DNA of 57,898 nucleotides from a virus, in the IMG/VR virus record IMGVR_UViG_3300033273_000437, positions 1 through 57,898 of that record. One strand, given 5' to 3'. Of the stretch, positions 1 to 57,898 are shown in pieces. Positions within the stretch are counted from its first letter, which is position 1; every line of letters starts with the position of its first letter. Position numbers and translations under genes: made by a program. The notes beneath the pieces are model-generated. The model was not told the DNA's origin, searched no databases, and saw only the letters and a list, made by a program, of their open reading frames with translations.

Positions 1-1677
1 CGTCTTTATGCAATAGAAGTCAATGGTACGGTTCTAACTGGGTATACAGACTTAGACCCTGCTAACATTGACAGCCTCGTAGACTCCCCCACTAATTACG
101 GCACTGATACAGGCGCTGGTGGTGAGGTGAGGGGGAATTATTGCACGTTGAATCCGCTGGACCTTACTACATCTACTACGACATTCTCTAACGGAAATTT
201 AGATATTACGTCAACGGGTCAGTCTAAAGCTCTTGCGTCGTTTACTCCTCCGAGCGGTAAATGGTATGCAGAAGTCACATTGGGTTCTATCGTTGTTAAC
301 TCTTGGATTGGCTTGTATGGAACAGCAGCTTCAAGTGCTGCATCCTGCATTTACGGAATTAACGGTCATGGGTTTTACTCCACAGGGTTCGGCTCCACGA
401 CGAGTGGAGTTTCAGGATCAGGAGTTGCAGGAGACGTAATCGGTTTAGCACTTGATATTGACGCTGGAACATTAGAGTATTATAAAAATGGAGTATCTTT
501 AGGCACGGTCAGTAATATAACTTTTCCGGAAAGTTGGGCCATTGGTATGAACTGCAACGCATCTATTACCAATGCCTGGTCGTGGAACTTCGGCCAACGC
601 CCCTGGGCTTATCCATCAAGCGTTCCCAGCGGCTACAAAGCACTCTGCACGCAGAACCTCCCCACCCCAGTAGTCGCACAGCCTTCTACGGTGATGGATG
701 TTGCAACTGATACTGGTGCAAATATCCTCACTGCTACTAAAGCACTATGTGGAGGTAATGCAAACTTCCTGTGGATTAAAGATCGTGCCAATAACTCCAC
801 AAATCATCACTTGATTGATGTTCTTCGTGATCCTCAGTTAGATGGAACACCGTTCCTTGCTTCTAACAGCACAGATGATGAGACAACGCTTGGTAGTTAT
901 TCAGCCCCATCTGGCAGTAGCGTTGGTTGGGGCTGGTACGCCGGAGACACCACTGCTACTTACGGTCCTGTCGGCTCTGGTGCCGATAACGAAAGCGCAC
1001 TATACAGCATCACTTCTAGTGTGAGGGCTAATCCGTCTGCGGGGTTCTCGATTGTTAGTTATACCGGCAACGGTTCTACAGGTTCTGTTGGACATGGGTT
1101 AAATGCTACACCTCAGTGGATTGTCGTTAAAAACAGGACAAGTGCCGCTCATTGGTATGTTGACCATGTTGGACTATCTAGTGGCAAAGCACTAAATTTA
1201 AGCTCCACTGAGGCGGAATTTACGCCTGGAACTGCAGGTATTACGGCTCGTTCGAGCACTACATTTTCACTTGGAAGTTCTCGAAACGAAACTAATGCTT
1301 CAGGTAATAATTACATCGCCTACTGCTTTGCACCTGTCGAAGGCTATAGCGCGTTTGGTTCGTACACCGGCAATGGGTCATCTGATGGTCCGTTTGTGTA
1401 TACCGGGTTTAGGCCGAGGTGGATTTTAATAAAAGCAACTAGCGTTACTGGCTCTTGGGCTATTTGGGATACATCAAGAGATTCCTACAACGTTATGGAT
1501 AGCGTTTTATTTCCAAATTTAAGCAATGCCGAAACCTCCGCCAGCACTGTTTATGTTGATGCACTCAGCAATGGGTTTAAATTAAAAAATACTAATACTG
1601 CCTTAAATCAAAGCAGTAAATCTTACATATATGCCTGTTTTAGTGAGCACCCCTTCAAAACCGCCCGCGCACGCTAA
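1..1677 (+). CDS. Tail fibre / receptor-binding protein with SPRY (concanavalin-like) domain, 5' partial
   Basis: The frame is open from base 1, so the gene starts outside the window; the GTG at 127 is internal. The visible 558 residues contain a SPRY/lectin-like beta-sandwich (rough residues 45-200; GKWYAEVTL, SWIGLYG, LEYYKNGVSLG) followed by Ser/Thr/Gly-rich repeats with two related units (YTGNGSTGSVGHGL and YTGNGSSDGPFVYTG, each followed by P.WI..K). Such domains bind sugars, so host recognition at the tail tip is inferred. It lies just before a fibre-assembly-like gene, and the lambda-like tail genes end at the other edge of the window, which fits a position after gpJ in a circular or permuted genome. 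Confidence 0.8.
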   Translation, partial: RLYAIEVNGTVLTGYTDLDPANIDSLVDSPTNYGTDTGAGGEVRGNYCTLNPLDLTTSTTTFSNGNLDITSTGQSKALASFTPPSGKWYAEVTLGSIVVNSWIGLYGTAASSAASCIYGINGHGFYSTGFGSTTSGVSGSGVAGDVIGLALDIDAGTLEYYKNGVSLGTVSNITFPESWAIGMNCNASITNAWSWNFGQRPWAYPSSVPSGYKALCTQNLPTPVVAQPSTVMDVATDTGANILTATKALCGGNANFLWIKDRANNSTNHHLIDVLRDPQLDGTPFLASNSTDDETTLGSYSAPSGSSVGWGWYAGDTTATYGPVGSGADNESALYSITSSVRANPSAGFSIVSYTGNGSTGSVGHGLNATPQWIVVKNRTSAAHWYVDHVGLSSGKALNLSSTEAEFTPGTAGITARSSTTFSLGSSRNETNASGNNYIAYCFAPVEGYSAFGSYTGNGSSDGPFVYTGFRPRWILIKATSVTGSWAIWDTSRDSYNVMDSVLFPNLSNAETSASTVYVDALSNGFKLKNTNTALNQSSKSYIYACFSEHPFKTARAR

Positions 1678-1789
1678 CACCATTAGTGAACAAGTCTTCT
1701 GGGTTGACTTGAACTATTTGGAGACCCCGGAAGGTTGCCCCAAGCCAATACGTCTCTACTCGCTAAAATCTAGTTATCCGGATCTGTAA
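1631..1789 (+). CDS. Small protein overlapping the fibre gene end (52 aa)
   Basis: ATG at 1631 opens a 52-residue frame (MPVLVSTPSKPPAHANT...) that overlaps the last 47 bases of the fibre gene in the +1 register and fills the interval up to the next gene, ending one base before its ATG. The C-terminal half (VFWVDLNYLETPEG) reads like normal protein, and the tight spacing on both sides supports a real gene. It could instead be the tail of the fibre protein displaced by a frameshift. No function can be assigned. Confidence 0.45.
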   Translation: MPVLVSTPSKPPAHANTISEQVFWVDLNYLETPEGCPKPIRLYSLKSSYPDL

Positions 1790-1790
1790 A

Positions 1791-2357
1791 ATGCTTGTTT
1801 TAGACGGTAAGCCTTTACGCTACGACAAAGGTTTTGTCCATAACGGGGTCCAGTACCCACCCAACTGGCTTCGTTGTGTTTCTTGGGAAGAGAAAGCCGC
1901 TATCGGTATTGAAGAAGTCCCTGACCCCCCAACTTGGGACCAGCGATTTGCGTGGGGTTATCTCGAAGATGGTTCCCTAAACTACAAGGACCACGAGCAG
2001 CTCAAGGAAACTTGGACATCTCAAGTCAAGCAAACAGCTGCCTCCTTACTCGCCCCCACGGATTGGTACATCATCCGCCGCGCCGACTCCGGTGACGCTG
2101 TCCCTCAAGAAGTCCTTGATGCTAGGGCTGAAATCAGGGAGTACAGCAATAGGATGGAAGTGGCAATCGGGGCAACTCAGGATTCTGCTGAACTAGCCGC
2201 CTATGTAACCAGCCCGATGTTTAATGTCTGGAGTTTCGAGCAAGAACTAGCTGTTAACCCACCTGTCGAGACTGATCTGTTTTCCGGTGAAGACACGATC
2301 CAATTCACAGGAGGTGTTACTTCCGCTGGCGTAACTACTGATTCAGTTTTCCTCTGA
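1791..2357 (+). CDS. Tail fibre assembly chaperone-like protein
   Basis: 188 residues. The central segment TDWYIIRRADSGDAVPQEV, followed by LDARAEIREYSNRME, is the signature seen in phage tail fibre assembly / XkdW-like proteins (a D-W-Y-[IV]-[IV]-R then P..v...R...R pattern). These proteins help fold or trimerise the fibre encoded just upstream, which is the gene order here. Its TGA abuts the stop of the next, convergent gene: the two stops form the palindrome TGATCA at 2355-2360. Confidence 0.65.
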   Translation: MLVLDGKPLRYDKGFVHNGVQYPPNWLRCVSWEEKAAIGIEEVPDPPTWDQRFAWGYLEDGSLNYKDHEQLKETWTSQVKQTAASLLAPTDWYIIRRADSGDAVPQEVLDARAEIREYSNRMEVAIGATQDSAELAAYVTSPMFNVWSFEQELAVNPPVETDLFSGEDTIQFTGGVTSAGVTTDSVFL

Positions 2358-2789
2358 TCAGCTCACGCTGGAGTTAGCAACGGCCACAACTGTGATCCTG
2401 GTCCCGCTCTCAACGTAATACGCCAATAAATCAACTGCGCTGGCTGTCTGTGTGGCATTGAGAGCGGTTCCACCAGCGAAGTTCCAGTAACTCCCCCAGG
2501 TAAGAGAATAAGGAGTACCCGCACTTTGTGTGATTGTGATCACACCGCTTTGACCTGCGGTTAGGTTGGTGGGATTGGCTATTTGTGTACCCTCAGTGAG
2601 AGTAAGACTGAAATTATTAGCGTTTGCAAAGTTAGGAGTCACTACCCCGGAGCTAGAGCTAAGGGCTTCGGGGGTCCCACGTTGGGCCTTTGTATAACTT
2701 TGAGTAGTATTAGTGGCTGCTAGGTTGTCGACCGTAACTGTCTTGTTGCTGGTCGTAATTTGATCGACCTTGACTGTTCCGTATGCCAT
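2358..2789 (-). CDS. Putative tail fibre/tip protein (143 aa)
   Basis: Begins MAYGTVKVDQITTSNKTVTV, a start seen in many marine phage fibre-tip proteins in which the product is a short Thr/Asn/Ser-rich beta structure. The rest (TLTEGTQIANPTNLTAGQSG, then ITITQSAGTPYSLTWGSYW) is typical of the beta-sandwich at the end of phage fibres. Its ATG overlaps the stop of the upstream gene by one base (TGATG), so it is probably translated by coupling as the last gene of a five-gene minus-strand block. Confidence 0.65.
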   Translation of the reverse strand: MAYGTVKVDQITTSNKTVTVDNLAATNTTQSYTKAQRGTPEALSSSSGVVTPNFANANNFSLTLTEGTQIANPTNLTAGQSGVITITQSAGTPYSLTWGSYWNFAGGTALNATQTASAVDLLAYYVESGTRITVVAVANSSVS

Positions 2790-3109
2790 CAGAGATTACT
2801 CACTGTCCAGGTGGAGTTTGCAGGTACCTCAACGGTGTATCCGTTGGCAATCTCCACATCGCCAATAGATAACCCATTGTATCCAGAGGTCATATTCACA
2901 TTTGAATCAATGACTTGTTTGGACTGGAGGATGGGACCAGAGATACCTCCACCCCCAATCTCAACAATCGAGGCAACACCACTCACCTCCTTGCGGGTGT
3001 AAAGCCGCCCATCGGTCGTGTTGATTGCCAACTCGCCCAGGGAGAGCTGCGATGTGGTGGGGACTTTCCCCCCGACTGCACTTCGCTTTATGCGAATGGT
3101 GTTTGCCAT
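2789..3109 (-). CDS. Putative tail fibre-associated protein (106 aa)
   Basis: The N-terminus MANTIRIKRSAVGGKVPTTS followed by LSLGELAINTTDGRLYTRK is a recurring phage adhesin start that anchors fibre proteins to the particle. The C-terminus ends in a short parallel repeat (NGLSIGDVEIANGYTVEVPA). It shares the IKR...P.SL..GELA.N pattern with the neighbouring 305-residue protein, so the two are probably paralogous at their N-termini. It lies three bases after that gene and overlaps the next start by one base. Confidence 0.6.
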   Translation of the reverse strand: MANTIRIKRSAVGGKVPTTSQLSLGELAINTTDGRLYTRKEVSGVASIVEIGGGGISGPILQSKQVIDSNVNMTSGYNGLSIGDVEIANGYTVEVPANSTWTVSNL

Positions 3110-3112
3110 GAC

Positions 3113-4030
3113 TTAAAACGTGCCCCCGTCGAGAGTGACGTTATCGATGGTGTTGTTGGCACCAGTAATTGCCACGTTTGACATCACCCGAGATGCGTTC
3201 AGCACCTGAGTGTTGGCAATCATGAATGTGCCACTGTTGGTGATGTTGATCGCCTGGTTAAACGTCCACGCACTAGTGGCGCTGTACCAAGTGATCTCTT
3301 TGTTCGTGGCTCCAGCCAAGGTCAAGCCACCACCGTTGGCGGTGACGTCGGTCGGAGTAGCGGTGTCACCAAGCAGGAGGTTCTTGTCCTCCACTCGGAC
3401 CTCTGTCGAGGACAGCGTTGTCAGGGTGCCATTAACGGTCAAGTCCCCTGTCACCACAAGGTCATTGCCGATGGTGACGTCGTTCGGCAGACCAACAGTG
3501 ATCGTGGTGCCAGTGTTGCTGACTTCCACTTCATTGGCAGTGCCCTGGACGGTCATCGACCCACCCAGGCTCAGGGTCGCACCATTAACCGTGATGTCGC
3601 TGTTGGACAGCGAGCTATTAGGGATGCCAGATAGTGCAACTTCACCAGTGGTGGTGTTGTAAGTGACGCCAGACCCAGTGGTAGCGCTAATTGCTGCTCG
3701 GGCGCGGGTGTCTGTGTAGTACAGGTTGTTGGCACCTTCGCCAACGTCATCGGTGTCCAGGCCAACAATCGTGGCTGCACTAAAGGTCAGCGTGCCGGTG
3801 AACGTCTTGTCACCTGCGATGGTCTGAGTGCCACCCAGGTTGGCGTAGGCACCAGCGCCTGCAATTGCGACCACACTGGTCGCCACACCAGAACCGTTAT
3901 CGCCATAGCCGTAGTACAGCGTGTTATCGCTGGCTACTTCGTTGTATGCAAGCTCACCACTCTTGAGCGATGTCGGTGCGCCTGCACTGCCGCTACTTGC
4001 GCGGCGTTTGATTTTAAAAGTTACTGCCAT
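3113..4030 (-). CDS. Tail fibre / structural protein (305 aa)
   Basis: Starts MAVTFKIKRRASSGSAGAPT followed by SLKSGELAYNEV, the same anchoring pattern as the next gene. The body is an extended Thr/Gly/Asn-rich beta repeat region with the NNLYYTDTRARAAIS motif common in cyanophage and other marine phage fibre proteins, then alternating V/T strands (TIGNDLVVTGDLTVNGTLTT) expected of a trimeric beta-helix. There is no catalytic motif. Its ATG shares one base with the stop of the preceding gene (TAATG). Confidence 0.65.
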   Translation of the reverse strand: MAVTFKIKRRASSGSAGAPTSLKSGELAYNEVASDNTLYYGYGDNGSGVATSVVAIAGAGAYANLGGTQTIAGDKTFTGTLTFSAATIVGLDTDDVGEGANNLYYTDTRARAAISATTGSGVTYNTTTGEVALSGIPNSSLSNSDITVNGATLSLGGSMTVQGTANEVEVSNTGTTITVGLPNDVTIGNDLVVTGDLTVNGTLTTLSSTEVRVEDKNLLLGDTATPTDVTANGGGLTLAGATNKEITWYSATSAWTFNQAINITNSGTFMIANTQVLNASRVMSNVAITGANNTIDNVTLDGGTF

Positions 4031-4320
4031 TAGAAGGCACCTCCATACAGGGTCAGATCATCATCTAGAACGTCAGTCGGCGTGAATACCGATCCGTTCC
4101 ATTCCAGAACTTTTCCTTGGTCCCCTGATGTCAGGGCATCAATTGCAGCGGTATCCATAAAAGAACTACCGGCAAATGAGGGGCCTTGCGGTCCCGTTGC
4201 CGCTACAGAAACAACATTCGTCGAAGGAGAACGTGTAACTGTAACTTGATTGTCGGTCTCTGTTACTCGAACAACGCTAGACAGCGCCGGAGTTACCTGA
4301 ACTTTCGCTTCGTTACTCAT
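4030..4320 (-). CDS. Putative fibre-module protein with collagen-like GPQGP turn (96 aa)
   Basis: The N-terminal half is Val/Thr-rich (VTPALSSVVRVTETDNQVTV), followed by a single GPQGP and a C-terminal DQGKVLEWNGSVFTPT segment that resembles tip sequences of phage fibres. Both ends overlap neighbours by one base (TAATG), so it is translated within the minus-strand fibre operon. The exact role is unknown. Confidence 0.55.
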   Translation of the reverse strand: MSNEAKVQVTPALSSVVRVTETDNQVTVTRSPSTNVVSVAATGPQGPSFAGSSFMDTAAIDALTSGDQGKVLEWNGSVFTPTDVLDDDLTLYGGAF

Positions 4321-4658
4321 TACACTCCAGTAAATCCAGGGTCAAACAGAGCCCTACCTTGCAGCAAATAGTACTTATCACCACCAGGCTCGGTGATCAT
4401 TACGTCGTACTGGCTCTCCTCAGTGATAGCAGCGGTTGTGGACGCAGCTAACTTAATCCTGAATTTGCCAATTGACTGATCAACCCAGCTCGTGATGAAA
4501 GTCGCAACTGTTGCAGTATTAAGGCGATTGACTAGCTTTCCTGCAACTGAGTAGCCAGCCATATTCACACCATTACCGTTGGAATCCTTGTACTGGAGAT
4601 CCAGTGAGAAGGTTGCCCCTTGGTGAATAGTAATGTCGTAATTACCCGGCTCAATCAC
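4320..4658 (-). CDS. Putative baseplate/fibre protein with immunoglobulin-like fold (112 aa)
   Basis: First gene of the minus-strand block. MIEPGNYDITIHQGATFSLD, then YKDSNGNGVNMAGYSVAGKL, then YDVMITEPGGDKYYLLQGRA and FDPGFTGV, is the pattern of small all-beta phage proteins (BppU-like or gp-wedge-like) that describe a polymer backbone with a dynein-like 'qG.Tf.l...' start. Role is inferred from context and composition. The 76 bases to the divergent lysis gene must hold the promoters of both directions; only AT-rich sequence (TATATT at 4706-4711) is visible. Confidence 0.5.
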   Translation of the reverse strand: MIEPGNYDITIHQGATFSLDLQYKDSNGNGVNMAGYSVAGKLVNRLNTATVATFITSWVDQSIGKFRIKLAASTTAAITEESQYDVMITEPGGDKYYLLQGRALFDPGFTGV

Positions 4659-4734
4659 AGTTATAAAAGCCAGTCTTCGTATTCAGTTTAAGATATCTGA
4701 TCGATTATATTGGGTAAAAGAGCACTTTCATAGC

Positions 4735-5016
4735 GTGGAACCTGTACTTCCGCTGAGCTTAGTGCTCAGTGTCGTGGGTGGGGCTGCTTCGGCATTCCTA
4801 ACACTTGGACGCAAATTCGAGACTATTGATCAAAAGCATCAAAACCACATCCATCTAGTAGATCAACGTATGGATGCAATTGAGTTGCGTCTGGCAAAGG
4901 ATTACGTTGACAAGGAAGATTTGGGAATGATCCTTAAGCGTTTGGATGACCGCATCGACAGGATGGACTATAAGTTGGATCAAATTCTTATTGGGTACAA
5001 TAAAAACGCAAAGTAG
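4735..5016 (+). CDS. Membrane-anchored coiled-coil protein, possible spanin/holin accessory (93 aa)
   Basis: GTG start. One N-terminal membrane helix (residues about 4-23, LPLSLVLSVVGGAASAFLTL) is followed by a charged helix with heptad-like spacing (residues 30-85, including DQRMDAIELRL and LDDRIDRMDYKLDQIL). An N-in membrane anchor plus periplasmic coiled coil is the architecture of inner-membrane spanins and of small phage holin accessories. It is first in the lysis block, directly before a holin-like gene and the endolysin. No outer-membrane spanin partner is certain; the lipoprotein-like gene at 6585 is a candidate. Confidence 0.55.
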   Translation: MEPVLPLSLVLSVVGGAASAFLTLGRKFETIDQKHQNHIHLVDQRMDAIELRLAKDYVDKEDLGMILKRLDDRIDRMDYKLDQILIGYNKNAK

Positions 5017-5028
5017 TTTTTACTTGTC

Positions 5029-5181
5029 ATGGGTATCGTTGAATCCCCAATTTTCTGGGTAGTGCTTGCTGCCGTGTCGGAGATTCTGGCGCTGATTCCT
5101 AACGAGAAGCTGAAATCCAACTCTATTTTTCAACTGCTTGTTGCTGGACTGAACGCTGTCCTGAAGGATCGAAAAAAGTAA
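5029..5181 (+). CDS. Holin-like small membrane protein (50 aa)
   Basis: ATG at 5029 gives MGIVESPIFWVVLAAVSEIL... ending VLKDRKK-stop. One hydrophobic segment (residues 7-22), a central NEKLKSNSIFQLLVAGLNAV helix and a basic tail make it look like the short holin-like proteins found beside cyanophage lysis genes. It lies 12 bases after the coiled-coil gene. Its last codons are CGA AAA AAG TAA, which is a canonical A_AAA_AAG slippery heptamer in register (see the separate regulatory entry), so part of the product may be extended by 93 residues. Confidence 0.6.
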   Translation: MGIVESPIFWVVLAAVSEILALIPNEKLKSNSIFQLLVAGLNAVLKDRKK

Positions 5182-5229
5182 ATTGGCCTCCGGATGGTGA
5201 GATCCTATGGTCTTATCACTCACGATCCG
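5172..5229 (+). promoter_or_regulatory. Candidate programmed -1 ribosomal frameshift signal
   Basis: Heptamer A_AAA_AAG at 5172-5178 is in the correct register of the holin-like gene and is followed directly by UAA (5179-5181). Twelve bases after the heptamer is a stem of two 5-bp blocks, 5191-5195/5225-5229 and 5197-5201/5219-5223, separated by one G-G mismatch, with a 17-nt loop. The -1 frame entered at 5178 runs open to the TAA at 5457-5459. In that frame there is no ATG, GTG or TTG between the previous stop (5097) and ATG 5250. The spacer is longer than the usual 5-9 nt. Confidence 0.5.
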
Positions 5230-5249
5230 TCTGGGAAGATATTCGCCGG

Positions 5250-5459
5250 ATGATTCGTGCTCAGAAGTTTTATAAGACTCTTCCGTCCAAGATTAAGCGG
5301 GCCGAACAGGAATGGCTTGACAGCCAGCCAACACCCAATACACCCAAAGCTCGGTTTATTGAGCATCCCCCTGATGGTTCAGAGGCTCAACAACTTTTGG
5401 GTGGTGCCCTGCAAGCTAAATATGAATTTTTAGACGATGACAACCTTCCCGGCGGGTAA
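5250..5459 (+). CDS. Small hydrophilic protein, stand-alone or C-terminal part of a frameshifted holin-like protein
   Basis: From ATG 5250 it encodes 69 residues (MIRAQKFYKTLPSKIKRAEQ...). The frame is open upstream to 5100 and the translated stretch before the ATG (GEILWSYHSRSVWEDIRR) looks coding, yet lacks a start codon. A -1 frameshift at 5172-5178 would join it to the holin-like protein to give about 143 residues. As an independent gene it has a possible GGAAGA site 10-11 bases before the ATG. It overlaps the endolysin start by 23 bases. Function unknown. Confidence 0.55.
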   Translation: MIRAQKFYKTLPSKIKRAEQEWLDSQPTPNTPKARFIEHPPDGSEAQQLLGGALQAKYEFLDDDNLPGG

Positions 5460-6606
5460 GCTCGCTGACTTTTTCCGTTTTTACGACCCAAGCAACAAAC
5501 AGCATGTTGCGGCAGTCCTTAGGCTTCAAGATGACCTTGAAGAGACGGACCCCAGGCTTGTCTGTGATGATGCGGAATGGGTGAAGCTTTTTCGCACGCC
5601 CCTAGAGCAGCAGCCAGTCTCGGAGAAAGTTGATAACAGCTGGGGAGGTATCGTCACAGCTGCTCGTAACGCAGGGGCTAAGTTTCCTGAACTACTGGCC
5701 GCTCAGTGGGCACTTGAGAGCGGTTTTGGTAAGTACCCCTCAGGCACATGGAATTACTGGGGAGTCAAAGGCGGTGGACGCCGTCCGGAAATTACCTGTA
5801 CTCGTAAAGAAACTACTGAGTACATCAATGGTGAATGGATTACGACTTGCGCTTGGTTTAAGAACTTCGCCAGCATTGAAGAAGGGGCAAGCTACGTCGT
5901 AAACCGTTGGTACAAAGATTTTGAGCGCCACAAGGGTGTTAATCGGGCAAACAGCCGCGATCAGGCAGCGCACCTTCTTGTAGAAGAAGGGTACGCAACT
6001 GACCCTAAATATGCTGACAAGCTTATTGACCTTATGGATCAATATAGTCAGCCGCTATCTGCTCAAGATGGTTTAAGCGTTGAGTTACAGGTTCCTTATT
6101 TATCTCAGATTGATTCGGACACAGATCAAGGATTTCGCATGTGCTTCGCTAGCTCCTGCGCTATGGCCCTCGATTATTTGTGCCCTGGTGTCCTTAAAGG
6201 TCATAAGGATGATTTCTACCTTGAGAGGGTAAACGAATACGGCGATACGACCGATCCTTATGCCCAGCTTTACGCTTTAGAAAGTTTTGGACTTGAAGCT
6301 AATTTCCGTCAAGACTTAACGCTCGCCGATGTTAAAGATCAGTTGACCAAGGGATACCCAGTTCCAATTGGAGTACTTCATCAAGGCCCTAGTTCAGCAC
6401 CGGTTGGTGGTGGACATTGGATTACTCTTGTTGGTTTTGACGAAGATGGCTTAATCGTCAACGATCCCAATGGCGAGATGGATGTGCTCAACGGTTCATA
6501 CGTTAATCACACCAATGGTGACCACATCAGGTATTCCTATCAAAACCTTTTGCCACGCTGGTGTGTTGAAGGTGAGGGTTCTGGATGGGGAATTATTATC
6601 AAGTAA
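5437..6606 (+). CDS. Endolysin: glucosaminidase-type N-domain plus C39-like cysteine peptidase C-domain
   Basis: 389 residues with two catalytic domains. Residues about 65-205 match the endo-beta-N-acetylglucosaminidase/muramidase family (GH73 type): AAQWALESGFGKYPSGTWN with E94 as the likely catalytic acid, then NYWGVKG. Residues about 215-389 match papain-like C39 peptidases: VPYLSQIDSDTDQGFRMCFA (C236), GGHWITLVGF (H327) and VNDPNG (D343). The predicted role is cutting both glycan and peptide parts of peptidoglycan at lysis. No signal peptide is seen, so release should depend on the holin-like gene upstream. Confidence 0.85.
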   Translation: MTTFPAGKLADFFRFYDPSNKQHVAAVLRLQDDLEETDPRLVCDDAEWVKLFRTPLEQQPVSEKVDNSWGGIVTAARNAGAKFPELLAAQWALESGFGKYPSGTWNYWGVKGGGRRPEITCTRKETTEYINGEWITTCAWFKNFASIEEGASYVVNRWYKDFERHKGVNRANSRDQAAHLLVEEGYATDPKYADKLIDLMDQYSQPLSAQDGLSVELQVPYLSQIDSDTDQGFRMCFASSCAMALDYLCPGVLKGHKDDFYLERVNEYGDTTDPYAQLYALESFGLEANFRQDLTLADVKDQLTKGYPVPIGVLHQGPSSAPVGGGHWITLVGFDEDGLIVNDPNGEMDVLNGSYVNHTNGDHIRYSYQNLLPRWCVEGEGSGWGIIIK

Positions 6607-6779
6607 TCATGGCACTACTAATTGCCTGGACCTTGTCCTGTAGTCAGTATCGAGGCGCTATTCAACGTCTATACGCTGATCCTTATTTCCAACAGCCTCA
6701 ATATCATCAGCAAAGACGAGAACTACATGAGTTCTTCAAATCCAAGACTTGGCCCGAATGCCTAGAGGTAGAAGCTTAG
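6585..6779 (+). CDS. Small lysis-block protein, lipoprotein-like N-terminus (64 aa)
   Basis: ATG 6585 has a good AAGGTGAGG ribosome site and overlaps the endolysin end by 22 bases; ATG 6609 (MALLIAWTLSCSQ...) is an alternative. From the second start the protein opens with a short hydrophobic stretch and a cysteine (TLSC), an imperfect lipobox, followed by a Gln/Tyr-rich tail (YFQQPQYHQQRRELHEFF). Location after the endolysin makes an outer-membrane spanin possible, but the lipobox is weak. Confidence 0.5.
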   Translation: MGNYYQVIMALLIAWTLSCSQYRGAIQRLYADPYFQQPQYHQQRRELHEFFKSKTWPECLEVEA

Positions 6780-6786
6780 TAAATCG

Positions 6787-6939
6787 ATGGCTAAAAGTAT
6801 TTCCGGTATTAACTTTGTAAAAGGGGCTCCTAAACGCACTCGTATAGGTGACGGACGAAGAGTCCGGTCGCACACAGCCACTGGCCGGACTAAACGTTCG
6901 AGCAACCGTAAGGTCTATCGAGGTCAAGGAAAGCGTTAG
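6787..6939 (+). CDS. Very basic small protein (50 aa)
   Basis: ATG 6787 to TAG 6939: MAKSISGINFVKGAPKRTRI, then GDGRRVRSHTATGRTKRSSN, then RKVYRGQGKR. About a third of residues are Arg or Lys and there are no acidic residues beyond one Asp, which suggests nucleic-acid or cell-wall binding. It is last in the lysis block and converges with the minus-strand gene at 6936 with a 4-base overlap. Similar tiny basic proteins occur in other cyanophages from memory; function unknown. Confidence 0.6.
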   Translation: MAKSISGINFVKGAPKRTRIGDGRRVRSHTATGRTKRSSNRKVYRGQGKR

Positions 6940-7133
6940 CTTTCATCCTTAAACCGCTTCCATCCAGTTGCAAGCGCATAGATCTCTGGGTTGGCCTCTA
7001 GTGGAGCCATCTCAGAGAATCCACGTTTCCAACCATGGGACTTCATTACCTCTTCCACTTCGTCTCGAATCTCATTGAGATCGTCGAGAGTACCAGTAAA
7101 GCGGAATCTAACGTACTTAACCTTTTCACCCAT
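6936..7133 (-). CDS. Small protein of unknown function (65 aa)
   Basis: Chosen start is the ATG at 7133 (MGEKVKYVRFRFTGTLDDLN...), 8 bases inside the end of the upstream DUF3310-like gene, a normal coupled arrangement; an upstream TTG would add 14 residues of poor quality. The fold looks alpha/beta with an acidic helix (DEVEEVMKSHGWKRG). No family recognised. Confidence 0.55.
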   Translation of the reverse strand: MGEKVKYVRFRFTGTLDDLNEIRDEVEEVMKSHGWKRGFSEMAPLEANPEIYALATGWKRFKDES

Positions 7134-7470
7134 GGCGCACGATGTCTTTGCCGTAAATTTCTTTATGCAGCTCAATAGCTGTGTCTAGGCTCTGACGAGC
7201 TTTCACCAGATCAGCTAACTGCTGCTCCGGATTACCCTTGTGTTTGTGTGGGTAACGACTCACATATTTTACAGCGTTTATTGTTACGAACTGAAGCAAT
7301 CCTTCAGCGCCATACATAGTCTTCGCGACATCGTATGGAGATACGCCTTTTTTGTAGTGTGCAGGATTGGCTACTTTATCCTGCTCAAAAGAGAGGCCCG
7401 TAACCAAAAGGTCCGGGCTCTCCATACCATCTTGGGGAATAAACATTTGAGTGCCACATTTGACACTCAA
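7126..7470 (-). CDS. DUF3310 (SaV-like) protein
   Basis: 114 residues. NPAHYKKGVSPYDVAKTMYG, then NAVKYVSRYPHKHKGNPEQQ and LADLVKARQSLDTAIEL, is the DUF3310 pattern (NPxHY at the start, N..KYv.R...K.g...DL.KA). The family includes T7 gp1.7 nucleotide kinase relatives, so a role in nucleotide metabolism is possible but unproven. Middle gene of a three-gene minus-strand set. Confidence 0.75.
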   Translation of the reverse strand: MSVKCGTQMFIPQDGMESPDLLVTGLSFEQDKVANPAHYKKGVSPYDVAKTMYGAEGLLQFVTINAVKYVSRYPHKHKGNPEQQLADLVKARQSLDTAIELHKEIYGKDIVRHG

Positions 7471-7479
7471 ACTTACCTA

Positions 7480-7599
7480 TTACTTAGCCGAGTTTTTACG
7501 CTCGTACACGACGCCTCTGTAGCAGAGGGAGACGTGCTGAGCGGCTTTAATCCGCTCTTCGCGGACTTGCTTACGGCGGATCAATTCGAGAACGTTCAT
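7480..7599 (-). CDS. Tiny conserved-looking protein with CYRGVVYE motif (39 aa)
   Basis: The ATG at 7599 gives MNVLELIRRKQVREERIKAA, then QHVSLCYRGVVYERKNSAK. The CYRGVxYE element resembles the cyanobacterial DUF4278 core. Upstream in-frame residues (to 7665) are low quality, so the inner ATG is preferred. First gene of the minus-strand trio beside the attP region. Function unknown. Confidence 0.55.
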   Translation of the reverse strand: MNVLELIRRKQVREERIKAAQHVSLCYRGVVYERKNSAK

Positions 7600-7745
7600 G
7601 GTTAGTACCAACAGAGTATTCGCCCCCGTTGCATGGCGAACACGGACTGCAGCCTCTCGGCCCAACGTGTCCTCATATTAGTAGCAATTAATACTGTTTG
7701 CCTCAATACACAACGCTGCCTAGTATTCCGAGGCCTACAGCAGCA

Positions 7746-7765
7746 CTTGTAAATTCTCTTGTAAA
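7746..7765. repeat. Paired CTTGTAAA direct repeats, candidate integrase arm sites
   Basis: CTTGTAAA occurs at 7746-7753 and 7758-7765 (12-bp period), 40 bp before the attP core, and again at 8012-8019 inside the integrase start, on the other side of the core. Tyrosine integrases of lambda type bind short arm repeats flanking the core, so this layout is suggestive. The rest of 7600-7804 shows no gene. Confidence 0.35.
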
Positions 7766-7804
7766 GTCTCATTAAGACCCTTTCTCCTGCAACGACAGGA
7801 ACAC

Positions 7805-7848
7805 GCATGGCATGCAGGGGGTCAGGAGTTCGAGTCTCCTTGGCTCCA
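7805..7848 (+). other. attP: attP core: 3' fragment of a tRNA-Ala(GGC) gene
   Basis: The 44 bases read as the anticodon loop (ATGGCAT), 3' anticodon stem (GCAGG), variable region, complete T-arm (AGGAG-TTCGAGT-CTCCT) and 3' acceptor strand plus discriminator (TGGCTCCA) of a bacterial tRNA-Ala with anticodon GGC. The 5' half (acceptor, D-arm) is absent, so it is not a working tRNA. A tRNA 3' end next to an integrase gene is the standard attP arrangement: integration replaces and restores the host tRNA 3' end. Translating it on the minus strand gives a well-known spurious ORF. Confidence 0.8.
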
Positions 7849-7876
7849 TTTTCAAATCCACTGCGTTGCAAAGGAT

Positions 7877-7911
7877 CTCGGGGACACCATCAGGTGACTC
7901 CGGGATTTTTT
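7877..7911 (+). terminator. Rho-independent terminator behind attP
   Basis: 12-bp stem 7877-7888/7893-7904 (two G-U pairs, one A-A mismatch), loop ATCA, then A and six T. It lies 28 bases after the tRNA fragment. In the prophage it would terminate the restored tRNA-Ala transcript and shield the integrase gene from host transcription. Confidence 0.7.
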
Positions 7912-8007
7912 CTGTCTTGCGTGAGATAGGGGCATCCTGAAGAGGATAGAGGCTGCAACTGAGATCTATTGCGCTGCAGGCAATCTCATCCTACTTTGGA
8001 CACTCTG

Positions 8008-9120
8008 ATGCCTTGTAAACAAATGGGTAGACCCAATAGCAAGGAAAACTGGGTCTTAAAAAATGCTGTCCTATCTGAGATGGGCAGTAATTTCCGGATA
8101 CGACTGACTTCTCAGAGTCCTGTCTTCCAGATCCGCGCCCTCTGTCCATTTCCGGATGGTAAACACGCTAAGAGCAGCGGGATCTACTCGACGGAGCCGG
8201 GGGCTGTTGACCGGGCCTTCAAGCTGTGCCTTCATCTGGACGAGAACCCCAACGCCCTGGTGAAGGAGAAGGAGGCTGGAACAAAGCCAGGGTTCACGGC
8301 CTGGAGAGCCCTCTCTATGGAGCTGGAAGCCCACCTGCGGAAGCTGGGCATACAGATGACGCACCCCGACTACTGGAGGCATGCCAGTGCTCTGGCGAAG
8401 CTCAGAGGTGAAGTTGAGATCGCCAAGGTCGAGCGCTGGGTGGAAGAGTCTGCGGAGAACTCCAGGGAACGGACTAGGCGACTCGTGACCTGCAGCCGCT
8501 TGATCGAAATCGGTCTTGATATTGATCGGAACTGGATGGACCGGATTAAGTCGTGCAATAAATACAGCCCAAGTCAGGCAGTTGAACCTCGTTCCCTGCC
8601 ATCAGATGATCAAGTCGAAGTCTTTATTGACGGACTCAAAAACCGGGGTTGGCAAGTTGTGTTCGGCTACATCGCAACCTGGGGGCTTCGGAACCACGAA
8701 CCCTTTCGACTCCATAGCCAGCCCGATAGCGAAGGCTTGATCGAAATCTCAAATAATTCAAAGACTGGATTCCACGTTGTTACGCCTGCACACCCTGAGT
8801 GGATTGATCGTTGGAACCTCAGAGACTTCAAGTTGCCGGGGCATGACCCCTCAGCAACGCACGTTGAGCTAGGGCGAAGAGTCACCAAGTACATGGCACG
8901 TCACAGGCATCTTGCTACCTGGCGAGAGGATCCGAAGACCTATGACCTTCGACACGCCTGGGCTGCCCGTGTCCACACGCACCCGAGCTACAGCCATATC
9001 GAAGTCAGTGTGGCTGCAGAAATGATGGGCCACTCAGAGAAAGTCCACAAAGCGACCTATCTGAGGTGGACTGCAAAAGAAGATCTCAAGAGGCGTCTCC
9101 GTCAAAAGTTGGCGGCATAA
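8008..9120 (+). CDS. int: Tyrosine recombinase (integrase)
   Basis: About 370 residues from ATG 8008 (ATG 8023 and TTG 7969 are alternatives; ribosome sites are weak). Catalytic residues of the family are visible: R228 in YIATWGLRNHE, a candidate K252 in NNSKTG, R315 in TYDLRHAW (Tyr replaces the usual first His), H342 in MMGHSE, and nucleophile Y351 in KATYLRW. The N-terminal part carries a basic arm-binding-like region and a core-binding helical domain. It should recombine the adjacent attP with a host tRNA-Ala gene. Its end overlaps a convergent small gene by 35 bases. Confidence 0.9.
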   Translation: MPCKQMGRPNSKENWVLKNAVLSEMGSNFRIRLTSQSPVFQIRALCPFPDGKHAKSSGIYSTEPGAVDRAFKLCLHLDENPNALVKEKEAGTKPGFTAWRALSMELEAHLRKLGIQMTHPDYWRHASALAKLRGEVEIAKVERWVEESAENSRERTRRLVTCSRLIEIGLDIDRNWMDRIKSCNKYSPSQAVEPRSLPSDDQVEVFIDGLKNRGWQVVFGYIATWGLRNHEPFRLHSQPDSEGLIEISNNSKTGFHVVTPAHPEWIDRWNLRDFKLPGHDPSATHVELGRRVTKYMARHRHLATWREDPKTYDLRHAWAARVHTHPSYSHIEVSVAAEMMGHSEKVHKATYLRWTAKEDLKRRLRQKLAA

Positions 9121-9250
9121 GTCCTGGGTCTGTTCTGGTGGAGACGATCTGACATGCACGCTTGTAGAACATATTGTCACGTTTGAAATCAGGCAGGGTT
9201 TCAAAATAATCTTTGATTTTTTGCCAGTTGCTGTAAGTGGTTTCGTTCAT
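9086..9250 (-). CDS. Small protein convergent with integrase (54 aa)
   Basis: ATG at 9250: MNETTYSNWQKIKDYFETLP, then DFKRDNMFYKRACQIV..., ending FDGDAS. Balanced composition with helical character and no low-complexity bias suggests a real gene. It overlaps the integrase 3' end antiparallel by 35 bp. A perfect AT-rich inverted repeat ends 7 bases before its ATG and may regulate it. No family recognised. Confidence 0.5.
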   Translation of the reverse strand: MNETTYSNWQKIKDYFETLPDFKRDNMFYKRACQIVSTRTDPGLMPPTFDGDAS

Positions 9251-9256
9251 GGACCT

Positions 9257-9282
9257 ATTAACTTAATAATTTTTAAGTTAAT
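9257..9282. repeat. Perfect 10-bp AT-rich inverted repeat
   Basis: ATTAACTTAA (9257-9266) and TTAAGTTAAT (9273-9282) with a 6-base centre, directly upstream of the minus-strand 54-aa gene. Could be an operator or a weak hairpin. The remaining gene-free stretch 9283-9423 contains one more hairpin (9355-9374) and nothing else clear. Confidence 0.5.
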
Positions 9283-9354
9283 GAAAACACATTTGCTCTT
9301 GTTCTGTATTCGCGATCAGCAAACAAAAGGCCAGCTGAGTTCAACATCTCCCTG

Positions 9355-9374
9355 CCATAGATCTGGGTCTATGG
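9355..9374 (-). repeat. Hairpin downstream of RNR
   Basis: CCATAGA/TCTATGG with a 6-base loop, 50 bases after the RNR stop in the direction of transcription. There is no T-run, so it is at best a weak or factor-assisted terminator or a 3'-end stabilising stem. Confidence 0.35.
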
Positions 9375-9423
9375 GGTTACGCCTCACATGCTCTTTGAAA
9401 AGCTTCGGAAAGCTCGATGTCCA

Positions 9424-11793
9424 TCAGGTGTCACTGATCGGAGCAAACATCGCTTCTTCAGAGAACGGTTTGGCTTTGCGATCAGGGTCGATCCCAGCGA
9501 TCAGACACTTGTCGGAATCGCAAGGTGCCGGTCCTGCTTCGATCAAGAGGCCAGTATCGTGCTGGAGAAGTGCCTTAAAGAAGTCATGATTTTTCTCCCG
9601 ACGCTTTACCTCTGCCTGCAACCCCAAGTACTCATACTTAGAGATGGGCTCAAAGGGCAGGCGGGGGAAGGTGGCATTGGCATCGAACCGGGCCAACAGG
9701 GCTGCGGAGATGTAACCCTTGTCGTTTTCGATAGCGTCGTAAATCAGATCCGACAGCTCTTCGATTTCATCCTCTCGGTACTCGATAGTGGCCGAGGTGT
9801 TGTGAGCAGTGTAGTGGGTCTGCACCTGCATATAGAAATCGAATTGAGCTGCAGCTGAGATTCTGCTGATGTCAACGTCATCGCAACCTTCGATGTCTGC
9901 CCAGCTAACCGAAGTGGGAATCTCCACCAACCATTCGGTGCAACGAGGATCAAAGGGGTTGTCGAGGAGACGACCTTCCTCATCCTTGTCCGACTGAGAA
10001 GGAACAACGGAGTAGCCGTAGTCCAAGCAAGCCAGGGCAACCGGATCATCTTTGCGGAAAGTGATGCGACGGATAAAGCGTTGCGACTTGGGAGGGTGCC
10101 AACCAGAAGATGCACCGGTCAAGAGACTCTTAGTCCCAGCCGGTTGAACAGTCGTAGTCCGGTTGGGTACGTTCAGACCGTGCTTGTCGCAGTACTCCTT
10201 TACTGTCGACTCAACAACCAAACGCCACCGCTTCAAGTAAGCGGTTTCAGTCATGCGGAAGGCTTTTCCTTCCTCAGTATCTGGTCGACCAACCACAAAC
10301 CACTTCAGCCAGTCAGCCCCAAAGGCGTGGACAAAGAAATCAAACAGACCAGTGAAGCTCACCCCAATGATCGGGTCTAGTTCACGGCTCTCCTGATAAC
10401 GGGGTACATCAAACCTGTGATGTAAAAGAGCCGCAGCCGTAAGAGCACCAGCTCGAAAGGCCTTCTCTTGCGCCTCATAATCCTGAGGATCAATCCGGTT
10501 GAGGTGAATTTCGGAAAGGTTGCAGTGGAAGTCAGTGCCAAGGATTTCGCCGCAAGGATTCAGGCCATAACGATTCATCCGATGACGGCGCTCTTGGTGA
10601 TCCATCGGAAGCCCATCTGCATCCCGCATGCAGAGGTAAGCAGCGGCTACATCTCTGCCGTCATTGCAGTAGAGGTCAATGAACGCTTTACGCTTCTCAT
10701 CTGAATCCAGAATGTCGGCGTTAGAACGTGCAATCGCCTCAGGTGCAAATTGGATTGCCCCTTCCCCTGAATGGAACTGCTTGGTGACAGCCTGCACTAC
10801 CTCTTGGCGAGAAGGTTTGGTGTGATAAACCCTGGTGTGGTTAGCCATCCGCAGCGCATCCCTATCGGGGTCAATGCGCCAGGCACCATCCTCACCTTGC
10901 TGCCACAGGTTGTCTTTTGCCGATGCTGCAGCTTCATCATCACTGTTGAACTGCCGCATACCCGCACTGCGTCGGATATTTCCAGCCACGACAACAGTTG
11001 CCGCTTCATCAATCAGGAGACAACACTCGACTGAGGTCAGACGCCGTCCCAAAGCTCCATTGAGAATCTTGGCGATCTTGTGAAACAGATCCTCCAACTT
11101 GATGGGGTTGGATGTCCCACCGAATCCTTTGAGCTTTTGACCTGCAGGGCGCACGCTACTGAGGTCCACATTGACGTGGACAGCCTGAAGCCAGTCAAAT
11201 TCAACAGCTGTTGATGCCTTAAGGATTGCCTGATAAGCATCTACCCATCCACGGCGGCTATCACCCACTTTGATTGTGACCGTGTTGCCGCGATAGTTGA
11301 CAAAAGTATTGTCGTGACGGTCTTCTGGCGAAGCAGTCCCAACACCCTCAGAGATATGAACGGTCAGGCTGTTGCGAATAGTCGGCAGGTTTTTGATCAT
11401 CCGCTCTTCGATGATCGCACCAGTGCCGGAGCCCATCATTGCTAGGTCCATCATCAGACCAAAGGCTTCCCAGTCCACTAGCTCGGTGGAAGTGCAGTTA
11501 TAGGCTCCTGAAAAGTTTTTCGAGTCCTTAATCCAGTCGGTTCCACCAACCCACAACCAGCGACCTGAGGGCAGCATCTGCTTCTGTTCAAGCATGGATG
11601 CAACCAGTTCGGTCTCCTCCTCAGTGAACTTTCCAAGTTCGCTAAGGCCAGTGATAACTCGGTCAACTACTTCACTAAAGGATTCACGGGTTCCATCTTC
11701 TTTTTGACGGCTATATGTCCGATAAAACACCGGGTTGGCGGCGGGCGCAGTGGCCACAAATTCAGAGTTCAAGGGCGAGCGTAGAGCGATCAA
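9424..11793 (-). CDS. nrdJ: Adenosylcobalamin-dependent class II ribonucleoside-triphosphate reductase
   Basis: 789 residues, slightly longer than monomeric RTPR (about 740). Makes deoxynucleotides from ribonucleotides using B12. Key residues of the monomeric class II family are in place: C100 (AYNCTSTE) and C424 (DFHCNLSE) as the active-site redox pair, N412-x-C414-x-E416 (NPCGE) holding the radical cysteine, and the C-terminal CDSDKC pair (C758, C763) that re-reduces the active site. The given start is TTG at 11793 with GGAAA immediately before it, so the true start is uncertain. Cyanophages often carry this enzyme because host cells make (pseudo)cobalamin. Upstream lies an 11-bp inverted repeat. 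Confidence 0.9.
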   Translation of the reverse strand: MIALRSPLNSEFVATAPAANPVFYRTYSRQKEDGTRESFSEVVDRVITGLSELGKFTEEETELVASMLEQKQMLPSGRWLWVGGTDWIKDSKNFSGAYNCTSTELVDWEAFGLMMDLAMMGSGTGAIIEERMIKNLPTIRNSLTVHISEGVGTASPEDRHDNTFVNYRGNTVTIKVGDSRRGWVDAYQAILKASTAVEFDWLQAVHVNVDLSSVRPAGQKLKGFGGTSNPIKLEDLFHKIAKILNGALGRRLTSVECCLLIDEAATVVVAGNIRRSAGMRQFNSDDEAAASAKDNLWQQGEDGAWRIDPDRDALRMANHTRVYHTKPSRQEVVQAVTKQFHSGEGAIQFAPEAIARSNADILDSDEKRKAFIDLYCNDGRDVAAAYLCMRDADGLPMDHQERRHRMNRYGLNPCGEILGTDFHCNLSEIHLNRIDPQDYEAQEKAFRAGALTAAALLHHRFDVPRYQESRELDPIIGVSFTGLFDFFVHAFGADWLKWFVVGRPDTEEGKAFRMTETAYLKRWRLVVESTVKEYCDKHGLNVPNRTTTVQPAGTKSLLTGASSGWHPPKSQRFIRRITFRKDDPVALACLDYGYSVVPSQSDKDEEGRLLDNPFDPRCTEWLVEIPTSVSWADIEGCDDVDISRISAAAQFDFYMQVQTHYTAHNTSATIEYREDEIEELSDLIYDAIENDKGYISAALLARFDANATFPRLPFEPISKYEYLGLQAEVKRREKNHDFFKALLQHDTGLLIEAGPAPCDSDKCLIAGIDPDRKAKPFSEEAMFAPISDT

Positions 11794-11816
11794 TTTCCAC
11801 AGTGCAGCTCATTAAG

Positions 11817-11858
11817 CGTAACCAGAAAAGGATGAGTGTCTAGGTCGTTCTGGTTACG
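11817..11858. promoter_or_regulatory. 11-bp perfect inverted repeat in the RNR divergent promoter region
   Basis: CGTAACCAGAA (11817-11827) and TTCTGGTTACG (11848-11858) are exact reverse complements separated by 20 bases, between the RNR start (minus) and a small plus-strand gene. Half-site centres are about 31 bp apart, three helical turns. An operator for a dimeric regulator is the simplest reading; a transcribed hairpin is the alternative. Confidence 0.5.
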
Positions 11859-11876
11859 ATACATGTAAAAAATTCC

Positions 11877-12050
11877 GTGATTGAGCAGCTCTTTGACGAG
11901 AAAGGAATCGTCTACTACAAAGTCGCCTTTCCTGATGGAATCCTGTCCTATACAAGCTGCTGTTGGATGGGCGATATCCTGTTAAAACGCTGGGATGAGC
12001 AAAAGCTGGCGATCAATTATCGCGGTGAGAGCTTGAGTAGTCTTTCCTGA
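11877..12050 (+). CDS. Small protein of unknown function (57 aa)
   Basis: GTG 11877 to TGA 12050: MIEQLFDEKGIVYYKVAFPD, then GILSYTSCCWMGDILLKRW..., ending RGESLSSLS. The mixed hydrophobic and charged pattern suggests a compact beta-rich fold. Divergent from RNR with the inverted repeat at 11817-11858 just upstream. It overlaps the minus-strand gene 12017-12169 by 34 bases at its end. Confidence 0.55.
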   Translation: MIEQLFDEKGIVYYKVAFPDGILSYTSCCWMGDILLKRWDEQKLAINYRGESLSSLS

Positions 12051-12169
12051 ACATCAACTATTTGAAGCTCAAGCACAACCTTCGCTCCGCTGCTTAAATT
12101 AGGTCGCCTCCAAAGCTCCATCAAAGTTTTAAGCTGCTTTGATAAAAGCTTGTGTTGATCGGTTTCCAT
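12017..12169 (-). CDS. Small helical protein (50 aa)
   Basis: ATG at 12169: METDQHKLLSKQLKTLMELW, then RRPNLSSGAKVVLELQIVDV, then QERLLKLSPR. Leucine/charge spacing predicts two amphipathic helices. It lies head-to-head with the AbrB-like gene (5 bases between the two starts) and tail-to-tail with the 57-aa gene. The divergent position next to a DNA-binding protein could make it a partner, but no family is recognised. Confidence 0.5.
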   Translation of the reverse strand: METDQHKLLSKQLKTLMELWRRPNLSSGAKVVLELQIVDVQERLLKLSPR

Positions 12170-12174
12170 ACAAC

Positions 12175-12339
12175 ATGGCAAAAAGAACGTGGACAGTTCC
12201 CATCGATGAAGAAGGCATTATTTCTTTCCCAGATGATCTACTTGAAGCTTTGGGCTGGGAAGAAGGGACTGTATTGTCTTGGGACGTTAAGGATGACGGG
12301 GTAGTTGTCCTGAAAGCTACGGATTCTTCAGCCGATTAA
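12175..12339 (+). CDS. SpoVT/AbrB-like DNA-binding protein (54 aa)
   Basis: Preferred start is ATG 12175 (MAKRTWTVPIDEEGIISFPD followed by DLLEALGWEEGTVLSWDV), with an upstream extension of poor quality rejected. The sequence is the swapped-hairpin AbrB/MazE fold: beta strand, D.EG-I-FP, L...lGW.eGd.l.w, beta strand. Such proteins bind DNA as dimers and act as transition regulators or antitoxins. No toxin gene is recognisable beside it. It converges with the 53-aa minus gene with a 23-base overlap. Confidence 0.75.
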   Translation: MAKRTWTVPIDEEGIISFPDDLLEALGWEEGTVLSWDVKDDGVVVLKATDSSAD

Positions 12340-12478
12340 TATAAGACTGAGCTTGGAAGAGAGTCCTGAAATAATGACGATCTCCAGCGATAAAGCAGTA
12401 ATAAGCAGCAGCATCTCCCACAGGATAGGCGATCTCATAAATCTTGTATCCTTCATGTTCGTAGTAAGTCCTCGCCAT
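12317..12478 (-). CDS. Small protein downstream of dCTP deaminase (53 aa)
   Basis: ATG at 12478: MARTYYEHEGYKIYEIAYPV, then GDAAAYYCFIAGDRHYFRTL, then FQAQSYINRLKNP. The alternating pattern ending in an FxTLxxAxxYI helix is like many small cyanobacterial proteins. It overlaps the dCTP deaminase end by 26 bases, consistent with coupled translation. Function unknown. Confidence 0.6.
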   Translation of the reverse strand: MARTYYEHEGYKIYEIAYPVGDAAAYYCFIAGDRHYFRTLFQAQSYINRLKNP

Positions 12479-12965
12479 CGCGGGCCATTGCTACACGACT
12501 ATCTCCAAAGTAGCGTCCGGAATATGGATGCTCTGCGTTCTCCATGTACTCGAAGAACGTGAGCTGACCAATTCTCAGTCCTGGATAAATAGGAATATGG
12601 CCAAACTGAAGTGTGTTTTTCAGCTCTAAGGTAAGTCTGCCCTCATAGCCACAATCAACCAGGCCAGCGAGACTGTGGTTCAGACCTTCGCGTGCTCTGC
12701 TGCTTACAAGGTGCAGATGAGCTTCGATGTTATCTGGAATATGAAAGTATTCGATTGTTTCTCCCAGCACAAAGCAGCCAGGGGGCATTAAGCAAGGGTT
12801 CTCCTCGCTGTACTCATCGAGATTGATCTGTTTAAATCCATTCTCGGTTTCAACCAGTGCGTTCGAGCCGAGATGCACGTCATAGCTACAGGGCTGAACG
12901 CATTCCGGATGAAAGGGAACAATCATCCCTTGGCGACCAAGTTCTGCAATGCGGCGGTCAATCAA
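12453..12965 (-). CDS. dcd: dCTP deaminase family protein
   Basis: 170 residues. Converts dCTP to dUTP (or directly to dUMP in the bifunctional DCD-DUT type), feeding thymidylate synthesis together with the ThyX encoded at 21.2 kb. Visible family motifs: PCSYDVHLG near the N-terminus, VSSRAREGLNHSLAGLVDCG, and the catalytic Glu in GRLTLELKN (E114). Start is TTG at 12965, overlapping the stop of the upstream small gene; no ATG or GTG lies nearby in frame. Part of the minus-strand replication operon. Confidence 0.85.
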   Translation of the reverse strand: MIDRRIAELGRQGMIVPFHPECVQPCSYDVHLGSNALVETENGFKQINLDEYSEENPCLMPPGCFVLGETIEYFHIPDNIEAHLHLVSSRAREGLNHSLAGLVDCGYEGRLTLELKNTLQFGHIPIYPGLRIGQLTFFEYMENAEHPYSGRYFGDSRVAMARDGEDLLRT

Positions 12966-13134
12966 AACGTCTGTAGCGATTGGGTTTTTTGCCTCTCCAC
13001 TGCCTCCTTGATTGTTTCTTGGAGTGATACCAGTCGAGAAAATACTGGGCGTCGTCGATTAGGCGATGCAACAAGCCCATGGGAAGTTGCTCAACAATCT
13101 CGTCGAGCTTCTTTTTGTAGTCTTCCTTGGACAA
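12958..13134 (-). CDS. Small basic protein between polymerase and dcd (58 aa)
   Basis: TTG at 13134: (M)SKEDYKKKLDEIVEQLPMG, then LLHRLIDDAQYFLDWYHSKK and QSRRQWRGKKPNRYRRFD. Helical N-terminal two-thirds and a strongly basic tail. In-frame stops lie just upstream, and no ATG precedes the first helix. It starts 30 bases after the polymerase stop and overlaps the dcd start by 8 bases. Function unknown. Confidence 0.55.
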   Translation of the reverse strand: MSKEDYKKKLDEIVEQLPMGLLHRLIDDAQYFLDWYHSKKQSRRQWRGKKPNRYRRFD

Positions 13135-13164
13135 GGTCTTGACCTGATCCAGTCAAAGTTAACG

Positions 13165-14991
13165 TCATTTGGCGGACCAGTCCCTCCCAGCGCCAGGTTC
13201 AGCCACGATCGGAACATTGGTCAGGCAAACCTCGTAGGCAGCGGACTCCATGCACTCCTTCAAAACAACTTGTGCTTCATCCTTATCCGCTTCAGGTACT
13301 TCCATCACCGCCTCATCGTGAACATTTGCAACAAGTTTCCACTCAGGCCTGACAGATAGATAGTTCTCCCAAAGCAGCGCCAGAGCTGCCTTCATGCAAT
13401 CACCGCCAGTACCCTGCACCTGTGTGTTGAGGCGGGTGGTGTACTTGTCGGATCCTCCTGGTCCCTGAGTAAGTAAGCGCCGTCTACCCATCAGTGTGAA
13501 GACTGGTCCGGTGGTGTTTCCTTGTGTACGTTGCCATCCAACTAATTGGGGGAATGCCGACTTCCACTGGGATAACTTCTCTTCGGCTTCTTCAGGTGTG
13601 AGGAACAACCCTGCGGCTGCAGCCTGAGTCCGGATGGATTTTGCGCCACTTCCAAATAACGCCCCAAAATTGTACGTTTTGGCATCTCTGCGCTGATCTT
13701 TCGTCACCTCACTCTCATCAATGCCGTTCATCAGGGCAGCAGTTCGGGTATGTAGGTCTGCACCCTCCTGATAAGCCTGACTCATGCGCTCCTCGCCACT
13801 GCACTCAGCAGCAATTCGCAGCTCCAGCTGAGAGTAATCAGCGATAACCAAAACATGACCCGGCGATGCAACGAAGCCCTGCCGGTACTCCTTGTCGCGT
13901 TTAATTTGCTGAAGATTCGGCTCAGCGCAACTAACTCTTCCGGTGTCGGTGCCCAGCTGGCGGTAGTTCGCACGGATACGGTTGTCGTTGTATTGCTGGG
14001 CATGACCAATCATTTTTTCGACCTGTGAGCAGGCCGTCTTCAATTCTTTGAACGCCAAGTAGTCCCGTATCAGCTCATGGTCAGGGGCTAAGAAAGCAAG
14101 AGCTGTTTTGTCCAGGCTGCTATCGACTGGAATCCCTGCTGCCACAAGCGCTGGCTGTAGCTGAGCTACTGATCCAAGGTTGAACCCTTTGACCTTGTTC
14201 TTGCCCTTGCCATAGAAGTCTGGATGCACCATGACCTGCCCGGTTTCAGGGCTTCGGTACTGGTCTAGGACTCCTAGTGCCTCCAGTTTCTTTACGACAT
14301 GGAGGCAGGCCGCATCTCGCTCTGCACACTTGTCGTGTAGAAGCTTGGTGTAGTGATCCACATCCAGCAAAAAGCCGTTGTGCTTCATTGAGGCAAAGGC
14401 AGGTAACGCTCGGCACTCCAACCTGAAAATGTGGCTTAGCTCTTCCTTACGCAGCTTTTGCTTGAGGACTTCATACAACGGGAAGCAGATGGATACGTCA
14501 CGAGCGGCGTATTCAAGCTGGGCCTGACTGAACGGGCCTTCATGCCCAATAAACGACTTCTGTAGCTCCTCTTTTTCCTCCATTAGGAGCCCTAGGTGCC
14601 TTGCGACTAATACACCAAGGCTGTTTTTGACCTTCATGCCCAGGTTTAAGAGCTTCCCTGCGATCATCGTGTCGAGCAGCATTCCCCTTAAGGGAAGGCC
14701 ATTCGCTTCAAGAAAGACCCACTCAAAAGCAAGGTTCTGGCCCAATTTGATGATGTACTCACTGGCCAGAAGGGGTGCCAGTTCTTTGATAGCGGACCCT
14801 ATGCCAGCGACATCAAAGACGAAGACCTGCTCCGCAGTACCCAACTGAATCAGAAGGATTCGGTCGTGCTGTGGTGAAAGCCCAGTCGTCTCAATATCGA
14901 GTCCGAGCATTGGCAGCGAGCTAAGCAGCTTGACTGCGCTCTTCACTTCGGATCCATGCTCGACATACACCAATGATGGATTCAAGCTCAT
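13165..14991 (-). CDS. polA: Family A DNA polymerase with 3'-5' exonuclease domain
   Basis: 608 residues from ATG 14991 (a TTG at 15045 would add 18). Exonuclease domain, residues 28-170: DIETTG (D32, E34), GQNLAFEW (E90 where most relatives have Asp) and YAARD (Y161, D165). Polymerase domain: motif A DYSQLELR (385-392), finger helix QRRDAKTYNFGALFG with K438, F442 (equivalent to E. coli F762) and F446 (E. coli Y766), motif C VHDE (557-560). There is no 5'-3' exonuclease domain, as usual in phages. Replicates the phage genome with the primase-helicase encoded upstream. Confidence 0.92.
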   Translation of the reverse strand: MSLNPSLVYVEHGSEVKSAVKLLSSLPMLGLDIETTGLSPQHDRILLIQLGTAEQVFVFDVAGIGSAIKELAPLLASEYIIKLGQNLAFEWVFLEANGLPLRGMLLDTMIAGKLLNLGMKVKNSLGVLVARHLGLLMEEKEELQKSFIGHEGPFSQAQLEYAARDVSICFPLYEVLKQKLRKEELSHIFRLECRALPAFASMKHNGFLLDVDHYTKLLHDKCAERDAACLHVVKKLEALGVLDQYRSPETGQVMVHPDFYGKGKNKVKGFNLGSVAQLQPALVAAGIPVDSSLDKTALAFLAPDHELIRDYLAFKELKTACSQVEKMIGHAQQYNDNRIRANYRQLGTDTGRVSCAEPNLQQIKRDKEYRQGFVASPGHVLVIADYSQLELRIAAECSGEERMSQAYQEGADLHTRTAALMNGIDESEVTKDQRRDAKTYNFGALFGSGAKSIRTQAAAAGLFLTPEEAEEKLSQWKSAFPQLVGWQRTQGNTTGPVFTLMGRRRLLTQGPGGSDKYTTRLNTQVQGTGGDCMKAALALLWENYLSVRPEWKLVANVHDEAVMEVPEADKDEAQVVLKECMESAAYEVCLTNVPIVAEPGAGRDWSAK

Positions 14992-15154
14992 CGAGGTTGT
15001 CAGGGGTGAGAGAGACAGAGAGTTCCTTCCCGTCGACGTGGTCAATGACGTTGAGGGTCAGGTCATTGGAACAGGACGCGGTGATTCCGAATGTGTTCTT
15101 GGGGTTGGAGCTGCTCTCTCCGAAAAAGCTTCCAGGTTCAGTCCAAGTCTGCAT
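14921..15154 (-). CDS. Small protein upstream of and overlapping polA (77 aa)
   Basis: ATG at 15154: MQTWTEPGSFFGESSSNPKN..., ending GVCRAWIRSEERSQAA. Overlaps the first 71 bases of polA in another frame. The middle (SNDLTLNVIDHVDGKELSVS, then LTPDNLDELESIIGVC) looks like a small beta-barrel plus helix. The frame stays open and protein-like for 13-14 codons before the ATG but has no start codon, and another frame offers an ATG at 15226, so a frameshift or sequence error near 15190 is possible. Confidence 0.5.
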   Translation of the reverse strand: MQTWTEPGSFFGESSSNPKNTFGITASCSNDLTLNVIDHVDGKELSVSLTPDNLDELESIIGVCRAWIRSEERSQAA

Positions 15155-15263
15155 CTTGATGGGGTCGTCAGGGTGAGTGTATCCAGGCCGGTACGGAAGT
15201 CAATCCTATTTGGTCTAGTCGGCATGTCTTAAACCAAATAACACGCAGCGGCCTGTACGCAAG

Positions 15264-17894
15264 CTACAAAACATCGTCCCAAGTTGGACGACGCATAGGT
15301 GGTCGGTTGGGTGTCCCCATTTGGACGTCTTCCCTACTCCCCTCAAAACTTGTCCCATTAAGCAGATCGCTCTCTGTGACTGGGTTCTTTAATGGGACAG
15401 CATTTTGGTTGTCCCATTTAGGATCGGTGCACCTACTTGCACTTGTCCGGTCTTGAACGGTCTCAAAATTAGAACTGTGTAATTCGTCACATTCTTGGGT
15501 TGTCCCATTAGCTGTCCCATTAGCTGTCCCATTAGGTTGTCCCATTAAAGAGCCCTGTCCCTCACTGGGTTTTTGATTTTTGGGACAAACCTCATCAAGA
15601 CACTCTCCCCGCGAGGCAGAAAGAAGTGCCTCAAACAACACAATTCCATCCGCTGTTTTCGCGATGTAAGAGTTCTGGAGACGGCCCCTGTCTCTCGTCT
15701 GCTCCTCCGAAACGACAGAGGCAATCAGCTCTCTCTTCTCCAGTCGCTGTAACGACTTCCGGATGGCCGAGTCAGAGGCCTTGCGTCCCCCATCGGCATT
15801 GATCCTGGTAGTCAGCTCCTCGCGCCGTAGGGCCTTACCGGCTTCTGTGCATTCCCGGATGATCGAGTGGACGCGGTCGTACACAGACACGCTTCCGCCT
15901 GGACGAATCCTTTGGCTGGGGGTGAAGTCCTCCAGATCCATCGTGAAGTCTTCATGCAGGTAGGTGATTAAGCAGTCGTTCTCTCTCTGGTTACGGCTCT
16001 TCCCAATGACGATTTTGCGACGACGGAAGGTGTCTTCACCCCACTCGTCGGCCTCCATTTCCGCGTCAGTGGGCTTTGATATCCCCCATGTCTCCGAGAC
16101 GGCATCACGGATCGATGAGTGGCCTCTGAAGCCCCCCTGCTTGTTGTTGTGGTGGATGATGACAAAGGTGCATTTGGGGAATGCCGTTCCGTTGTTGGCC
16201 TCCAACCAATAGAGAGGAGAGGACACGATCTGTTTGTTCCCATCCACGGTGGGCTGACTCGCCGCCAAAGAGTCGATGACGACCAGCGCTGGCTTCAGCT
16301 TTTTGATCTTGGAGGCAAGCCTCTGGAGGTGACGCAGCCGGAAGTCATGAAAGACATGGAACCAGGGCTCGTTCTGAATCCCTTGCGCTTCAAGCTGCTC
16401 TTCAAGTGTTTCCAGCGATTGGTCTGCGTTGCACCAAAGAACAGGCCCTGACATCACGGGCATCAGAGCACCTCTGACCATGAAGGGGATGCCCTTACCG
16501 ATGTGCTTCGCAAGCACCTGACAGGCAAGTGACTTACCACAACCACCATCGCCGTGCAGAAGCACAGTGGAGGGACGCTTCAGCACATCAGGTATCAACC
16601 AGTCCGTACCCGTAATCAGGGCCTGCCGAGCCTTGTAATCGAGAGTGTCACCGGAGCGTTTGTAGTCTTCGTCGTCTTGGAGAAGTAGCCTGATTTGATC
16701 GGCGTCCTTCCTGACTCCGTAGTCATTCGCCAGCTGCAGCAATTCAAGGTCTTGCTCAGCCGGGTTGGGGAACTTCTCGATGATGCCCCGAGCCACCTGC
16801 AACAAAGAGGGGCCATCGATTGGGTCGTACTTCTTGACCTCCTGAGTCTTCTGAACCTCTTTGAAGTCCTCTGGGTAGCGAACCCCTACAACCTCGGCGA
16901 TCTCTTGTAGGTATCCCTGTAGTGCGACAGGTGGAGGATCCCCTGCATTGATGTCACGTTCACGCAACGCATGAAGGAGCTTGAGGGCATCACCCCCGAT
17001 CTCCTCTTTGTGGCAATACCAGTTGAGGTTCTTCCAGACGGTGAACGACTTACCACTGTTGCTGTCATGGAACGGACAGCCTCCAACCATCGTTCCCTTC
17101 TCTCCGTTCTCAATCGTCAGGGGCTGGTACTCCCATACCTCTGAGTTGTAGATGCGGTCAAAACCGTCTTCTGTGGCAAGCAGCTTCTCCAGCAGGCCAC
17201 CCTCCATCCAGAAGTGCCGACGCATTTGCCGATAGCTGAAATCGGTGCTGGCGTCCTGTTTCTCCAGGTATGACTGCGGCAGGAAGGAGTGAACCTCAGG
17301 GGCTTTGCTCGACACCGATGCCGACATCATGAAGTCGACAAGCCAACCGGGGGCCTGAGCGACAGCACCGTCGTTGTAGTCGATCCACTCGTAAGGCTTT
17401 TGCGTGTCCGGATGCTTCGAGCCAGGAATCACCGAGTAGCAGCCGTTGTACCGAACGCAGACCTCTTCATCGGTGCCTTTCAGTTCAGGAACGAACTGGG
17501 CCTTAGTGAAGGTGGTGAAAGAGGGCCGGACACCATCCGGAATCTTGTACAACAGCTGCCTCCTACCAGGCCTACCTCTCCACGACATGGTCCCCGGCTT
17601 ATCGATTTCAGGCCAGTCGTCACCTAAGATCTCTTTGAAAAATCCCTCAGCCTTCGGGCCGTCAATGTCGACTGCGACGAGTCCGTTGCTGGCGTCGCCT
17701 GTAACGACACCAAGGCCGGTTTGCCGATGTCTACGGCTATTGATCTTGCCGAGGGTCTTCTCTGTGTCCAAAGGATCAGTAGAAGTTCCCTGCCCAAAGG
17801 CGTCTTTACCTCTGACCAGTACCCACTTCCAATCTTCGGGCAGCAGCTTTCGACGCAGCTGCTCGTCGGCAGCCATTTGGGGAGACAGGTCCAT
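15264..17894 (-). CDS. Primase-helicase: prim-pol (AEP) domain, zinc motif and RepA/DnaB-like ATPase
   Basis: 876 residues. N-terminal prim-pol domain (about 15-190) with the metal-binding VAVDIDG (D76, D78). A C-H-C-H zinc-like cluster follows (C273, H276, C294, H295; GGCPFHDSNSGKSFTVW), then an AAA_25/RepA-type helicase with Walker A GDGGCGKS (448-455), Walker B LVVIDS (D541) and FVIIHHNNKQGG. Residues about 690-760 look like a winged helix. The last 100 residues are low-complexity with repeated NGT/MGQ units encoded by the iteron-like array. It should prime and unwind for the neighbouring polymerase. Confidence 0.88.
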   Translation of the reverse strand: MDLSPQMAADEQLRRKLLPEDWKWVLVRGKDAFGQGTSTDPLDTEKTLGKINSRRHRQTGLGVVTGDASNGLVAVDIDGPKAEGFFKEILGDDWPEIDKPGTMSWRGRPGRRQLLYKIPDGVRPSFTTFTKAQFVPELKGTDEEVCVRYNGCYSVIPGSKHPDTQKPYEWIDYNDGAVAQAPGWLVDFMMSASVSSKAPEVHSFLPQSYLEKQDASTDFSYRQMRRHFWMEGGLLEKLLATEDGFDRIYNSEVWEYQPLTIENGEKGTMVGGCPFHDSNSGKSFTVWKNLNWYCHKEEIGGDALKLLHALRERDINAGDPPPVALQGYLQEIAEVVGVRYPEDFKEVQKTQEVKKYDPIDGPSLLQVARGIIEKFPNPAEQDLELLQLANDYGVRKDADQIRLLLQDDEDYKRSGDTLDYKARQALITGTDWLIPDVLKRPSTVLLHGDGGCGKSLACQVLAKHIGKGIPFMVRGALMPVMSGPVLWCNADQSLETLEEQLEAQGIQNEPWFHVFHDFRLRHLQRLASKIKKLKPALVVIDSLAASQPTVDGNKQIVSSPLYWLEANNGTAFPKCTFVIIHHNNKQGGFRGHSSIRDAVSETWGISKPTDAEMEADEWGEDTFRRRKIVIGKSRNQRENDCLITYLHEDFTMDLEDFTPSQRIRPGGSVSVYDRVHSIIRECTEAGKALRREELTTRINADGGRKASDSAIRKSLQRLEKRELIASVVSEEQTRDRGRLQNSYIAKTADGIVLFEALLSASRGECLDEVCPKNQKPSEGQGSLMGQPNGTANGTANGTTQECDELHSSNFETVQDRTSASRCTDPKWDNQNAVPLKNPVTESDLLNGTSFEGSREDVQMGTPNRPPMRRPTWDDVL
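15351..15547. repeat. Iteron-like TGTCCCATTA repeats inside the primase gene
   Basis: TGTCCCATTA occurs at 15351, 15501, 15513, 15525 and 15538, as TGTCCCATTT at 15410, and inverted (TAATGGGACA) at 15390. Weaker partial copies lie at about 15312, 15555 and 15580 (inverted). Four copies are in tandem with 12/12/13-bp spacing. They encode the NGT/MGQ-rich tail of the primase. The spacing near one helical turn, in the gene of a replication protein, resembles lambda ori inside gene O. Confidence 0.6.
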
Positions 17895-18042
17895 GGGAGA
17901 GGCGCATCCTTACCAGTTCAAGGTACCGATGCTGTCCATTCCTGGATGAAAAGTCTGGATTCTTCGGCTCATGGGGTACTTCCAATATTGAGCTTTCCTG
18001 ACTATGGTCCGTGTATCCGGTTCGGGAGGATGACATAACCAG
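17895..18042. promoter_or_regulatory. Divergent intergenic region between the primase operon and rightward genes
   Basis: The 148 bases separate the leftward replication operon (17894 down) from the rightward operon (18043 up), so both promoters should be here. A 20-codon minus-strand frame (MSRRIQTFHPGMDSIGTLNW) with ATG at 17971 lies in the leader. No unambiguous -35/-10 pair was identified by eye. Confidence 0.35.
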
Positions 18043-18792
18043 ATGAAATTGAGGACACTTCCCCCATCTCCCCCTCGTGAAGTCGTAAGTGGCGCTGAGC
18101 TAGAGACCTTGATGGACACCGGAGCCATCGGGTTTGCAAAGTGGCTTTGCCGGGTTATGGATCACAACAGCTGGTCTCACCCCCAGCTCGTGGCCCTTTG
18201 CAAGCACTGCACTGGTGGAAGGGCCTGGTTGCACAGCAGTCAGATTGCAGGCCTAAGACAGGCACGCCTCAAGAGTCCCGGCCCAAGAAGCTTTGTGGCT
18301 TTGGAGTACCTGTTCAGAGCCATAGACGACTTTCAGCAGAATGGATTATTAAACGAAGGGGAAGTCTTTTTCACCGGCAACTTTGCAGAACTAGTCAAAG
18401 ACGCGCAGATCATGCGCGATGAGGAAGGAAACCCCACCTCTCTTGGCTACTTAATCGAGGTGTTTACGGGATTGAGACCCGTCCCAATTGACCTAACGAA
18501 GGCTGAATTCTCTCCAGATCAAGCAAAGACCATTAGTGATAACACTGGACGACTAGTGAGAAAGCTAATGGCTGTCGAGGATCTGGATCCAATCGCTGAC
18601 GCCTATTCCTTAGCCTCCAAGTTTCCTGGCAACGCTCAGACCTGCAAACGTTTCGCTGAACTCATCAGAGGCTCAGGTGAATGGGAATACGAAACGATCG
18701 AAAGCAATGTCGGAAAGCTCGTGAAGTTTTTGAAAGATCAGTTTGGCTATGACCGGACTGTCAATGAGCTTTTGGAGCAACTAAGCAAATAG
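18043..18792 (+). CDS. Protein of unknown function in the replication region (249 aa)
   Basis: ATG 18043, first gene of the rightward early operon. Residues 20-110 contain a helical region with CRVMDHNSWSHPQLVALCKH and WLHSSQIAGLRQARLKSPGP, which looks like a DNA-binding or HTH-type segment. The C-terminal half is rich in charged helices (KLVKFLKDQFGYDRTVNELL). No catalytic signature. The position, divergent from the primase, suggests a replication or regulatory role, but this is inference only. Confidence 0.6.
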   Translation: MKLRTLPPSPPREVVSGAELETLMDTGAIGFAKWLCRVMDHNSWSHPQLVALCKHCTGGRAWLHSSQIAGLRQARLKSPGPRSFVALEYLFRAIDDFQQNGLLNEGEVFFTGNFAELVKDAQIMRDEEGNPTSLGYLIEVFTGLRPVPIDLTKAEFSPDQAKTISDNTGRLVRKLMAVEDLDPIADAYSLASKFPGNAQTCKRFAELIRGSGEWEYETIESNVGKLVKFLKDQFGYDRTVNELLEQLSK

Positions 18793-18857
18793 TTCGTCCA
18801 GCAGGGGTTGCGCTGATTGTTCATCCTCATTAGGATGCAACCATTCGCATCCACCCC

Positions 18858-19139
18858 ATGCCGTCACAGCGGTATCCGGAGGCGAAGCAGCGAAGGACTC
18901 TCTGGCTAACAGAGCACTCCTTCCAGTTCCTGTCTGGACTAGCTAGACGCTCAGGCCTCTCCCCTTCGGAAAAGCTCGAACGTCTTCTTCGCCAGCTGGA
19001 AGCTCTAACCAGCACACACAACACGCAAAACAATGCCTTTAACGACCACCCGCCGAGCACAAAACAGCAAAAGCTCCGAGAGCTTCCTGCCAACAGCACT
19101 CCGGACTCGACTGGAGAAGGACAAGAAGCAGGCAGCTGA
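18858..19139 (+). CDS. Ribbon-helix-helix-like small DNA-binding protein (93 aa)
   Basis: ATG 18858. Residues 12-50 (RRTLWLTEHSFQFLSGLARR then SGLSPSEKLERLLRQLEAL) follow the pattern of RHH/CopG proteins: a short beta strand, helix, SPSE turn, helix. The remaining tail is low-complexity. Its 3' end overlaps the next gene by 107 bases in another frame, long for a phage; the tail may be an overprinted addition. Likely a regulator if real. Confidence 0.5.
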   Translation: MPSQRYPEAKQRRTLWLTEHSFQFLSGLARRSGLSPSEKLERLLRQLEALTSTHNTQNNAFNDHPPSTKQQKLRELPANSTPDSTGEGQEAGS

Positions 19140-19698
19140 ACGGGCTGCAGCCTCAAGCGGTTACGTCGCCACCCCTAAAGATGGGGAAAGCGTCGAACTG
19201 CGGGTTATGTCTACTTGCCGTTGGGGGTATGAGGTCTGGTACGACTACCAGGACGACGACGGCCAAAATCGCCGTGGTTGTGCCCGCTGGGACGCTGAGG
19301 CTCTGATGGAGAACGGCTTTGACGAGCCGCCTGCTGAGGAGATTCCTGAAGGTTGCGCCACCTTTAGGGATGGCTCCCCACTGATCAAGACCTATATGGC
19401 CATGGTCGTGTGGAACTACAAGGAAGAGCGTTTCCAGATCTGGAGTTTCAATCAGGTCTCACTCCGTGAGCAGTTCACTAAGGCCTGCGAGAACCCTCGC
19501 TACGGCGATCCTCGTGGTTACGACTTCGAGTGGAGCCGTACTGGCAAAGAACTGCAAACGGTTCACAACCTGTTGGCACTTCCCCCCGAGCCGGTCGCCG
19601 ATGAAATCGCCGAGGCCTACAACGACTTCGAGTGTGATCTGAAGGCGTACTGCATGGGCGCACCTGGAGAAGAAATCTTCGGCAAGTCCAAGGATTGA
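19033..19698 (+). CDS. Conserved-looking protein, possible single-strand DNA-binding protein (221 aa)
   Basis: ATG 19033; the N-terminal 40 residues are Thr/Ser/Ala-rich and basic. The core (VELRVMSTCRWGYEVWYDYQ, GCARWDAEALMENGF, then MAMVVWNYKEERFQIWSFNQ) has aromatic-rich beta strands, and the C-terminus is acidic. Aromatic strands plus acidic tail in a replication operon right before a nuclease resemble phage SSB proteins (T4 gp32 or T7 gp2.5 style), but no diagnostic motif is present. Confidence 0.6.
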   Translation: MPLTTTRRAQNSKSSESFLPTALRTRLEKDKKQAAERAAASSGYVATPKDGESVELRVMSTCRWGYEVWYDYQDDDGQNRRGCARWDAEALMENGFDEPPAEEIPEGCATFRDGSPLIKTYMAMVVWNYKEERFQIWSFNQVSLREQFTKACENPRYGDPRGYDFEWSRTGKELQTVHNLLALPPEPVADEIAEAYNDFECDLKAYCMGAPGEEIFGKSKD

Positions 19699-19713
19699 TA
19701 TCTCTATCTAGAT

Positions 19714-19730
19714 GGGGGCCTTGAGCCCCC
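19714..19730 (+). terminator. GC-rich hairpin between genes
   Basis: GGGGGC/GCCCCC with a 5-base loop (CTTGA) in the 53-base gap after the 221-aa gene. Only TTC follows, so it is not a textbook terminator; it may trim or partially terminate the highly expressed upstream message. Confidence 0.4.
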
Positions 19731-19751
19731 TTCAACTGCACTGGAACAGTC

Positions 19752-20456
19752 ATGCGTCTGCGGTCCATTCCCAAGTACGAAGCTGTCCGGACCGTCCTTG
19801 ACGGTCATCGCGTTTACGCGACTCCTCTCGGCCTAAAACCCAGTGTCACCACGGTCCTTCGTGATGACAAGAAGTTCGATAGTTGGCGTAAGTACAAAGG
19901 AAAGGCTGCAGACGAAATACTGCAACGTGCATCGGAGCGCGGTACCTGGACCCATGACGGCGCAGAGCACTTCCTGACTACAGGAAAGCATCCACCGTTT
20001 CACTTCAGTTACCAGCCGTTCTACAACTCATTGCGTCCTTTTCTGGAAACAATTGAGCAGACCCTTCTTTTGGAAGGAGCTGTGTGGAACAGCGACAACT
20101 ACGCAGGTGCCTGCGACTGCATTGCCTACATGCCGGGTGATGGGGATCAACCGACATTGATCGATTTCAAGACAGCTACTAAGCCTGTCACGGGATCGAA
20201 ATTGTATGGCTATGAGTTGCAGGTCGCCGCGTACATCAAGGCTGCCAACTTCGTGTATGGCCGCCAAGGACTTTGCATCAAGAAAGGCTTGATCGCTGTG
20301 GCCATGCCCAACAAGCCATTTCAACTTCACGAGCTTGGCCGAAACGACATTAACCAGCTCTACTGCCACTTCTTGGAGAAGTTAGAAGACTGGCAGATCA
20401 AGAATCCATTGCCGAATAACTTCCATCAGCCAATGTCTAGCTGTTTCCGTAGCTAG
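19752..20456 (+). CDS. PD-(D/E)XK exonuclease (RecB/Cas4/MGME1-like)
   Basis: 234 residues from ATG 19752. The nuclease core is visible: YAGACDCIAYM (metal Asp), TLIDFKTATK (the D-x-K motif), and YELQVAAYIKAAN (the Q-x3-Y helix typical of RecB-type exonucleases). An N-terminal segment VTTVLRDDKKFDSWR matches the start of phage exonucleases of this family. Probably degrades DNA ends for recombination or host DNA breakdown; it follows the SSB-like gene and precedes ThyX and RusA. Confidence 0.85.
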   Translation: MRLRSIPKYEAVRTVLDGHRVYATPLGLKPSVTTVLRDDKKFDSWRKYKGKAADEILQRASERGTWTHDGAEHFLTTGKHPPFHFSYQPFYNSLRPFLETIEQTLLLEGAVWNSDNYAGACDCIAYMPGDGDQPTLIDFKTATKPVTGSKLYGYELQVAAYIKAANFVYGRQGLCIKKGLIAVAMPNKPFQLHELGRNDINQLYCHFLEKLEDWQIKNPLPNNFHQPMSSCFRS

Positions 20457-20475
20457 AGATATGGCATAGTTAACA

Positions 20476-20781
20476 ATGACCAGAAGAATATCCGAGTTCT
20501 TTCACTTTGATCTGCTTGAAGAGCAGCACAAGTGGTCAATCGACCAAATAGCTTTCTTTTATCAGACGTCGGAAGAAGAGGTAATTATTGCACTAGCTAA
20601 AGCTAATGAACGATACGCCGACAACCCTCTCTCGATTAATTACCGCGACCCAGACAGCGACTGCGACGGATCTTGCAGCCAGGACTTACTTACGCCGCCA
20701 TGTGGGGATGTTCAGTGTCCTCCAGGGGAAGGTGGGGCTGAGGGATGCCCGGTTGTGGCTTCTGGGGGCTGCCCTCCTTGA
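20476..20781 (+). CDS. Small protein with Cys/Gly-rich tail (101 aa)
   Basis: ATG 20476. The N-terminal 55 residues (FFHFDLLEEQHKWSIDQIAF then FYQTSEEEVIIALAKANERY) predict a small helical, HTH-like domain. The tail contains seven cysteines (DSDCDGSCSQDLLTPPCGDV then QCPPGEGGAEGC) that could bind metal or could be non-coding drift, because the last 92 bases overlap an opposite-strand frame. No family recognised. Confidence 0.5.
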   Translation: MTRRISEFFHFDLLEEQHKWSIDQIAFFYQTSEEEVIIALAKANERYADNPLSINYRDPDSDCDGSCSQDLLTPPCGDVQCPPGEGGAEGCPVVASGGCPP

Positions 20782-20884
20782 CCTTCACAGTCAAGCCTCC
20801 GGCCTCCCCCAGGAATCCGATAGCTAGGACTCGACGTTCACCGTCAACGTCAACGAAGTCATAGCTACCGCGATCCGTTTTCAA
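20690..20884 (-). CDS. Possible small minus-strand protein (64 aa)
   Basis: TTG at 20884 opens (M)KTDRGSYDFVDVDGERRVLA then IGFLGEAGGLTVKVKEGSP..., which reads like a genuine beta-rich protein and explains the 123-base gap on the plus strand. Against it: TTG start, no ribosome site, isolated orientation inside a rightward operon, and 92-base overlap with the previous gene. Confidence 0.35.
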   Translation of the reverse strand: MKTDRGSYDFVDVDGERRVLAIGFLGEAGGLTVKVKEGSPQKPQPGIPQPHLPLEDTEHPHMAA

Positions 20885-20904
20885 ATCGTGTTTGGCTTTT
20901 TCAA

Positions 20905-21171
20905 ATGTCTAGCACCGCTCGACAGACCTCGTCCACAAGTAAACCGAGTCGCTCCCCCGGTCATGTTTACAGGATTGGACAGCGTGTAAAACGCCGCCAG
21001 TCCATCTCCAGTCAAATGACGTTTGGCACCCCCAGAGAGGGGACCATTGTCGACTTGACCTGGACAAAAACAAAGGCAGGGGCCACATACCCCACCTATG
21101 CCGTCAAGTTCGACCACTCTGACGTGATCGATCAGAGGGTCCACCAGATGCGGATTTTGGTACTGGACTGA
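20905..21171 (+). CDS. Small SH3/KOW-like protein (88 aa)
   Basis: ATG 20905. After a Ser/Thr-rich basic start, YRIGQRVKRRQSISSQMTFG, TPREGTIVDLTWTKTKAGAT, then YAVKFDHSDVIDQRVHQMRI forms the 'G..V....G.I........YAVkfd....' pattern of small beta-barrels (KOW/SH3-like). It ends in TGATG, coupled to a frame that leads into thyX. Function unknown. Confidence 0.6.
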   Translation: MSSTARQTSSTSKPSRSPGHVYRIGQRVKRRQSISSQMTFGTPREGTIVDLTWTKTKAGATYPTYAVKFDHSDVIDQRVHQMRILVLD

Positions 21172-21225
21172 TGTGGCAACTCGACACTGACCATACGAAC
21201 ACCTTTGTTAGTTACGACGAATTAG

Positions 21226-21915
21226 ATGACCACACTTCCTCCAGGCCTGAAAGAAACCCCAGAAGACGGTGGGATTGCTTTAGATCGACCAGTAACGCTT
21301 GGGCATATCACCCCTCAAGCAGAAAAACTAATCGTCAAATGTGCTCGCGTTTCCAATAGGAAGAACGAGGACAACTGGGAGACGGGACCCAAGCTCATCA
21401 AATACCTGATCGATCACAAGCATTGGAGCCCCTTCGAGCTTGTGTTCATGTGCGTCCGGGTGGAGACGACTCTCGATGTGGCCTCGCAAGCCACACGACA
21501 TAGATCCTTCGCATTTCAGCAGTTTTCCTGTCGCTACGCCAAAACCCAGAAGGCTCAGGTTCCTGAATTTCGCTCACAGGACACCAAGAACCGACAGAAC
21601 AGCTGGGACAACCTCACGGATCTGGAGCAGGGCGAAGCACAAGCCATGGCCCAAGACGTTATTGACCATGCCTACGAGACCTATGAGCAGCTCCTACAGC
21701 AAGGATTGGCCAAGGAAACAGCAAGGCGAATCCTCCCAGTCTGTACGCCCACAACGTACTGGATGGCTGGATCGGCTCGTTCTTTTATTCATTACATACA
21801 AGTTCGAGCACACCCCGACACACAGAAGGAACACCGCATGGTGGCAGAGGAGATAAAGAAGATCTTCTGCTCTCAGTTTCCCTTCACTGCCGAGGCCTTG
21901 GGATGGACAAGCTGA
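21226..21915 (+). CDS. thyX: Flavin-dependent thymidylate synthase
   Basis: 229 residues from ATG 21226. Converts dUMP to dTMP using FAD/NADPH and methylenetetrahydrofolate. The ThyX motif RHR-x7-S appears as RHRSFAFQQFSCRY, and HWSPFELVFMCVRVE and TTYWMAGSARSFIHYIQVR match the substrate-binding regions. With RNR and dCTP deaminase it completes a phage dTTP supply route. It overlaps the next gene by 13 bases. Confidence 0.93.
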   Translation: MTTLPPGLKETPEDGGIALDRPVTLGHITPQAEKLIVKCARVSNRKNEDNWETGPKLIKYLIDHKHWSPFELVFMCVRVETTLDVASQATRHRSFAFQQFSCRYAKTQKAQVPEFRSQDTKNRQNSWDNLTDLEQGEAQAMAQDVIDHAYETYEQLLQQGLAKETARRILPVCTPTTYWMAGSARSFIHYIQVRAHPDTQKEHRMVAEEIKKIFCSQFPFTAEALGWTS

Positions 21916-22295
21916 ATGACGAACTCCGCAATGTAAGCGATCCTTATATCCTGAACGTTGATATACGCCCCCGTCCAGCCAGTCGCCCACGCTTCTCAAG
22001 TAAGGGTCAGGTCTACTCCGACCCTTCCTACAAGGACTGGCTAAGCGACTTTCAGCAGATCGTCATTAGAGAATGGCCCTATGAGGTTTTAACCACCATT
22101 TCCCACATAGAGATCATTTTCAACGGCCCTACCAAACGAGGAGATCTCGATAATTATCTGAAAGCCGTCCTCGATGGACTTGTATATGCACGAGTTTTGA
22201 AGAACGATAACCTCGCAGTGTTGTCATCTATACAAACGAGTTTCATTCATCAGAAAGAATCTGATCCCTGGATCTTCATCAAGATTTATCCGTAG
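21903..22295 (+). CDS. rusA: RusA-like Holliday junction resolvase
   Basis: 130 residues. The catalytic acidic motif KRGDLDNYLKAVLDGL matches RusA (K/R..DlDN..K...D.L) and the preceding RPRPASRPRFSSKG and YKDWLSDFQQIV match the family start. It resolves branched DNA before packaging by cutting Holliday junctions. Translationally coupled to thyX by overlap. Confidence 0.88.
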   Translation: MDKLNDELRNVSDPYILNVDIRPRPASRPRFSSKGQVYSDPSYKDWLSDFQQIVIREWPYEVLTTISHIEIIFNGPTKRGDLDNYLKAVLDGLVYARVLKNDNLAVLSSIQTSFIHQKESDPWIFIKIYP

Positions 22296-22325
22296 GTATC
22301 GTGAAGGTAAGCCAACTAAATAGTG

Positions 22326-22829
22326 ATGCTGAAAGCACAATCGTCAGACGATTTGCTTTACAACCTTCACGAAATAAGGCCACGCGATGCAGTAAGAAGC
22401 TTCCGCAAATCAATCATTCATGACTATCCTGGCAAGCGGTGTGCTTACTGCGGAATGCCAGCTCATTCTTGGACGCTAGATCACATAATCCCAAAATCAA
22501 AAGGCGGGCCTACGCGACGTTGGAACCTTTTACGTTGTTGTGCTCGTTGTAACGGAAATAAGAGCAATACAGACCTACTTCCCTGGTATCGGCCTCAAAT
22601 ATTTTGGACCGAAGACAGAGAAAATACTGTTTTCACTTGGATGCGGGACAATGCATCCATGGACGCGATGTTAGTTTTGGAAGAAGCTCTCCGCGAAGGT
22701 GTAATTGACACGGATGCATTGGCCGATGTTTGCGAGGCGACAAGACCCAGTAACCCTACAGAAAACTTCTGGGACACTTATTGCAGGCTATATCCCAACG
22801 ATCCCGGGTGCTTGATATACGACGTCTAA
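22326..22829 (+). CDS. HNH endonuclease
   Basis: ATG 22326 (a GTG three bases earlier is possible). CAYCGMPAHSWTLDHIIPKS, then KGGPTRRWNLLRCCARCNG, then NKSN is a complete HNH module: CxxC zinc pair, DH, central N, second CxxC and the NksN end. Could be a homing enzyme or a packaging-associated nicking HNH; its position with RusA rather than terminase favours a DNA-processing or homing role. Confidence 0.85.
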   Translation: MLKAQSSDDLLYNLHEIRPRDAVRSFRKSIIHDYPGKRCAYCGMPAHSWTLDHIIPKSKGGPTRRWNLLRCCARCNGNKSNTDLLPWYRPQIFWTEDRENTVFTWMRDNASMDAMLVLEEALREGVIDTDALADVCEATRPSNPTENFWDTYCRLYPNDPGCLIYDV

Positions 22830-22831
22830 CC

Positions 22832-22906
22832 ATGGTGCCTGAAGAACTGCTTATTATCGGCGGTGCATTGACGTGGGGTTTTTTCCTGTTTATTCTGGCT
22901 CTATAG
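22832..22906 (+). CDS. Single-span membrane peptide (24 aa)
   Basis: ATG 22832: MVPEELLIIGGALTWGFFLF plus ILAL-stop. After a short acidic head, everything is one membrane helix. It lies two bases after the HNH stop and before the GIY-YIG gene. Tiny membrane peptides are common in phages as lysis or host-membrane modulators. Support is only composition and spacing. Confidence 0.4.
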   Translation: MVPEELLIIGGALTWGFFLFILAL

Positions 22907-22919
22907 ATGAAGAATTAAC

Positions 22920-23660
22920 TTGCCACAGACAGGTCAGTTTTATATCTATTGCTATTTAGATGAGGCTCTAGAACCCTACTACATCGGCAAAGGTAAGGGT
23001 TATAGGGCTTGGACTAAGCACACCACAGTAGAAGTCCCACCTGAAGATAGGATTATAATCGTGATGGACGGTCTCGATGAGGAGACCGCTCTTAGGTGCG
23101 AGAAGACGTGCATCGACTTCTACGGTCGTGAGAAGGATGGAGGCACATTGAAGAATGTGCATCCAGGTGGAACTATCGGTTTCCCTACAGGGGAAGAACA
23201 CCATCTTTTCGGTAAATCCGGTTTTGAACATCCTGTATGTGGGATGACAGGCCCTATGCAAGGACGCACAGGCTCGAAGCATCCGTCCTACGGAACTACA
23301 GGAGCACTAAAAGGGCGAACAGGAGCAAAGCACCCTACAAGTAAGAAGTACCGGCTGACTTCTCCTACTGGAGAAAACTTTGAAATCCATGGCCTGTCAG
23401 CCTTTTGCTGTGAACACGGATTAAATCCGACTTATATGAGCGCCGTTGCTCATGGCAGAATGAGCGACCACAAAGGCTGGAAGTGCGAGTTGTTAGAAAC
23501 TAAACTGCGTATCGCCACTTCGCCGTCAGGAGAACGGTTTGAGGTGCGAAATCTCAGTGAGTTTTGTAAGAAACACGGTCTCAGACCCTCTGGAATGACC
23601 AACGTTTCTATCGGCAGAGCCAAGACTCATAAGGGTTGGAGATACGAAAATATCACTTAA
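22920..23660 (+). CDS. GIY-YIG homing endonuclease with NUMOD repeats
   Basis: 246 residues, TTG start (no ATG/GTG nearby in frame). Catalytic domain: FYIYCYLDEALEPYYIGKGK with the GIY- and YIG-type strands, then an R and a catalytic Glu region (ALRCEKTCIDFYGR). The C-terminal part has NUMOD3-like short repeats (GKSGFEHPVCGMTGPMQGRT, GSKHPSYGTTGALKGRTGAK) and two LS.FC..HGL..S.M helix units. It is probably mobile and sits directly upstream of the large structured RNA region. Confidence 0.88.
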   Translation: MPQTGQFYIYCYLDEALEPYYIGKGKGYRAWTKHTTVEVPPEDRIIIVMDGLDEETALRCEKTCIDFYGREKDGGTLKNVHPGGTIGFPTGEEHHLFGKSGFEHPVCGMTGPMQGRTGSKHPSYGTTGALKGRTGAKHPTSKKYRLTSPTGENFEIHGLSAFCCEHGLNPTYMSAVAHGRMSDHKGWKCELLETKLRIATSPSGERFEVRNLSEFCKKHGLRPSGMTNVSIGRAKTHKGWRYENIT

Positions 23661-24320
23661 AAAGCCAAATCTATGTTTCTAGGTATGTATATTTAATTAT
23701 GCGGGGACATAGTAAGTATATAAATCATATTTAACTATCTAATAGTTATTAGCTAAGAGTTAGGAAAGTAATAATTAGGTCCCCGCTATTTATTACTTAA
23801 CAGATTGTTGCTTGATATTGACGGATCGGGGGGTTTCATGGTATTTCGCGGGCGCTGCGCGGTTCCTTTATTGGGTCCGACTGGCTGGAGAGTGTGCCAA
23901 TCAAATAGGTGGCACAGAATATGGTGTCCTGTCCTGAAATGGATTAGAAAGGGTTCAACCAAACGAGGTCAGCCCAAACGACTCAACCAAGACGCCACAA
24001 AACGGCGACATAAGGCACGCGGAACCCGCGCAGTTAGTCCGATTCTCCCGACCTTATGGGAACCACGGAGAGACGACGGCGACAGGTCCACACGGTCTAG
24101 ACCAACTGGTAGCAAGTGCTGGCAGGTTTAGAGGGCAAAACGTAGGCGCGCCGTATGGGCAGCTGATTTTATCATCCCGGATCTGTCAGGAACTACTAGA
24201 GGTTGGACTTTCAATAAATAATATTTAGGACTGCAATTTACGCGATAGGTGTGGTGTATCTCAACAGCACTGAAACGTATCTAATGCGGGCCAGGGTAAC
24301 TAATCATCCCTTCAGATTTA

Positions 24321-24427
24321 GCGCAAGCTGTATCTAACAGAAAGGAGTGAATAGATAGGTTTTCTCGGTGTATATCAGCAGATTAAATCTATCTTTTCAC
24401 AATCAGGTTCAAATCCTGTCTTGCGTT
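24321..24427 (+). ncRNA. tRNA-like 3' domain of the structured RNA
   Basis: GCGCAAG (24321-24327) pairs with CTTGCGT (24420-24426; first pair G-U) as a 7-bp acceptor stem. A tRNA T-arm follows the rules: CAGG-TTCAAAT-CCTG at 24404-24418, one base before the 3' acceptor strand. In between are a small hairpin CTGT/ACAG (24328-24340) where a D-arm would be and a 10-bp stem (24353-24362/24385-24394) with a 22-base loop instead of an anticodon arm. The 107-nt length and missing anticodon loop argue against a normal tRNA; it resembles a tmRNA-type tRNA-like domain or a decayed tRNA. Confidence 0.55.
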
Positions 24428-24429
24428 AT

Positions 24430-24455
24430 TGCCACTTTTTAGTGGCACTTTTTCT
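24430..24455 (+). terminator. Rho-independent terminator of the structured RNA
   Basis: TGCCACT/AGTGGCA (24430-24436 with 24441-24447), loop TTTT, followed by CTTTTTCTCTCTC. The stem begins 3 bases after the tRNA-like acceptor stem. The T/C tail merges into the first TCTCTCTCACC leader motif of the downstream small-gene block. Confidence 0.8.
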
Positions 24456-24493
24456 CTCTCTCACCTTACAAGCTGTGCATCCAGCATCTCATC

Positions 24494-25240
24494 ATGAACT
24501 TCACACAATTTCTCAATTTCTCTCACGGCAATGCAAAGCTCAAGAAGAGACTAATCTTTTCTCTTCCGGCAGGTAAGACATGTCCTGGCGCTTTATTCTG
24601 TAAGTCTTTTGCTGTTGTTCAGCCAGACGGAAAGCGTAGGATTCAAGATGGCAAAGACACAAAGTTTCGTTGCTTTGCTGCATCTTCTGAGGTTCAATAT
24701 GACGCAGTTTATAACTTGAGAGCTACAAATATGGAGTTGTTGATGCAGTCAGTTATCAACGGTTCAATGGCTGATCTTATCGATGCAAGTATTCAGCATC
24801 ATAGACGCAAGAATGAGAAGCTGGTTCGTATTCATGAAAGTGGAGATATGTTCTCCCTGGGCTATCTATTGGCCTGGATCGAAGTTGCAAAGCGCAATCC
24901 AGATATGATCTTTTACTGTTTCAGTAAGTCTCTGGATCTTTTCTTGGGTCTTGAATTGCCTAGCAATTTCTACCTAACTGCATCTAAAGGTGGAAAGTTT
25001 GATTATCTGATTGACGAGGGTCATTTCCCTCGTTATTCCGTTGTGGTCAAGACTGAAGAAGAAGCAGCCGCTTTAGGTCTTGAGATTGATCACGATGACA
25101 GCCACTGTTTAGGTGACAAACCCTTTGCACTTCTTGTGCATGGGACTCAACCTAAAGGTTCTGATTGGGGTAAAGCTATCTTTACCCGTCGTAAAGCTGG
25201 CAAGTTCACAGGCTATAGCTCTAAAAAAGCTGCTGTCTGA
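24494..25240 (+). CDS. GP88 family phage protein
   Basis: 248 residues. KTCPGALFCKSFAVVQPDGK, a following C-F-AASSEVQYDAVYNLRATN, RIHESGDMFSLGYLLAWIEV and YCFSKSLDLFLGLELPSNF fit the phage gene-product-88 family first named in mycobacteriophages. The conserved Cys/His/Asp residues (CPGAxFC, HESGD) suggest metal or enzymatic function, but none is established to my knowledge. First gene after the structured RNA, preceded by the TCTCTCTCACC leader 29 bases before its ATG. Confidence 0.75.
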   Translation: MNFTQFLNFSHGNAKLKKRLIFSLPAGKTCPGALFCKSFAVVQPDGKRRIQDGKDTKFRCFAASSEVQYDAVYNLRATNMELLMQSVINGSMADLIDASIQHHRRKNEKLVRIHESGDMFSLGYLLAWIEVAKRNPDMIFYCFSKSLDLFLGLELPSNFYLTASKGGKFDYLIDEGHFPRYSVVVKTEEEAAALGLEIDHDDSHCLGDKPFALLVHGTQPKGSDWGKAIFTRRKAGKFTGYSSKKAAV

Positions 25241-25300
25241 TGTTCTTGTCTGGACCAGTACAACTCTTTCACCTCATCCCAATTACTTTTTTTCCATCTC

Positions 25301-25522
25301 ATGGCTAACAAAATGCAATTCCAAGTTACACAAATTGAATTTGATTTTGATGATTCTGCTTCTTATGACAAGGAGCCAGGATATTTCCAATCAATTATTG
25401 ATGAAACACTAGAAGGAGTATGGGAAGCAGATGATGAAGATGATCTCATCGAAGAGATTACATGTGCAACGGGTTGGTGCATTAAATCTATTAAGTATGA
25501 CCACGTTCTTTCAAGCTTTTAA
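25301..25522 (+). CDS. Small acidic protein (73 aa)
   Basis: ATG 25301: MANKMQFQVTQIEFDFDDSA..., highly acidic (DETLEGVWEADDEDDLIEEI), with a CATGWCIKSIKYDH end. The predicted beta-alpha-beta layout and strong negative charge resemble DNA-mimic or host-inhibitor proteins of phages, but that is speculative. Confidence 0.6.
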   Translation: MANKMQFQVTQIEFDFDDSASYDKEPGYFQSIIDETLEGVWEADDEDDLIEEITCATGWCIKSIKYDHVLSSF

Positions 25523-25529
25523 TCCAGCC

Positions 25530-25766
25530 ATGTTTAACATCATCGATTCACGATCTGGCGCTGTTGTTGCTGTTGCTTCAGACTTCACATCTGCGAAACG
25601 TGAGGCATCTAAGTATCGCCGCGCTCAGTACATCAAAGACTGGCAATTAGTAAAGATCAAGAAACAGAAAGAAGCCCCAATACGTGTGTATCACGACGAC
25701 TCAGGTTGTTGTGATGCACTGCGTGATCGCAGATCTGAACTTTACGGAGCAGCTAATTGGCGATGA
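25530..25766 (+). CDS. Small protein of unknown function (78 aa)
   Basis: Preferred start ATG 25530 (MFNIIDSRSGAVVAVASDFT...), 8 bases after the previous stop; ATG 25497 would add 11 residues and overlap. Contains FTSAKREASKYRRAQYIKDW then QLVKIKKQK, a basic helix-strand unit, then YHDDSGCCDALRDRRSELYG. Ends in ATGA, overlapping the next start. Confidence 0.55.
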   Translation: MFNIIDSRSGAVVAVASDFTSAKREASKYRRAQYIKDWQLVKIKKQKEAPIRVYHDDSGCCDALRDRRSELYGAANWR

Positions 25767-25960
25767 TTCACATCACTCCCAAATCTTCAAAAGCAAAGAA
25801 TCGTCTTGCTAATCAGATGAATAACGATCCACGAATGGTGATTGAACAGGTCAACGACACTCACATCTTTGCAGTGTCTGTATCTGGTTCTTATTGCTGT
25901 TGGATTCAACACTCAAACGATCCACATTTTGAATACCTACACACACTTCCTGAGCTATGA
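25763..25960 (+). CDS. Small protein of unknown function (65 aa)
   Basis: ATG 25763 overlaps the previous stop (ATGA) and its own stop overlaps the next ATG in the same way, giving a coupled chain. MIHITPKSSKAKNRLANQMN, then DPRMVIEQVNDTHIFAVSVS and GSYCCWIQHSNDPHFEYL suggests a small helix plus beta-sheet domain. No family recognised. Confidence 0.6.
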   Translation: MIHITPKSSKAKNRLANQMNNDPRMVIEQVNDTHIFAVSVSGSYCCWIQHSNDPHFEYLHTLPEL

Positions 25961-26304
25961 AAGTCCGCGTTTATTACAACCTCACAAAGCACATCTGGAG
26001 TGTGCAGAAGCATGTTCCAGGTAAGGGTTGGAGAGTTGCAGGACATCTCCCACGTCTTGCACTCAATAACGTCCAAACTGTAGTTAATGCCTACGGCCAG
26101 CAACGAACAAGGACAGAGGGTAAGAAGTACGTTCACGCCTTTTTAGAAGGTGAGATCTGTACATCTGCCTTTTCTGTTACTCCTTCCCACAGACGCATCA
26201 CATACAACCCACAACGTGACAACACGTTTGTGTGGAAGCACAACGGCGAGGAGTTCACATCTTCTCATCAGGTTGTCTTAACCGACAACGCATACGCTCT
26301 CTGA
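25957..26304 (+). CDS. Conserved-type phage protein (115 aa)
   Basis: MKVRVYYNLTKHIWSVQKHV, then GWRVAGHLPRLALNNVQTVV, then GKKYVHAFLEGEIC and RRITYNPQRDNTFVWKHNGE has the pattern of a widespread small phage family (VYYNLxKxxxSV at the start, R..KNVHA.v.G in the middle, YNPy....F at the end), known to me only as hypothetical proteins. Coupled to the upstream gene by ATGA. Confidence 0.65.
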   Translation: MKVRVYYNLTKHIWSVQKHVPGKGWRVAGHLPRLALNNVQTVVNAYGQQRTRTEGKKYVHAFLEGEICTSAFSVTPSHRRITYNPQRDNTFVWKHNGEEFTSSHQVVLTDNAYAL

Positions 26305-26310
26305 TTCTTT

Positions 26311-26323
26311 TCTCTCTCTCACC
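26311..26323 (+). repeat. TCTCTCTCACC leader motif (family of about seven copies)
   Basis: Here TCTCTCTCTCACC directly abuts ATG 26324. Related copies: 24453-24465, 27295-27305, 27682-27694 (ACTCTCTCTTCACC-like), 28997-29007, 29136-29146 and 30443-30452. Each lies 0-30 bases before a start codon or just behind a hairpin. There is no purine-rich ribosome site in these leaders, so a pyrimidine-rich S1-type initiation or processing signal is possible. Confidence 0.55.
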
Positions 26324-26737
26324 ATGACAATCTCCACTCGCTCAAAGCGTCAAGCCGCTACTAAAAAACGCGTTAAATTCACCACAAAGGCAGCAAAATC
26401 CGTGGCAGAATCCTGGACCGAAGAACAGTACGAACGCGAACTGTCGATCTACCTTGATCGCAAAAAGCTTTTTGCTGACATCGAGGCTGAGGTTAAAGGT
26501 CGCATGGCACAACTTGTTCAATACATGAATGCCCATGAGATTCAGTCTGCTTCATTGGATGATCAACAGGTAGTCATCACTCGTCGTAAGGTTTGGTCTT
26601 ATAGCGACGAATGTCGCCGTGAACTTGAAAAGGTCAAGAATGCACAGCGTCAAGAACAAGAAGATGGCAGAGCCACATTCAGTGAATCCGTCTACCTGAC
26701 TGTCAAGCCCACCAGCAACAGAGAGGTGGAAGCATGA
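26324..26737 (+). CDS. Helical basic/acidic protein (137 aa)
   Basis: ATG 26324 immediately follows the CT-rich leader. Basic N-terminus (TRSKRQAATKKRVKFTTKAA) then long charged helices (YERELSIYLDRKKLFADIEA) and a beta end (QQVVITRRKVWSYSD ... VYLTVKPTSNREVEA). The layout recalls Gp157/nuclease-associated phage coiled-coil proteins, but no motif decides. Its stop overlaps the next ATG. Confidence 0.6.
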   Translation: MTISTRSKRQAATKKRVKFTTKAAKSVAESWTEEQYERELSIYLDRKKLFADIEAEVKGRMAQLVQYMNAHEIQSASLDDQQVVITRRKVWSYSDECRRELEKVKNAQRQEQEDGRATFSESVYLTVKPTSNREVEA

Positions 26738-26895
26738 CCAAACAACAAAAGATCTTCGGATTCTCCACCCTCCTGGTCTGTTTGGGTGTTCTCTTCCTTA
26801 CGCCTTGGCCGACTGCTGATGCGGTCTTCTCTACCCACGCTTCTCCACCACTCAACTATGAAAACCTACAAGTTCAGAACGCTAATTCACAATGA
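26734..26895 (+). CDS. Small membrane or exported protein (53 aa)
   Basis: ATG 26734 overlaps the previous stop (ATGA). MTKQQKIFGFSTLLVCLGVL then FLTPWPTADAVFSTHASP has a basic start, one hydrophobic helix and an A-D-A that could be a signal peptidase site; the remaining 25 residues would be periplasmic. It overlaps the next gene by 38 bases. Confidence 0.5.
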   Translation: MTKQQKIFGFSTLLVCLGVLFLTPWPTADAVFSTHASPPLNYENLQVQNANSQ

Positions 26896-27115
26896 AAACG
26901 GACGTGACATTCCGTCCTCTTGGTTCTTCGTTATTGCTGCTTCAAAAGATGAGGCACAGGAACTAGCACTTAATTACATCAGGGATCTCAATGAGCACAA
27001 TGAACGTCTTCATTCGTTCTTCAAAAGAGACACCTTTTACTCAGGTGCAACCTTTGAATACGTTCTCCCATACGGCCACTTGAACACTTCTGCAATCAAC
27101 TATGAACCTGCATGA
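26858..27115 (+). CDS. Small protein of unknown function (85 aa)
   Basis: ATG 26858 chosen (MKTYKFRTLIHNENGRDIPS); upstream residues in frame are poor. FFVIAASKDEAQELALNYIR then DLNEHNERLHSFFKRDTFYS fits a small ferredoxin-like beta-alpha-beta fold. Overlaps the next gene start by 14 bases. Confidence 0.6.
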   Translation: MKTYKFRTLIHNENGRDIPSSWFFVIAASKDEAQELALNYIRDLNEHNERLHSFFKRDTFYSGATFEYVLPYGHLNTSAINYEPA

Positions 27116-27251
27116 TCTTGTCATCCGCGCTCGTGACCTTTCGATTCTGGAGAATCGTGCTCAGTGGATATGCCTTCATCCGCAAGGCTTTCACTACATA
27201 ACAAAGGATCCTGATCCCTCCCGTGTCGTAACGGTTGTCAGACCTCGTTAA
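27102..27251 (+). CDS. Small protein of unknown function (49 aa)
   Basis: ATG 27102: MNLHDLVIRARDLSILENRA, QWICLHPQGFHYITKDPDPS, RVVTVVRPR. Overlaps the preceding gene by 14 bases. Helix followed by two strands; ends just before a terminator hairpin. Confidence 0.55.
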   Translation: MNLHDLVIRARDLSILENRAQWICLHPQGFHYITKDPDPSRVVTVVRPR

Positions 27252-27266
27252 TTAACGCCCAACACT

Positions 27267-27292
27267 GGCCTGGGCAGGATGCCAGACCTTTT
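27267..27292 (+). terminator. Rho-independent terminator in the small-gene block
   Basis: GGCCTGG/CCAGACC (27267-27273 with 27282-27288, one C-A mismatch), 8-base loop, TTTT. Followed three bases later by a TCTCTCTCACC leader (27295-27305) and then ATG 27313. Confidence 0.6.
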
Positions 27293-27312
27293 CATCTCTC
27301 TCACCTAAAACA

Positions 27313-27585
27313 ATGACCACGTCCGTCACCACCACCAAGTTCAGCGCCGACAAGATTGTCTGGCCTGCACACACTCTTATCTCAAATTACGCTCTCAAAC
27401 ATGCCATCATCGAGTTCCTGGACAACAACCCTGAAGGTGTAAGGAACTGCGATGTAGGTAGAGCGATTGGATACAACGACTCTCGTCAGTGGTTCAGCTT
27501 CGGATTGCTTGAATCCTTGATCAAGGAAGCGAAGGTCGAGAAATGCTCGATCAATGGCAATACTCTCTACTTCTCTGTGGGTTGA
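27313..27585 (+). CDS. Winged-helix-like DNA-binding protein (90 aa)
   Basis: ATG 27313, 7 bases after the CT leader. After a Thr-rich start, LISNYALKHAIIEFLDNNPE, GVRNCDVGRAIGYNDSRQWF, then LLESLIKEAKVEKCSINGNT plus LYFSV gives the helix-helix-'recognition'-wing pattern of winged-helix repressors, including the ...G.V.....G.....NTLYF wing. A transcription regulator of the block is plausible. Confidence 0.65.
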   Translation: MTTSVTTTKFSADKIVWPAHTLISNYALKHAIIEFLDNNPEGVRNCDVGRAIGYNDSRQWFSFGLLESLIKEAKVEKCSINGNTLYFSVG

Positions 27586-27588
27586 ATC

Positions 27589-27714
27589 ATGAATAACTTA
27601 ATTGAACCCGAACCATCCCGTATTGCGGTGGTTATCTCGGAGACATCGATAACTTGTACAACAACTTGTACAACACACACACTCTCTCTTCACCCGATTG
27701 ACCATGACTATTGA
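27589..27714 (+). CDS. Possible small protein over the CT/CA-rich leader (41 aa)
   Basis: ATG 27589: MNNLIEPEPSRIAVVISETS, then ITCTTTCTTHTLSLHPIDHD. The last half is encoded by the TTGTACAA repeats and CA/CT-rich leader, so only the first 20 codons look like normal protein. It may be a leader peptide for the next gene, whose ATG it overlaps. Confidence 0.35.
   Translation: MNNLIEPEPSRIAVVISETSITCTTTCTTHTLSLHPIDHDY
27654..27673. promoter_or_regulatory. Tandem palindromes TTGTACAA x2, candidate operator
   Basis: TTGTACAA at 27654-27661 and 27666-27673, each a perfect 8-bp palindrome, 12 bp apart, followed by a CA run, a CT run and the ATG at 27704. The encoded winged-helix protein upstream is one possible ligand. 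Confidence 0.45.
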
Positions 27715-27856
27715 TCATCTCGAAATGCTTACTCGACGTGAGCAATTGATGGAAGACATCATTGCAATTATGAGTGACTACGACTCCAGGGAATCATCTG
27801 ATTCGTTAATCGCAGACTTATGCGATGCCGTCTGTAAAAACTTTCCTAACACCTGA
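27704..27856 (+). CDS. Small acidic helical protein (50 aa)
   Basis: ATG 27704: MTIDHLEMLTRREQLMEDII, AIMSDYDSRESSDSLIADLC, DAVCKNFPNT. Two amphipathic helices, net negative charge. Preceded by ACTCTCTCTTCACCC. Function unknown. Confidence 0.55.
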   Translation: MTIDHLEMLTRREQLMEDIIAIMSDYDSRESSDSLIADLCDAVCKNFPNT

Positions 27857-27863
27857 TTGATCT

Positions 27864-27998
27864 ATGACTGACCTATTACGAGCACGCTACGAGGAGTACA
27901 TCGCAAACTTTGATCCCTCTCCTCAGAACTACGGCGACGACTACAGCACACCCCCAGATTTTGAAACCTGGGTTATCGAACAGGAGGAAGAAGAATGA
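27864..27998 (+). CDS. Small acidic protein (44 aa)
   Basis: ATG 27864: MTDLLRARYEEYIANFDPSP, QNYGDDYSTPPDFETWVIEQ, EEEE. Overlaps the next ATG by 4 bases (ATGA). Very acidic tail. Function unknown. Confidence 0.55.
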   Translation: MTDLLRARYEEYIANFDPSPQNYGDDYSTPPDFETWVIEQEEEE

Positions 27999-28318
27999 CT
28001 CCCAAACCACCAGTCGAATACTCACGCATCACACGATCTGTTGAACTCAAGGACTATGTAATCGGTGGCAACTCTGATTATTGGCTTGAAGTCACACAGT
28101 GGGAAAACGGTGAGGGTTTCGATCTTCACTTAAGTCGTGATGCACAGTGGCTTTCACTGTCTTGGGAAGAATACAGTGCAATGCTGGCAGCACTTGGTGA
28201 TTGGGTTGAACAACCCGCTGATGTTTGCCCGCACATCGCCACAACAACTGACGGCAGTAATTACTGCAAACTTGGCCTAAAAACTCTTCTTAATTACGCA
28301 GGAGAATCTTTGAAATGA
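27995..28318 (+). CDS. Small protein of unknown function (107 aa)
   Basis: Coupled at both ends by ATGA. Contains YWLEVTQWENGEGFDLHLSR, DAQWLSLSWEEYSAMLAALG and a Cys/His pair (VCPHIATTTDGSNYCKLG). The alternating strand and Trp pattern suggests a compact beta-sheet protein. No family recognised. Confidence 0.6.
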   Translation: MTPKPPVEYSRITRSVELKDYVIGGNSDYWLEVTQWENGEGFDLHLSRDAQWLSLSWEEYSAMLAALGDWVEQPADVCPHIATTTDGSNYCKLGLKTLLNYAGESLK

Positions 28319-28521
28319 GCTACACGCATTATTTTGATGTGCGAATTGCTAATCATTTTCAATCGGACGTAGAAGATTTTGAGGAGGCACTTAAATCTTG
28401 GGCTAAGACGTTCGAGGATGCTTCAGCACTGCGTTCCCACTTGTTGAGTTCTGATGAGGCAACCGGATCGATTTTTGCAGGAATTGAGTTTTCTGAAACT
28501 ATTCAGGAGGCTGAACAGTGA
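28315..28521 (+). CDS. Small protein of unknown function (68 aa)
   Basis: MSYTHYFDVRIANHFQSDVE, then DFEEALKSWAKTFEDASALR, then SHLLSSDEATGSIFAGIEFS. Acidic; beta-alpha-beta-like. Start overlaps the previous stop (ATGA) and its stop overlaps the next GTG. Confidence 0.6.
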   Translation: MSYTHYFDVRIANHFQSDVEDFEEALKSWAKTFEDASALRSHLLSSDEATGSIFAGIEFSETIQEAEQ

Positions 28522-28763
28522 AATCAAATCAGGACAAGAGAGCTGATTTCAAGCGTCTGCTCATCCCACGGCTGAAGAAAGCAGTCAAAGCCATCAAGCT
28601 GATTGGCAATCTCTCAGCCAGTCAATATGCCTACACAGAAGGCGAAGCGGAGAAAGTCGTCCAGGCACTCCGTCTTGCAACCGACCAGATCGAGGCAAGA
28701 TTCTTTAAGAAGGATGCGCCCCTGGTCGCTATCCAATTCGATCACACCGAGGCCGACTCATGA
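28518..28763 (+). CDS. Small helical protein (81 aa)
   Basis: GTG 28518 in GTGA overlap. MKSNQDKRADFKRLLIPRLK, KAVKAIKLIGNLSASQYAYT, EGEAEKVVQALRLATDQIEA: basic first helix, then an AsnLeuSer-x-Tyr-x-Tyr turn and a second helix. The segment LIGNLS...Y.Y...ea.k is shared by small phage proteins of unknown role. Confidence 0.6.
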   Translation: MKSNQDKRADFKRLLIPRLKKAVKAIKLIGNLSASQYAYTEGEAEKVVQALRLATDQIEARFFKKDAPLVAIQFDHTEADS

Positions 28764-28960
28764 CCACCTATGCAGCAACAATTGACTTCCTTCATCAAGG
28801 AGTCTTGGAGGAGACGCAGATCACTCTTAAAGCCGATGATCTGGAATCCGCCCAATTGCAAGCTCTTCGTCTATGCACTGAGGCGAACCGTGTATGCGAC
28901 CTTGCCAAGTCTGATTATTCATTCTTCGGACTTGTCAATGCCAGCATCATCGACAACTAG
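28760..28960 (+). CDS. Small protein of unknown function (66 aa)
   Basis: MTTYAATIDFLHQGVLEETQ, ITLKADDLESAQLQALRLCT, EANRVCDLAKSDYSFFGLVN. Beta-alpha-beta pattern. Last gene of an eight-gene run of 4-base to 17-base junctions; a strong hairpin follows at 28971. Confidence 0.6.
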   Translation: MTTYAATIDFLHQGVLEETQITLKADDLESAQLQALRLCTEANRVCDLAKSDYSFFGLVNASIIDN

Positions 28961-28970
28961 CCAATAAAAA

Positions 28971-28992
28971 ACCCCGGATCTCACCCCGGGGT
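28971..28992 (+). terminator. Strong hairpin after the small-gene operon
   Basis: ACCCCGG/CCGGGGT (28971-28977 with 28986-28992), 8-base loop, then CGTATCTCTCTCACC. The tail is pyrimidine-rich rather than a pure T-run and contains the leader motif at 28997-29007. Confidence 0.6.
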
Positions 28993-29001
28993 CGTATCTC
29001 T

Positions 29002-29039
29002 CTCACCTTCCAACCGCTTCGTAGCGGACGGTTGGTGAG
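29002..29039 (+). promoter_or_regulatory. Leader hairpin upstream of the DUF932 gene
   Basis: CTCACC (29002-29007) pairs with GGTGAG (29034-29039), and AACCG with CGGTT inside it; alternative pairings are CCAACCG/CGGTTGG (29010-29016 with 29029-29035) and CCGCT/AGCGG. The competing stems involve the leader motif itself. The rest of 29040-29153 shows another GGC-ACTTC-GCC stem followed by TCGTATCTCTCTCAC (29136-29146) and ATG 29154. Confidence 0.4.
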
Positions 29040-29153
29040 CCCAAATTCTAACTCAGTGTCTACAGACACCATTTCCATACTGGACAGGACAGCCTTTTCC
29101 GCTTATCTTGTCTAGGACAGGCACTTCGCCTCGTATCTCTCTCACTCAAAACC

Positions 29154-30221
29154 ATGCAAGCAATCACCCAAGCCGACACCGTCAGCACCCAGTACGCCCG
29201 TGAAAAGGCAGCCCTTGTCTATGGCCGCTACAAGCAGAACGGCTACTCGGTCAATCCACTTGTCTCCCAGGCTGGCGGCACCTTGATCACAGACCGCGTC
29301 TCCGCTTCAGAAGCCTTTCAGTTGGCTGGCGCTGACTTCAAGGTCAAGAAGACCGTCGTCAACTATGTCCACGACGATGAGCAGCGCATGTCCAAGGATC
29401 ACTGCGCCATTGTCCGAGAGGACACCGGAGATTGCCTGGGGATCATGGGCAAAAGCTACACCCCAGTCCAGAACGACGCTCTGATCCTGATGTTCGACTA
29501 CCTGCGGGAGAACGTCGAGATCGACAACATCCTGACCATTCGTCAGGGAAGGAAGGTCTTCGTCTCCGCTCGCTGCGACATCGAGGGTGAAGTCACCTCA
29601 GGCGACAAGGTGCGCCGCTACCTCCACGCCTTCAACTCCTTCGATGGCTCCTCTGCATTCGGTGTCTTCTTCTCCGACATCCGTCTGCTGTGCGCCAACC
29701 AGATCAACTACCTCTGCAACAAGGGTGCCCGCCATGCCAAGTCAGAAGGTGCTGCTTTGGTGATGCGTCACACCCGCAGTGTCAAAGCCTTTGCTCGGGC
29801 CTTGCCCCAGCTGATCAATGTCGAGCAGCAGAAGTTCGAGACGGATCTCAGCAAGCTTCGTCCCCTGACGACGCTCAAGCTCACTGCTGACAACGCACGT
29901 CAAGTCCTGGAGCACACTTATGCCGACTACCTCGCTCGTCCTATTAAGGATAAAGACACCGGGGCAAAGCGTCCGCGTCTGCTCTCTGACCTTCCCCAAG
30001 TCGATCGCATCCGCTCGCATTACAGCGGCGAGACAGGCTTTGGCGTTGAACGTGGCACTGCCTGGGGACTCTTCCAGGCCATCACTCAGTACGAAACTCA
30101 CGATGCTGGCCGACTCAAGAGCGATGTAGAGCGTGCCCGTACCCGCCTGGAATCTCTCTGGGGTGGCGCTGGTGCCAAACGCATTGAGAAAGCCCGCGAA
30201 GCACTCCTGGCTCTCGTCTGA
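29154..30221 (+). CDS. DUF932 phage/plasmid-like protein
   Basis: 355 residues. Matches the DUF932 (TIGR03299-like) family: VNYVHDDEQRMSKDHCAIVR, LGIMGKSYTPVQNDALILMF, GRKVFVSARCDIEG, HAFNSFDGSSAFGVFFSDIR, LCANQINYLCNKGARHAKSE and GTAWGLFQAITQYETHDAG. These proteins are common in phages and plasmids, often near replication genes; biochemical function is not established. It lies 7 bases behind a CT leader and is the only large gene between 25.3 and 32.3 kb. GC content appears higher than in neighbouring small genes. Confidence 0.85.
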   Translation: MQAITQADTVSTQYAREKAALVYGRYKQNGYSVNPLVSQAGGTLITDRVSASEAFQLAGADFKVKKTVVNYVHDDEQRMSKDHCAIVREDTGDCLGIMGKSYTPVQNDALILMFDYLRENVEIDNILTIRQGRKVFVSARCDIEGEVTSGDKVRRYLHAFNSFDGSSAFGVFFSDIRLLCANQINYLCNKGARHAKSEGAALVMRHTRSVKAFARALPQLINVEQQKFETDLSKLRPLTTLKLTADNARQVLEHTYADYLARPIKDKDTGAKRPRLLSDLPQVDRIRSHYSGETGFGVERGTAWGLFQAITQYETHDAGRLKSDVERARTRLESLWGGAGAKRIEKAREALLALV

Positions 30222-30305
30222 TCCGCTGGCGGGCGGGGTAGTTCCTAGCACCCCAAATGCGTCCTCCGCAGTGAAGCCTGCAACTGCTCGGGTCAAGCGG
30301 TTGGT

Positions 30306-30330
30306 GAGGTGCAGCGCGGAACTGCACCTT
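30306..30330 (+). repeat. 8-bp hairpin in the leader between DUF932 and the next gene
   Basis: AGGTGCAG/CTGCACCT (30307-30314 with 30322-30329) with loop CGCGGAA, possibly one more G-U pair. It lies in the 242-base gene-free stretch 30222-30463, whose only other visible element is the terminator at 30390. Confidence 0.5.
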
Positions 30331-30389
30331 CAGGCCTCTCCTAAGCAAAAGCGGTCCCATCGAGGACTCCGGTGATTCCATCATGAATA

Positions 30390-30432
30390 GGGCCGGAAGT
30401 AAGGACGCTGCCGTAAGTCCAGCCCCCTTTTT
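30390..30432 (+). terminator. Rho-independent terminator
   Basis: Nested stem GGGC...GGAC...GTCC-A-GCCC (30390-30393 with 30422-30425; 30403-30406 with 30417-30420), then CC and five T (30428-30432). Followed by TCTTATTCCTCTCTCTCC before ATG 30464, so the CT-rich leader again sits behind a terminator. Confidence 0.6.
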
Positions 30433-30463
30433 GTTCTTATTCCTCTCTCTCCATCGCCAACTG

Positions 30464-30664
30464 ATGACACTCCGATACATCGAGGACGTTCCTGCTGGTA
30501 CTCCCATCCACCTCGGATCCAAAGGCGGTGAGTACTTCTTCAGTCCGACCGGGCAAAAGATCTACATCTCTCGCGCTCCCAAACCAGCTCGAACACCCAG
30601 ACGCTTCAGGCCCAGGCGTGGTGCCTTCCTCCGCTTCACAGAAAACCAATCCTCAAACGTATGA
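30464..30664 (+). CDS. Small basic protein (66 aa)
   Basis: ATG 30464 (MTLRYIEDVPAGTPIHLGSK), earlier in-frame starts lie in the terminator region. GGEYFFSPTGQKIYISRAPK then PARTPRRFRPRRGAFLRF has a small beta domain and an Arg/Pro-rich basic tail suggesting nucleic-acid binding. Stop overlaps the next ATG (ATGA). Confidence 0.55.
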   Translation: MTLRYIEDVPAGTPIHLGSKGGEYFFSPTGQKIYISRAPKPARTPRRFRPRRGAFLRFTENQSSNV

Positions 30665-30930
30665 ACCTCACACAACGCCAGATCTACGAACGCACCTTCA
30701 CAAACAACCTCCAACCCCAACAACCCGTTGACTTCACGAAGCTTCTACACCGCAAGCCTGAAAAGCTTGATGTTGATAAGGACAGTATTGTCAATCTCAA
30801 GAGGTGGGCAATCCAACGCTTCAACGACACCAAAAAAGAGCGAGACTTGCAGTACCAGCTCTGCACGATGCACTTTTGGGATGGTTACATCAGTGCCATC
30901 ACTGAAATCCTTGAGATGGAGGACCAATGA
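30661..30930 (+). CDS. Small protein of unknown function (89 aa)
   Basis: MNLTQRQIYERTFTNNLQPQ, then DFTKLLHRKPEKLDVDKDSI, then RWAIQRFNDTKKERDLQYQL. Helical and charged. Coupled by ATGA on both sides. Confidence 0.55.
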   Translation: MNLTQRQIYERTFTNNLQPQQPVDFTKLLHRKPEKLDVDKDSIVNLKRWAIQRFNDTKKERDLQYQLCTMHFWDGYISAITEILEMEDQ

Positions 30931-31100
30931 AAAAGGACACCTACCTTTTCCTCGGATTCTTTTTCGAGGCACTCAAGCCTCACGCGACCGCTCTTCTTGA
31001 CGCTGCAATTGACATTGCTGATGCGGCTGTTTCGGCTTCCACCAGAATGGAAGTTCGGTCTGCCGAATGTGCGTCATCAATAGATGCACCTAAAGTGTAA
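30927..31100 (+). CDS. Small protein with hydrophobic N-terminus (57 aa)
   Basis: ATG 30927: MKKDTYLFLGFFFEALKPHA, TALLDAAIDIADAAVSASTR, MEVRSAECASSIDAPKV. The start could be a membrane-associated helix; the middle is an Ala-rich helix. Function unknown. Confidence 0.5.
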   Translation: MKKDTYLFLGFFFEALKPHATALLDAAIDIADAAVSASTRMEVRSAECASSIDAPKV

Positions 31101-31118
31101 ACGCGATGACAATGTCAG

Positions 31119-31259
31119 ATGCTCGTTTATTCAGTAGAAGATCTAAACAATGTTTGGGTCGCAGAGCGGGTCATTGAGCTACTCGATGACTCACGCAGTG
31201 AGGATGCCAAAGCCATTGCTAAAGAATGGGGCATGGACATGGACGACAGTAATCTTTAG
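31119..31259 (+). CDS. Small acidic protein (46 aa)
   Basis: ATG 31119: MLVYSVEDLNNVWVAERVIE, LLDDSRSEDAKAIAKEWGMD, MDDSNL. Compact helical acidic protein; last gene before a strong terminator. Function unknown. Confidence 0.5.
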   Translation: MLVYSVEDLNNVWVAERVIELLDDSRSEDAKAIAKEWGMDMDDSNL

Positions 31260-31307
31260 GAACTGTTAAGTTCATCTCAGGAAGGGCATAGGTAACACCT
31301 GCCAACC

Positions 31308-31339
31308 GACCGGGTTAGGGAGACCTACCCGGTCTTTTT
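31308..31339 (+). terminator. Strong Rho-independent terminator ending the small-gene block
   Basis: GACCGGGT-T-AGG / CCT-ACCCGGTC (31308-31319 with 31324-31334, one bulged T), GAGA tetraloop, TTTTT. Separates the early-type small genes from the packaging operon. Confidence 0.9.
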
Positions 31340-31369
31340 CGTGCAAAACTAGGTAAACGCATTCGGGTC

Positions 31370-31513
31370 ATGCGTCTCCTACTTGTTTGTCTAAAAGGCT
31401 TATGTAGAGCACTTGGTTATCAGCTCGTGCCACTCCCTGTAGTCCCAAATAGACCACCTTCGGTGTCCCCCTACAAGCATGTTGAGGTGTACGACAACGA
31501 TTGGTATGACTAG
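31370..31513 (+). CDS. Small protein of unknown function (47 aa)
   Basis: ATG 31370, 31 bases after the terminator: MRLLLVCLKGLCRALGYQLV, PLPVVPNRPPSVSPYKHVEV, YDNDWYD. Hydrophobic/basic N-terminal helix with Cys residues, Pro-rich middle, acidic end. No family recognised. Confidence 0.45.
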   Translation: MRLLLVCLKGLCRALGYQLVPLPVVPNRPPSVSPYKHVEVYDNDWYD

Positions 31514-31563
31514 GTTTCCTTTAATGCCGACTTAAATTATTGGAGCTACATTGAGGATCGACG

Positions 31564-31749
31564 ATGAGATCCAAGATGTTCGCACCAGCCCTCATGATCA
31601 AGATCACGGAACCCTCTGGAGAGCTTTACGAGATCAAGGCAATCAGCGATGAAGAGGTGCTTTCCGCGAACAAAAACTTCATCGCCAAGGATCTTCCTTT
31701 TCGTGTTTGTCGTCCCGGATACTGTTCACGTATTCAGAATGCTGCTTGA
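31564..31749 (+). CDS. Small protein of unknown function (61 aa)
   Basis: ATG 31564 (a second ATG at 31576). FAPALMIKITEPSGELYEIK, AISDEEVLSANKNFIAKDLP, FRVCRPGYCSRIQNAA: beta hairpin plus helix and a basic Cys-containing end. First gene that could belong to the packaging operon. Confidence 0.55.
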   Translation: MRSKMFAPALMIKITEPSGELYEIKAISDEEVLSANKNFIAKDLPFRVCRPGYCSRIQNAA

Positions 31750-31781
31750 CGCGCTTAGATGGGATATGTACCCCTACAAAT

Positions 31782-32189
31782 ATGGAGTACGTCACAGACT
31801 GCGCGGTACCGCTCTCACTCATACCCCTTGAGTATCGGCACCCCTTAGCGCAGCAATTTGAAGAGATTGATGAGGATGGGGATCTCATTCGCAGTTATGA
31901 CGAATGGGGGCTTGCCTCTGTCATGACTTACGCCTACACCCGCAAGGTGGCAACTAAGTCTGAATATGGTCAGATGGAGGAGGTTATAGGTGCCTGTCTG
32001 GAAGAGTCCAGACACAGCCGTACCGAGAACAAGGAATTGTTCCAAATGATCAAACGTGGGATTAAATCAGGAAATGAGCAAGCGGTTCTGCCATTTGCAA
32101 AGGTTCTGACCTCTCGGATCGGTTGCGCCCTGGCTGAGCAGCACGGGGGTATGCCCGATGACGATGAGGACTTCGATGAGGAAGATTGA
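31782..32189 (+). CDS. Acidic protein upstream of terminase (135 aa)
   Basis: Preferred start ATG 31782 (MEYVTDCAVPLSLIPLEYRH); the frame is open upstream but overlaps the previous gene and lacks quality. LAQQFEEIDEDGDLIRSYDE, then helical segments, then an extremely acidic tail (PDDDEDFDEED). Location directly before terminase suggests a packaging or host-modulating role; none is shown. Confidence 0.6.
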   Translation: MEYVTDCAVPLSLIPLEYRHPLAQQFEEIDEDGDLIRSYDEWGLASVMTYAYTRKVATKSEYGQMEEVIGACLEESRHSRTENKELFQMIKRGIKSGNEQAVLPFAKVLTSRIGCALAEQHGGMPDDDEDFDEED

Positions 32190-32388
32190 AACCAGCGTCA
32201 ATGATCAACTACGTTTTGCTCAAGTTGTAAAAGAACTTGAGAAGCTTGATCACGATAAATTGTTGGAAGCTTCAAAGAATTTAGCCAGATTGGCGTTTCT
32301 GATGCAACCTGCAGCTATGCGCTGGGCAGCATTTGAAGCAGCACAAAATCTAGGTAATTGCTATGGAACGACCCAAGGAATTGAATGA
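32176..32388 (+). CDS. Small helical protein before terminase (70 aa)
   Basis: ATG 32176 (MRKIETSVNDQLRFAQVVKE), overlapping the previous gene by 14 bases. LEKLDHDKLLEASKNLARLA, FLMQPAAMRWAAFEAAQNLG is a continuous pair of amphipathic helices. The Q.RFAQ.v..L...D...L pattern loosely recalls small cyanobacterial NblA-type helical proteins, but the similarity is too weak to name it. Confidence 0.6.
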   Translation: MRKIETSVNDQLRFAQVVKELEKLDHDKLLEASKNLARLAFLMQPAAMRWAAFEAAQNLGNCYGTTQGIE

Positions 32389-32791
32389 GCGTCAAATCCT
32401 GGCCGCGCAGGCTCTTGCTGCTGGTTTTACTTGGCGTGATGCAGCTAAACGGGCAAAGTGCTCGACCGAAGGGATTCGGGCTTGGAAACAGCTTGAAGAA
32501 TTCAATAACGCGATCTGGGGTTATCAGCAGGAAATCTTTCACCGCTCCTTTGGAGTGACTTCAGAAGCGTTGCCTGACGCTATCCGAAAGCTGAGGGAGA
32601 TTATCGATACTGAGGATCCTGACGTTGGAGTCAACGTTAAAGTTCAGGCAATCAAGATCTTGATCGATTCCGCTCACAAACAGTATGAAGCGCGGACGAT
32701 TGAACGTCGCCTAGAACAGCTGGAAGCAAATGCCCAACGCGAAGCTCTTATCCCGGTTAGAGAGGTTAGAGAAATTACAGAAGCAGCGTGA
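32363..32791 (+). CDS. terS: Terminase small subunit
   Basis: 142 residues. N-terminal helix-turn-helix (ERQILAAQALAAGFTWRDAA, KRAKCSTEGIRAWKQ) of the kind that recognises packaging sites, then long helices for oligomerisation and an Arg/Glu-rich C-terminus (EARTIERRLEQLEANAQREA). Overlaps the large subunit by 62 bases, a common coupling. Directs packaging initiation. Confidence 0.8.
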   Translation: MERPKELNERQILAAQALAAGFTWRDAAKRAKCSTEGIRAWKQLEEFNNAIWGYQQEIFHRSFGVTSEALPDAIRKLREIIDTEDPDVGVNVKVQAIKILIDSAHKQYEARTIERRLEQLEANAQREALIPVREVREITEAA

Positions 32792-34142
32792 GAAGGAGGC
32801 TGCTAATCAACGTCTCACCAGCACGGGTGTTGGATTTAAGCCTAAGTTTCCAACAGCAGATAACTGGAAAGACTTTGCGCCTCTGACCTGGATTCGGACA
32901 TCAGGCAGCGTCAAACCTTTTCAGCCCTTTGATATTCAGAAGAAGTTAATAGAATCGATATGTTCTCACCAGTACACGATCGTCCTCAAAAGCCGTCAGG
33001 TCGGCGCATCTGAGACGGTCTGCTCCTATCTGCTGTGCAGGGCACTCACAGAGCCGGGTTTCGCTGCTGTTGTCTTCTCCAAGACAGCTACTGACTCAGG
33101 AGCATTAGGTAAACGGATCCGAGCCCAGGCCGCCAGCATCGAGAACTCAGGCATCGAGTTCACAACCGAGTCCAACAGTGAACTGTCGTTCAAGGGTCTC
33201 GGGACGATCTACTTCCTCCCTGCTACTCCCCGAGCCGCCCGTGGTATCCCTTCTGTTTCCGTTGTGGTGCTCGATGAAGCCGCTTTCCTGGACGGAGCAG
33301 ACGAGATCTACACCGCAGCACAGCCGACGATGGCAACGCTCGGAGAGAAGGCCAAGCTCATACTTCTGTCCACCCCGAATGGGATGGGCAATATGTTCGC
33401 CAACCTCTGGCACGGAGAAGACGACGGATGGAACCGCTTTCGCATTCATTACTCAGATATTCCGATCTATGCGGCGGATCCTGATTGGGCGCAGAAGACT
33501 AAGGACAAGGCAAAGCTCACGGAGCGTTCTTGGAGGCAGGAGTATGAGATGGACTTCGTCGCCTCCGATGCCCAGGTCTTCCCCCCGGAATTGGTAGAGA
33601 AAGCCTGCCATGGAAACTGCATCGAGTCCGGTCTGATCAACCGGGACTACATCATGGCGATCGACCCAGCTGGTGGTGGCGATGATTATTGGTGTTCAGT
33701 TGTCTTAGACATAACGACTACGCCTTACAGGGTCGTCAACATGTTCCGCGTCAGATACAAGTCTTCCGACTGGTGTATCAAACAGATTATTGAGCAGGCT
33801 GAGAACTTCAGCCCCTCGAAGGTGATCGTTGAAAAGAACGGTGTGGGAGCTGTCGTATCTGAGATTCTTTCCAAGGCCCTGGCCAAATACATGGTCGAGC
33901 CTTACAACACCAACCGTCCTAACAAAATCTCAAATACAGACCGTATTACTTATTTCCTGGAGCGTGAAGAGCTGCTCCTGCCTAGAGATCCCTTCTATCA
34001 AGAGCTTTTGATGTTCCGCCAACTCCAGACAGGTGATCGCCAGGCAGGGGATGGCGCTCATGATGATTCCGTGATGGCACTTGCTCTCGCACTCTCAGTA
34101 GTTGCTACAACTCCAACGACTGATTGGTTGGATCTCATCTAA
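32730..34142 (+). CDS. terL: Terminase large subunit
   Basis: 470 residues from ATG 32730. ATPase: VLKSRQVGASET (residues 85-96, Walker A of the 'SRQ.G.S' type), SVVVLDEAAF (Walker B, D182-E183) and LLSTPNGMGNMF (coupling motif). Nuclease: MAIDPAGGGDDYW (metal Asp) and AHDDSVMAL (D445, D446) at the end. Pumps DNA into proheads and cuts it. The downstream gene starts in its TAA (TAATG). Confidence 0.93.
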   Translation: MPNAKLLSRLERLEKLQKQREKEAANQRLTSTGVGFKPKFPTADNWKDFAPLTWIRTSGSVKPFQPFDIQKKLIESICSHQYTIVLKSRQVGASETVCSYLLCRALTEPGFAAVVFSKTATDSGALGKRIRAQAASIENSGIEFTTESNSELSFKGLGTIYFLPATPRAARGIPSVSVVVLDEAAFLDGADEIYTAAQPTMATLGEKAKLILLSTPNGMGNMFANLWHGEDDGWNRFRIHYSDIPIYAADPDWAQKTKDKAKLTERSWRQEYEMDFVASDAQVFPPELVEKACHGNCIESGLINRDYIMAIDPAGGGDDYWCSVVLDITTTPYRVVNMFRVRYKSSDWCIKQIIEQAENFSPSKVIVEKNGVGAVVSEILSKALAKYMVEPYNTNRPNKISNTDRITYFLEREELLLPRDPFYQELLMFRQLQTGDRQAGDGAHDDSVMALALALSVVATTPTTDWLDLI

Positions 34143-34360
34143 TGGAAGTCGACCTGAGTGCTTACAACAGCTCTAATCCTGCATACAGAAAGAGGATGAA
34201 AGAGTGCCTCAACGACTCTGTTTCAGAGTACTCAGACGAGGACAACTTTAAGGACATCTTCTATGAGGATCTGGGTACCTCCTTAAAAGAACTGCACCGG
34301 TACCACCAGGAGAAAGCTTCTGCTCTTAAGGGTTTGCTTATCAAGCTCGGTTATCAATAG
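34142..34360 (+). CDS. Small acidic protein after terminase (72 aa)
   Basis: ATG 34142 overlaps the terL stop (TAATG). MEVDLSAYNSSNPAYRKRMK, ECLNDSVSEYSDEDNFKDIF, then KELHRYHQEKASALKGLLIK. Helical, acidic. The position between terL and portal suits a small packaging accessory. No family recognised. Confidence 0.55.
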   Translation: MEVDLSAYNSSNPAYRKRMKECLNDSVSEYSDEDNFKDIFYEDLGTSLKELHRYHQEKASALKGLLIKLGYQ

Positions 34361-34400
34361 ATGATTGTTAGATTGGAGTTAATGAGTTAAGGCTGAAACT

Positions 34401-36197
34401 TTGCCGGAAACTTCGGAAACTCCTGAATTGAAAATGGACTCTGATATCCGTGCTGATGGTGTTCTGGTTAACGCCATCTCAGGCCTTGGCACAAAGAAGG
34501 ATAAAAGCGAGTATTACAACCTGCGTAACCCTCGCTTGCTAGGCGAGGCCGAGCTTGAGGCTCTGTATTACGACCCTCTTTGTCGTCGTCTAGTCGACAT
34601 CTATTCAGAAGCTGCTGTTACTGAAAAGCCGACCATCAAACTTGGTGAGGAAACTGAAGATTACGACGGCATCATTAAAGCTTTTGAAAACTACCTGGAG
34701 GAAATTGACTTTTACTTCTACATCGAAGAAACGCTCAAACTACAGCGAATCTATGGAGGAGCTGCACTATTTCTGGTCCTGGATGACGGGCTTGAGCCTA
34801 GTGAGCCTGTTATTCCTGAGCGTGTTCGGGGCATTGCTGACCTCGTCCCGCTCTCCCGACGAGAAATTGTTCCCAACGATTACAACTACCTCAACTACAG
34901 GAACCCCGAGCTTTACAGAATCTCCACCAGCAAAAGTGTTCAACAGGAGAACGACCTCAACTATCTGCTCGTCCACTCCAGTCGAGTACTGCGAATTGAC
35001 GGACTATTTCTCCCCTGGCGGCAACGCCTTGTAAATGAAGGCTGGGGACTTTCTTATCTCCAACCGTTCTTCGACGTATGGAAGCGGTATCGCGGAGCCA
35101 CTGATGGCATGGCCACGATGCTCAACGAGATGGATTTATTTGTCCACAAAATTCCTGGGCTCGCTAGTAAGGTCACAGCGGGCAACGAGAAGGCTCTCAA
35201 GACACGTCTCGAAGCCAATGCACTTGCTAGGTCGTTATATGGCGGGATGGCACTGGACACTGAGGAAGAAGTCTCATTTGCGTCTCGTTCTTTGGGTGGA
35301 GCCCAGGACATCTTTGATCGCTTGGTAGACGATCTGGTCGCAGCTGCCGACATGCCCAAGACGTTGCTCTTTGGAACTTCTCCTGCAGGTGGCCTTTCCG
35401 AGTCTGGTAAATACGAGGACAAAGCCTGGGCAGCCTCTGTAGAGCGTTATCAAACTCACTCTCTTCGTCGTGGTCTGAATCAGTTCTTCCAGCTGATCCT
35501 GTCCATGCCTCAAGGACCAACCCAAGGCAACATCCCTGATGAGTGGAGCGTCTACTTCCCGCCCTACTTCTCTGAGTCAGACAGCGACAAGGCAGAGCTT
35601 CGTAAGTCTGTAGCTGATACAGACAAGCTTTACGTCGACATGGGAGTTCTCACACCCCTTGAGATCCGTAAAGCTCGTTTCTCTGGCACTGAGTACAGCA
35701 TTGAAACGGTTCTTCAGGAGGAGGAAGAAGAGCGTCTCCAACTCAAGGCTCAATTAGAGCAGGAGTCGATGATTCAGGGCTACATCGGACAGCAAGCTGC
35801 ACTGGAGCAAGCTCAGCAACCCGTTGAAGAACCCACCCCTGAGCCAACTGAAGTAACTGATGCAGAGGATATCGTTCATATGAACGGTCTTCCCCTTGCA
35901 CTGGGTAAAAGCAACGGACTATTCCGGGTTGGACATCTTCTACATGCAGACGGTCAGCGTAATGATGCTGAGCAGGAAGTTCTTGTCGGAAATCGTTTCA
36001 ATGACAGGAAGATTTATCGCAGCCATTATGTTGAAGACGGCATAATTAAGTCAGGACCACTGCTTTTGGGGTTCTACTCCTCTCGTTCCGCAAATAAGGC
36101 TTTTCAGACTTTCGCTAACGGGAAACAAGTCGGTGGGATTGAACAGCTTCAGGAAGCCGATATCGAACATCTGAAAACCTCGTTCGACTACCCGTGA
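34401..36197 (+). CDS. Portal protein (DUF1073-like) with C-terminal extension
   Basis: 598 residues, TTG start. Residues about 15-470 match the DUF1073/anti-CBASS-Acb1-type portal family: ADGVLVNAISGLGTKKDKSE, YYDPLCRRLVDIYSEAAVTE, RIYGGAALFLVLDDG, VHSSRVLRIDG, WGLSYLQPFFDVWKRYRGA, DMPKTLLFGTSPAGG. A Glu-rich linker then leads to a separate C-terminal segment (about 505-590; FRVGHLLHADGQRNDAEQEV, GPLLLGFYSSRSANKAF) that I do not recognise. Forms the dodecameric DNA gate. Overlaps the next start by 4 bases (GTGA). Confidence 0.85.
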   Translation: MPETSETPELKMDSDIRADGVLVNAISGLGTKKDKSEYYNLRNPRLLGEAELEALYYDPLCRRLVDIYSEAAVTEKPTIKLGEETEDYDGIIKAFENYLEEIDFYFYIEETLKLQRIYGGAALFLVLDDGLEPSEPVIPERVRGIADLVPLSRREIVPNDYNYLNYRNPELYRISTSKSVQQENDLNYLLVHSSRVLRIDGLFLPWRQRLVNEGWGLSYLQPFFDVWKRYRGATDGMATMLNEMDLFVHKIPGLASKVTAGNEKALKTRLEANALARSLYGGMALDTEEEVSFASRSLGGAQDIFDRLVDDLVAAADMPKTLLFGTSPAGGLSESGKYEDKAWAASVERYQTHSLRRGLNQFFQLILSMPQGPTQGNIPDEWSVYFPPYFSESDSDKAELRKSVADTDKLYVDMGVLTPLEIRKARFSGTEYSIETVLQEEEEERLQLKAQLEQESMIQGYIGQQAALEQAQQPVEEPTPEPTEVTDAEDIVHMNGLPLALGKSNGLFRVGHLLHADGQRNDAEQEVLVGNRFNDRKIYRSHYVEDGIIKSGPLLLGFYSSRSANKAFQTFANGKQVGGIEQLQEADIEHLKTSFDYP

Positions 36198-39022
36198 CTA
36201 AGCGATCCGAAGAAAAAGACCTTTACTTAGCCGCTCTGCGAGGTGACGCTAAAGCCCAGCGTGCCTGTACTGAACGAGGCAAGGCGTGCGGTGGACGTTG
36301 TATCCCCAAGCATTGGAACTGCCGCATCAAAGGGGAGGGAGATACACCTCCCACACGCGGCAATGCTGTTCAGCTCTCTGCTGAGCAGAAAGCAAAAATT
36401 CGGAAAGCTCGTCAACAACGACGTATCCGAAGCGGCTTAAAGGTAGCAGGAACGATCGCTGGGGTTGCAGGAGCCGCTGCTGGTGCAGCCGCACTTGCAC
36501 GAAAAAATCCGCAGGCCATGCGTCGAGCTGCTTCCAAGGCAGGTTTAGGCGCGAACTTCGCGGGTATGGTTTCCAACATCCCTGGGCCTGTAGGTTCTGC
36601 AGCGGCTGTTGCGAACTTGGGACTCGGGGCCTTTCAAGCTGGTGCTACGGCGGGAGCAAGTCTTGGTTCTAATCGCCGGGGTGTTGCTCGTCTACGACAA
36701 CTGAAAACATCAATCGCAGCTAGAGAGAAGGTGATTCGACGCACCGAAGCTCGTGTCGCGGATCTCAAAGGCACAAGAAATTCCTTTGAGGTCGCTAAGA
36801 CTCAGCTTTTAGGTCGAATGGGAGATTCCGGATCTAAAGCTCAACAACGAACTCTTAAAAGTCTTACTTCAGCTATCAACAGGAAGAATGGCGAAATAGC
36901 TACTGCTCAAGCCAAACTCTCAGCATTGATTCGACGTAATGCAAGTCTTACGCGTGGCATGAGAAAGATTGAAGGCCTGTTAGGTGGTCAATACAACACA
37001 GCTGAAAAGATCTACAAGAGTGTAGAGCAAACAAACCAAAGATTTAGAGCTGGCCGTCGTCAAACTAGTGCGATTCGCCCAAAAGGGCGTAGAGGACCTA
37101 AACCTGACCGACGCTCTTGGCAGGAACGCTTCGGGATGGACGAGGCCGAGCGTGAGGACAAGAAGTGCGGCAACTCTGGTATCCCGGACAACACCAAATG
37201 CACAAAGAAGAACACCGCACGCACGATCGCCAAGGCAGCAGCAGGCGCTGCTCTGGTTGTAGGCGGTGCAGCTGCTTTGAGGAGCCGTCGCCGGGTCGGA
37301 AGTAAATTTCGCCAGACCGGGTTGACGCCTTACCAAAAGGAACAGCTCAAGAAGATGCGAGCTAAAGGCACAGGTAAGTACGGCGCTCGTGGATGGAGAA
37401 AGACTGGCCGAAGTTTCCGCCCTGATATTGAGGCGATTCAGGGGGACGCTGAAGGAAAAAAGTTCAGTAAGACGGTGACCAACCCCAAGACGGGTCGAAA
37501 ACGCACCATCAAATACGGAGCTAAGGGGTACAGCATTGCCCCTGGTACCAAGAAAGGAGACCGGTATTGCGCTCGCAGCTTTGGGGATATGAAGTCCCAC
37601 GGGAAGGACTGCTCTGGCAAGGATCGCAACACGCCACTGTGTCTATCTAGGGCTAAGTGGAAGTGTTCCGGTAAGTCATCCCGTAAAGATGCAGGAGAGA
37701 AGCGCCGGGGAAAGCCCTGCGGAGCTAGTTACATCTCCAAGTCCAAAGAGTGCCGTATCCAAAAGGGGTCAGGATGGAGTAAAGTGGCTGCCGTAGCGGG
37801 TATTGCTGCAGTAGCAGCAGGAGGTTATGCCTTGTCCCAAAGAAATCCCGACAGGGACCGAAAACCCAGGTTGTCTCCAGCCGAACGGAAAGCAGCTCGA
37901 TTAGCTCGTCAGGACCGAATGTCCGAAGAGCAGGCCAGGAGGATTACTAACGAGGCCATTAAGGATGGAAAGGTGTGGGATGTTCAGGAGAAGATAAATC
38001 AGCGGCGTAAAGCTCAGATTGATGCACAGTGCGGAGGTGGCCTGGGAAAGATTCAAGCCCCAGCTAAGTTCGACGCGATGGTTCGCCAGCCGCGTTGTCA
38101 AGTTGGGGAAGGAGCTTATGGCACTTATTTTGTTCACACTTCCGGTAAATACGGAGTTAAGGTTTTCCGCAACGGTGATGAGGACGATGTCGAAAAGGAG
38201 TTTGACCTTCTAGATCGCGCTCGATCTGCTGGTGTCAATGTCCCCCGACCCTTAGCTCAAAACGCTGTATTAGACGAGGACGGGTATACGAAGTCTCAAA
38301 CGTTAGTCCTTGAACACATGAGAGGTTACAAGGAGGCGGCGAAACTGTACCCCAGTGGTGGAGATAACTTAAGCAAAGCACCTCTAATTGTTCAGGTTAA
38401 AGCCCTTAGGGAGTTCAGAAAGCTCAATGTAGAGGGTTTAGCGCACGGCGATATTCATGGTGGCAACATTCTTGTCAATCCTAGTTCCAAGAAGGTGGCA
38501 CTAATTGATTTTGGATACGCCACAGAAATTGATGATGTAACGCACCCACAGCACGGAAGAAGTGGTGTGGAAACATTGATGGATGATCTGCATAACGTAA
38601 GGCGTTTTGTAGGTGCTAACACCGAATTTTTGGAAGAAAAATCTCAGCCTATTCTGCAGAACATTAGAAAGAATGCTGAGAACTACCACCGTGACTGGGA
38701 TAAGTTTGAGGTATCTGTCAAACGATATTACGATTTTGTAGAAGCTGAGCTTCTTTACGACGAACGTAAGCCAAGGTCTAGGTTTGTAAGAAGTGCTGAT
38801 CAATTACGCATCCCTGATCTAACACGACGCATTCTTACTGCTAATAGAGATTCTCAGCAGAGGCGGCTGATGGTTCAACTTATGAACGAGATGCCAAGTA
38901 GGGCAGAGATCATGGCTAAAAACATTGGTGTTAAGAAACAGCGTTTATTCCTGGCTCTCAAGCCTGAAAGAGACCAATTAGCAGCACGGATTAAGGCGCA
39001 GCCATTTGGCACCCCTCTCTAA
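36194..39022 (+). CDS. Multidomain protein: three Cys modules, hydrophobic segments and C-terminal protein-kinase-like domain
   Basis: 942 residues, GTG start overlapping the portal stop. Cys modules C-G-x3-I-[P/S]-x4-C at 32-43, 325-336 and 509-520, each followed within 20-60 residues by an Ala/Gly-rich hydrophobic stretch (83-102, 342-362, 529-547) and basic residues. A further Cys/Trp segment lies at 455-495 (YCARSFGDM ... LSRAKWKCSG). Kinase-like domain about 633-800: VGEGAYGTYF (glycine loop), YGVKVF (K656), HGDIHGGN (D753, N758), DFG (772-774). Between portal and MuF, so probably a virion or prohead protein, possibly ejected into the host; substrate unknown. Confidence 0.75.
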   Translation: MTKRSEEKDLYLAALRGDAKAQRACTERGKACGGRCIPKHWNCRIKGEGDTPPTRGNAVQLSAEQKAKIRKARQQRRIRSGLKVAGTIAGVAGAAAGAAALARKNPQAMRRAASKAGLGANFAGMVSNIPGPVGSAAAVANLGLGAFQAGATAGASLGSNRRGVARLRQLKTSIAAREKVIRRTEARVADLKGTRNSFEVAKTQLLGRMGDSGSKAQQRTLKSLTSAINRKNGEIATAQAKLSALIRRNASLTRGMRKIEGLLGGQYNTAEKIYKSVEQTNQRFRAGRRQTSAIRPKGRRGPKPDRRSWQERFGMDEAEREDKKCGNSGIPDNTKCTKKNTARTIAKAAAGAALVVGGAAALRSRRRVGSKFRQTGLTPYQKEQLKKMRAKGTGKYGARGWRKTGRSFRPDIEAIQGDAEGKKFSKTVTNPKTGRKRTIKYGAKGYSIAPGTKKGDRYCARSFGDMKSHGKDCSGKDRNTPLCLSRAKWKCSGKSSRKDAGEKRRGKPCGASYISKSKECRIQKGSGWSKVAAVAGIAAVAAGGYALSQRNPDRDRKPRLSPAERKAARLARQDRMSEEQARRITNEAIKDGKVWDVQEKINQRRKAQIDAQCGGGLGKIQAPAKFDAMVRQPRCQVGEGAYGTYFVHTSGKYGVKVFRNGDEDDVEKEFDLLDRARSAGVNVPRPLAQNAVLDEDGYTKSQTLVLEHMRGYKEAAKLYPSGGDNLSKAPLIVQVKALREFRKLNVEGLAHGDIHGGNILVNPSSKKVALIDFGYATEIDDVTHPQHGRSGVETLMDDLHNVRRFVGANTEFLEEKSQPILQNIRKNAENYHRDWDKFEVSVKRYYDFVEAELLYDERKPRSRFVRSADQLRIPDLTRRILTANRDSQQRRLMVQLMNEMPSRAEIMAKNIGVKKQRLFLALKPERDQLAARIKAQPFGTPL

Positions 39023-39032
39023 TACTTCATAG

Positions 39033-39893
39033 ATGGAAGAACTCATTGAGGAATACAATGCTGCCCTGAAGAACCAAGAGCAGCAGACAATTGATATTGT
39101 TAATAAATCTCTAGACCGAGCCTTCAATCGTCTTCTTCGCCGTACCTATTCCCAGATACGAAGCGGTCAATTTCAGACTGCAGAGAGAAACGCTCGGACT
39201 TTGGAGCTGATTCCTCCGCTTCTGCCTGATCGTTCAGACGAATACTTACTTGCGTTTCGACGCCTGTTATCTCGGTCAACAACTTTTGGGTTAGATCTAG
39301 CTGCACAGCTATCGAAGTCTGTAACAAGTTCTCAAGTCGCTGTAACCATCCCAGTAGAAGCAGTAACAGCAGCAGCGAGACAAGCGAGAGGATACCTAGA
39401 GCGACATGGACGAACATTTGCAACTACGTCTGCAGAAGTGTTAGCGCAGGGAATCGCTGAAGGACGTCCCACTGACGAGATTACGCAGGATCTCAAACGG
39501 CGTCTGAACGTCACTAAATCCCGTGCTGAAGTCATTGTAAGAACCGAATCACTGCGGGCTCACAATGAGGCCTCCCGTAATTACTACACTCAAAACGGTA
39601 TTGATCTTGTGATGTATTTCGCCACATCTGATGATCGATCATGCCCCTATTGCACAGCCCATGCAGGCAACGTTTTCAAGAGAAATGCAATTACTGTACC
39701 CCGTCATCCTCGCTGCCGGTGTTATCTCGCTCCTTACAGTGACAATGTATTTGACATCGATCCAGAATATGACGTGATGAGGAAAAAGCACCGTCAAGAA
39801 GTTCTGAGTTACGCTAGGTCTAAAGGCGTGGATTTAAGTTACGGTCCTGCCTCGTTTGAAGAATTAGCCCCCACCCCGACGAGGGAGACATGA
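39033..39893 (+). CDS. MuF-like head morphogenesis protein
   Basis: 286 residues. The C-terminal half is the SPP1 gp7/Mu F minor-head domain: KSRAEVIVRTESLRAHNEAS, RNYYTQNGIDLVMYFATSDD, RSCPYCTAHAGNVFKRNAI, VPRHPRCRCYLAPY, with the typical CxxC...H..CRC metal-like set. MuF proteins are minor capsid components associated with the portal, and their genes are frequent hosts for effector domains. Coupled to the following gene by an ATGA overlap. Confidence 0.9.
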   Translation: MEELIEEYNAALKNQEQQTIDIVNKSLDRAFNRLLRRTYSQIRSGQFQTAERNARTLELIPPLLPDRSDEYLLAFRRLLSRSTTFGLDLAAQLSKSVTSSQVAVTIPVEAVTAAARQARGYLERHGRTFATTSAEVLAQGIAEGRPTDEITQDLKRRLNVTKSRAEVIVRTESLRAHNEASRNYYTQNGIDLVMYFATSDDRSCPYCTAHAGNVFKRNAITVPRHPRCRCYLAPYSDNVFDIDPEYDVMRKKHRQEVLSYARSKGVDLSYGPASFEELAPTPTRET

Positions 39894-40648
39894 GTAAAAA
39901 GCCTGGCTTGTACGCCAACATTCACGCTAAACGCAAGCGCGGTGAGAAAATGCGTAAGCCTGGTGAGGAGGGTGCTCCCTCCGCACAGGACTTCAAGGAT
40001 GCAGCTAAGACGGCCAAGAAAAAGAAGGGAGCCAAGCGCGAGGATCCTGGTCGCAAGATGTACGACAAGGATAGCTGCAAGATGTGCGACGGAGGCAAAA
40101 AGCCTTGTCGCTGTGGCAAAGCAGATATGGGCCGCAAGGGTCCTTACGCTGATGGCTGTGGATACAACAAGGATTCTGTCGCTGCGGAGTTCAACAGCAT
40201 TCTGACCAACGACGCCGAGCGCTCCGACAAGCCCTGTGGTAATTCCTACATTCCTCAACACGCTAAGTGCCATCACGGCAGTATCCGTGGCCGTGCAGGA
40301 CAGGGTGCAAAACTAGGCTCGAAGATTGGCGCTGGTGTGGGCGCTGTCCAGGGAGCAGCTCTTGGTTCGATTGCTGGTCCTGGCGGCGCTCTTGCTGGTG
40401 CTGGACTTGGTGCAGTTGGTGGTGCAGTTGGTGGCGCTCTGCAAGGTGGATTTATTGGTGGTGTTGTTGGCGCAGCCGAAAAAGGCGGATCTAGAAACAA
40501 ACGTTACCAGTCAAGAGCAAAAAAGATCAAACAAAACTATAAAAAGGCCTATCACACTGGTAAAGCAAAAGGCCTCTCACGCAAAAAGATGCAGGAGATT
40601 GACCAGAAATATGCAATGCAATTCGCCCGTGCCGCCGATCGTCGCTAA
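39890..40648 (+). CDS. Cys-module protein with zinc-like cluster and glycine-zipper segment (252 aa)
   Basis: N-terminus SKKPGLYANIHAKRKRGEKM with RKPGEEGAPSAQDF is a small phage module I recall in other phages as a hypothetical protein. Residues 63-75 (SCKMCDGGKKPCRCG) could bind zinc. One Cys module (C116-C127) is followed by a long Gly/Ala-rich hydrophobic run (about 138-198; AGVGAVQGAALGSIAGPGG, LGAVGGAVGGALQGGFIGG) with GxxxG spacing typical of glycine-zipper membrane segments, then a basic helical tail. A virion protein that inserts in membranes is possible. Confidence 0.7.
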   Translation: MSKKPGLYANIHAKRKRGEKMRKPGEEGAPSAQDFKDAAKTAKKKKGAKREDPGRKMYDKDSCKMCDGGKKPCRCGKADMGRKGPYADGCGYNKDSVAAEFNSILTNDAERSDKPCGNSYIPQHAKCHHGSIRGRAGQGAKLGSKIGAGVGAVQGAALGSIAGPGGALAGAGLGAVGGAVGGALQGGFIGGVVGAAEKGGSRNKRYQSRAKKIKQNYKKAYHTGKAKGLSRKKMQEIDQKYAMQFARAADRR

Positions 40649-40650
40649 TT

Positions 40651-41733
40651 ATGTATTCTCCTGATGTGTTTGATGACAGCATTGACCAATTTAATGCTGC
40701 GATTATCAATAACACCGAGCGTGCGGACAAGCCCTGCGGTAACTCCTACATCCCTCAAAACGCTAAGTGCAGCAAGGGAGCTGGACAACCTGCAAAGAAG
40801 GCTGGAGCTAATAGCCCTGAAAAATGGGGCGGAGAGTCAGTAAACGCAAAAGGGGGTTACGCAAAGTTCCTCAAGAAGAAAGGCATCGACCCAAGCAAGT
40901 TGGGAGCAAATAGCCCTAAGGCAGAGAAGCTTGCACAGGAGTATTACAAAACCCCTGCAGGTAAGGCTGAGTTACAGAAAAGTGGTGAAGCTCAGTATGC
41001 AGCACTCTCTGACAAGCAAAAAGAGAAACTTATTCGCCAGCAGGCTAAGCCCATCCTGAGAAACACATCGCGTCAGACAATTAAACAGGCCCTTGAACGT
41101 AACAAGGGCAAAACAAGTGTTGAACACCGCACTATGGAAAAGGCAGCGAAGCGCGAATTGTTTAACCGCAATGTCCGTAACGTGGCTGCCATGGGTTTGT
41201 ACGGTGTAGCCGCCGGTTCGCTTCTTAGTTCTGCGCTTAAAAAACGTCGCCGCTTTGATGCCGCTCGACTCGACAGAAAACTGAATTGTGGTACGGGTAG
41301 TAAACAGTGTGGTAATGCGTGTATTCCTAAAAGAAATAAGTGTCGAGCATCTTGGAATAAGCCGGTAAAGGCTGCTGCCTTCACTGCTGGTGCAGCTAGT
41401 TTGGGTTTGGTAGGCACAGCTTTCCTTCATAGGCGCTCAGGCATGCGGCAGGCAGCTCGCCAAGTTATTGAGCCAGTAACACAAGCAGGTTTTGCGGCTG
41501 GCAATTTGGCAAGGGGTAATCAGGCAGGGGCCATGAAAAACATGGCAAATGTGATTAGCACAAGCAAAGGTGCAGGTAAAAATCTCAAGTTCATTGCCAG
41601 GGGTTATGGAAGAGATCTTAAGTCCGCTCTTGAGCTTGGTAAAAACCGCTATTTCAAGGCTCGTCACCATAAAAGAGCCAAAGGTGGTCGAGTCCCTGGA
41701 CTGATTTACGACGGAGATTCAGCGTGCAGCTAA
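40651..41733 (+). CDS. Cys-module protein with two copies (360 aa)
   Basis: ATG 40651, two bases after the previous gene. Cys modules at C29-C40 and C220-C231. The segment before the first (FNAAIINNTERADKPCGNSY) parallels the one in the upstream gene (FNSILTNDAERSDKPCGNSY). Hydrophobic Ala/Gly/Leu segments at about 177-196 and 239-259, each followed by Arg clusters (KKRRRF, HRRSG). Middle region (60-175) is Lys-rich helical. No enzymatic motif seen. Its end overlaps the next gene by 10 bases. Confidence 0.7.
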   Translation: MYSPDVFDDSIDQFNAAIINNTERADKPCGNSYIPQNAKCSKGAGQPAKKAGANSPEKWGGESVNAKGGYAKFLKKKGIDPSKLGANSPKAEKLAQEYYKTPAGKAELQKSGEAQYAALSDKQKEKLIRQQAKPILRNTSRQTIKQALERNKGKTSVEHRTMEKAAKRELFNRNVRNVAAMGLYGVAAGSLLSSALKKRRRFDAARLDRKLNCGTGSKQCGNACIPKRNKCRASWNKPVKAAAFTAGAASLGLVGTAFLHRRSGMRQAARQVIEPVTQAGFAAGNLARGNQAGAMKNMANVISTSKGAGKNLKFIARGYGRDLKSALELGKNRYFKARHHKRAKGGRVPGLIYDGDSACS

Positions 41734-42224
41734 GCACATCACGCACTGACAAGAAGTGCGGTGCTTCCTACATCCCTAACACCGCTAAGTGCTCCAAAGG
41801 CTCCGGCGCTGGCACTGCTGTTAAAGCAGTTGCTGCCGCTGGGGTCATTGCTGGTGGAGCAGCTGCACTGAAACGGCGCTCGCCGGGCACTGTTACCAGG
41901 ATCAAGATGACGCCCACCCTTAGCCTGAGAGCTGAACGGGCAACGGCAGCAGGAATGCGCCGCCATAAGGCAGCTGTCATTAGAGGCAAGCGCCGTCACA
42001 ACGTGGCAGTGAAGGCCGCGCTATCTAAAGGTCAACGTCGCCATAAGGCTGCGATCCTCAAAGCACGACGTAAGTACGAGCCAGGTTTCATGAAGAAGAA
42101 GAGCAAGCGTCCCCTGGGCAGTTATCGCTTGGGTTCTTTTTACAAAGACGGCACTCCTAAAACCAAGAGCGTTCGTGATCGCGTAGCCAAGATCATGGAC
42201 GCATATAGGAAGAAGGGTTACTGA
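41724..42224 (+). CDS. Basic Cys-module protein with RRHKAAV repeats (166 aa)
   Basis: GTG 41724. Cys module C12-C23, then an Ala-rich hydrophobic segment (about 31-48, AVKAVAAAGVIAGGAAALKR), then three units of the type RRHKAAV (MRRHKAAVIRGK, RRHNVAVKAALSKGQ, RRHKAAILKARR), and a basic C-terminus. Strong positive charge suggests contact with DNA or the cell envelope. Stop overlaps the next ATG (TGATG). Confidence 0.65.
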   Translation: MQLSTSRTDKKCGASYIPNTAKCSKGSGAGTAVKAVAAAGVIAGGAAALKRRSPGTVTRIKMTPTLSLRAERATAAGMRRHKAAVIRGKRRHNVAVKAALSKGQRRHKAAILKARRKYEPGFMKKKSKRPLGSYRLGSFYKDGTPKTKSVRDRVAKIMDAYRKKGY

Positions 42225-42310
42225 TGCAACCCGTCGTTGTTTTCGGTGTCGCGTGGATGCTGGGGCTTTTGGGCGTCACCATTTATATGACCCAAATCAT
42301 GCCGCGCTGA
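42224..42310 (+). CDS. Single-span membrane peptide (28 aa)
   Basis: ATG 42224 in a TGATG overlap: MQPVVVFGVAWMLGLLGVTI then YMTQIMPR. One membrane helix with a short basic tail. The coupling to the Cys-module operon makes it likely real; the role is unknown. Confidence 0.5.
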   Translation: MQPVVVFGVAWMLGLLGVTIYMTQIMPR

Positions 42311-42343
42311 TATCTGCTAAGTAGGTCTAACTGATTCAGTTAT

Positions 42344-42802
42344 GTGACTTGCATCAGCACACATGCTTCCCACCGGGGGGCAAAGGGTGAGCACCTGTTT
42401 GAGGGTTATTTCCTTGACCAGGGAATCTTCATATCTGCACCTAAGCACGATCTACACCGCATCGATTACGTCGTGGAGTGGAAAGAGCAATTGGTGCGCG
42501 TCAATGTGAAGACTCTGCACTGGGACCCTAAAAACAAGGTTTTCAAAGCAGAAACAAGGACCAGTTGTCCTGGAGGCAACAGGCCATACACCCCTGACGA
42601 GATTGATTACTTCGGTGTCGTCTCATTGGAACACGATCTTATTTGGATGGTTCCATTGTCCGCAGTTAAGGGTACTTCCCTTAGTTGGCACCCGCCAGAA
42701 AAGAATCACAGGAAACGTTATGACTCCTTCAACTGGGATCCTTACCTCATAAATAAAGGGTCAACAACAGTTTTTGATACTAATAAGGTTAAACTTAGTT
42801 AG
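42344..42802 (+). CDS. PD-(D/E)XK endonuclease-like protein, possibly homing (152 aa)
   Basis: GTG 42344 (no better start visible). HRGAKGEHLFEGYFLDQGIF (Glu helix), LHRIDYVVEWKEQLVRVNVK (D and V-x-V-K catalytic strand) and TPDEIDYFGVVSLEHDLIWM is the pattern of group-I-intron-type PD-(D/E)XK nucleases and archaeal-resolvase relatives. It interrupts the head operon between the Cys-module genes and the protease/scaffold gene, a typical site for a free-standing homing endonuclease. Confidence 0.65.
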   Translation: MTCISTHASHRGAKGEHLFEGYFLDQGIFISAPKHDLHRIDYVVEWKEQLVRVNVKTLHWDPKNKVFKAETRTSCPGGNRPYTPDEIDYFGVVSLEHDLIWMVPLSAVKGTSLSWHPPEKNHRKRYDSFNWDPYLINKGSTTVFDTNKVKLS

Positions 42803-42811
42803 TATCAGGGT

Positions 42812-44053
42812 ATGGAGACTGTCTCTCGCTACGATTACGGCCAGGTAACTAAATCCGAAATGACGGATGAAGGTTATCTAAAGGTCTGGTGTAAAGCCGC
42901 CCGTGTTGGCACTCAGCTTTATACACGGGGTGATGGAACGCAAGTTCGTGAGTATCGCCCTGAGGAAGAAGTAGCGAAGCCTGAGTCTCTAGCTTCCTTC
43001 GGTATGAAAGCAGTCACCATGGGCCATCCGCCCGTCCTGCTTGATTCCGGGAACACTAAAGTGCATCAGATCGGACATGCTGGTTCGCAGGTTCGTTATA
43101 ACGATGGATTCGTAGAAGTTGCTCTTCTCATTACTGATAAGAGCGCTATCGAACGTATCCAACGAGGTGATGCACAGGAAGTCAGTGCGGGATACCGCGT
43201 TGACTTTGATCCAACCCCTGGTGTTTCACCACTAGGTGTAAGTTACGACGGCGTCCAACGAAACATCCGCGTTAATCACATCGCTGTTGTTCCTAAAGGT
43301 CGTGCCGGTCGTGACGTTCGCCTAATCCTCGATTCATGTGATCGCAACGACGCGATTGCATGGACTGAAACCCCGTCGAATTCGCCCGTTATTTCCATGG
43401 CACGAATCACCCTCGACGGCCTGGATCTTGAACTTCCCGCAGAAACTGCAGGCGCGGTCCAATCCTTCGCTAAGGAGGCTGAGCGTGCCAAGGCTGACCT
43501 CCAGAGCAAGCTGGATTCTCAGGAAGAACAGATTCAAGCCGTAGTTATCGAGAACGAAGAAACTCTTGGCCGTCTTGATGCGGCTCTGGAGCGTATCGAA
43601 GAACTAGAAAAGCAAATCGCCGACTCTGCTGAAGCTGCAGAGAAGCGCGATGACGCTGCAGAAATCAATGAGGCCGTGAACGCACGCCTCGCCACCCTCG
43701 ACAAGTTCGCTCCAATCCTTCCGGAGGAGTACAAGTTTGATGGCGAGGATGAGCGCGGCATCATGGCTCTCGCATACGAAAACGTCTTTGAGAAGGCTCC
43801 TCGCGAAGACGCGACCAACGACTACCTCCTGGGTGTTCTGGACGGCGTTCTTGCTGCTATGGAAGACGTCGAAGAAGACGAAGAGGAAGTCCACCAGGAC
43901 TCCGAATTCCAGCCTGAGGAAGATGGCTCCAACGTCGCCGAGGTGCGTGCTGCTGTAGCTGCCATTTCTGGTGCCGAGAAGGTCGACAGCGCTTCCTCCT
44001 ACCGCGAGCACCTGCTGAACGGTTGGAAGTCCAATCTCACTGCTCACGTTTGA
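42812..44053 (+). CDS. Prohead protease fused to scaffold (DUF2213-like)
   Basis: 413 residues. Residues 1-175 match DUF2213: YDYGQVTKSEMTDEGYLKVW, KAVTMGHPPVLLDSGNTKVH, GHAGSQVRYNDGFVEVALLI, AQEVSAGYRVDFDPTPGV, NHIAVVPKGRAGRDVRL, a family that processes phage proheads. Residues about 215-290 form a long coiled coil (ERAKADLQSKLDSQEEQIQA, ERIEELEKQIADSAEA), followed by an acidic region, as expected of an internal scaffold. Upstream of decoration and capsid genes. Confidence 0.85.
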   Translation: METVSRYDYGQVTKSEMTDEGYLKVWCKAARVGTQLYTRGDGTQVREYRPEEEVAKPESLASFGMKAVTMGHPPVLLDSGNTKVHQIGHAGSQVRYNDGFVEVALLITDKSAIERIQRGDAQEVSAGYRVDFDPTPGVSPLGVSYDGVQRNIRVNHIAVVPKGRAGRDVRLILDSCDRNDAIAWTETPSNSPVISMARITLDGLDLELPAETAGAVQSFAKEAERAKADLQSKLDSQEEQIQAVVIENEETLGRLDAALERIEELEKQIADSAEAAEKRDDAAEINEAVNARLATLDKFAPILPEEYKFDGEDERGIMALAYENVFEKAPREDATNDYLLGVLDGVLAAMEDVEEDEEEVHQDSEFQPEEDGSNVAEVRAAVAAISGAEKVDSASSYREHLLNGWKSNLTAHV

Positions 44054-44068
44054 TAGGAGCACTAAGTA

Positions 44069-44680
44069 ATGGCTATTTCTTTTACCGACACCAACGTCTC
44101 TAACCCGGCTGGTGCCCAAGGCTCCTACCCCCTGGAGCTGACGGCTGGCCACGAAGGTTTGATTGCCGACCTGCAGGCTTATGTCTCCCGGTCGTACACC
44201 AATGAGTCCAGCGCCGTTATCCCTTACGGCCACGCTGTGATCATCGACAGCTCTGCTACTTCCGGTCTGGGTGCCAAGCTCCCTGCCGGTGCATCTGCTA
44301 CCGACGTTCTGGGCATCGCTGTTGACAGCAATGTCTTCGAGAACGTCTCCGGTACCTACACCCCAACCCCCACCAACAAGACTTCGGATGGCCGCATCGG
44401 CTACCCCGAGAAGCAAATGGTGAACGTCCTCAGCAAGGGCGTGATCTGGGTGTATGCCGTCGAAACCGTGGCTCTGGGCGATGCCGTTCGTCTGTTCCAC
44501 ACCGATTCCGCATCTGCATCTTCCAACAAGGGCTACAAAGGCCGTTTTGGTAAGACCGCCGAGGCCGGTAAGACCTTTGAAGTGACTGCTGGCGCTCGCT
44601 GGCTGAGCGCTGCTTCCGCTGGAAACATTGCTCTCCTGGAGATCGACATCCCGACTCTCAGCGTTTCCGCTGACACTTGA
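44069..44680 (+). CDS. Head decoration / structural cement protein
   Basis: 203 residues, preceded by a strong AGGAGC site (44058). The beta-rich Ala/Ser/Thr sequence (VIPYGHAVIIDSSATSGLGA, GIAVDSNVFENVSGTYTPTP, VNVLSKGVIWVYAVETVALG) matches the DUF2190-like/structural cement proteins usually encoded before the capsid gene. Codon use is strongly biased to C-ending codons like the capsid gene, consistent with high expression. Confidence 0.75.
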   Translation: MAISFTDTNVSNPAGAQGSYPLELTAGHEGLIADLQAYVSRSYTNESSAVIPYGHAVIIDSSATSGLGAKLPAGASATDVLGIAVDSNVFENVSGTYTPTPTNKTSDGRIGYPEKQMVNVLSKGVIWVYAVETVALGDAVRLFHTDSASASSNKGYKGRFGKTAEAGKTFEVTAGARWLSAASAGNIALLEIDIPTLSVSADT

Positions 44681-44694
44681 TAGGAGATCAACCA

Positions 44695-45603
44695 ATGTCT
44701 GAAATTCGCAATGACGACGTCGGTCTGTTTCTGGCTCGTGAGCTAGAGCAGGTCCTGGCCCGCACTTTTGAGGTCCAGTACGCCGACATCAAGTACTCCT
44801 CTGTGCTTCCTATCTCTACCGAGGTGGGTCCTGGCGCAGATAGCTTCACCTATCGCATCTTCGATGCACAGGGTCAGATGAAGCTGATTGCCGACAAGGC
44901 CAGCGATCTGCCCCGCGCTGACGTGCTGCGGAAGGAAGTCACCCATCAGGTTCGCAGCCTGGGTGCCTCCTTCGCTTACACCATCCAGGAAACCCGTGCC
45001 GCCGCCATGGTGCCCGGCATGAACCTGGAGCAACGCCGCGCTAACGCTGTGCGTCGTGCTTATGAGGAGAAAGTCCAGTCCATCGCCTACTTCGGTGACA
45101 CTGGCGTCTCCATGGACGGCTTCTTCAACAACGCCAACGTTGACAAGACCGTTCCCAGCAAGTGGTTCGATGATGCAACCATCACCACTGACGAGATGCT
45201 GGAGATCCTGAACGAGGCTCCCACCTCGATCGTCCAGGGCTCCAACATGAAGGAGACCCCGAACACGATGCTCGTCCCCTACGACGTGTATCGCATCATC
45301 TCCACCACTGCTCGTAGCACCACCTCCGACACCACTGTCCTGGAGTTCTTCCTGCGTACCAACCCGTTCATCCGCTCCATCGAGCCGATCAACGAGCTGG
45401 AGGCATCTAAGTCTTCTCTGAGCAAGGACCGGATCATCTGCTACGACCGCTCCCCCGAGAAGCTCCAACTGCACATCCCCCGCACCCTGGAGTTCCTTCC
45501 CCCTGTCCGCAACAACCTGGAATTCAGCGTTGCTGCTCACGCCCGTATCGGCGGTGTCGCTCTGTACTACCCCAAGAGCGTCCTGTACGTCGAGAAGGCC
45601 TGA
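44695..45603 (+). CDS. Major capsid protein (DUF2184-like)
   Basis: 302 residues from ATG 44695, which has TAGGAGATCAACCA upstream; an in-frame earlier start is less likely. SEIRNDDVGLFLARELEQVL, ILPISTEVGPG-like FTYRIFDAQGQMKLIADKAS, SLGASFAYTIQETRAAAMVP, YFGDTGVSMDGFFNNANVDK and VAAHARIGGVALYYPKSVLY match the DUF2184 capsid family (HK97 fold). C-ending codon bias is the strongest in the window. Confidence 0.9.
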   Translation: MSEIRNDDVGLFLARELEQVLARTFEVQYADIKYSSVLPISTEVGPGADSFTYRIFDAQGQMKLIADKASDLPRADVLRKEVTHQVRSLGASFAYTIQETRAAAMVPGMNLEQRRANAVRRAYEEKVQSIAYFGDTGVSMDGFFNNANVDKTVPSKWFDDATITTDEMLEILNEAPTSIVQGSNMKETPNTMLVPYDVYRIISTTARSTTSDTTVLEFFLRTNPFIRSIEPINELEASKSSLSKDRIICYDRSPEKLQLHIPRTLEFLPPVRNNLEFSVAAHARIGGVALYYPKSVLYVEKA

Positions 45604-45624
45604 TAAAAGATCTCTCCTCAGAAA

Positions 45625-46038
45625 ATGATTATCACCTACACCCCTCAACTGGAAAACCCTCCTCGGGATAAAGAAGTCACCCTTGGTTTCTCCATTATTG
45701 GAGCCAAGGCTGGCGGTACTCAGAGAATCCAGCTCAAATCAGGGGTCAACCGCGACGTTGACCCTGCTGACTGGGAGAAGATCAAGGAGATGCCTCTGGT
45801 GTCTGATCTTCTCGCTCTCGGAGCCCTGAAGGTGCAGGAAGACGTTGAGGTCGTCACCACTCCTGAGAAGGAAGTGTCTGGCGGCCTCGCAACCATGCCT
45901 GTGAAGGATGCTCTGGACGTCATTTATGACGCTTTTGATCTAGATCTCCTTAAAGAGTGGGATTACGCAGAGAATCGCGTTCGTATCAAGAACGCAATTG
46001 CTAAGCGAATCAAAGCAATCACTGAGGGCGAAGGCTGA
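45625..46038 (+). CDS. Head-region protein of unknown function (137 aa)
   Basis: ATG 45625. MIITYTPQLENPPRDKEVTL, RIQLKSGVNRDVDPADWEKI, PVKDALDVIYDAFDLDLLKE plus RVRIKNAIAKRIKAI. Beta start with a C-terminal helical pair. Such genes between capsid and head-tail connector are common; a connector or capsid accessory role is likely but not shown. Confidence 0.6.
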   Translation: MIITYTPQLENPPRDKEVTLGFSIIGAKAGGTQRIQLKSGVNRDVDPADWEKIKEMPLVSDLLALGALKVQEDVEVVTTPEKEVSGGLATMPVKDALDVIYDAFDLDLLKEWDYAENRVRIKNAIAKRIKAITEGEG

Positions 46039-46349
46039 TGACTGTTACCGCCACCACATTCGCTGCTCGTTTTCCTGAATTTGGGAATATCGAGACTGCT
46101 GTGGTGACGGCAACCATCGCTGAAGCAGGCAGACAATGTGACAGCGACGTATGGGGAGACCAGCATGATGATGCGGTCAATTACTTGACTGCTCATCTGC
46201 TTGCCATGCGTACTCAAGCAATTGGACAGCAGATTGGGGCCGTACCGGGTGGAGGTAGTACTCAGTATGGTCTCGCTGCTACTACATATGGTTCTGCATA
46301 TCGTTTTCTGCAGGAAAGCCTCGCTGAGTCCTCAGGTTTTGCATTCTGA
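46038..46349 (+). CDS. Head-tail connector (DUF4054-like adaptor)
   Basis: 103 residues. TTFAARFPEFGNIETAVVTA, TIAEAGRQCDSDVWGDQHDD, AVNYLTAHLLAMRTQAIGQQ is the DUF4054/gp6-like adaptor pattern (F...FPEF at the start, A....d...WG....A..yl.AH.La). Forms the ring below the portal. Overlaps its neighbours by one base on both sides. Confidence 0.85.
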   Translation: MTVTATTFAARFPEFGNIETAVVTATIAEAGRQCDSDVWGDQHDDAVNYLTAHLLAMRTQAIGQQIGAVPGGGSTQYGLAATTYGSAYRFLQESLAESSGFAF

Positions 46350-46726
46350 TGGGAGCTTACGCACCCTTTGATAATGCTTCTGTGACGTTTAAGGTCTACA
46401 GCTCATTTGCTGTCGATTCTCGAACAGGAAACAGAGTCCCTGTGACTACAGATGAGAGCTATACAGCAAATATCCAGCTTCAGCCGAACAAAGCTGACCA
46501 AAAGCCGGGTATTGATGAAGGAGAAATGCTCTGTAAAGGGCGTTTACTTTCTCCTACTGAATTCAGTTCTAAAGTCAAAGTCGGCAGTATCTGTACCTGT
46601 ACCGTCAACGGCATTACGGGAACACTTCGTTTGACTGATTTAGGCAGCAACACGCTGACCTTTGCTCGGAACACACTTTTTCAAGAGTTTTCAGGAGTAT
46701 TTGAGCAGACAGGCAAAGGAGGCTAG
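46349..46726 (+). CDS. Head completion / stopper protein (125 aa)
   Basis: SVTFKVYSSFAVDSRTGNRV, PVTTDESYTANIQLQPNKAD, LCKGRLLSPTEFSSKVKVGS, CTVNGITGTLRLTDLGSN is a small beta-barrel with the size and position of head-tail stoppers. Order adaptor-stopper-completion-terminator-tube is preserved. Assignment rests mainly on synteny. Confidence 0.65.
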   Translation: MGAYAPFDNASVTFKVYSSFAVDSRTGNRVPVTTDESYTANIQLQPNKADQKPGIDEGEMLCKGRLLSPTEFSSKVKVGSICTCTVNGITGTLRLTDLGSNTLTFARNTLFQEFSGVFEQTGKGG

Positions 46727-46728
46727 TT

Positions 46729-47100
46729 ATGGCAAGGCAGCAAAAGCTTGATACTGCAAAGTTTGAGCGTGCTGTTGCTGAGGCCACTCAAGCTCTTGTC
46801 AATCGCCTGTCCGCTGAGTACACCAGCGAAATATCTTCGGCTAAGTGGGATTGGGTTGACGGCCAAAAGCGAGACATCGTTGATACCGGACGTCTCCGCT
46901 CTAGTCAAACAGTTCGCCGTAAATCTGATACTGAATATGAAGTCAGTTGGCCAGTTGAATACGCTGCTCAGGTGCATGAAGGGGCCAAGTTAAAAGGTGG
47001 GGGTGAATGGCCTGCTAGACCATGGACCCGTACTGCATTAGAAAACGTGGACGCTAAAAGTTACTTTGAGACTATACTTAGGAGAGAGTTAAGTGGCTAG
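46729..47100 (+). CDS. Neck/tail completion protein (HK97 gp10-like)
   Basis: 123 residues. RDIVDTGRLRSSQTVRRKSD, TEYEVSWPVEYAAQVHEGA, then PARPWTRTALENV is the HK97 gp10 signature (DTG.L..S..., Y...V..G......RPw...al). Works at the head-tail junction. Confidence 0.8.
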   Translation: MARQQKLDTAKFERAVAEATQALVNRLSAEYTSEISSAKWDWVDGQKRDIVDTGRLRSSQTVRRKSDTEYEVSWPVEYAAQVHEGAKLKGGGEWPARPWTRTALENVDAKSYFETILRRELSG

Positions 47101-47494
47101 TGTATCCCAAGTACGCAGTTTAATTAACTCGGCAATTGGATCCAAATTAGGAACATATAATCTTCCTGACGGATCCACGTCCCCCGCCCTTTGGGTTCGG
47201 GGTCAGCAGCAAGTTCCCAAGGATTGGACAATCAGCGGCATCGAATGTGTCATTGATGAAGTCCCTGAAATGCGGAACCAGCCCACCTTCTCGCAATCGG
47301 TGATTCTGTCAACTCGTTGGCCGATCTATATCACCAGTTACGACACGGCTCAAACACTAGCCGAGGTGCGCGAGCTTCTCTTTCAGTGGTTCCCGGATAT
47401 CCAGGATCCTGTGCATGTTGCTCAGACCGACATCTCCTTTGAAACCCTGAAAGTATTTATCCCCGATTACTCGATTCAACCTGAGAGAGGCTAA
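47093..47494 (+). CDS. Tail terminator protein (133 aa)
   Basis: GTG 47093 overlapping the previous gene by 8 bases. ALWVRGQQQVPKDWTISGIE, CVIDEVPEMRNQPTFSQSVI, YDTAQTLAEVRELLFQWFPD has the alpha/beta pattern of small tail terminators (lambda gpU relatives) and sits directly before the tube gene. Confidence 0.65.
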   Translation: MASVSQVRSLINSAIGSKLGTYNLPDGSTSPALWVRGQQQVPKDWTISGIECVIDEVPEMRNQPTFSQSVILSTRWPIYITSYDTAQTLAEVRELLFQWFPDIQDPVHVAQTDISFETLKVFIPDYSIQPERG

Positions 47495-48063
47495 TGGCTA
47501 ATCTTCCTGGTGGTGCTTTTGCTAAGGGGCGGGACCGCATCGTGCGAGTCGCCAACCCCGGTGGCACCCGTAAAACCTGCACCGTATCCGGTGGCAACAT
47601 CACTCTGCCTACGGGCCTGACCTACAACTTCCTGAAGGGCGCAACCCGAGCTGAGTTCACCCCTGCTCCTAACTCCCAAGAATTCTTCCTGCTGGGCGAT
47701 AACGGCTGGCGAGATTCTGTGGGTGTTACCCAGGCCGGTGAGCTGGCATGCTCTGCCTTCTTCATTAACGACCTGGACAACAGCAACGTTCCCACGGACT
47801 CCATTGACCCCGCTCTGCAGCTGGTTCTGAACTCCGAATCCGATCCCGACGTGGAGATCTGGGTGGAGATGTTCACTTTCCTTGGCCTGGACACCTCCAG
47901 CAACTACAAGTATCACTGCCGCGCCTTCCAGGGTTCGATCGTGAACGTGTCTGAGGCTGCTCCTTCTGACGGCCTGATTGAGTACTCCTGGACCTTCCAG
48001 TCCCGAGGCGAAATCTGGGCAGGCATCTACGACGCTGGCACCTCCGCTCTGTCTGTGTACTGA
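47494..48063 (+). CDS. Major tail tube protein
   Basis: 189 residues: MANLPGGAFAKGRDRIVRVA, ELACSAFFINDLDNSNVPTD, then DPDVEIWVEMFTFLG and GLIEYSWTFQSRGEIWAGIY. Beta-sandwich composition, high expression codon bias and position (between terminator and G/GT chaperones) identify the tube protein. Confidence 0.75.
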   Translation: MANLPGGAFAKGRDRIVRVANPGGTRKTCTVSGGNITLPTGLTYNFLKGATRAEFTPAPNSQEFFLLGDNGWRDSVGVTQAGELACSAFFINDLDNSNVPTDSIDPALQLVLNSESDPDVEIWVEMFTFLGLDTSSNYKYHCRAFQGSIVNVSEAAPSDGLIEYSWTFQSRGEIWAGIYDAGTSALSVY

Positions 48064-48290
48064 TGAATTACGAGTTGCTGGTCTCTGAAGACAAGCGCTC
48101 TTACTTCATTAACTGCCAAAGCAAAAACGGAATACTAAGAGTGGGGGCGGTTTTTATCGCCCCTTCTTCGTCTTCACCGATAAAACTTGTGGCTGAAAAT
48201 GGTGCTAAGTTGACGCTGACACTTCCACCTGAAGCAATTGGGCAGCCAATTGAAATGGTGGCTGTAGACACATCCTTTTTTATAGATTGA
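48063..48290 (+). CDS. Small tail protein of unknown function (75 aa)
   Basis: ATG overlaps the tube stop; own stop overlaps the next ATG (TGATG). MNYELLVSEDKRSYFINCQS, GILRVGAVFIAPSSSSPIKL, TLPPEAIGQPIEMVAVDTSF. All-beta. Conserved position between tube and chaperone is unusual; role unknown. Confidence 0.6.
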   Translation: MNYELLVSEDKRSYFINCQSKNGILRVGAVFIAPSSSSPIKLVAENGAKLTLTLPPEAIGQPIEMVAVDTSFFID

Positions 48291-48784
48291 TGAGCAAGTA
48301 CTCAGATCTGTTTTTCAAAGAAAAGGAATATTACGAGGTTGCTCCTTTTCGATTCCCTATTTACGAAGACCTCGTTGCAGGAGAGGCAGAGGGAGTAGAG
48401 AACATCGCCCGCAATCAAGCGCAGAACACTTACACCCTGCTAAAGATTGCAAAGCAAGTAGCCAAAAAGAAAAAGATCTCAGTCAAAGAGGCTCTCGATA
48501 TCCTTTCTGATACCGATAGCGATAACGAGGTTGTCTACGACTATGCCGAGGAACTGGCAGAAGTTCAGCGTTCTGGGAATAGCGTTGCAGAGCAACAGAT
48601 TGAGATGGTGACCTTGTTCATCCGCTATCGGGGTGAAATTCAGGATCCGGAGGGCAAGCTGGGCTGGATCACAGTCCCCGACTGGAAGCGAGAAGACACA
48701 CTCAATATGCCTACAAAGCTCATGAGTGACATTTTCGAGTTTGTCAACTGGGAACGTAATGGTTGGCCGGAGGAGGGAAAGTAA
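48290..48784 (+). CDS. Tail assembly chaperone, lambda gpG equivalent
   Basis: 164 residues from ATG 48290 (TGATG coupling). Acidic helical sequence (EALDILSDTDSDNEVVYDYA, WERNGWPEEGK-stop). Binds the tape measure protein during tail assembly. The final codons GGA AAG TAA are part of the frameshift heptamer described next, producing gpGT from a fraction of ribosomes. Confidence 0.75.
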   Translation: MSKYSDLFFKEKEYYEVAPFRFPIYEDLVAGEAEGVENIARNQAQNTYTLLKIAKQVAKKKKISVKEALDILSDTDSDNEVVYDYAEELAEVQRSGNSVAEQQIEMVTLFIRYRGEIQDPEGKLGWITVPDWKREDTLNMPTKLMSDIFEFVNWERNGWPEEGK

Positions 48785-49230
48785 CGCCGAGGGAACAGGA
48801 TCCAGAGGAGCTTATTAATTCTTATCAGACTTATCTAGCTTCTAAACCCCTCGACATACTCCACCTCTATCTACAACTTAGATGCACGCCTTATGGGGAA
48901 GACTACCCAAAGGAGGTGTTTCTTCGTACCCCAATGGGTTTGATTGGCTACGTTTTATCGACGTGGTATGACGAAGAAAAGCGCCGTGCAAACGTTAATT
49001 CGATAAGTACGGCTAAGTTATCTCAGATTGTCCTTTCTGTTGCTCATGCTTTTGGTGGGAGCAAAGAACCGAGTAGGACAAAGATATCTGACTTCTTGCC
49101 TTTTGAAATTGACGAGGACAAGGCTAAAGCAGAAGATATTACCAAACAGATATTGACTAAACTTATAAAGAGCGGTCGCATACCCACACACGTTGTAGCG
49201 GCACTTAATCAGCTTATAACCCCCGGATAA
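48290..49230 (+). CDS. Tail assembly chaperone GT fusion by programmed -1 frameshift
   Basis: The frame continuing after a -1 shift at 48775-48781 starts VTPREQDPEELINSYQTYLA and runs to TAA 49230, adding about 149 residues (SKPLDILHLYLQLRCTPYGE, STAKLSQIVLSVAHAFGGSK, LTKLIKSGRIPTHVVAALNQ). The downstream frame has only a poor TTG start inside gpG, so fusion is the best explanation, exactly as lambda gpGT. Confidence 0.8.
48775..48781 (+). promoter_or_regulatory. Slippery heptamer G_GGA_AAG for G/GT frameshift
   Basis: In the gpG frame the codons are GAG GGA AAG TAA, giving G_GGA_AAG, identical to the lambda G-T slippery site GGGAAAG, followed immediately by the gpG stop. A -1 slip leads into the long downstream frame. 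Confidence 0.85.
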
Positions 49231-49233
49231 TCT

Positions 49234-52200
49234 GTGGCTTCTCTAGGCGACCTTACTCTCTTTATCAGTGCAGAAACTGATAGAGCCCAGAAGGATATTG
49301 AGGGCCTGGGCAAAGAGGCGGATAAGATTGTAGGACAGAAGCGTGAACTAGGCTTCAGCCTTAAGAATGCGCGGAATAGTATCCGGCAATTTAAACGGGA
49401 CCTGCAAAGTGCAGGAGAAGCTGCCAAATTGGCATTCAAGGTCGCCAAAATGGAGGGCTTCCTTGACGACGAGATTGAATCTGCCGAGACATTAGCTAAG
49501 ACCACAAAACGTATCGGCGTTGGGCTAAACGAAGCTAGAAAACCAGGCAAATTACTAAAAAGAACATTTGATGGTTTAGCTAGCTCAACTGTTGGTGTTG
49601 TAAATGGCCTCGCAAAGATTGGATTTGCGCTTTATGGCATTCAGCAGGTTACTGGTGTCCTAAAGCAGGCTTTTGGTGGATTCTTCAACGCCACGCTTGG
49701 ACAGAATATTCAGCTCAGGGAGCAGATCCTTAAGACGCAGACAGCCCTTGCATCAACCAATGATGTCTTTGCTGATGGCGTTCGTATTGATGAACCCCTA
49801 AAGGCCATTGAGGCTCTTACAGGAGCCATTGAAGACCGTATTGAGAGCATCCGTGAGCGGTCACTTGACCTTGCGGGTGTCACCAGTAGTCAGGTCATCG
49901 AAGTCTTCGGAATTACGGCTCAACAGATCGGTCAAATCGGTGGAAGCCTGAAGGATGCGGAAGACCTCGCTATCTCGTTCTCCGCTGCGCTGGGAACCTT
50001 CGGTATTCCGCTGTACCAGGCACGCCAGGAAGTTGGATCGATCTTGCGTGGAGATATCACGCAGGATTCCTACCTGGCAAAGGCGTTGGGCATTACACCT
50101 GACGATGTCAGTAAAGCCAAGAACAGCACAGAAGGGCTCGTTGCATTTCTTGAAAAGAAGCTGGAAGCGGCTGTGGCAGGTCAAGCCATTGCAGCTAAGA
50201 GCTTTAGTGGTGTTGTCTCTAACCTGGCTGACTTTCAGGAGCTGATCGGCCAGCGCTTTGGTGCTCCCCTGCTTGACCCACTACTTGCAGGACTGAATCA
50301 GGTTTACGCTCTCCTCGTCTCTGTAAAGGAGGAAGCATTTGGAGCAGCTACAGCACTTGGTGAAGGTCTAGCTAACGCCGCACGTTTTGTGGCTAGCGCC
50401 ACTGGTGCAAAAGCAAGTACAGCCGGAGTAAATCAAGGATCTCTTCAAGGCGCAGGTCAAAACGCCGAGATGGAGATTAGAAATCTGAGTGCCCGTATTG
50501 CGGCATTTGGGGTCGAGCTTCAAAACGTTGTAGCCAACATCTTGCTCCAACTGGGCGACATCATTGCCAAGATCGGGGCTGGAATAAAAGCACTGGCGAG
50601 TGCATTTGTTGGTCTCAATGTCGGTGTATTCAAATCACTTCTGAACACGTTTGAACTCCTCCTTGAGGTTGTAAGAAGTCTCGCACCGGCTTTTGCAGAC
50701 TTATTAAAGGTTTACGCGGGATTCTTAAATACACCACTAATCAAATACTTAGCTGAGCTTGGGGCTCAGTTCAAACTGCTTGAGGCAGTAGGTGTAACTT
50801 CTATCGTCAAGCTTGTCTTAGTCGGGAAAACACTGGCTGCATCATGGGCAGGTATTGTTGCTGCAATTAAGACAGGCCTTGCATTAATTAATGCGGCCAT
50901 TGCTAAAACACTTGGTTTTATAGGAACGGTATTTGCAGCAGCGGGTCAAACGGTCGCTGTTTTCGCTACCAAGCTTGCAGCAACGGTGCCAGCAGCTAGC
51001 GCTCTTGCTGTGGCACTCCAAAAGGTCGCAGCATCTGCCACAGCCTCCTCTGTAGGCATGAAGAAGGCTGGTATTAGCAGCAACTTTCTGGTCGGTGGAT
51101 TTAAAAAAGCTGCTGCGGCTGCCATCATATTCAACCTTAAGTTGATGGCCATTGTTGGCGTTATTGCGCTGGTTATCAAGGCCTACGGCGATTTCCGACG
51201 TTCCCAAGAACGTGCAGCGCAATCTGCCCGCGCAGACAATGCTTATAAGAGGCTTTCTACATCCCTAAAAGATGTCACTGACCAATCATCAAAAGCAGCT
51301 CAGGCGCAACGCGAGCTGGAGATGTCGATTCTTAGCGCTGCTGTCGCTGCTGATAAGAAACTATGGGTCGACGCATATGAGAAGGTAGAAAGACTCAATG
51401 CTGAGTACGAAGAGTTAAAGAAAAATGCTGACAAAGTTGATTCATTGACGTATGGAGGTATGGGTGCTATCAGCCAAGACCCAGGCCTTAAGAAACTACA
51501 ACTAGATAAAGCAATTGCTGAAAAAGAGAAGGCAGAAAAAGCATATCTTGATCGTCTAGCCAAGTATGAAGAAGTTCAGACTGCTGCAAATATAGATAAG
51601 GAAGTTGAAACCAGGTCTAAGCAGTTAGGTCAACTGAACGAGAAGCTTGCGAAGGCTCAGCTCGATCTTCAGCGCAGAGTCGCACAAGACAAATTCAATG
51701 CTGAGCAGGAACTTGCCCAAAAGCAACTTGAATATGCACGCGCCCTCGAACAGGAGCGGATTGAGCTTGCTGCAGATCGCAACAGAAAACTCATCGAAGG
51801 TGAAGAAGGTGCTTCTGCAGCAGCTTTGCAGGGTTTAGTTGAGTATGCAAAAACTCGCAACGAGCAAGAAGCTGACATTGAGAACAAACGCCATCAACGA
51901 GTACTTGCAGTCCAGCGATTGGAGAACGAGATTGAGAACTACAAGTTCCAGATTGGTCAACGTGTACTGGAGCTTAAGAAACAAGGCGCAAAGATCGATA
52001 AAGAGACAGCTGAATACGTCCAGAAGGTATATCAGCAGATAGCGTTACAGCGAACCAACACCGCTAATACAGAGGCTCAACAAGCCCAGAAAGCACTGCC
52101 TATGGCTGTGACTGGATCCGCGAGGGTTGGTAACACAGGCCGTAGTACTGGCCCTCATATCGATATCCGAGGTTCAAACGAAGCTTCCGTCCTTCGGGAT

Positions 52201-53964
52201 GCAATGAACCTTATTCGTGCGTGGCAAGAGCTAGATGTAGAGTATATTTATCTCTCCAACCTCAAAAAGCACGTTAAGGCCGTTTCCGATCCCGCTGTCT
52301 TAATGGATCTTCTCAGGCAGGAGATGGCTGTACACGGCAAGAGAGTTTCTAAAGGTACGCATGCAATTGATATTGCTGTCCCTGAAGGCACAGTAATTCC
52401 TGGTGCAACTGCTGTTTCTCAGGAACAGCACGGCGCAGCCGGGCATATGGCAACGATGAAGGGTAGTGGGAATAAAATCCTGCACCTGATGAATCCGGCC
52501 ACTGCTGCTGGATTAAACAAACCATCATCAACCAGCCTAGACAACGCCCTTAACGCTCCTACTTTCGAGCCACCTGATCTTTCCGCTTACGAAGAAGCAA
52601 AAAAAGCAACACAGGGGATCATTGAACAATTAGAGGATTCGCAGCAAAGGCTGTCAGCCCTTGCCAATGACCGAAAGCTCAAATCAGCATTAGATCAACT
52701 GGTACCTAAAGCTGCTGTTGAGCAGTATGAGGATGCGATCATCCGTGTAAGGCAGTTCGCTGAAGCCGTCAAAGAGGGTAACAACCCTGAGCAGGCTGAA
52801 ATCGTTGCCGACCTTGAGGCACGTCGTGTAATCGCAGCTCGTGAGCTGCAACAGTTCCTTGAAAGGAACGCAGAGATCTTTAAAGAAGATGCAGCTACAC
52901 GCGATGAGGTTGCAGCAAAAGCACGCACCTTATTTGACGAACGCGTAGCACAGTTCGACACTGAGAGGGATAAGCGCCTTGAGCTTCTCGCCATTGAACA
53001 AAATATCAATGCTGCAAGGCAGCTAGCGGCAGATACAAAATCTAATGCCCTGACCACCAATCAAGCGTTAGTCACAGGTGAAGCCAACCTCCTAGCAGGT
53101 GTTGAGTACAGCCCATTCGATCGCCGTCGTATCCAGGCGGAAGGCAACATTGAAGCTCGACGGATGCAAGAGGAGGATCGCCTTGGAGGTCCGCTAACCG
53201 GAGATGCTCTTGAGCGGTTCGAGCAATTTAAGGAACAAGAGCTTATTAACGCTGAAAAGATGGCGCAACTCGACGCCATGACAGAGAAATTCCAGCTTTT
53301 AGGTGACGTTGCAGCAGGCATTGGTAACTCCATCTCTACAGCCTTTACCCAAGGTTTCGCTGACATCCTCTCTGGCTCAGCATCTGTGCAAGAAGTCCTG
53401 GGCAACATGTTCAAGGGCATCGCTGATTCCTTTATGCAGATGGCGCAGAAGATCATCGCCGACATGATCAAGATGCTGATCTACAAGTCACTGCTCGGCC
53501 TGTTCGGAGGCGGCTCTAGCGAAGACAGTGGTAGTGGTCTGACAGGTCTGTTTGGAGGTTCTCCTGGTGGTAATGATTCGTTTGCCGGAGTACCAAACAA
53601 CATCCTCGACAGTGTTTTACAGAGTGCTAATGGCAACGTCTTGCGAGGTGGTTTCCAAGCCTTCGCTAAAGGTGGGATTGTAAAAGCTCCCACGCTGGGA
53701 CTAATTGGCGAAGGTGGAAAGAACGAAGCCGTTGTTCCTCTTCCTGACGGAAGGGCTATTCCAGTTGATTTCGGTAAGAAAGGAAAGATAGGTGGTGATA
53801 TTACTTCAAACGTGACAGTCAATATTGATCAATCTGGCGGATCTAAGACTGAAATGTCAGGGGATGAGGCAGGTAAGCTCGGGAAAGCTATCGATGTCGC
53901 GGTAAAACGGGTCATCATGGAAGAAAGAAGATCAGGCGGTTTGCTCCACAATGGCCGACGTTAA
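49234..53964 (+). CDS. Tape measure protein with embedded M23-like segment
   Basis: 1576 residues, GTG start. Sets tail length. Long helices, several hydrophobic stretches (about 440-560 and 600-660) and coiled coils are typical. Residues about 965-1085 contain GPHIDIRGSNEASVLRDAMN, KGTHAIDIAVPEGTVIPGAT and GHMATMKGSGNKILHLM, which resemble an M23/lysostaphin-type peptidase (H...D, ...H-x-H area), suggesting local wall opening during DNA entry; catalytic residues look incomplete. The C-terminus (FMQMAQKIIADMIKMLIYKS, GGFQAFAKGGIVKAPTLGLI, EGGKNEAVVPL) is the classic lambda gpH end. Confidence 0.9.
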   Translation: MASLGDLTLFISAETDRAQKDIEGLGKEADKIVGQKRELGFSLKNARNSIRQFKRDLQSAGEAAKLAFKVAKMEGFLDDEIESAETLAKTTKRIGVGLNEARKPGKLLKRTFDGLASSTVGVVNGLAKIGFALYGIQQVTGVLKQAFGGFFNATLGQNIQLREQILKTQTALASTNDVFADGVRIDEPLKAIEALTGAIEDRIESIRERSLDLAGVTSSQVIEVFGITAQQIGQIGGSLKDAEDLAISFSAALGTFGIPLYQARQEVGSILRGDITQDSYLAKALGITPDDVSKAKNSTEGLVAFLEKKLEAAVAGQAIAAKSFSGVVSNLADFQELIGQRFGAPLLDPLLAGLNQVYALLVSVKEEAFGAATALGEGLANAARFVASATGAKASTAGVNQGSLQGAGQNAEMEIRNLSARIAAFGVELQNVVANILLQLGDIIAKIGAGIKALASAFVGLNVGVFKSLLNTFELLLEVVRSLAPAFADLLKVYAGFLNTPLIKYLAELGAQFKLLEAVGVTSIVKLVLVGKTLAASWAGIVAAIKTGLALINAAIAKTLGFIGTVFAAAGQTVAVFATKLAATVPAASALAVALQKVAASATASSVGMKKAGISSNFLVGGFKKAAAAAIIFNLKLMAIVGVIALVIKAYGDFRRSQERAAQSARADNAYKRLSTSLKDVTDQSSKAAQAQRELEMSILSAAVAADKKLWVDAYEKVERLNAEYEELKKNADKVDSLTYGGMGAISQDPGLKKLQLDKAIAEKEKAEKAYLDRLAKYEEVQTAANIDKEVETRSKQLGQLNEKLAKAQLDLQRRVAQDKFNAEQELAQKQLEYARALEQERIELAADRNRKLIEGEEGASAAALQGLVEYAKTRNEQEADIENKRHQRVLAVQRLENEIENYKFQIGQRVLELKKQGAKIDKETAEYVQKVYQQIALQRTNTANTEAQQAQKALPMAVTGSARVGNTGRSTGPHIDIRGSNEASVLRDAMNLIRAWQELDVEYIYLSNLKKHVKAVSDPAVLMDLLRQEMAVHGKRVSKGTHAIDIAVPEGTVIPGATAVSQEQHGAAGHMATMKGSGNKILHLMNPATAAGLNKPSSTSLDNALNAPTFEPPDLSAYEEAKKATQGIIEQLEDSQQRLSALANDRKLKSALDQLVPKAAVEQYEDAIIRVRQFAEAVKEGNNPEQAEIVADLEARRVIAARELQQFLERNAEIFKEDAATRDEVAAKARTLFDERVAQFDTERDKRLELLAIEQNINAARQLAADTKSNALTTNQALVTGEANLLAGVEYSPFDRRRIQAEGNIEARRMQEEDRLGGPLTGDALERFEQFKEQELINAEKMAQLDAMTEKFQLLGDVAAGIGNSISTAFTQGFADILSGSASVQEVLGNMFKGIADSFMQMAQKIIADMIKMLIYKSLLGLFGGGSSEDSGSGLTGLFGGSPGGNDSFAGVPNNILDSVLQSANGNVLRGGFQAFAKGGIVKAPTLGLIGEGGKNEAVVPLPDGRAIPVDFGKKGKIGGDITSNVTVNIDQSGGSKTEMSGDEAGKLGKAIDVAVKRVIMEERRSGGLLHNGRR

Positions 53965-54337
53965 TTTCTCAATCGATCTCGTCAATAGTGTTCAGGAGAG
54001 CATGTCGCACCGCGTGCGAAGGTTCGGGTTTGGCGATGGCTACGAGCAGATTGCAGCTGATGGTGTCAACACTCGAATTGTTCAGTACGACATCACCACG
54101 AGGCCGTTGAAAGCAGCAGATGCCGATGTAATGCGTACTGCCTTGGATAAGGCCGCAGTCGGTGATTATCTTCTTTGCACTCTGACCCCTTATTCAACAA
54201 TCCAACGCCGTTACCGCCTTGTAGATAGCAGCTATCAACGGCAGTTCCTGGTACAAGCCAGCACTGCGCTTGCGACAACTCAAAGAGAGTCCTACGAGAT
54301 TTTTCAGTTCACCTTGATTGAGGCCAACGCAAACTAA
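53951..54337 (+). CDS. Minor tail protein M
   Basis: 128 residues. VRRFGFGDGYEQIAADGVNT, RIVQYDITTRPLKAADADVM, RTALDKAAVGDYLLCTLTPY match the lambda gpM family (fGdGy.q...dG.n). Caps the distal tail. Overlaps the tape measure end by 14 bases. Confidence 0.85.
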   Translation: MADVNFSIDLVNSVQESMSHRVRRFGFGDGYEQIAADGVNTRIVQYDITTRPLKAADADVMRTALDKAAVGDYLLCTLTPYSTIQRRYRLVDSSYQRQFLVQASTALATTQRESYEIFQFTLIEANAN

Positions 54338-55170
54338 TGGGACGCCGCTCTGTTATTAACAAGTCAACGCTTAACCTCACAGCGCCTAATTACGCGGCGT
54401 TGTCAGAAGCTATCGACGACTTTCAAGATGAGGAGCGTCTATTTTATAAGAGGCGTGCTGAAGAACTATCTGAATATCCAGGCGTTGGCAACAAGACAAA
54501 AGCTGAGGTGGAGAAAGATTATGACGATCTTTTGGGTAATGATCCCTGGGATTACATGAAAGAATTCAATAATGCTAATAATAATGAAAAGAGCGACAGT
54601 GACCAGACTGATAGCACTACAGACATGAACGGAGATGACGCTGATAGTTTCTACATAGTCCTCCCCAATAAGCTAGCCAAAAGAGAGGATAATCCAGACG
54701 AAACTGATGGTTATGGCTCTAACGCAGACAAGTTTATCCTCTACAACCCTGGGACGGGGTATGCCGAAGTTGATTTGCTTTATACGAATATAGATTTTTT
54801 CAAGAAGAAAGGTAGCTCTGGTACTTTTGGTAACAACAATTATGGATCCGCTACAACGTACTACGAAGGCTTTGGTGAACTTCCAGTTCGGTACAAGGAC
54901 AACAATAAGATGGATGGCCGAATCGCTCACATGAAGCGTTTGATCGGTACTCTTTGGAATGAGCAGGTAAAGCCTTATTGGGACGACTACGAAGATGCTT
55001 TAGACGATTACAACCAATACGTCGGTGGTGGTGTTGATACTGATATCTATAGTGGGACTGTTCCGAGCGAAGACAGGCCTTGGGATGGACTAACAAATGA
55101 CTTTAATGGTTATAACCGTATTGATGAACTGCCCAGTGAAGTTATCAAAGAGGCAAGAGGTTACAACTAA
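54337..55170 (+). CDS. Acidic tail-tip protein of unknown function (277 aa)
   Basis: Inserted between M and L, where lambda has no gene. MGRRSVINKSTLNLTAPNYA, then a strongly acidic, Asn/Asp/Tyr-rich body (YDDLLGNDPWDYMKEFNNAN, SDSDQTDSTTDMNGDDADSF, WDDYEDALDDYNQYVGGGVD). No catalytic motif. Junctions on both sides share one base, so it is made with the tip proteins. Could be a tip accessory; composition differs from neighbours. Confidence 0.65.
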   Translation: MGRRSVINKSTLNLTAPNYAALSEAIDDFQDEERLFYKRRAEELSEYPGVGNKTKAEVEKDYDDLLGNDPWDYMKEFNNANNNEKSDSDQTDSTTDMNGDDADSFYIVLPNKLAKREDNPDETDGYGSNADKFILYNPGTGYAEVDLLYTNIDFFKKKGSSGTFGNNNYGSATTYYEGFGELPVRYKDNNKMDGRIAHMKRLIGTLWNEQVKPYWDDYEDALDDYNQYVGGGVDTDIYSGTVPSEDRPWDGLTNDFNGYNRIDELPSEVIKEARGYN

Positions 55171-55841
55171 TGGCATTTAAAGAAGACGCTCTTATTTCGC
55201 TTTTCATTATCTCCGGTGAACGGGCTCACCAGGGTAATCTATTCGGTCGTATTAACATCGTTAGCCCTGAACAGAGCGGAGGGCAGACCGTCAAATACGT
55301 TAACGAGAAGCTTCAGGATGTCACATATTATCCCTCTCCGATTCAGTTCGGCGGTGTTGAGATATCTGGTAGCAACAAGCTTCCAACGCCAAAGGTTCGT
55401 TTTGCGAACGTAGACGGGGGTATGACCGACCTCAGCCGAGATTTTGATGATCTTATTGGATTTAGGCTTATCCGTATTAGAACTTACGGTAAATTCCTGT
55501 TGAAGATAGGCAACGATGTGGGTTCATCACCTGACATACATGCCCACTTCACTCCTGATACTTGGTATTTCAATCGCAAGATTGAAGAATCAAAACTTGG
55601 AGTTAGCTATGAACTTGCCTCTATCTTTGACGTCGAGGGTTTGAGCATCCCCAAGCGCCGCCTTTACACCAATTTCTGTCCCTTTGCTTATAGAGGACCC
55701 GACTGTAAGTATGGCGGCCCGGACGTACCTACAAATGGTGAGCCTGATGGATGCTCCAAGACTTTGGACGCTTGTCAGAAACACTTTGGTGCTCAAGGTG
55801 ACGATCTCAGATATGGAGGCTTCCCTACATCCCAGCGATAA
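55170..55841 (+). CDS. Minor tail protein L (Fe-S type)
   Basis: 223 residues. The C-terminal motif FCPFAYRGPDCKYGG, then GCSKTLDACQKHFGAQGDDL and RYGGFP is the lambda gpL cysteine cluster, which binds an iron-sulphur cluster; four Cys are present with correct spacing. N-terminal part VSPEQSGGQTVKYVNEKLQD, IQFGGVEISGSNKLPTPKVR also matches. Tail-tip component. Confidence 0.88.
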   Translation: MAFKEDALISLFIISGERAHQGNLFGRINIVSPEQSGGQTVKYVNEKLQDVTYYPSPIQFGGVEISGSNKLPTPKVRFANVDGGMTDLSRDFDDLIGFRLIRIRTYGKFLLKIGNDVGSSPDIHAHFTPDTWYFNRKIEESKLGVSYELASIFDVEGLSIPKRRLYTNFCPFAYRGPDCKYGGPDVPTNGEPDGCSKTLDACQKHFGAQGDDLRYGGFPTSQR

Positions 55842-56182
55842 TGTCTAAGAGACTGCACCAACAGATTGCGAAATTAGCACTGGATGCTTCTCCAGAAGAA
55901 GTCTGCGGTGTAGTTCAGGAGGGCAAAGCAATCAGGTGCGAAAATAAAGCAAGTGAACCTACTCAAGCCTTTTTAATCGATGCCACAACGTATTTAAAGT
56001 ACGTCCCGGACACGATATTTCACTCTCATCCAGTAGGCCTGTATGGCTTCAGTGAGCACGATATCGCTGTAGCCGCCAACATGGATTTGACCTCATATGT
56101 CTATGTGGTCGAAACTGACACATTAGAGAAGTGGTCAGCAGAAAAAGGAATCGAGGTATTCAAGAAGGTCTTAAACCGATGA
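55841..56182 (+). CDS. Tail assembly protein K, JAMM/MPN peptidase domain
   Basis: 113 residues. JAMM metalloprotease motif: EEVCGVV (Glu), then HSHPVGLYGFSEHDIA (H-x-H-x7-S-x2-D). Lambda gpK has the same domain plus an NlpC domain, which is absent here. Overlaps the next ATG by 4 bases. Confidence 0.85.
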   Translation: MSKRLHQQIAKLALDASPEEVCGVVQEGKAIRCENKASEPTQAFLIDATTYLKYVPDTIFHSHPVGLYGFSEHDIAVAANMDLTSYVYVVETDTLEKWSAEKGIEVFKKVLNR

Positions 56183-57898
56183 TGAAGATCACTCTGGAAG
56201 GCGTAGCTGGTAAGCGTTTTGGTCGTGAGCACAATCTTGCTGTGCGTAATCCTAATGAGGCTCTCCGTGCTCTATGTCAGCTGATTCCAGGGTTCCGTGA
56301 GTTTCTGACCTGTGCTCATGAATACGGTATTTTCTTTCAAGTAATCACTAACAACCAGGATAAAGTTGACTACGAAGGACTTGGCCTAAATTGTACCAGT
56401 TTTTCTCTTGTCCCCGTCATTACTGGTGCCCTTAACTTTAGTTTTAAAAACCTAGGCCTGATCCTCGTCGGGGTCTTATTGGTCGCCATTTCTATGGGTG
56501 CCTTTGGTATCACTTACGGCGCGGTTGGAACAATCTCCTATGGCCTGAAAATGGCTGCATTCAGTCTTGGTATGGGGCTGATATTTACAGGAATCGCAGG
56601 GATCTTCGCACCAGGCGTTCCACAGGATGGAAAACAGGAAGGCCGAGAAGCTGATGACGCTGTCTTTGCTGGTGGACAATCAACTTCTAGTCAGGGAACT
56701 CCTATCCCTCTCCTGTACGGAGAGTTCCTTGTCCAAAATATGCCAGTTGTCTCTTCGTATATTGATGAGGAGCAGGGACACTTGCTGCATATTATCTCTG
56801 AAGGGCAGATTGAAGGACTTGCCACTGGTAAGGCTGAGCGTGACATTTATTTCAATGGTCTGCAGTCAGGAGCCAGTTCTGTAGACCTTATCAAGATTAC
56901 AGACGGAACCCAAACCTCCAGGGTTATCAACGATATCGATTCGGCAGGTTTTCACCTTGCTGTTGGGGTAACGCTTCAGCAATCCCCGGAAAATGACCCA
57001 AACCCTCAAGTTATTCGATCCTTCAACCAGCCCGATGCGGACAAACTACAGATAAGAATCCTTAGAGGGCCTTGTTATCAAGTCAAACAAAGCAGTCCCA
57101 AGAATGGTGGATCAGCTAGTACTAGCTATAGAGATTATGACGAAAAGCCTCATGACGATGTAGACCTTCCTGAAGAAGCTGAACAATTTCTTCGTTGGAA
57201 TATCAGGGTTCAGGATGCCAATGGAAACATTCTCTTCAACGAAGAGGTCAAGGATAAGTATTTAAAAGCCAGAAAAATATGGAAGATCAATGACAAAATT
57301 CCGGAAGTAGATATTTCTGGTGCAGCCATGCCTGTATCGATTTCGTTGATCAGGCTTGATAAGGGGGATATCCCCGATCCAGAAAGTCATGAGGGCGGAG
57401 CAAACCAATACTCATTCTCCTGGGTCAAAGGTGATGTACAGCTCGTTTCAGCAGATGTCTTCTGGGAAGAGAAGCTCGTATATCCCAACAGTGCACTGCT
57501 TGGCCTTCGCTACGACGTTGCTGAGTACACTCAAATGCCTTCAGTCCAGGCAAAATTCAAGGGCATCAAGGTTCCTACCCTCAATTCCAATCTGGTAGTT
57601 AGCTACGCATGGAGTGATAATCCCGCCTATATTCTGCTGGACCTTTTGACCAATCCACGCTACGGCTGTGGTTTGCGGGAGTACACAACCAAGCTCAAGG
57701 GAGACAAGGTTGTTGAGCCAGGTATTGCCCTAAACGACATTGACCTAGGCTCTTTTCGTAAAGCGGCCAAATACTGCGAAGATAAAAAGATCAAGTTCAA
57801 CGCGTATATCAGTCGCAAAGCCGATGCTCTTGATTTAATCCGGTCTGTCGCCTCGACATTCCAGGGTAGTCTTATTTATGCAGGTGGCTACATCTCAG
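56179..57898 (+). CDS. Fused tail assembly protein I and tip attachment protein J, 3' partial
   Basis: ATG 56179 (second ATG 56182), open to the window end (573 codons so far). Residues 1-150: lambda gpI-like (MMKITLEGVAGKRFGREHNL, then PNEALRALCQLIPGFREF, ubiquitin-like fold, hydrophobic Gly-rich segment GLILVGVLLVAISMGAFGIT and FTGIAGIFAPG). Residues 165 on: gpJ start (SSQGTPIPLLYGEFLVQNMP, HIISEGQIEGLATGKAERDI, FNGLQ) and later TNPRYGCGLREYTTKLKGD. Host-specificity protein at the tail tip. In lambda, I and J are separate genes. Confidence 0.88.
   Translation, partial: MMKITLEGVAGKRFGREHNLAVRNPNEALRALCQLIPGFREFLTCAHEYGIFFQVITNNQDKVDYEGLGLNCTSFSLVPVITGALNFSFKNLGLILVGVLLVAISMGAFGITYGAVGTISYGLKMAAFSLGMGLIFTGIAGIFAPGVPQDGKQEGREADDAVFAGGQSTSSQGTPIPLLYGEFLVQNMPVVSSYIDEEQGHLLHIISEGQIEGLATGKAERDIYFNGLQSGASSVDLIKITDGTQTSRVINDIDSAGFHLAVGVTLQQSPENDPNPQVIRSFNQPDADKLQIRILRGPCYQVKQSSPKNGGSASTSYRDYDEKPHDDVDLPEEAEQFLRWNIRVQDANGNILFNEEVKDKYLKARKIWKINDKIPEVDISGAAMPVSISLIRLDKGDIPDPESHEGGANQYSFSWVKGDVQLVSADVFWEEKLVYPNSALLGLRYDVAEYTQMPSVQAKFKGIKVPTLNSNLVVSYAWSDNPAYILLDLLTNPRYGCGLREYTTKLKGDKVVEPGIALNDIDLGSFRKAAKYCEDKKIKFNAYISRKADALDLIRSVASTFQGSLIYAGGYIS

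Follow-up and report, generated by a model that had tools for sequence, protein, structure and literature searches.

A large structured noncoding RNA with a tRNA-like 3′ end and exchangeable halves in phages

Comparison with related viruses identifies a gap of 833 nt (23661-24493) in the window, by which we mean the whole 57,898-nt stretch of viral DNA analyzed here (IMG/VR record IMGVR_UViG_3300033273_000437), as the site of a real structured noncoding RNA gene that closes with a covarying tRNA-like domain and an intrinsic terminator. The comparatively supported RNA lies at about 23990-24455 on the plus strand and is shorter than the 23701-24455 proposed in an earlier note made from the sequence alone; its length would be at least about 465 nt and possibly about 610 nt, if counted from about 23848. 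As judged from its relatives, the RNA is modular, with 5′ and 3′ halves swapped between phages, and we place it, as a putative new family, among the large phage RNAs, a loose grouping in which its tRNA-like terminus is unusual.

Results

Genomic setting and relatives of the RNA

The gap is bounded by an HNH/NUMOD homing-type endonuclease ORF (22920-23660, plus strand; phrog_2081 HNH, E 7.8e-20, and phrog_314 homing endonuclease), which is the direct upstream neighbour of the RNA and stands outside it, and by a GP88-family gene (24494-25240, plus strand; PF17338, E 3.7e-42). The earlier note had described some 830 bases without a credible ORF and had named a conserved protein encoded there as a finding that would speak against an RNA. 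Comparison with relatives yielded no conserved ORF in the gap: the longest (108 aa, 23805-24131) is matched by relatives in fragments only, and a 58-aa ORF on the antisense strand is interrupted by an in-frame stop codon in the relative L084, both being broken or missing among the relatives. Folding of the gap as a single sequence gave z -4.4 for the plus strand and z -1.6 for the antisense strand, each against 20 shuffles.

A host among marine bacteria, probably cyanobacteria, is inferred because the portal protein of the window resembles that of Synechococcus phage S-CBS4 (37% identity) and those of IMG/VR contigs (75-89%). The window also holds, at 25957-26304, a gene of the Pfam family Phage_L5_gp82, which is named after mycobacteriophage L5, and GP88-type genes occur in phages of mycobacterium, streptomyces and klebsiella as well as cyanobacterium.

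When the region was searched by blastn against IMG/VR relatives, the 3′ part (query 343-830) was matched by L050/L087 at 75% and L045/L085 at 73%, and the 5′ part by L039/L084 at 84% (query 7-240, the 5′ 234 nt) and L046/L086 at 72% (query 8-114). A further full homolog, L097, was reached through a search with the neighbouring HNH gene. Over 23990-24455, identity to the window is 75% for L087, 73% for L085 and 72% for L097, and relatives are separated by indels of 1-2 nt. Each genome carrying the RNA gave one match. Pattern scans for more homologs returned only near-identical copies of those already found; degenerate pattern-scan matches (L182-L338) were treated as chance and left out. Among 50,697 phage records, blastn of the region gave nothing beyond matches of 26-33 nt attributable to chance, and thus no relative; the same was true of L087, L084, L119 and L128 as queries.

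The relatives differ in which half they share. L084 has the 5′ 234 nt in common with the window and a different 3′ part, and L086 has its 5′ half in common with L097 and is without the tRNA-like end; it is because these two carry a different 3′ half that the RNA is regarded as modular. In relatives whose contigs are long enough, the locus runs from an HNH_5 gene through the RNA and a TC-rich leader containing AAGCTGTGCAT to a start codon. The corresponding leader of the window, CAAGCTGTGCATCCAGCA (24469-24486, plus strand), lies outside the RNA and ahead of the next start codon; it is conserved ahead of the next gene in relatives and precedes two genes in L084. A leader of the form TCTCTCACC..CAAGCTGTGCATYCAGCA with a small hairpin was also seen before start codons in L084 (two genes), L085, L086, L087, L097 and L037. 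The HNH/NUMOD ORF of the window has no match at the loci of L084, L085 and L086, in which HNH_5 precedes the RNA region, and the place next to the RNA on its upstream side is taken in L097 by an ORF judged by eye to be GIY-YIG-like (about 4370-4990). This one spot is thus shared by homing-type endonucleases that seem to differ in kind between the window (HNH/NUMOD) and L097, which suggests a recombination hotspot that could drive module exchange.

In the first set of GP88 relatives (L001-L033), the RNA was found by neither blastn nor nhmmer, and most of the faint hits trace to a 24-bp palindrome, TGTGCCA-N10-TGGCACA, that occurs once in the window, inside the RNA region (23893-23916, plus strand). 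The looser form TGTGNCA-N10-TGNCACA recurs often between genes in the GP88-carrying contigs L001-L029 and in Synechococcus phage S-SRM01 (L340), carriers including L001, L004, L005, L011, L021, L026 and L340; copies sometimes overlap stop codons and are followed by a GC-rich hairpin. This palindrome is possibly an operator or a 3′-end hairpin.

Covariation and core structure

Comparative folding, which the earlier note had called for, was run on an alignment (A3) of window 23990-24455 with L085, L087 and L097, four sequences in all. The predicted structure has 137 pairs, 29 of them with compensatory changes. After removal of five doubtful pairs, 95.4% of cells in the remaining 132 pairs are paired (89.5 in shuffles), and 29 of the 132 are changed on both sides as against 13.1 ± 2.5 in shuffles, a count reached by none of 500 shuffles; since the tested structure was predicted from the alignment on which it was counted, it is favoured against both types of control. 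Controls in which the structure was slid along the alignment gave 2-9 compensatory pairs. The cells changed on both sides number 35, and the independent events are fewer than this, L085 and L097 being mutually close. Alifold energy was -121.6 compared with -72.0 ± 6.1 for column shuffles (z -8.1), and only -102.5 for the antisense alignment. Homology, covariation and alifold together delimit a structured RNA of core, tRNA-like domain and terminator at 23990-24455.

The core is a multi-helix domain at 24014-24292 (helices 2-12 of the covariation model) with the closing stem GGCACGC/GCGGGCC (24014-24020 with 24286-24292). Within it, helices 3 to 5 (24021-24089) contain 8 pairs with compensatory changes; helix 3 (24021-24039/24072-24089) and helix 4 are among those that covary, and the next stem of this group pairs 24044-24050 with 24064-24071. 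The long helix 7 (24099-24129/24179-24209) contains a further 8 pairs with compensatory changes. The 12-bp long-range stem to which the earlier note had drawn attention (13 bp by recount; 23855-23866/24021-24033, one bulge) is present in the window but is not conserved, and it clashes with covarying helix 3, whose 5′ arm is its 3′ arm. It is stronger than in shuffles in the window only, lies at chance level in L085 and L087, and is reached by 15% of shuffles in L097. We reject it as a conserved feature; it may be an alternative fold in the phage of the window.

The tRNA-like domain and terminator

The tRNA-like fold was predicted exactly by the earlier note, at 24321-24426 on the plus strand, and corresponds to helices 14-18 of the covariation model. 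Its 7-bp acceptor-like stem is joined by a small D-like arm, by a long arm that stands where a tRNA has its anticodon arm (24346-24360/24387-24400; its loop region, CGGTGTATATCARCAG, is conserved) and by a T-arm whose loop is TTCAAAT (TCAGG-TTCAAAT-CCTGT, 24403-24419). The acceptor-like stem is GCGCAAG/CTTGCGT in the window and GCACAAG/CTTGTGT in relatives; the T-stem becomes GTGGG/CCCAC or GTAGG/CCTAC. Compensatory pairs number 3 in the acceptor, 7 in the long arm, 1 in the inner helix and 2 in the T-stem, so that a 7-bp acceptor-like stem stands beside a T-arm with a TTCRANN loop, both with covariation. Position +1 of the acceptor-like stem is G in all members, and most tRNAs have G at +1. 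The domain is without a 7-nt anticodon loop and without an encoded CCA, and neither ARAGORN nor Rfam calls a canonical tRNA at 24321-24426.

Three nucleotides after this domain begins the intrinsic terminator, likewise anticipated by the note (TGCCACT-TTTT-AGTGGCA, then CTTTTTCTCT; 24430-24447, plus strand). Its stem is kept in L085, L087 and L097.

Upstream elements and transcript start

A promoter-like element, TATGTATATTTAATTA (23684-23699, plus strand), is conserved in relatives, being kept in L084, L085, L086, L095 and L101 and present as a variant in L097; its core, TATGTATATTTA, occurs once in the window against an expectation of 0.06. Just behind it is a hairpin region (23701-23786, plus strand) closed by GCGGGGAC (23701-23708) and GTCCCCGC (23779-23786). 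The earlier note had read this as a 5′ domain of the RNA, beginning right behind a TATATT box. The hairpin is present in the window, and in L084, where its arms are GCGGGGGC/GCCCCCGC, one compensatory change replaces A-U by G-C; but L085, L086 and L097 have unrelated sequence there, and because of this we regard it as a separate, exchangeable upstream element.

An architecture in one piece from the TATATT box is not supported. A second promoter-like element lies downstream (23818-23847, plus strand), read by eye as TTGACG (23818-23823) followed by the weak -10 GGTATTTC, with GGTAT in the window. By eye, TTGAC[AGT] followed at 16-18 nt by GGTA is found in the window and in L084, L085, L086 and L097; an automatic promoter scan calls neither promoter-like site. 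The segment GCGCGGTTCCTTTA (23857-23870, plus strand), a possible 5′ end region of the RNA, is common, with small changes, to L085, L086, L097 and the T7-like phages L147 and L152. The transcript may start near 23850 rather than 23700, although either promoter-like site could serve as its start.

A second set of RNAs in T7-like phages

A search with the other GP88-type protein led to contigs with noncoding regions of roughly 500-700 nt, and in seven of these (L118, L119, L123, L141, L147, L152 and L155) the region ends in a shorter tRNA-like fold: an acceptor-like stem, an AGC-hairpin and a T-arm-like hairpin, then TATT and a hairpin. The acceptor covaries, and 14 cells of the fold are changed on both sides, against 4.2 ± 1.7 in shuffles. 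Further upstream, in a domain aligned from five contigs, 12 of 25 predicted pairs have compensatory changes. L147 and L152 have the promoter-proximal GCGCGGTTCCTTT in common with the window. Among the contigs checked, a terminase gene lies upstream in L118, L119, L147 and L155, L118 encodes a T7-type RNA polymerase, and both L118 and L147 encode an integrase; no Rfam family was matched in those second-set contigs checked. Covariance models of the window-type and T7-like-type tRNA-like ends score each other at no more than about 12 bits. What can be claimed for the two types of RNA is a common layout together with some common pieces; their common descent is unproven.

Several observations were made beside these. 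The motif CCTWGAMAAYYNAATA occurs inside noncoding regions of L118, L119, L128, L132, L141, L147, L155, L164 and L086 and, overlapping copies aside, is absent from the other viral loci compared. The model R2 matches L128, L135 and L137 at 20-21 bits, in near-identical sequences with a weak acceptor, and these tRNA-like ends are treated as candidates. In the same three contigs (L128 8880-8950, L135 3730-3820, L137 3590-3670), a T-arm and hairpin follow the stop codon of a protein gene and precede a terminator; L119 has an unconfirmed second short tRNA-like hairpin, likewise after a stop codon and before a terminator (5659-5737, E 8e-4). Such small hairpins after stop codons are a hint that tRNA-like 3′ ends may also occur on phage mRNAs. 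A blastn match of L118 to MedDCM-OCT-S28-C3 covered the upstream promoter-like stretch only, without the RNA body, and was set aside; in that Autographiviridae phage (AP013539.1, L339), promoter-like stretches resembling those of the second set are found at 3990-4250, after the terminase gene.

Discussion

Taken as a whole, these observations are probably best explained by a free-standing, scaffold-type noncoding RNA whose 3′ end is shaped or protected by a tRNA mimic. The RNA would be transcribed from a promoter just upstream, the candidates for which are weak matches, and during infection its core could act as a structural scaffold or as a platform for binding. By resembling a tRNA to the host enzymes that act on tRNAs, the 3′ domain would give the transcript a defined end that resists exonucleases. 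Cleavage by RNase P might fall where the acceptor-like stem begins, as in the separation of MALAT1 and mascRNA in animals, or the end might be trimmed by RNase Z or a 3′ exonuclease; processing by RNase P, RNase Z or CCA addition is suggested by analogy only. The domain could alternatively be a binding site for a host protein that recognizes tRNA. Phages would exchange the 5′ and 3′ halves as modules.

A role as a long 5′ leader, or riboregulator, of the downstream GP88-family gene might be suspected from the recurrence of the RNA upstream of GP88-type genes in several phage groups, but the loci were largely found by a GP88 search, so that the association is partly built in. We consider this role unlikely, since the conserved terminator and the tRNA-like end come before the gene, which has a conserved leader of its own. 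The RNA is moreover set apart from the GP88-type gene by another gene in L084 and, among T7-like phages, in L118 for example.

GOLLD and ROOL, phage-borne RNAs that have been proved to form RNA cages, invite the most direct comparison, and GOLLD occurs in phages, prophages and marine and lake metagenomes. ROOL, at about 600 nt, resembles the RNA of the window in being phage-borne and highly structured; GOLLD shares with it large size, dense structure, a phage location, separate 5′ and 3′ domains and a connection to tRNA. The tRNAs associated with GOLLD and ROOL are separate genes nearby or, in GOLLD, lie in the linker between its domains, of which the 3′ domain is universal (PMC12286853). The RNA of the window differs in that some relatives have another 3′ half but retain 5′ sequence, as do L084 and L086, and in that the tRNA mimic is its own 3′ terminus and neither a linker tRNA nor a separate tRNA gene nearby; a search of the window with ARAGORN gave neither a tRNA nor a tmRNA. 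No Rfam 15 family matched the whole window at gathering score, none matched 23600-24520 below E 0.8 under permissive filters, and the GOLLD, ROOL and OLE models gave no hit up to E 10, under permissive filters, in the window stretch and four homologs. A divergent GOLLD or ROOL RNA assembling into a cage is accordingly a very unlikely identity. The earlier note had left the choice among a member, a distant relative and a new class; a new class is favoured because clear covariation of its own accompanies the lack of a covariance-model match.

Other familiar RNAs fit less of the evidence. A group I intron, also raised by the note, is rejected: Rfam gave no intron hit, the genes on either side are intact, and the RNA itself ends in a terminator. 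Like the RNA of the window, tmRNA is large and has a tRNA-like domain, but that of tmRNA is built from both ends of the molecule, which also contains a reading frame; here the domain is contiguous at the 3′ end, and with the ARAGORN result tmRNA is set aside, as is a canonical tRNA. The nearest layout in Rfam was that of SpF41 (RF02435), a Streptococcus sRNA of about 105 nt that has the same order of acceptor-like stem, T-arm-like hairpin, acceptor strand and terminator but no large core; it aligned at 24334-24456 with 21.5 bits (E 1.1), far short of its gathering score of 52. In pneumococcus, F41 pulled down RNase Z, as did other sRNAs (PMC7196914).

The tRNA-like part taken by itself, with its T-arm and acceptor-like stem, could be what remains of a tRNA gene after decay, or an attachment site that the phage copied from a tRNA gene of its host, and two of the T7-like phages with similar elements encode an integrase. 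The window has no phrog_1-type integrase, though, and covariation between phages extends to the two strands of the acceptor, to the T-stem and to the unusual long arm, whereas a match to the host is required only in the 3′ half of an attachment site, and decay of a gene would break up its pairs; we hold this origin to be highly improbable. That the region is a chance-folding remnant of protein-coding or mobile-element sequence is scarcely credible, since the homing-type endonucleases directly upstream in the window and, by eye, in L097, and the overlapping 108-aa ORF, are set against covariation that no shuffle equalled, an unconserved ORF and indels of 1-2 nt between relatives.

A free-standing RNA with a tRNA mimic at its 3′ end would have a parallel in animal MALAT1/mascRNA, where a long noncoding RNA precedes a tRNA-like domain whose anticodon arm is altered. 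Unlike that system, the present one belongs to a bacterial virus and ends in an intrinsic terminator, and in the window type the arm is extended rather than reduced. In the open-access literature, with subscription journals mostly outside the search, we found no report of phage RNAs with tRNA-like 3′ ends.

It is possible, if somewhat doubtful as yet, that at least two unrelated lineages of DNA phages, one of S-CBS4-like tailed phages and one of T7-like phages with their own RNA polymerase, carry large modular noncoding RNAs with tRNA-mimic 3′ ends placed before a terminator. If true, this would constitute a bacterial-virus counterpart of MALAT1/mascRNA or of the tRNA-like ends of plant viruses, in which host tRNA-processing enzymes would make or protect the RNA end. 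To our knowledge, large structured RNAs for which no partner is known are very few, and a further family, in which a covarying tRNA mimic forms the RNA's own 3′ end and the halves are interchangeable, would represent a new architecture. It would also offer a direct handle on function, through processing or binding by the host tRNA machinery, and it hints that environmental phages hold more RNAs of this sort than have been catalogued.
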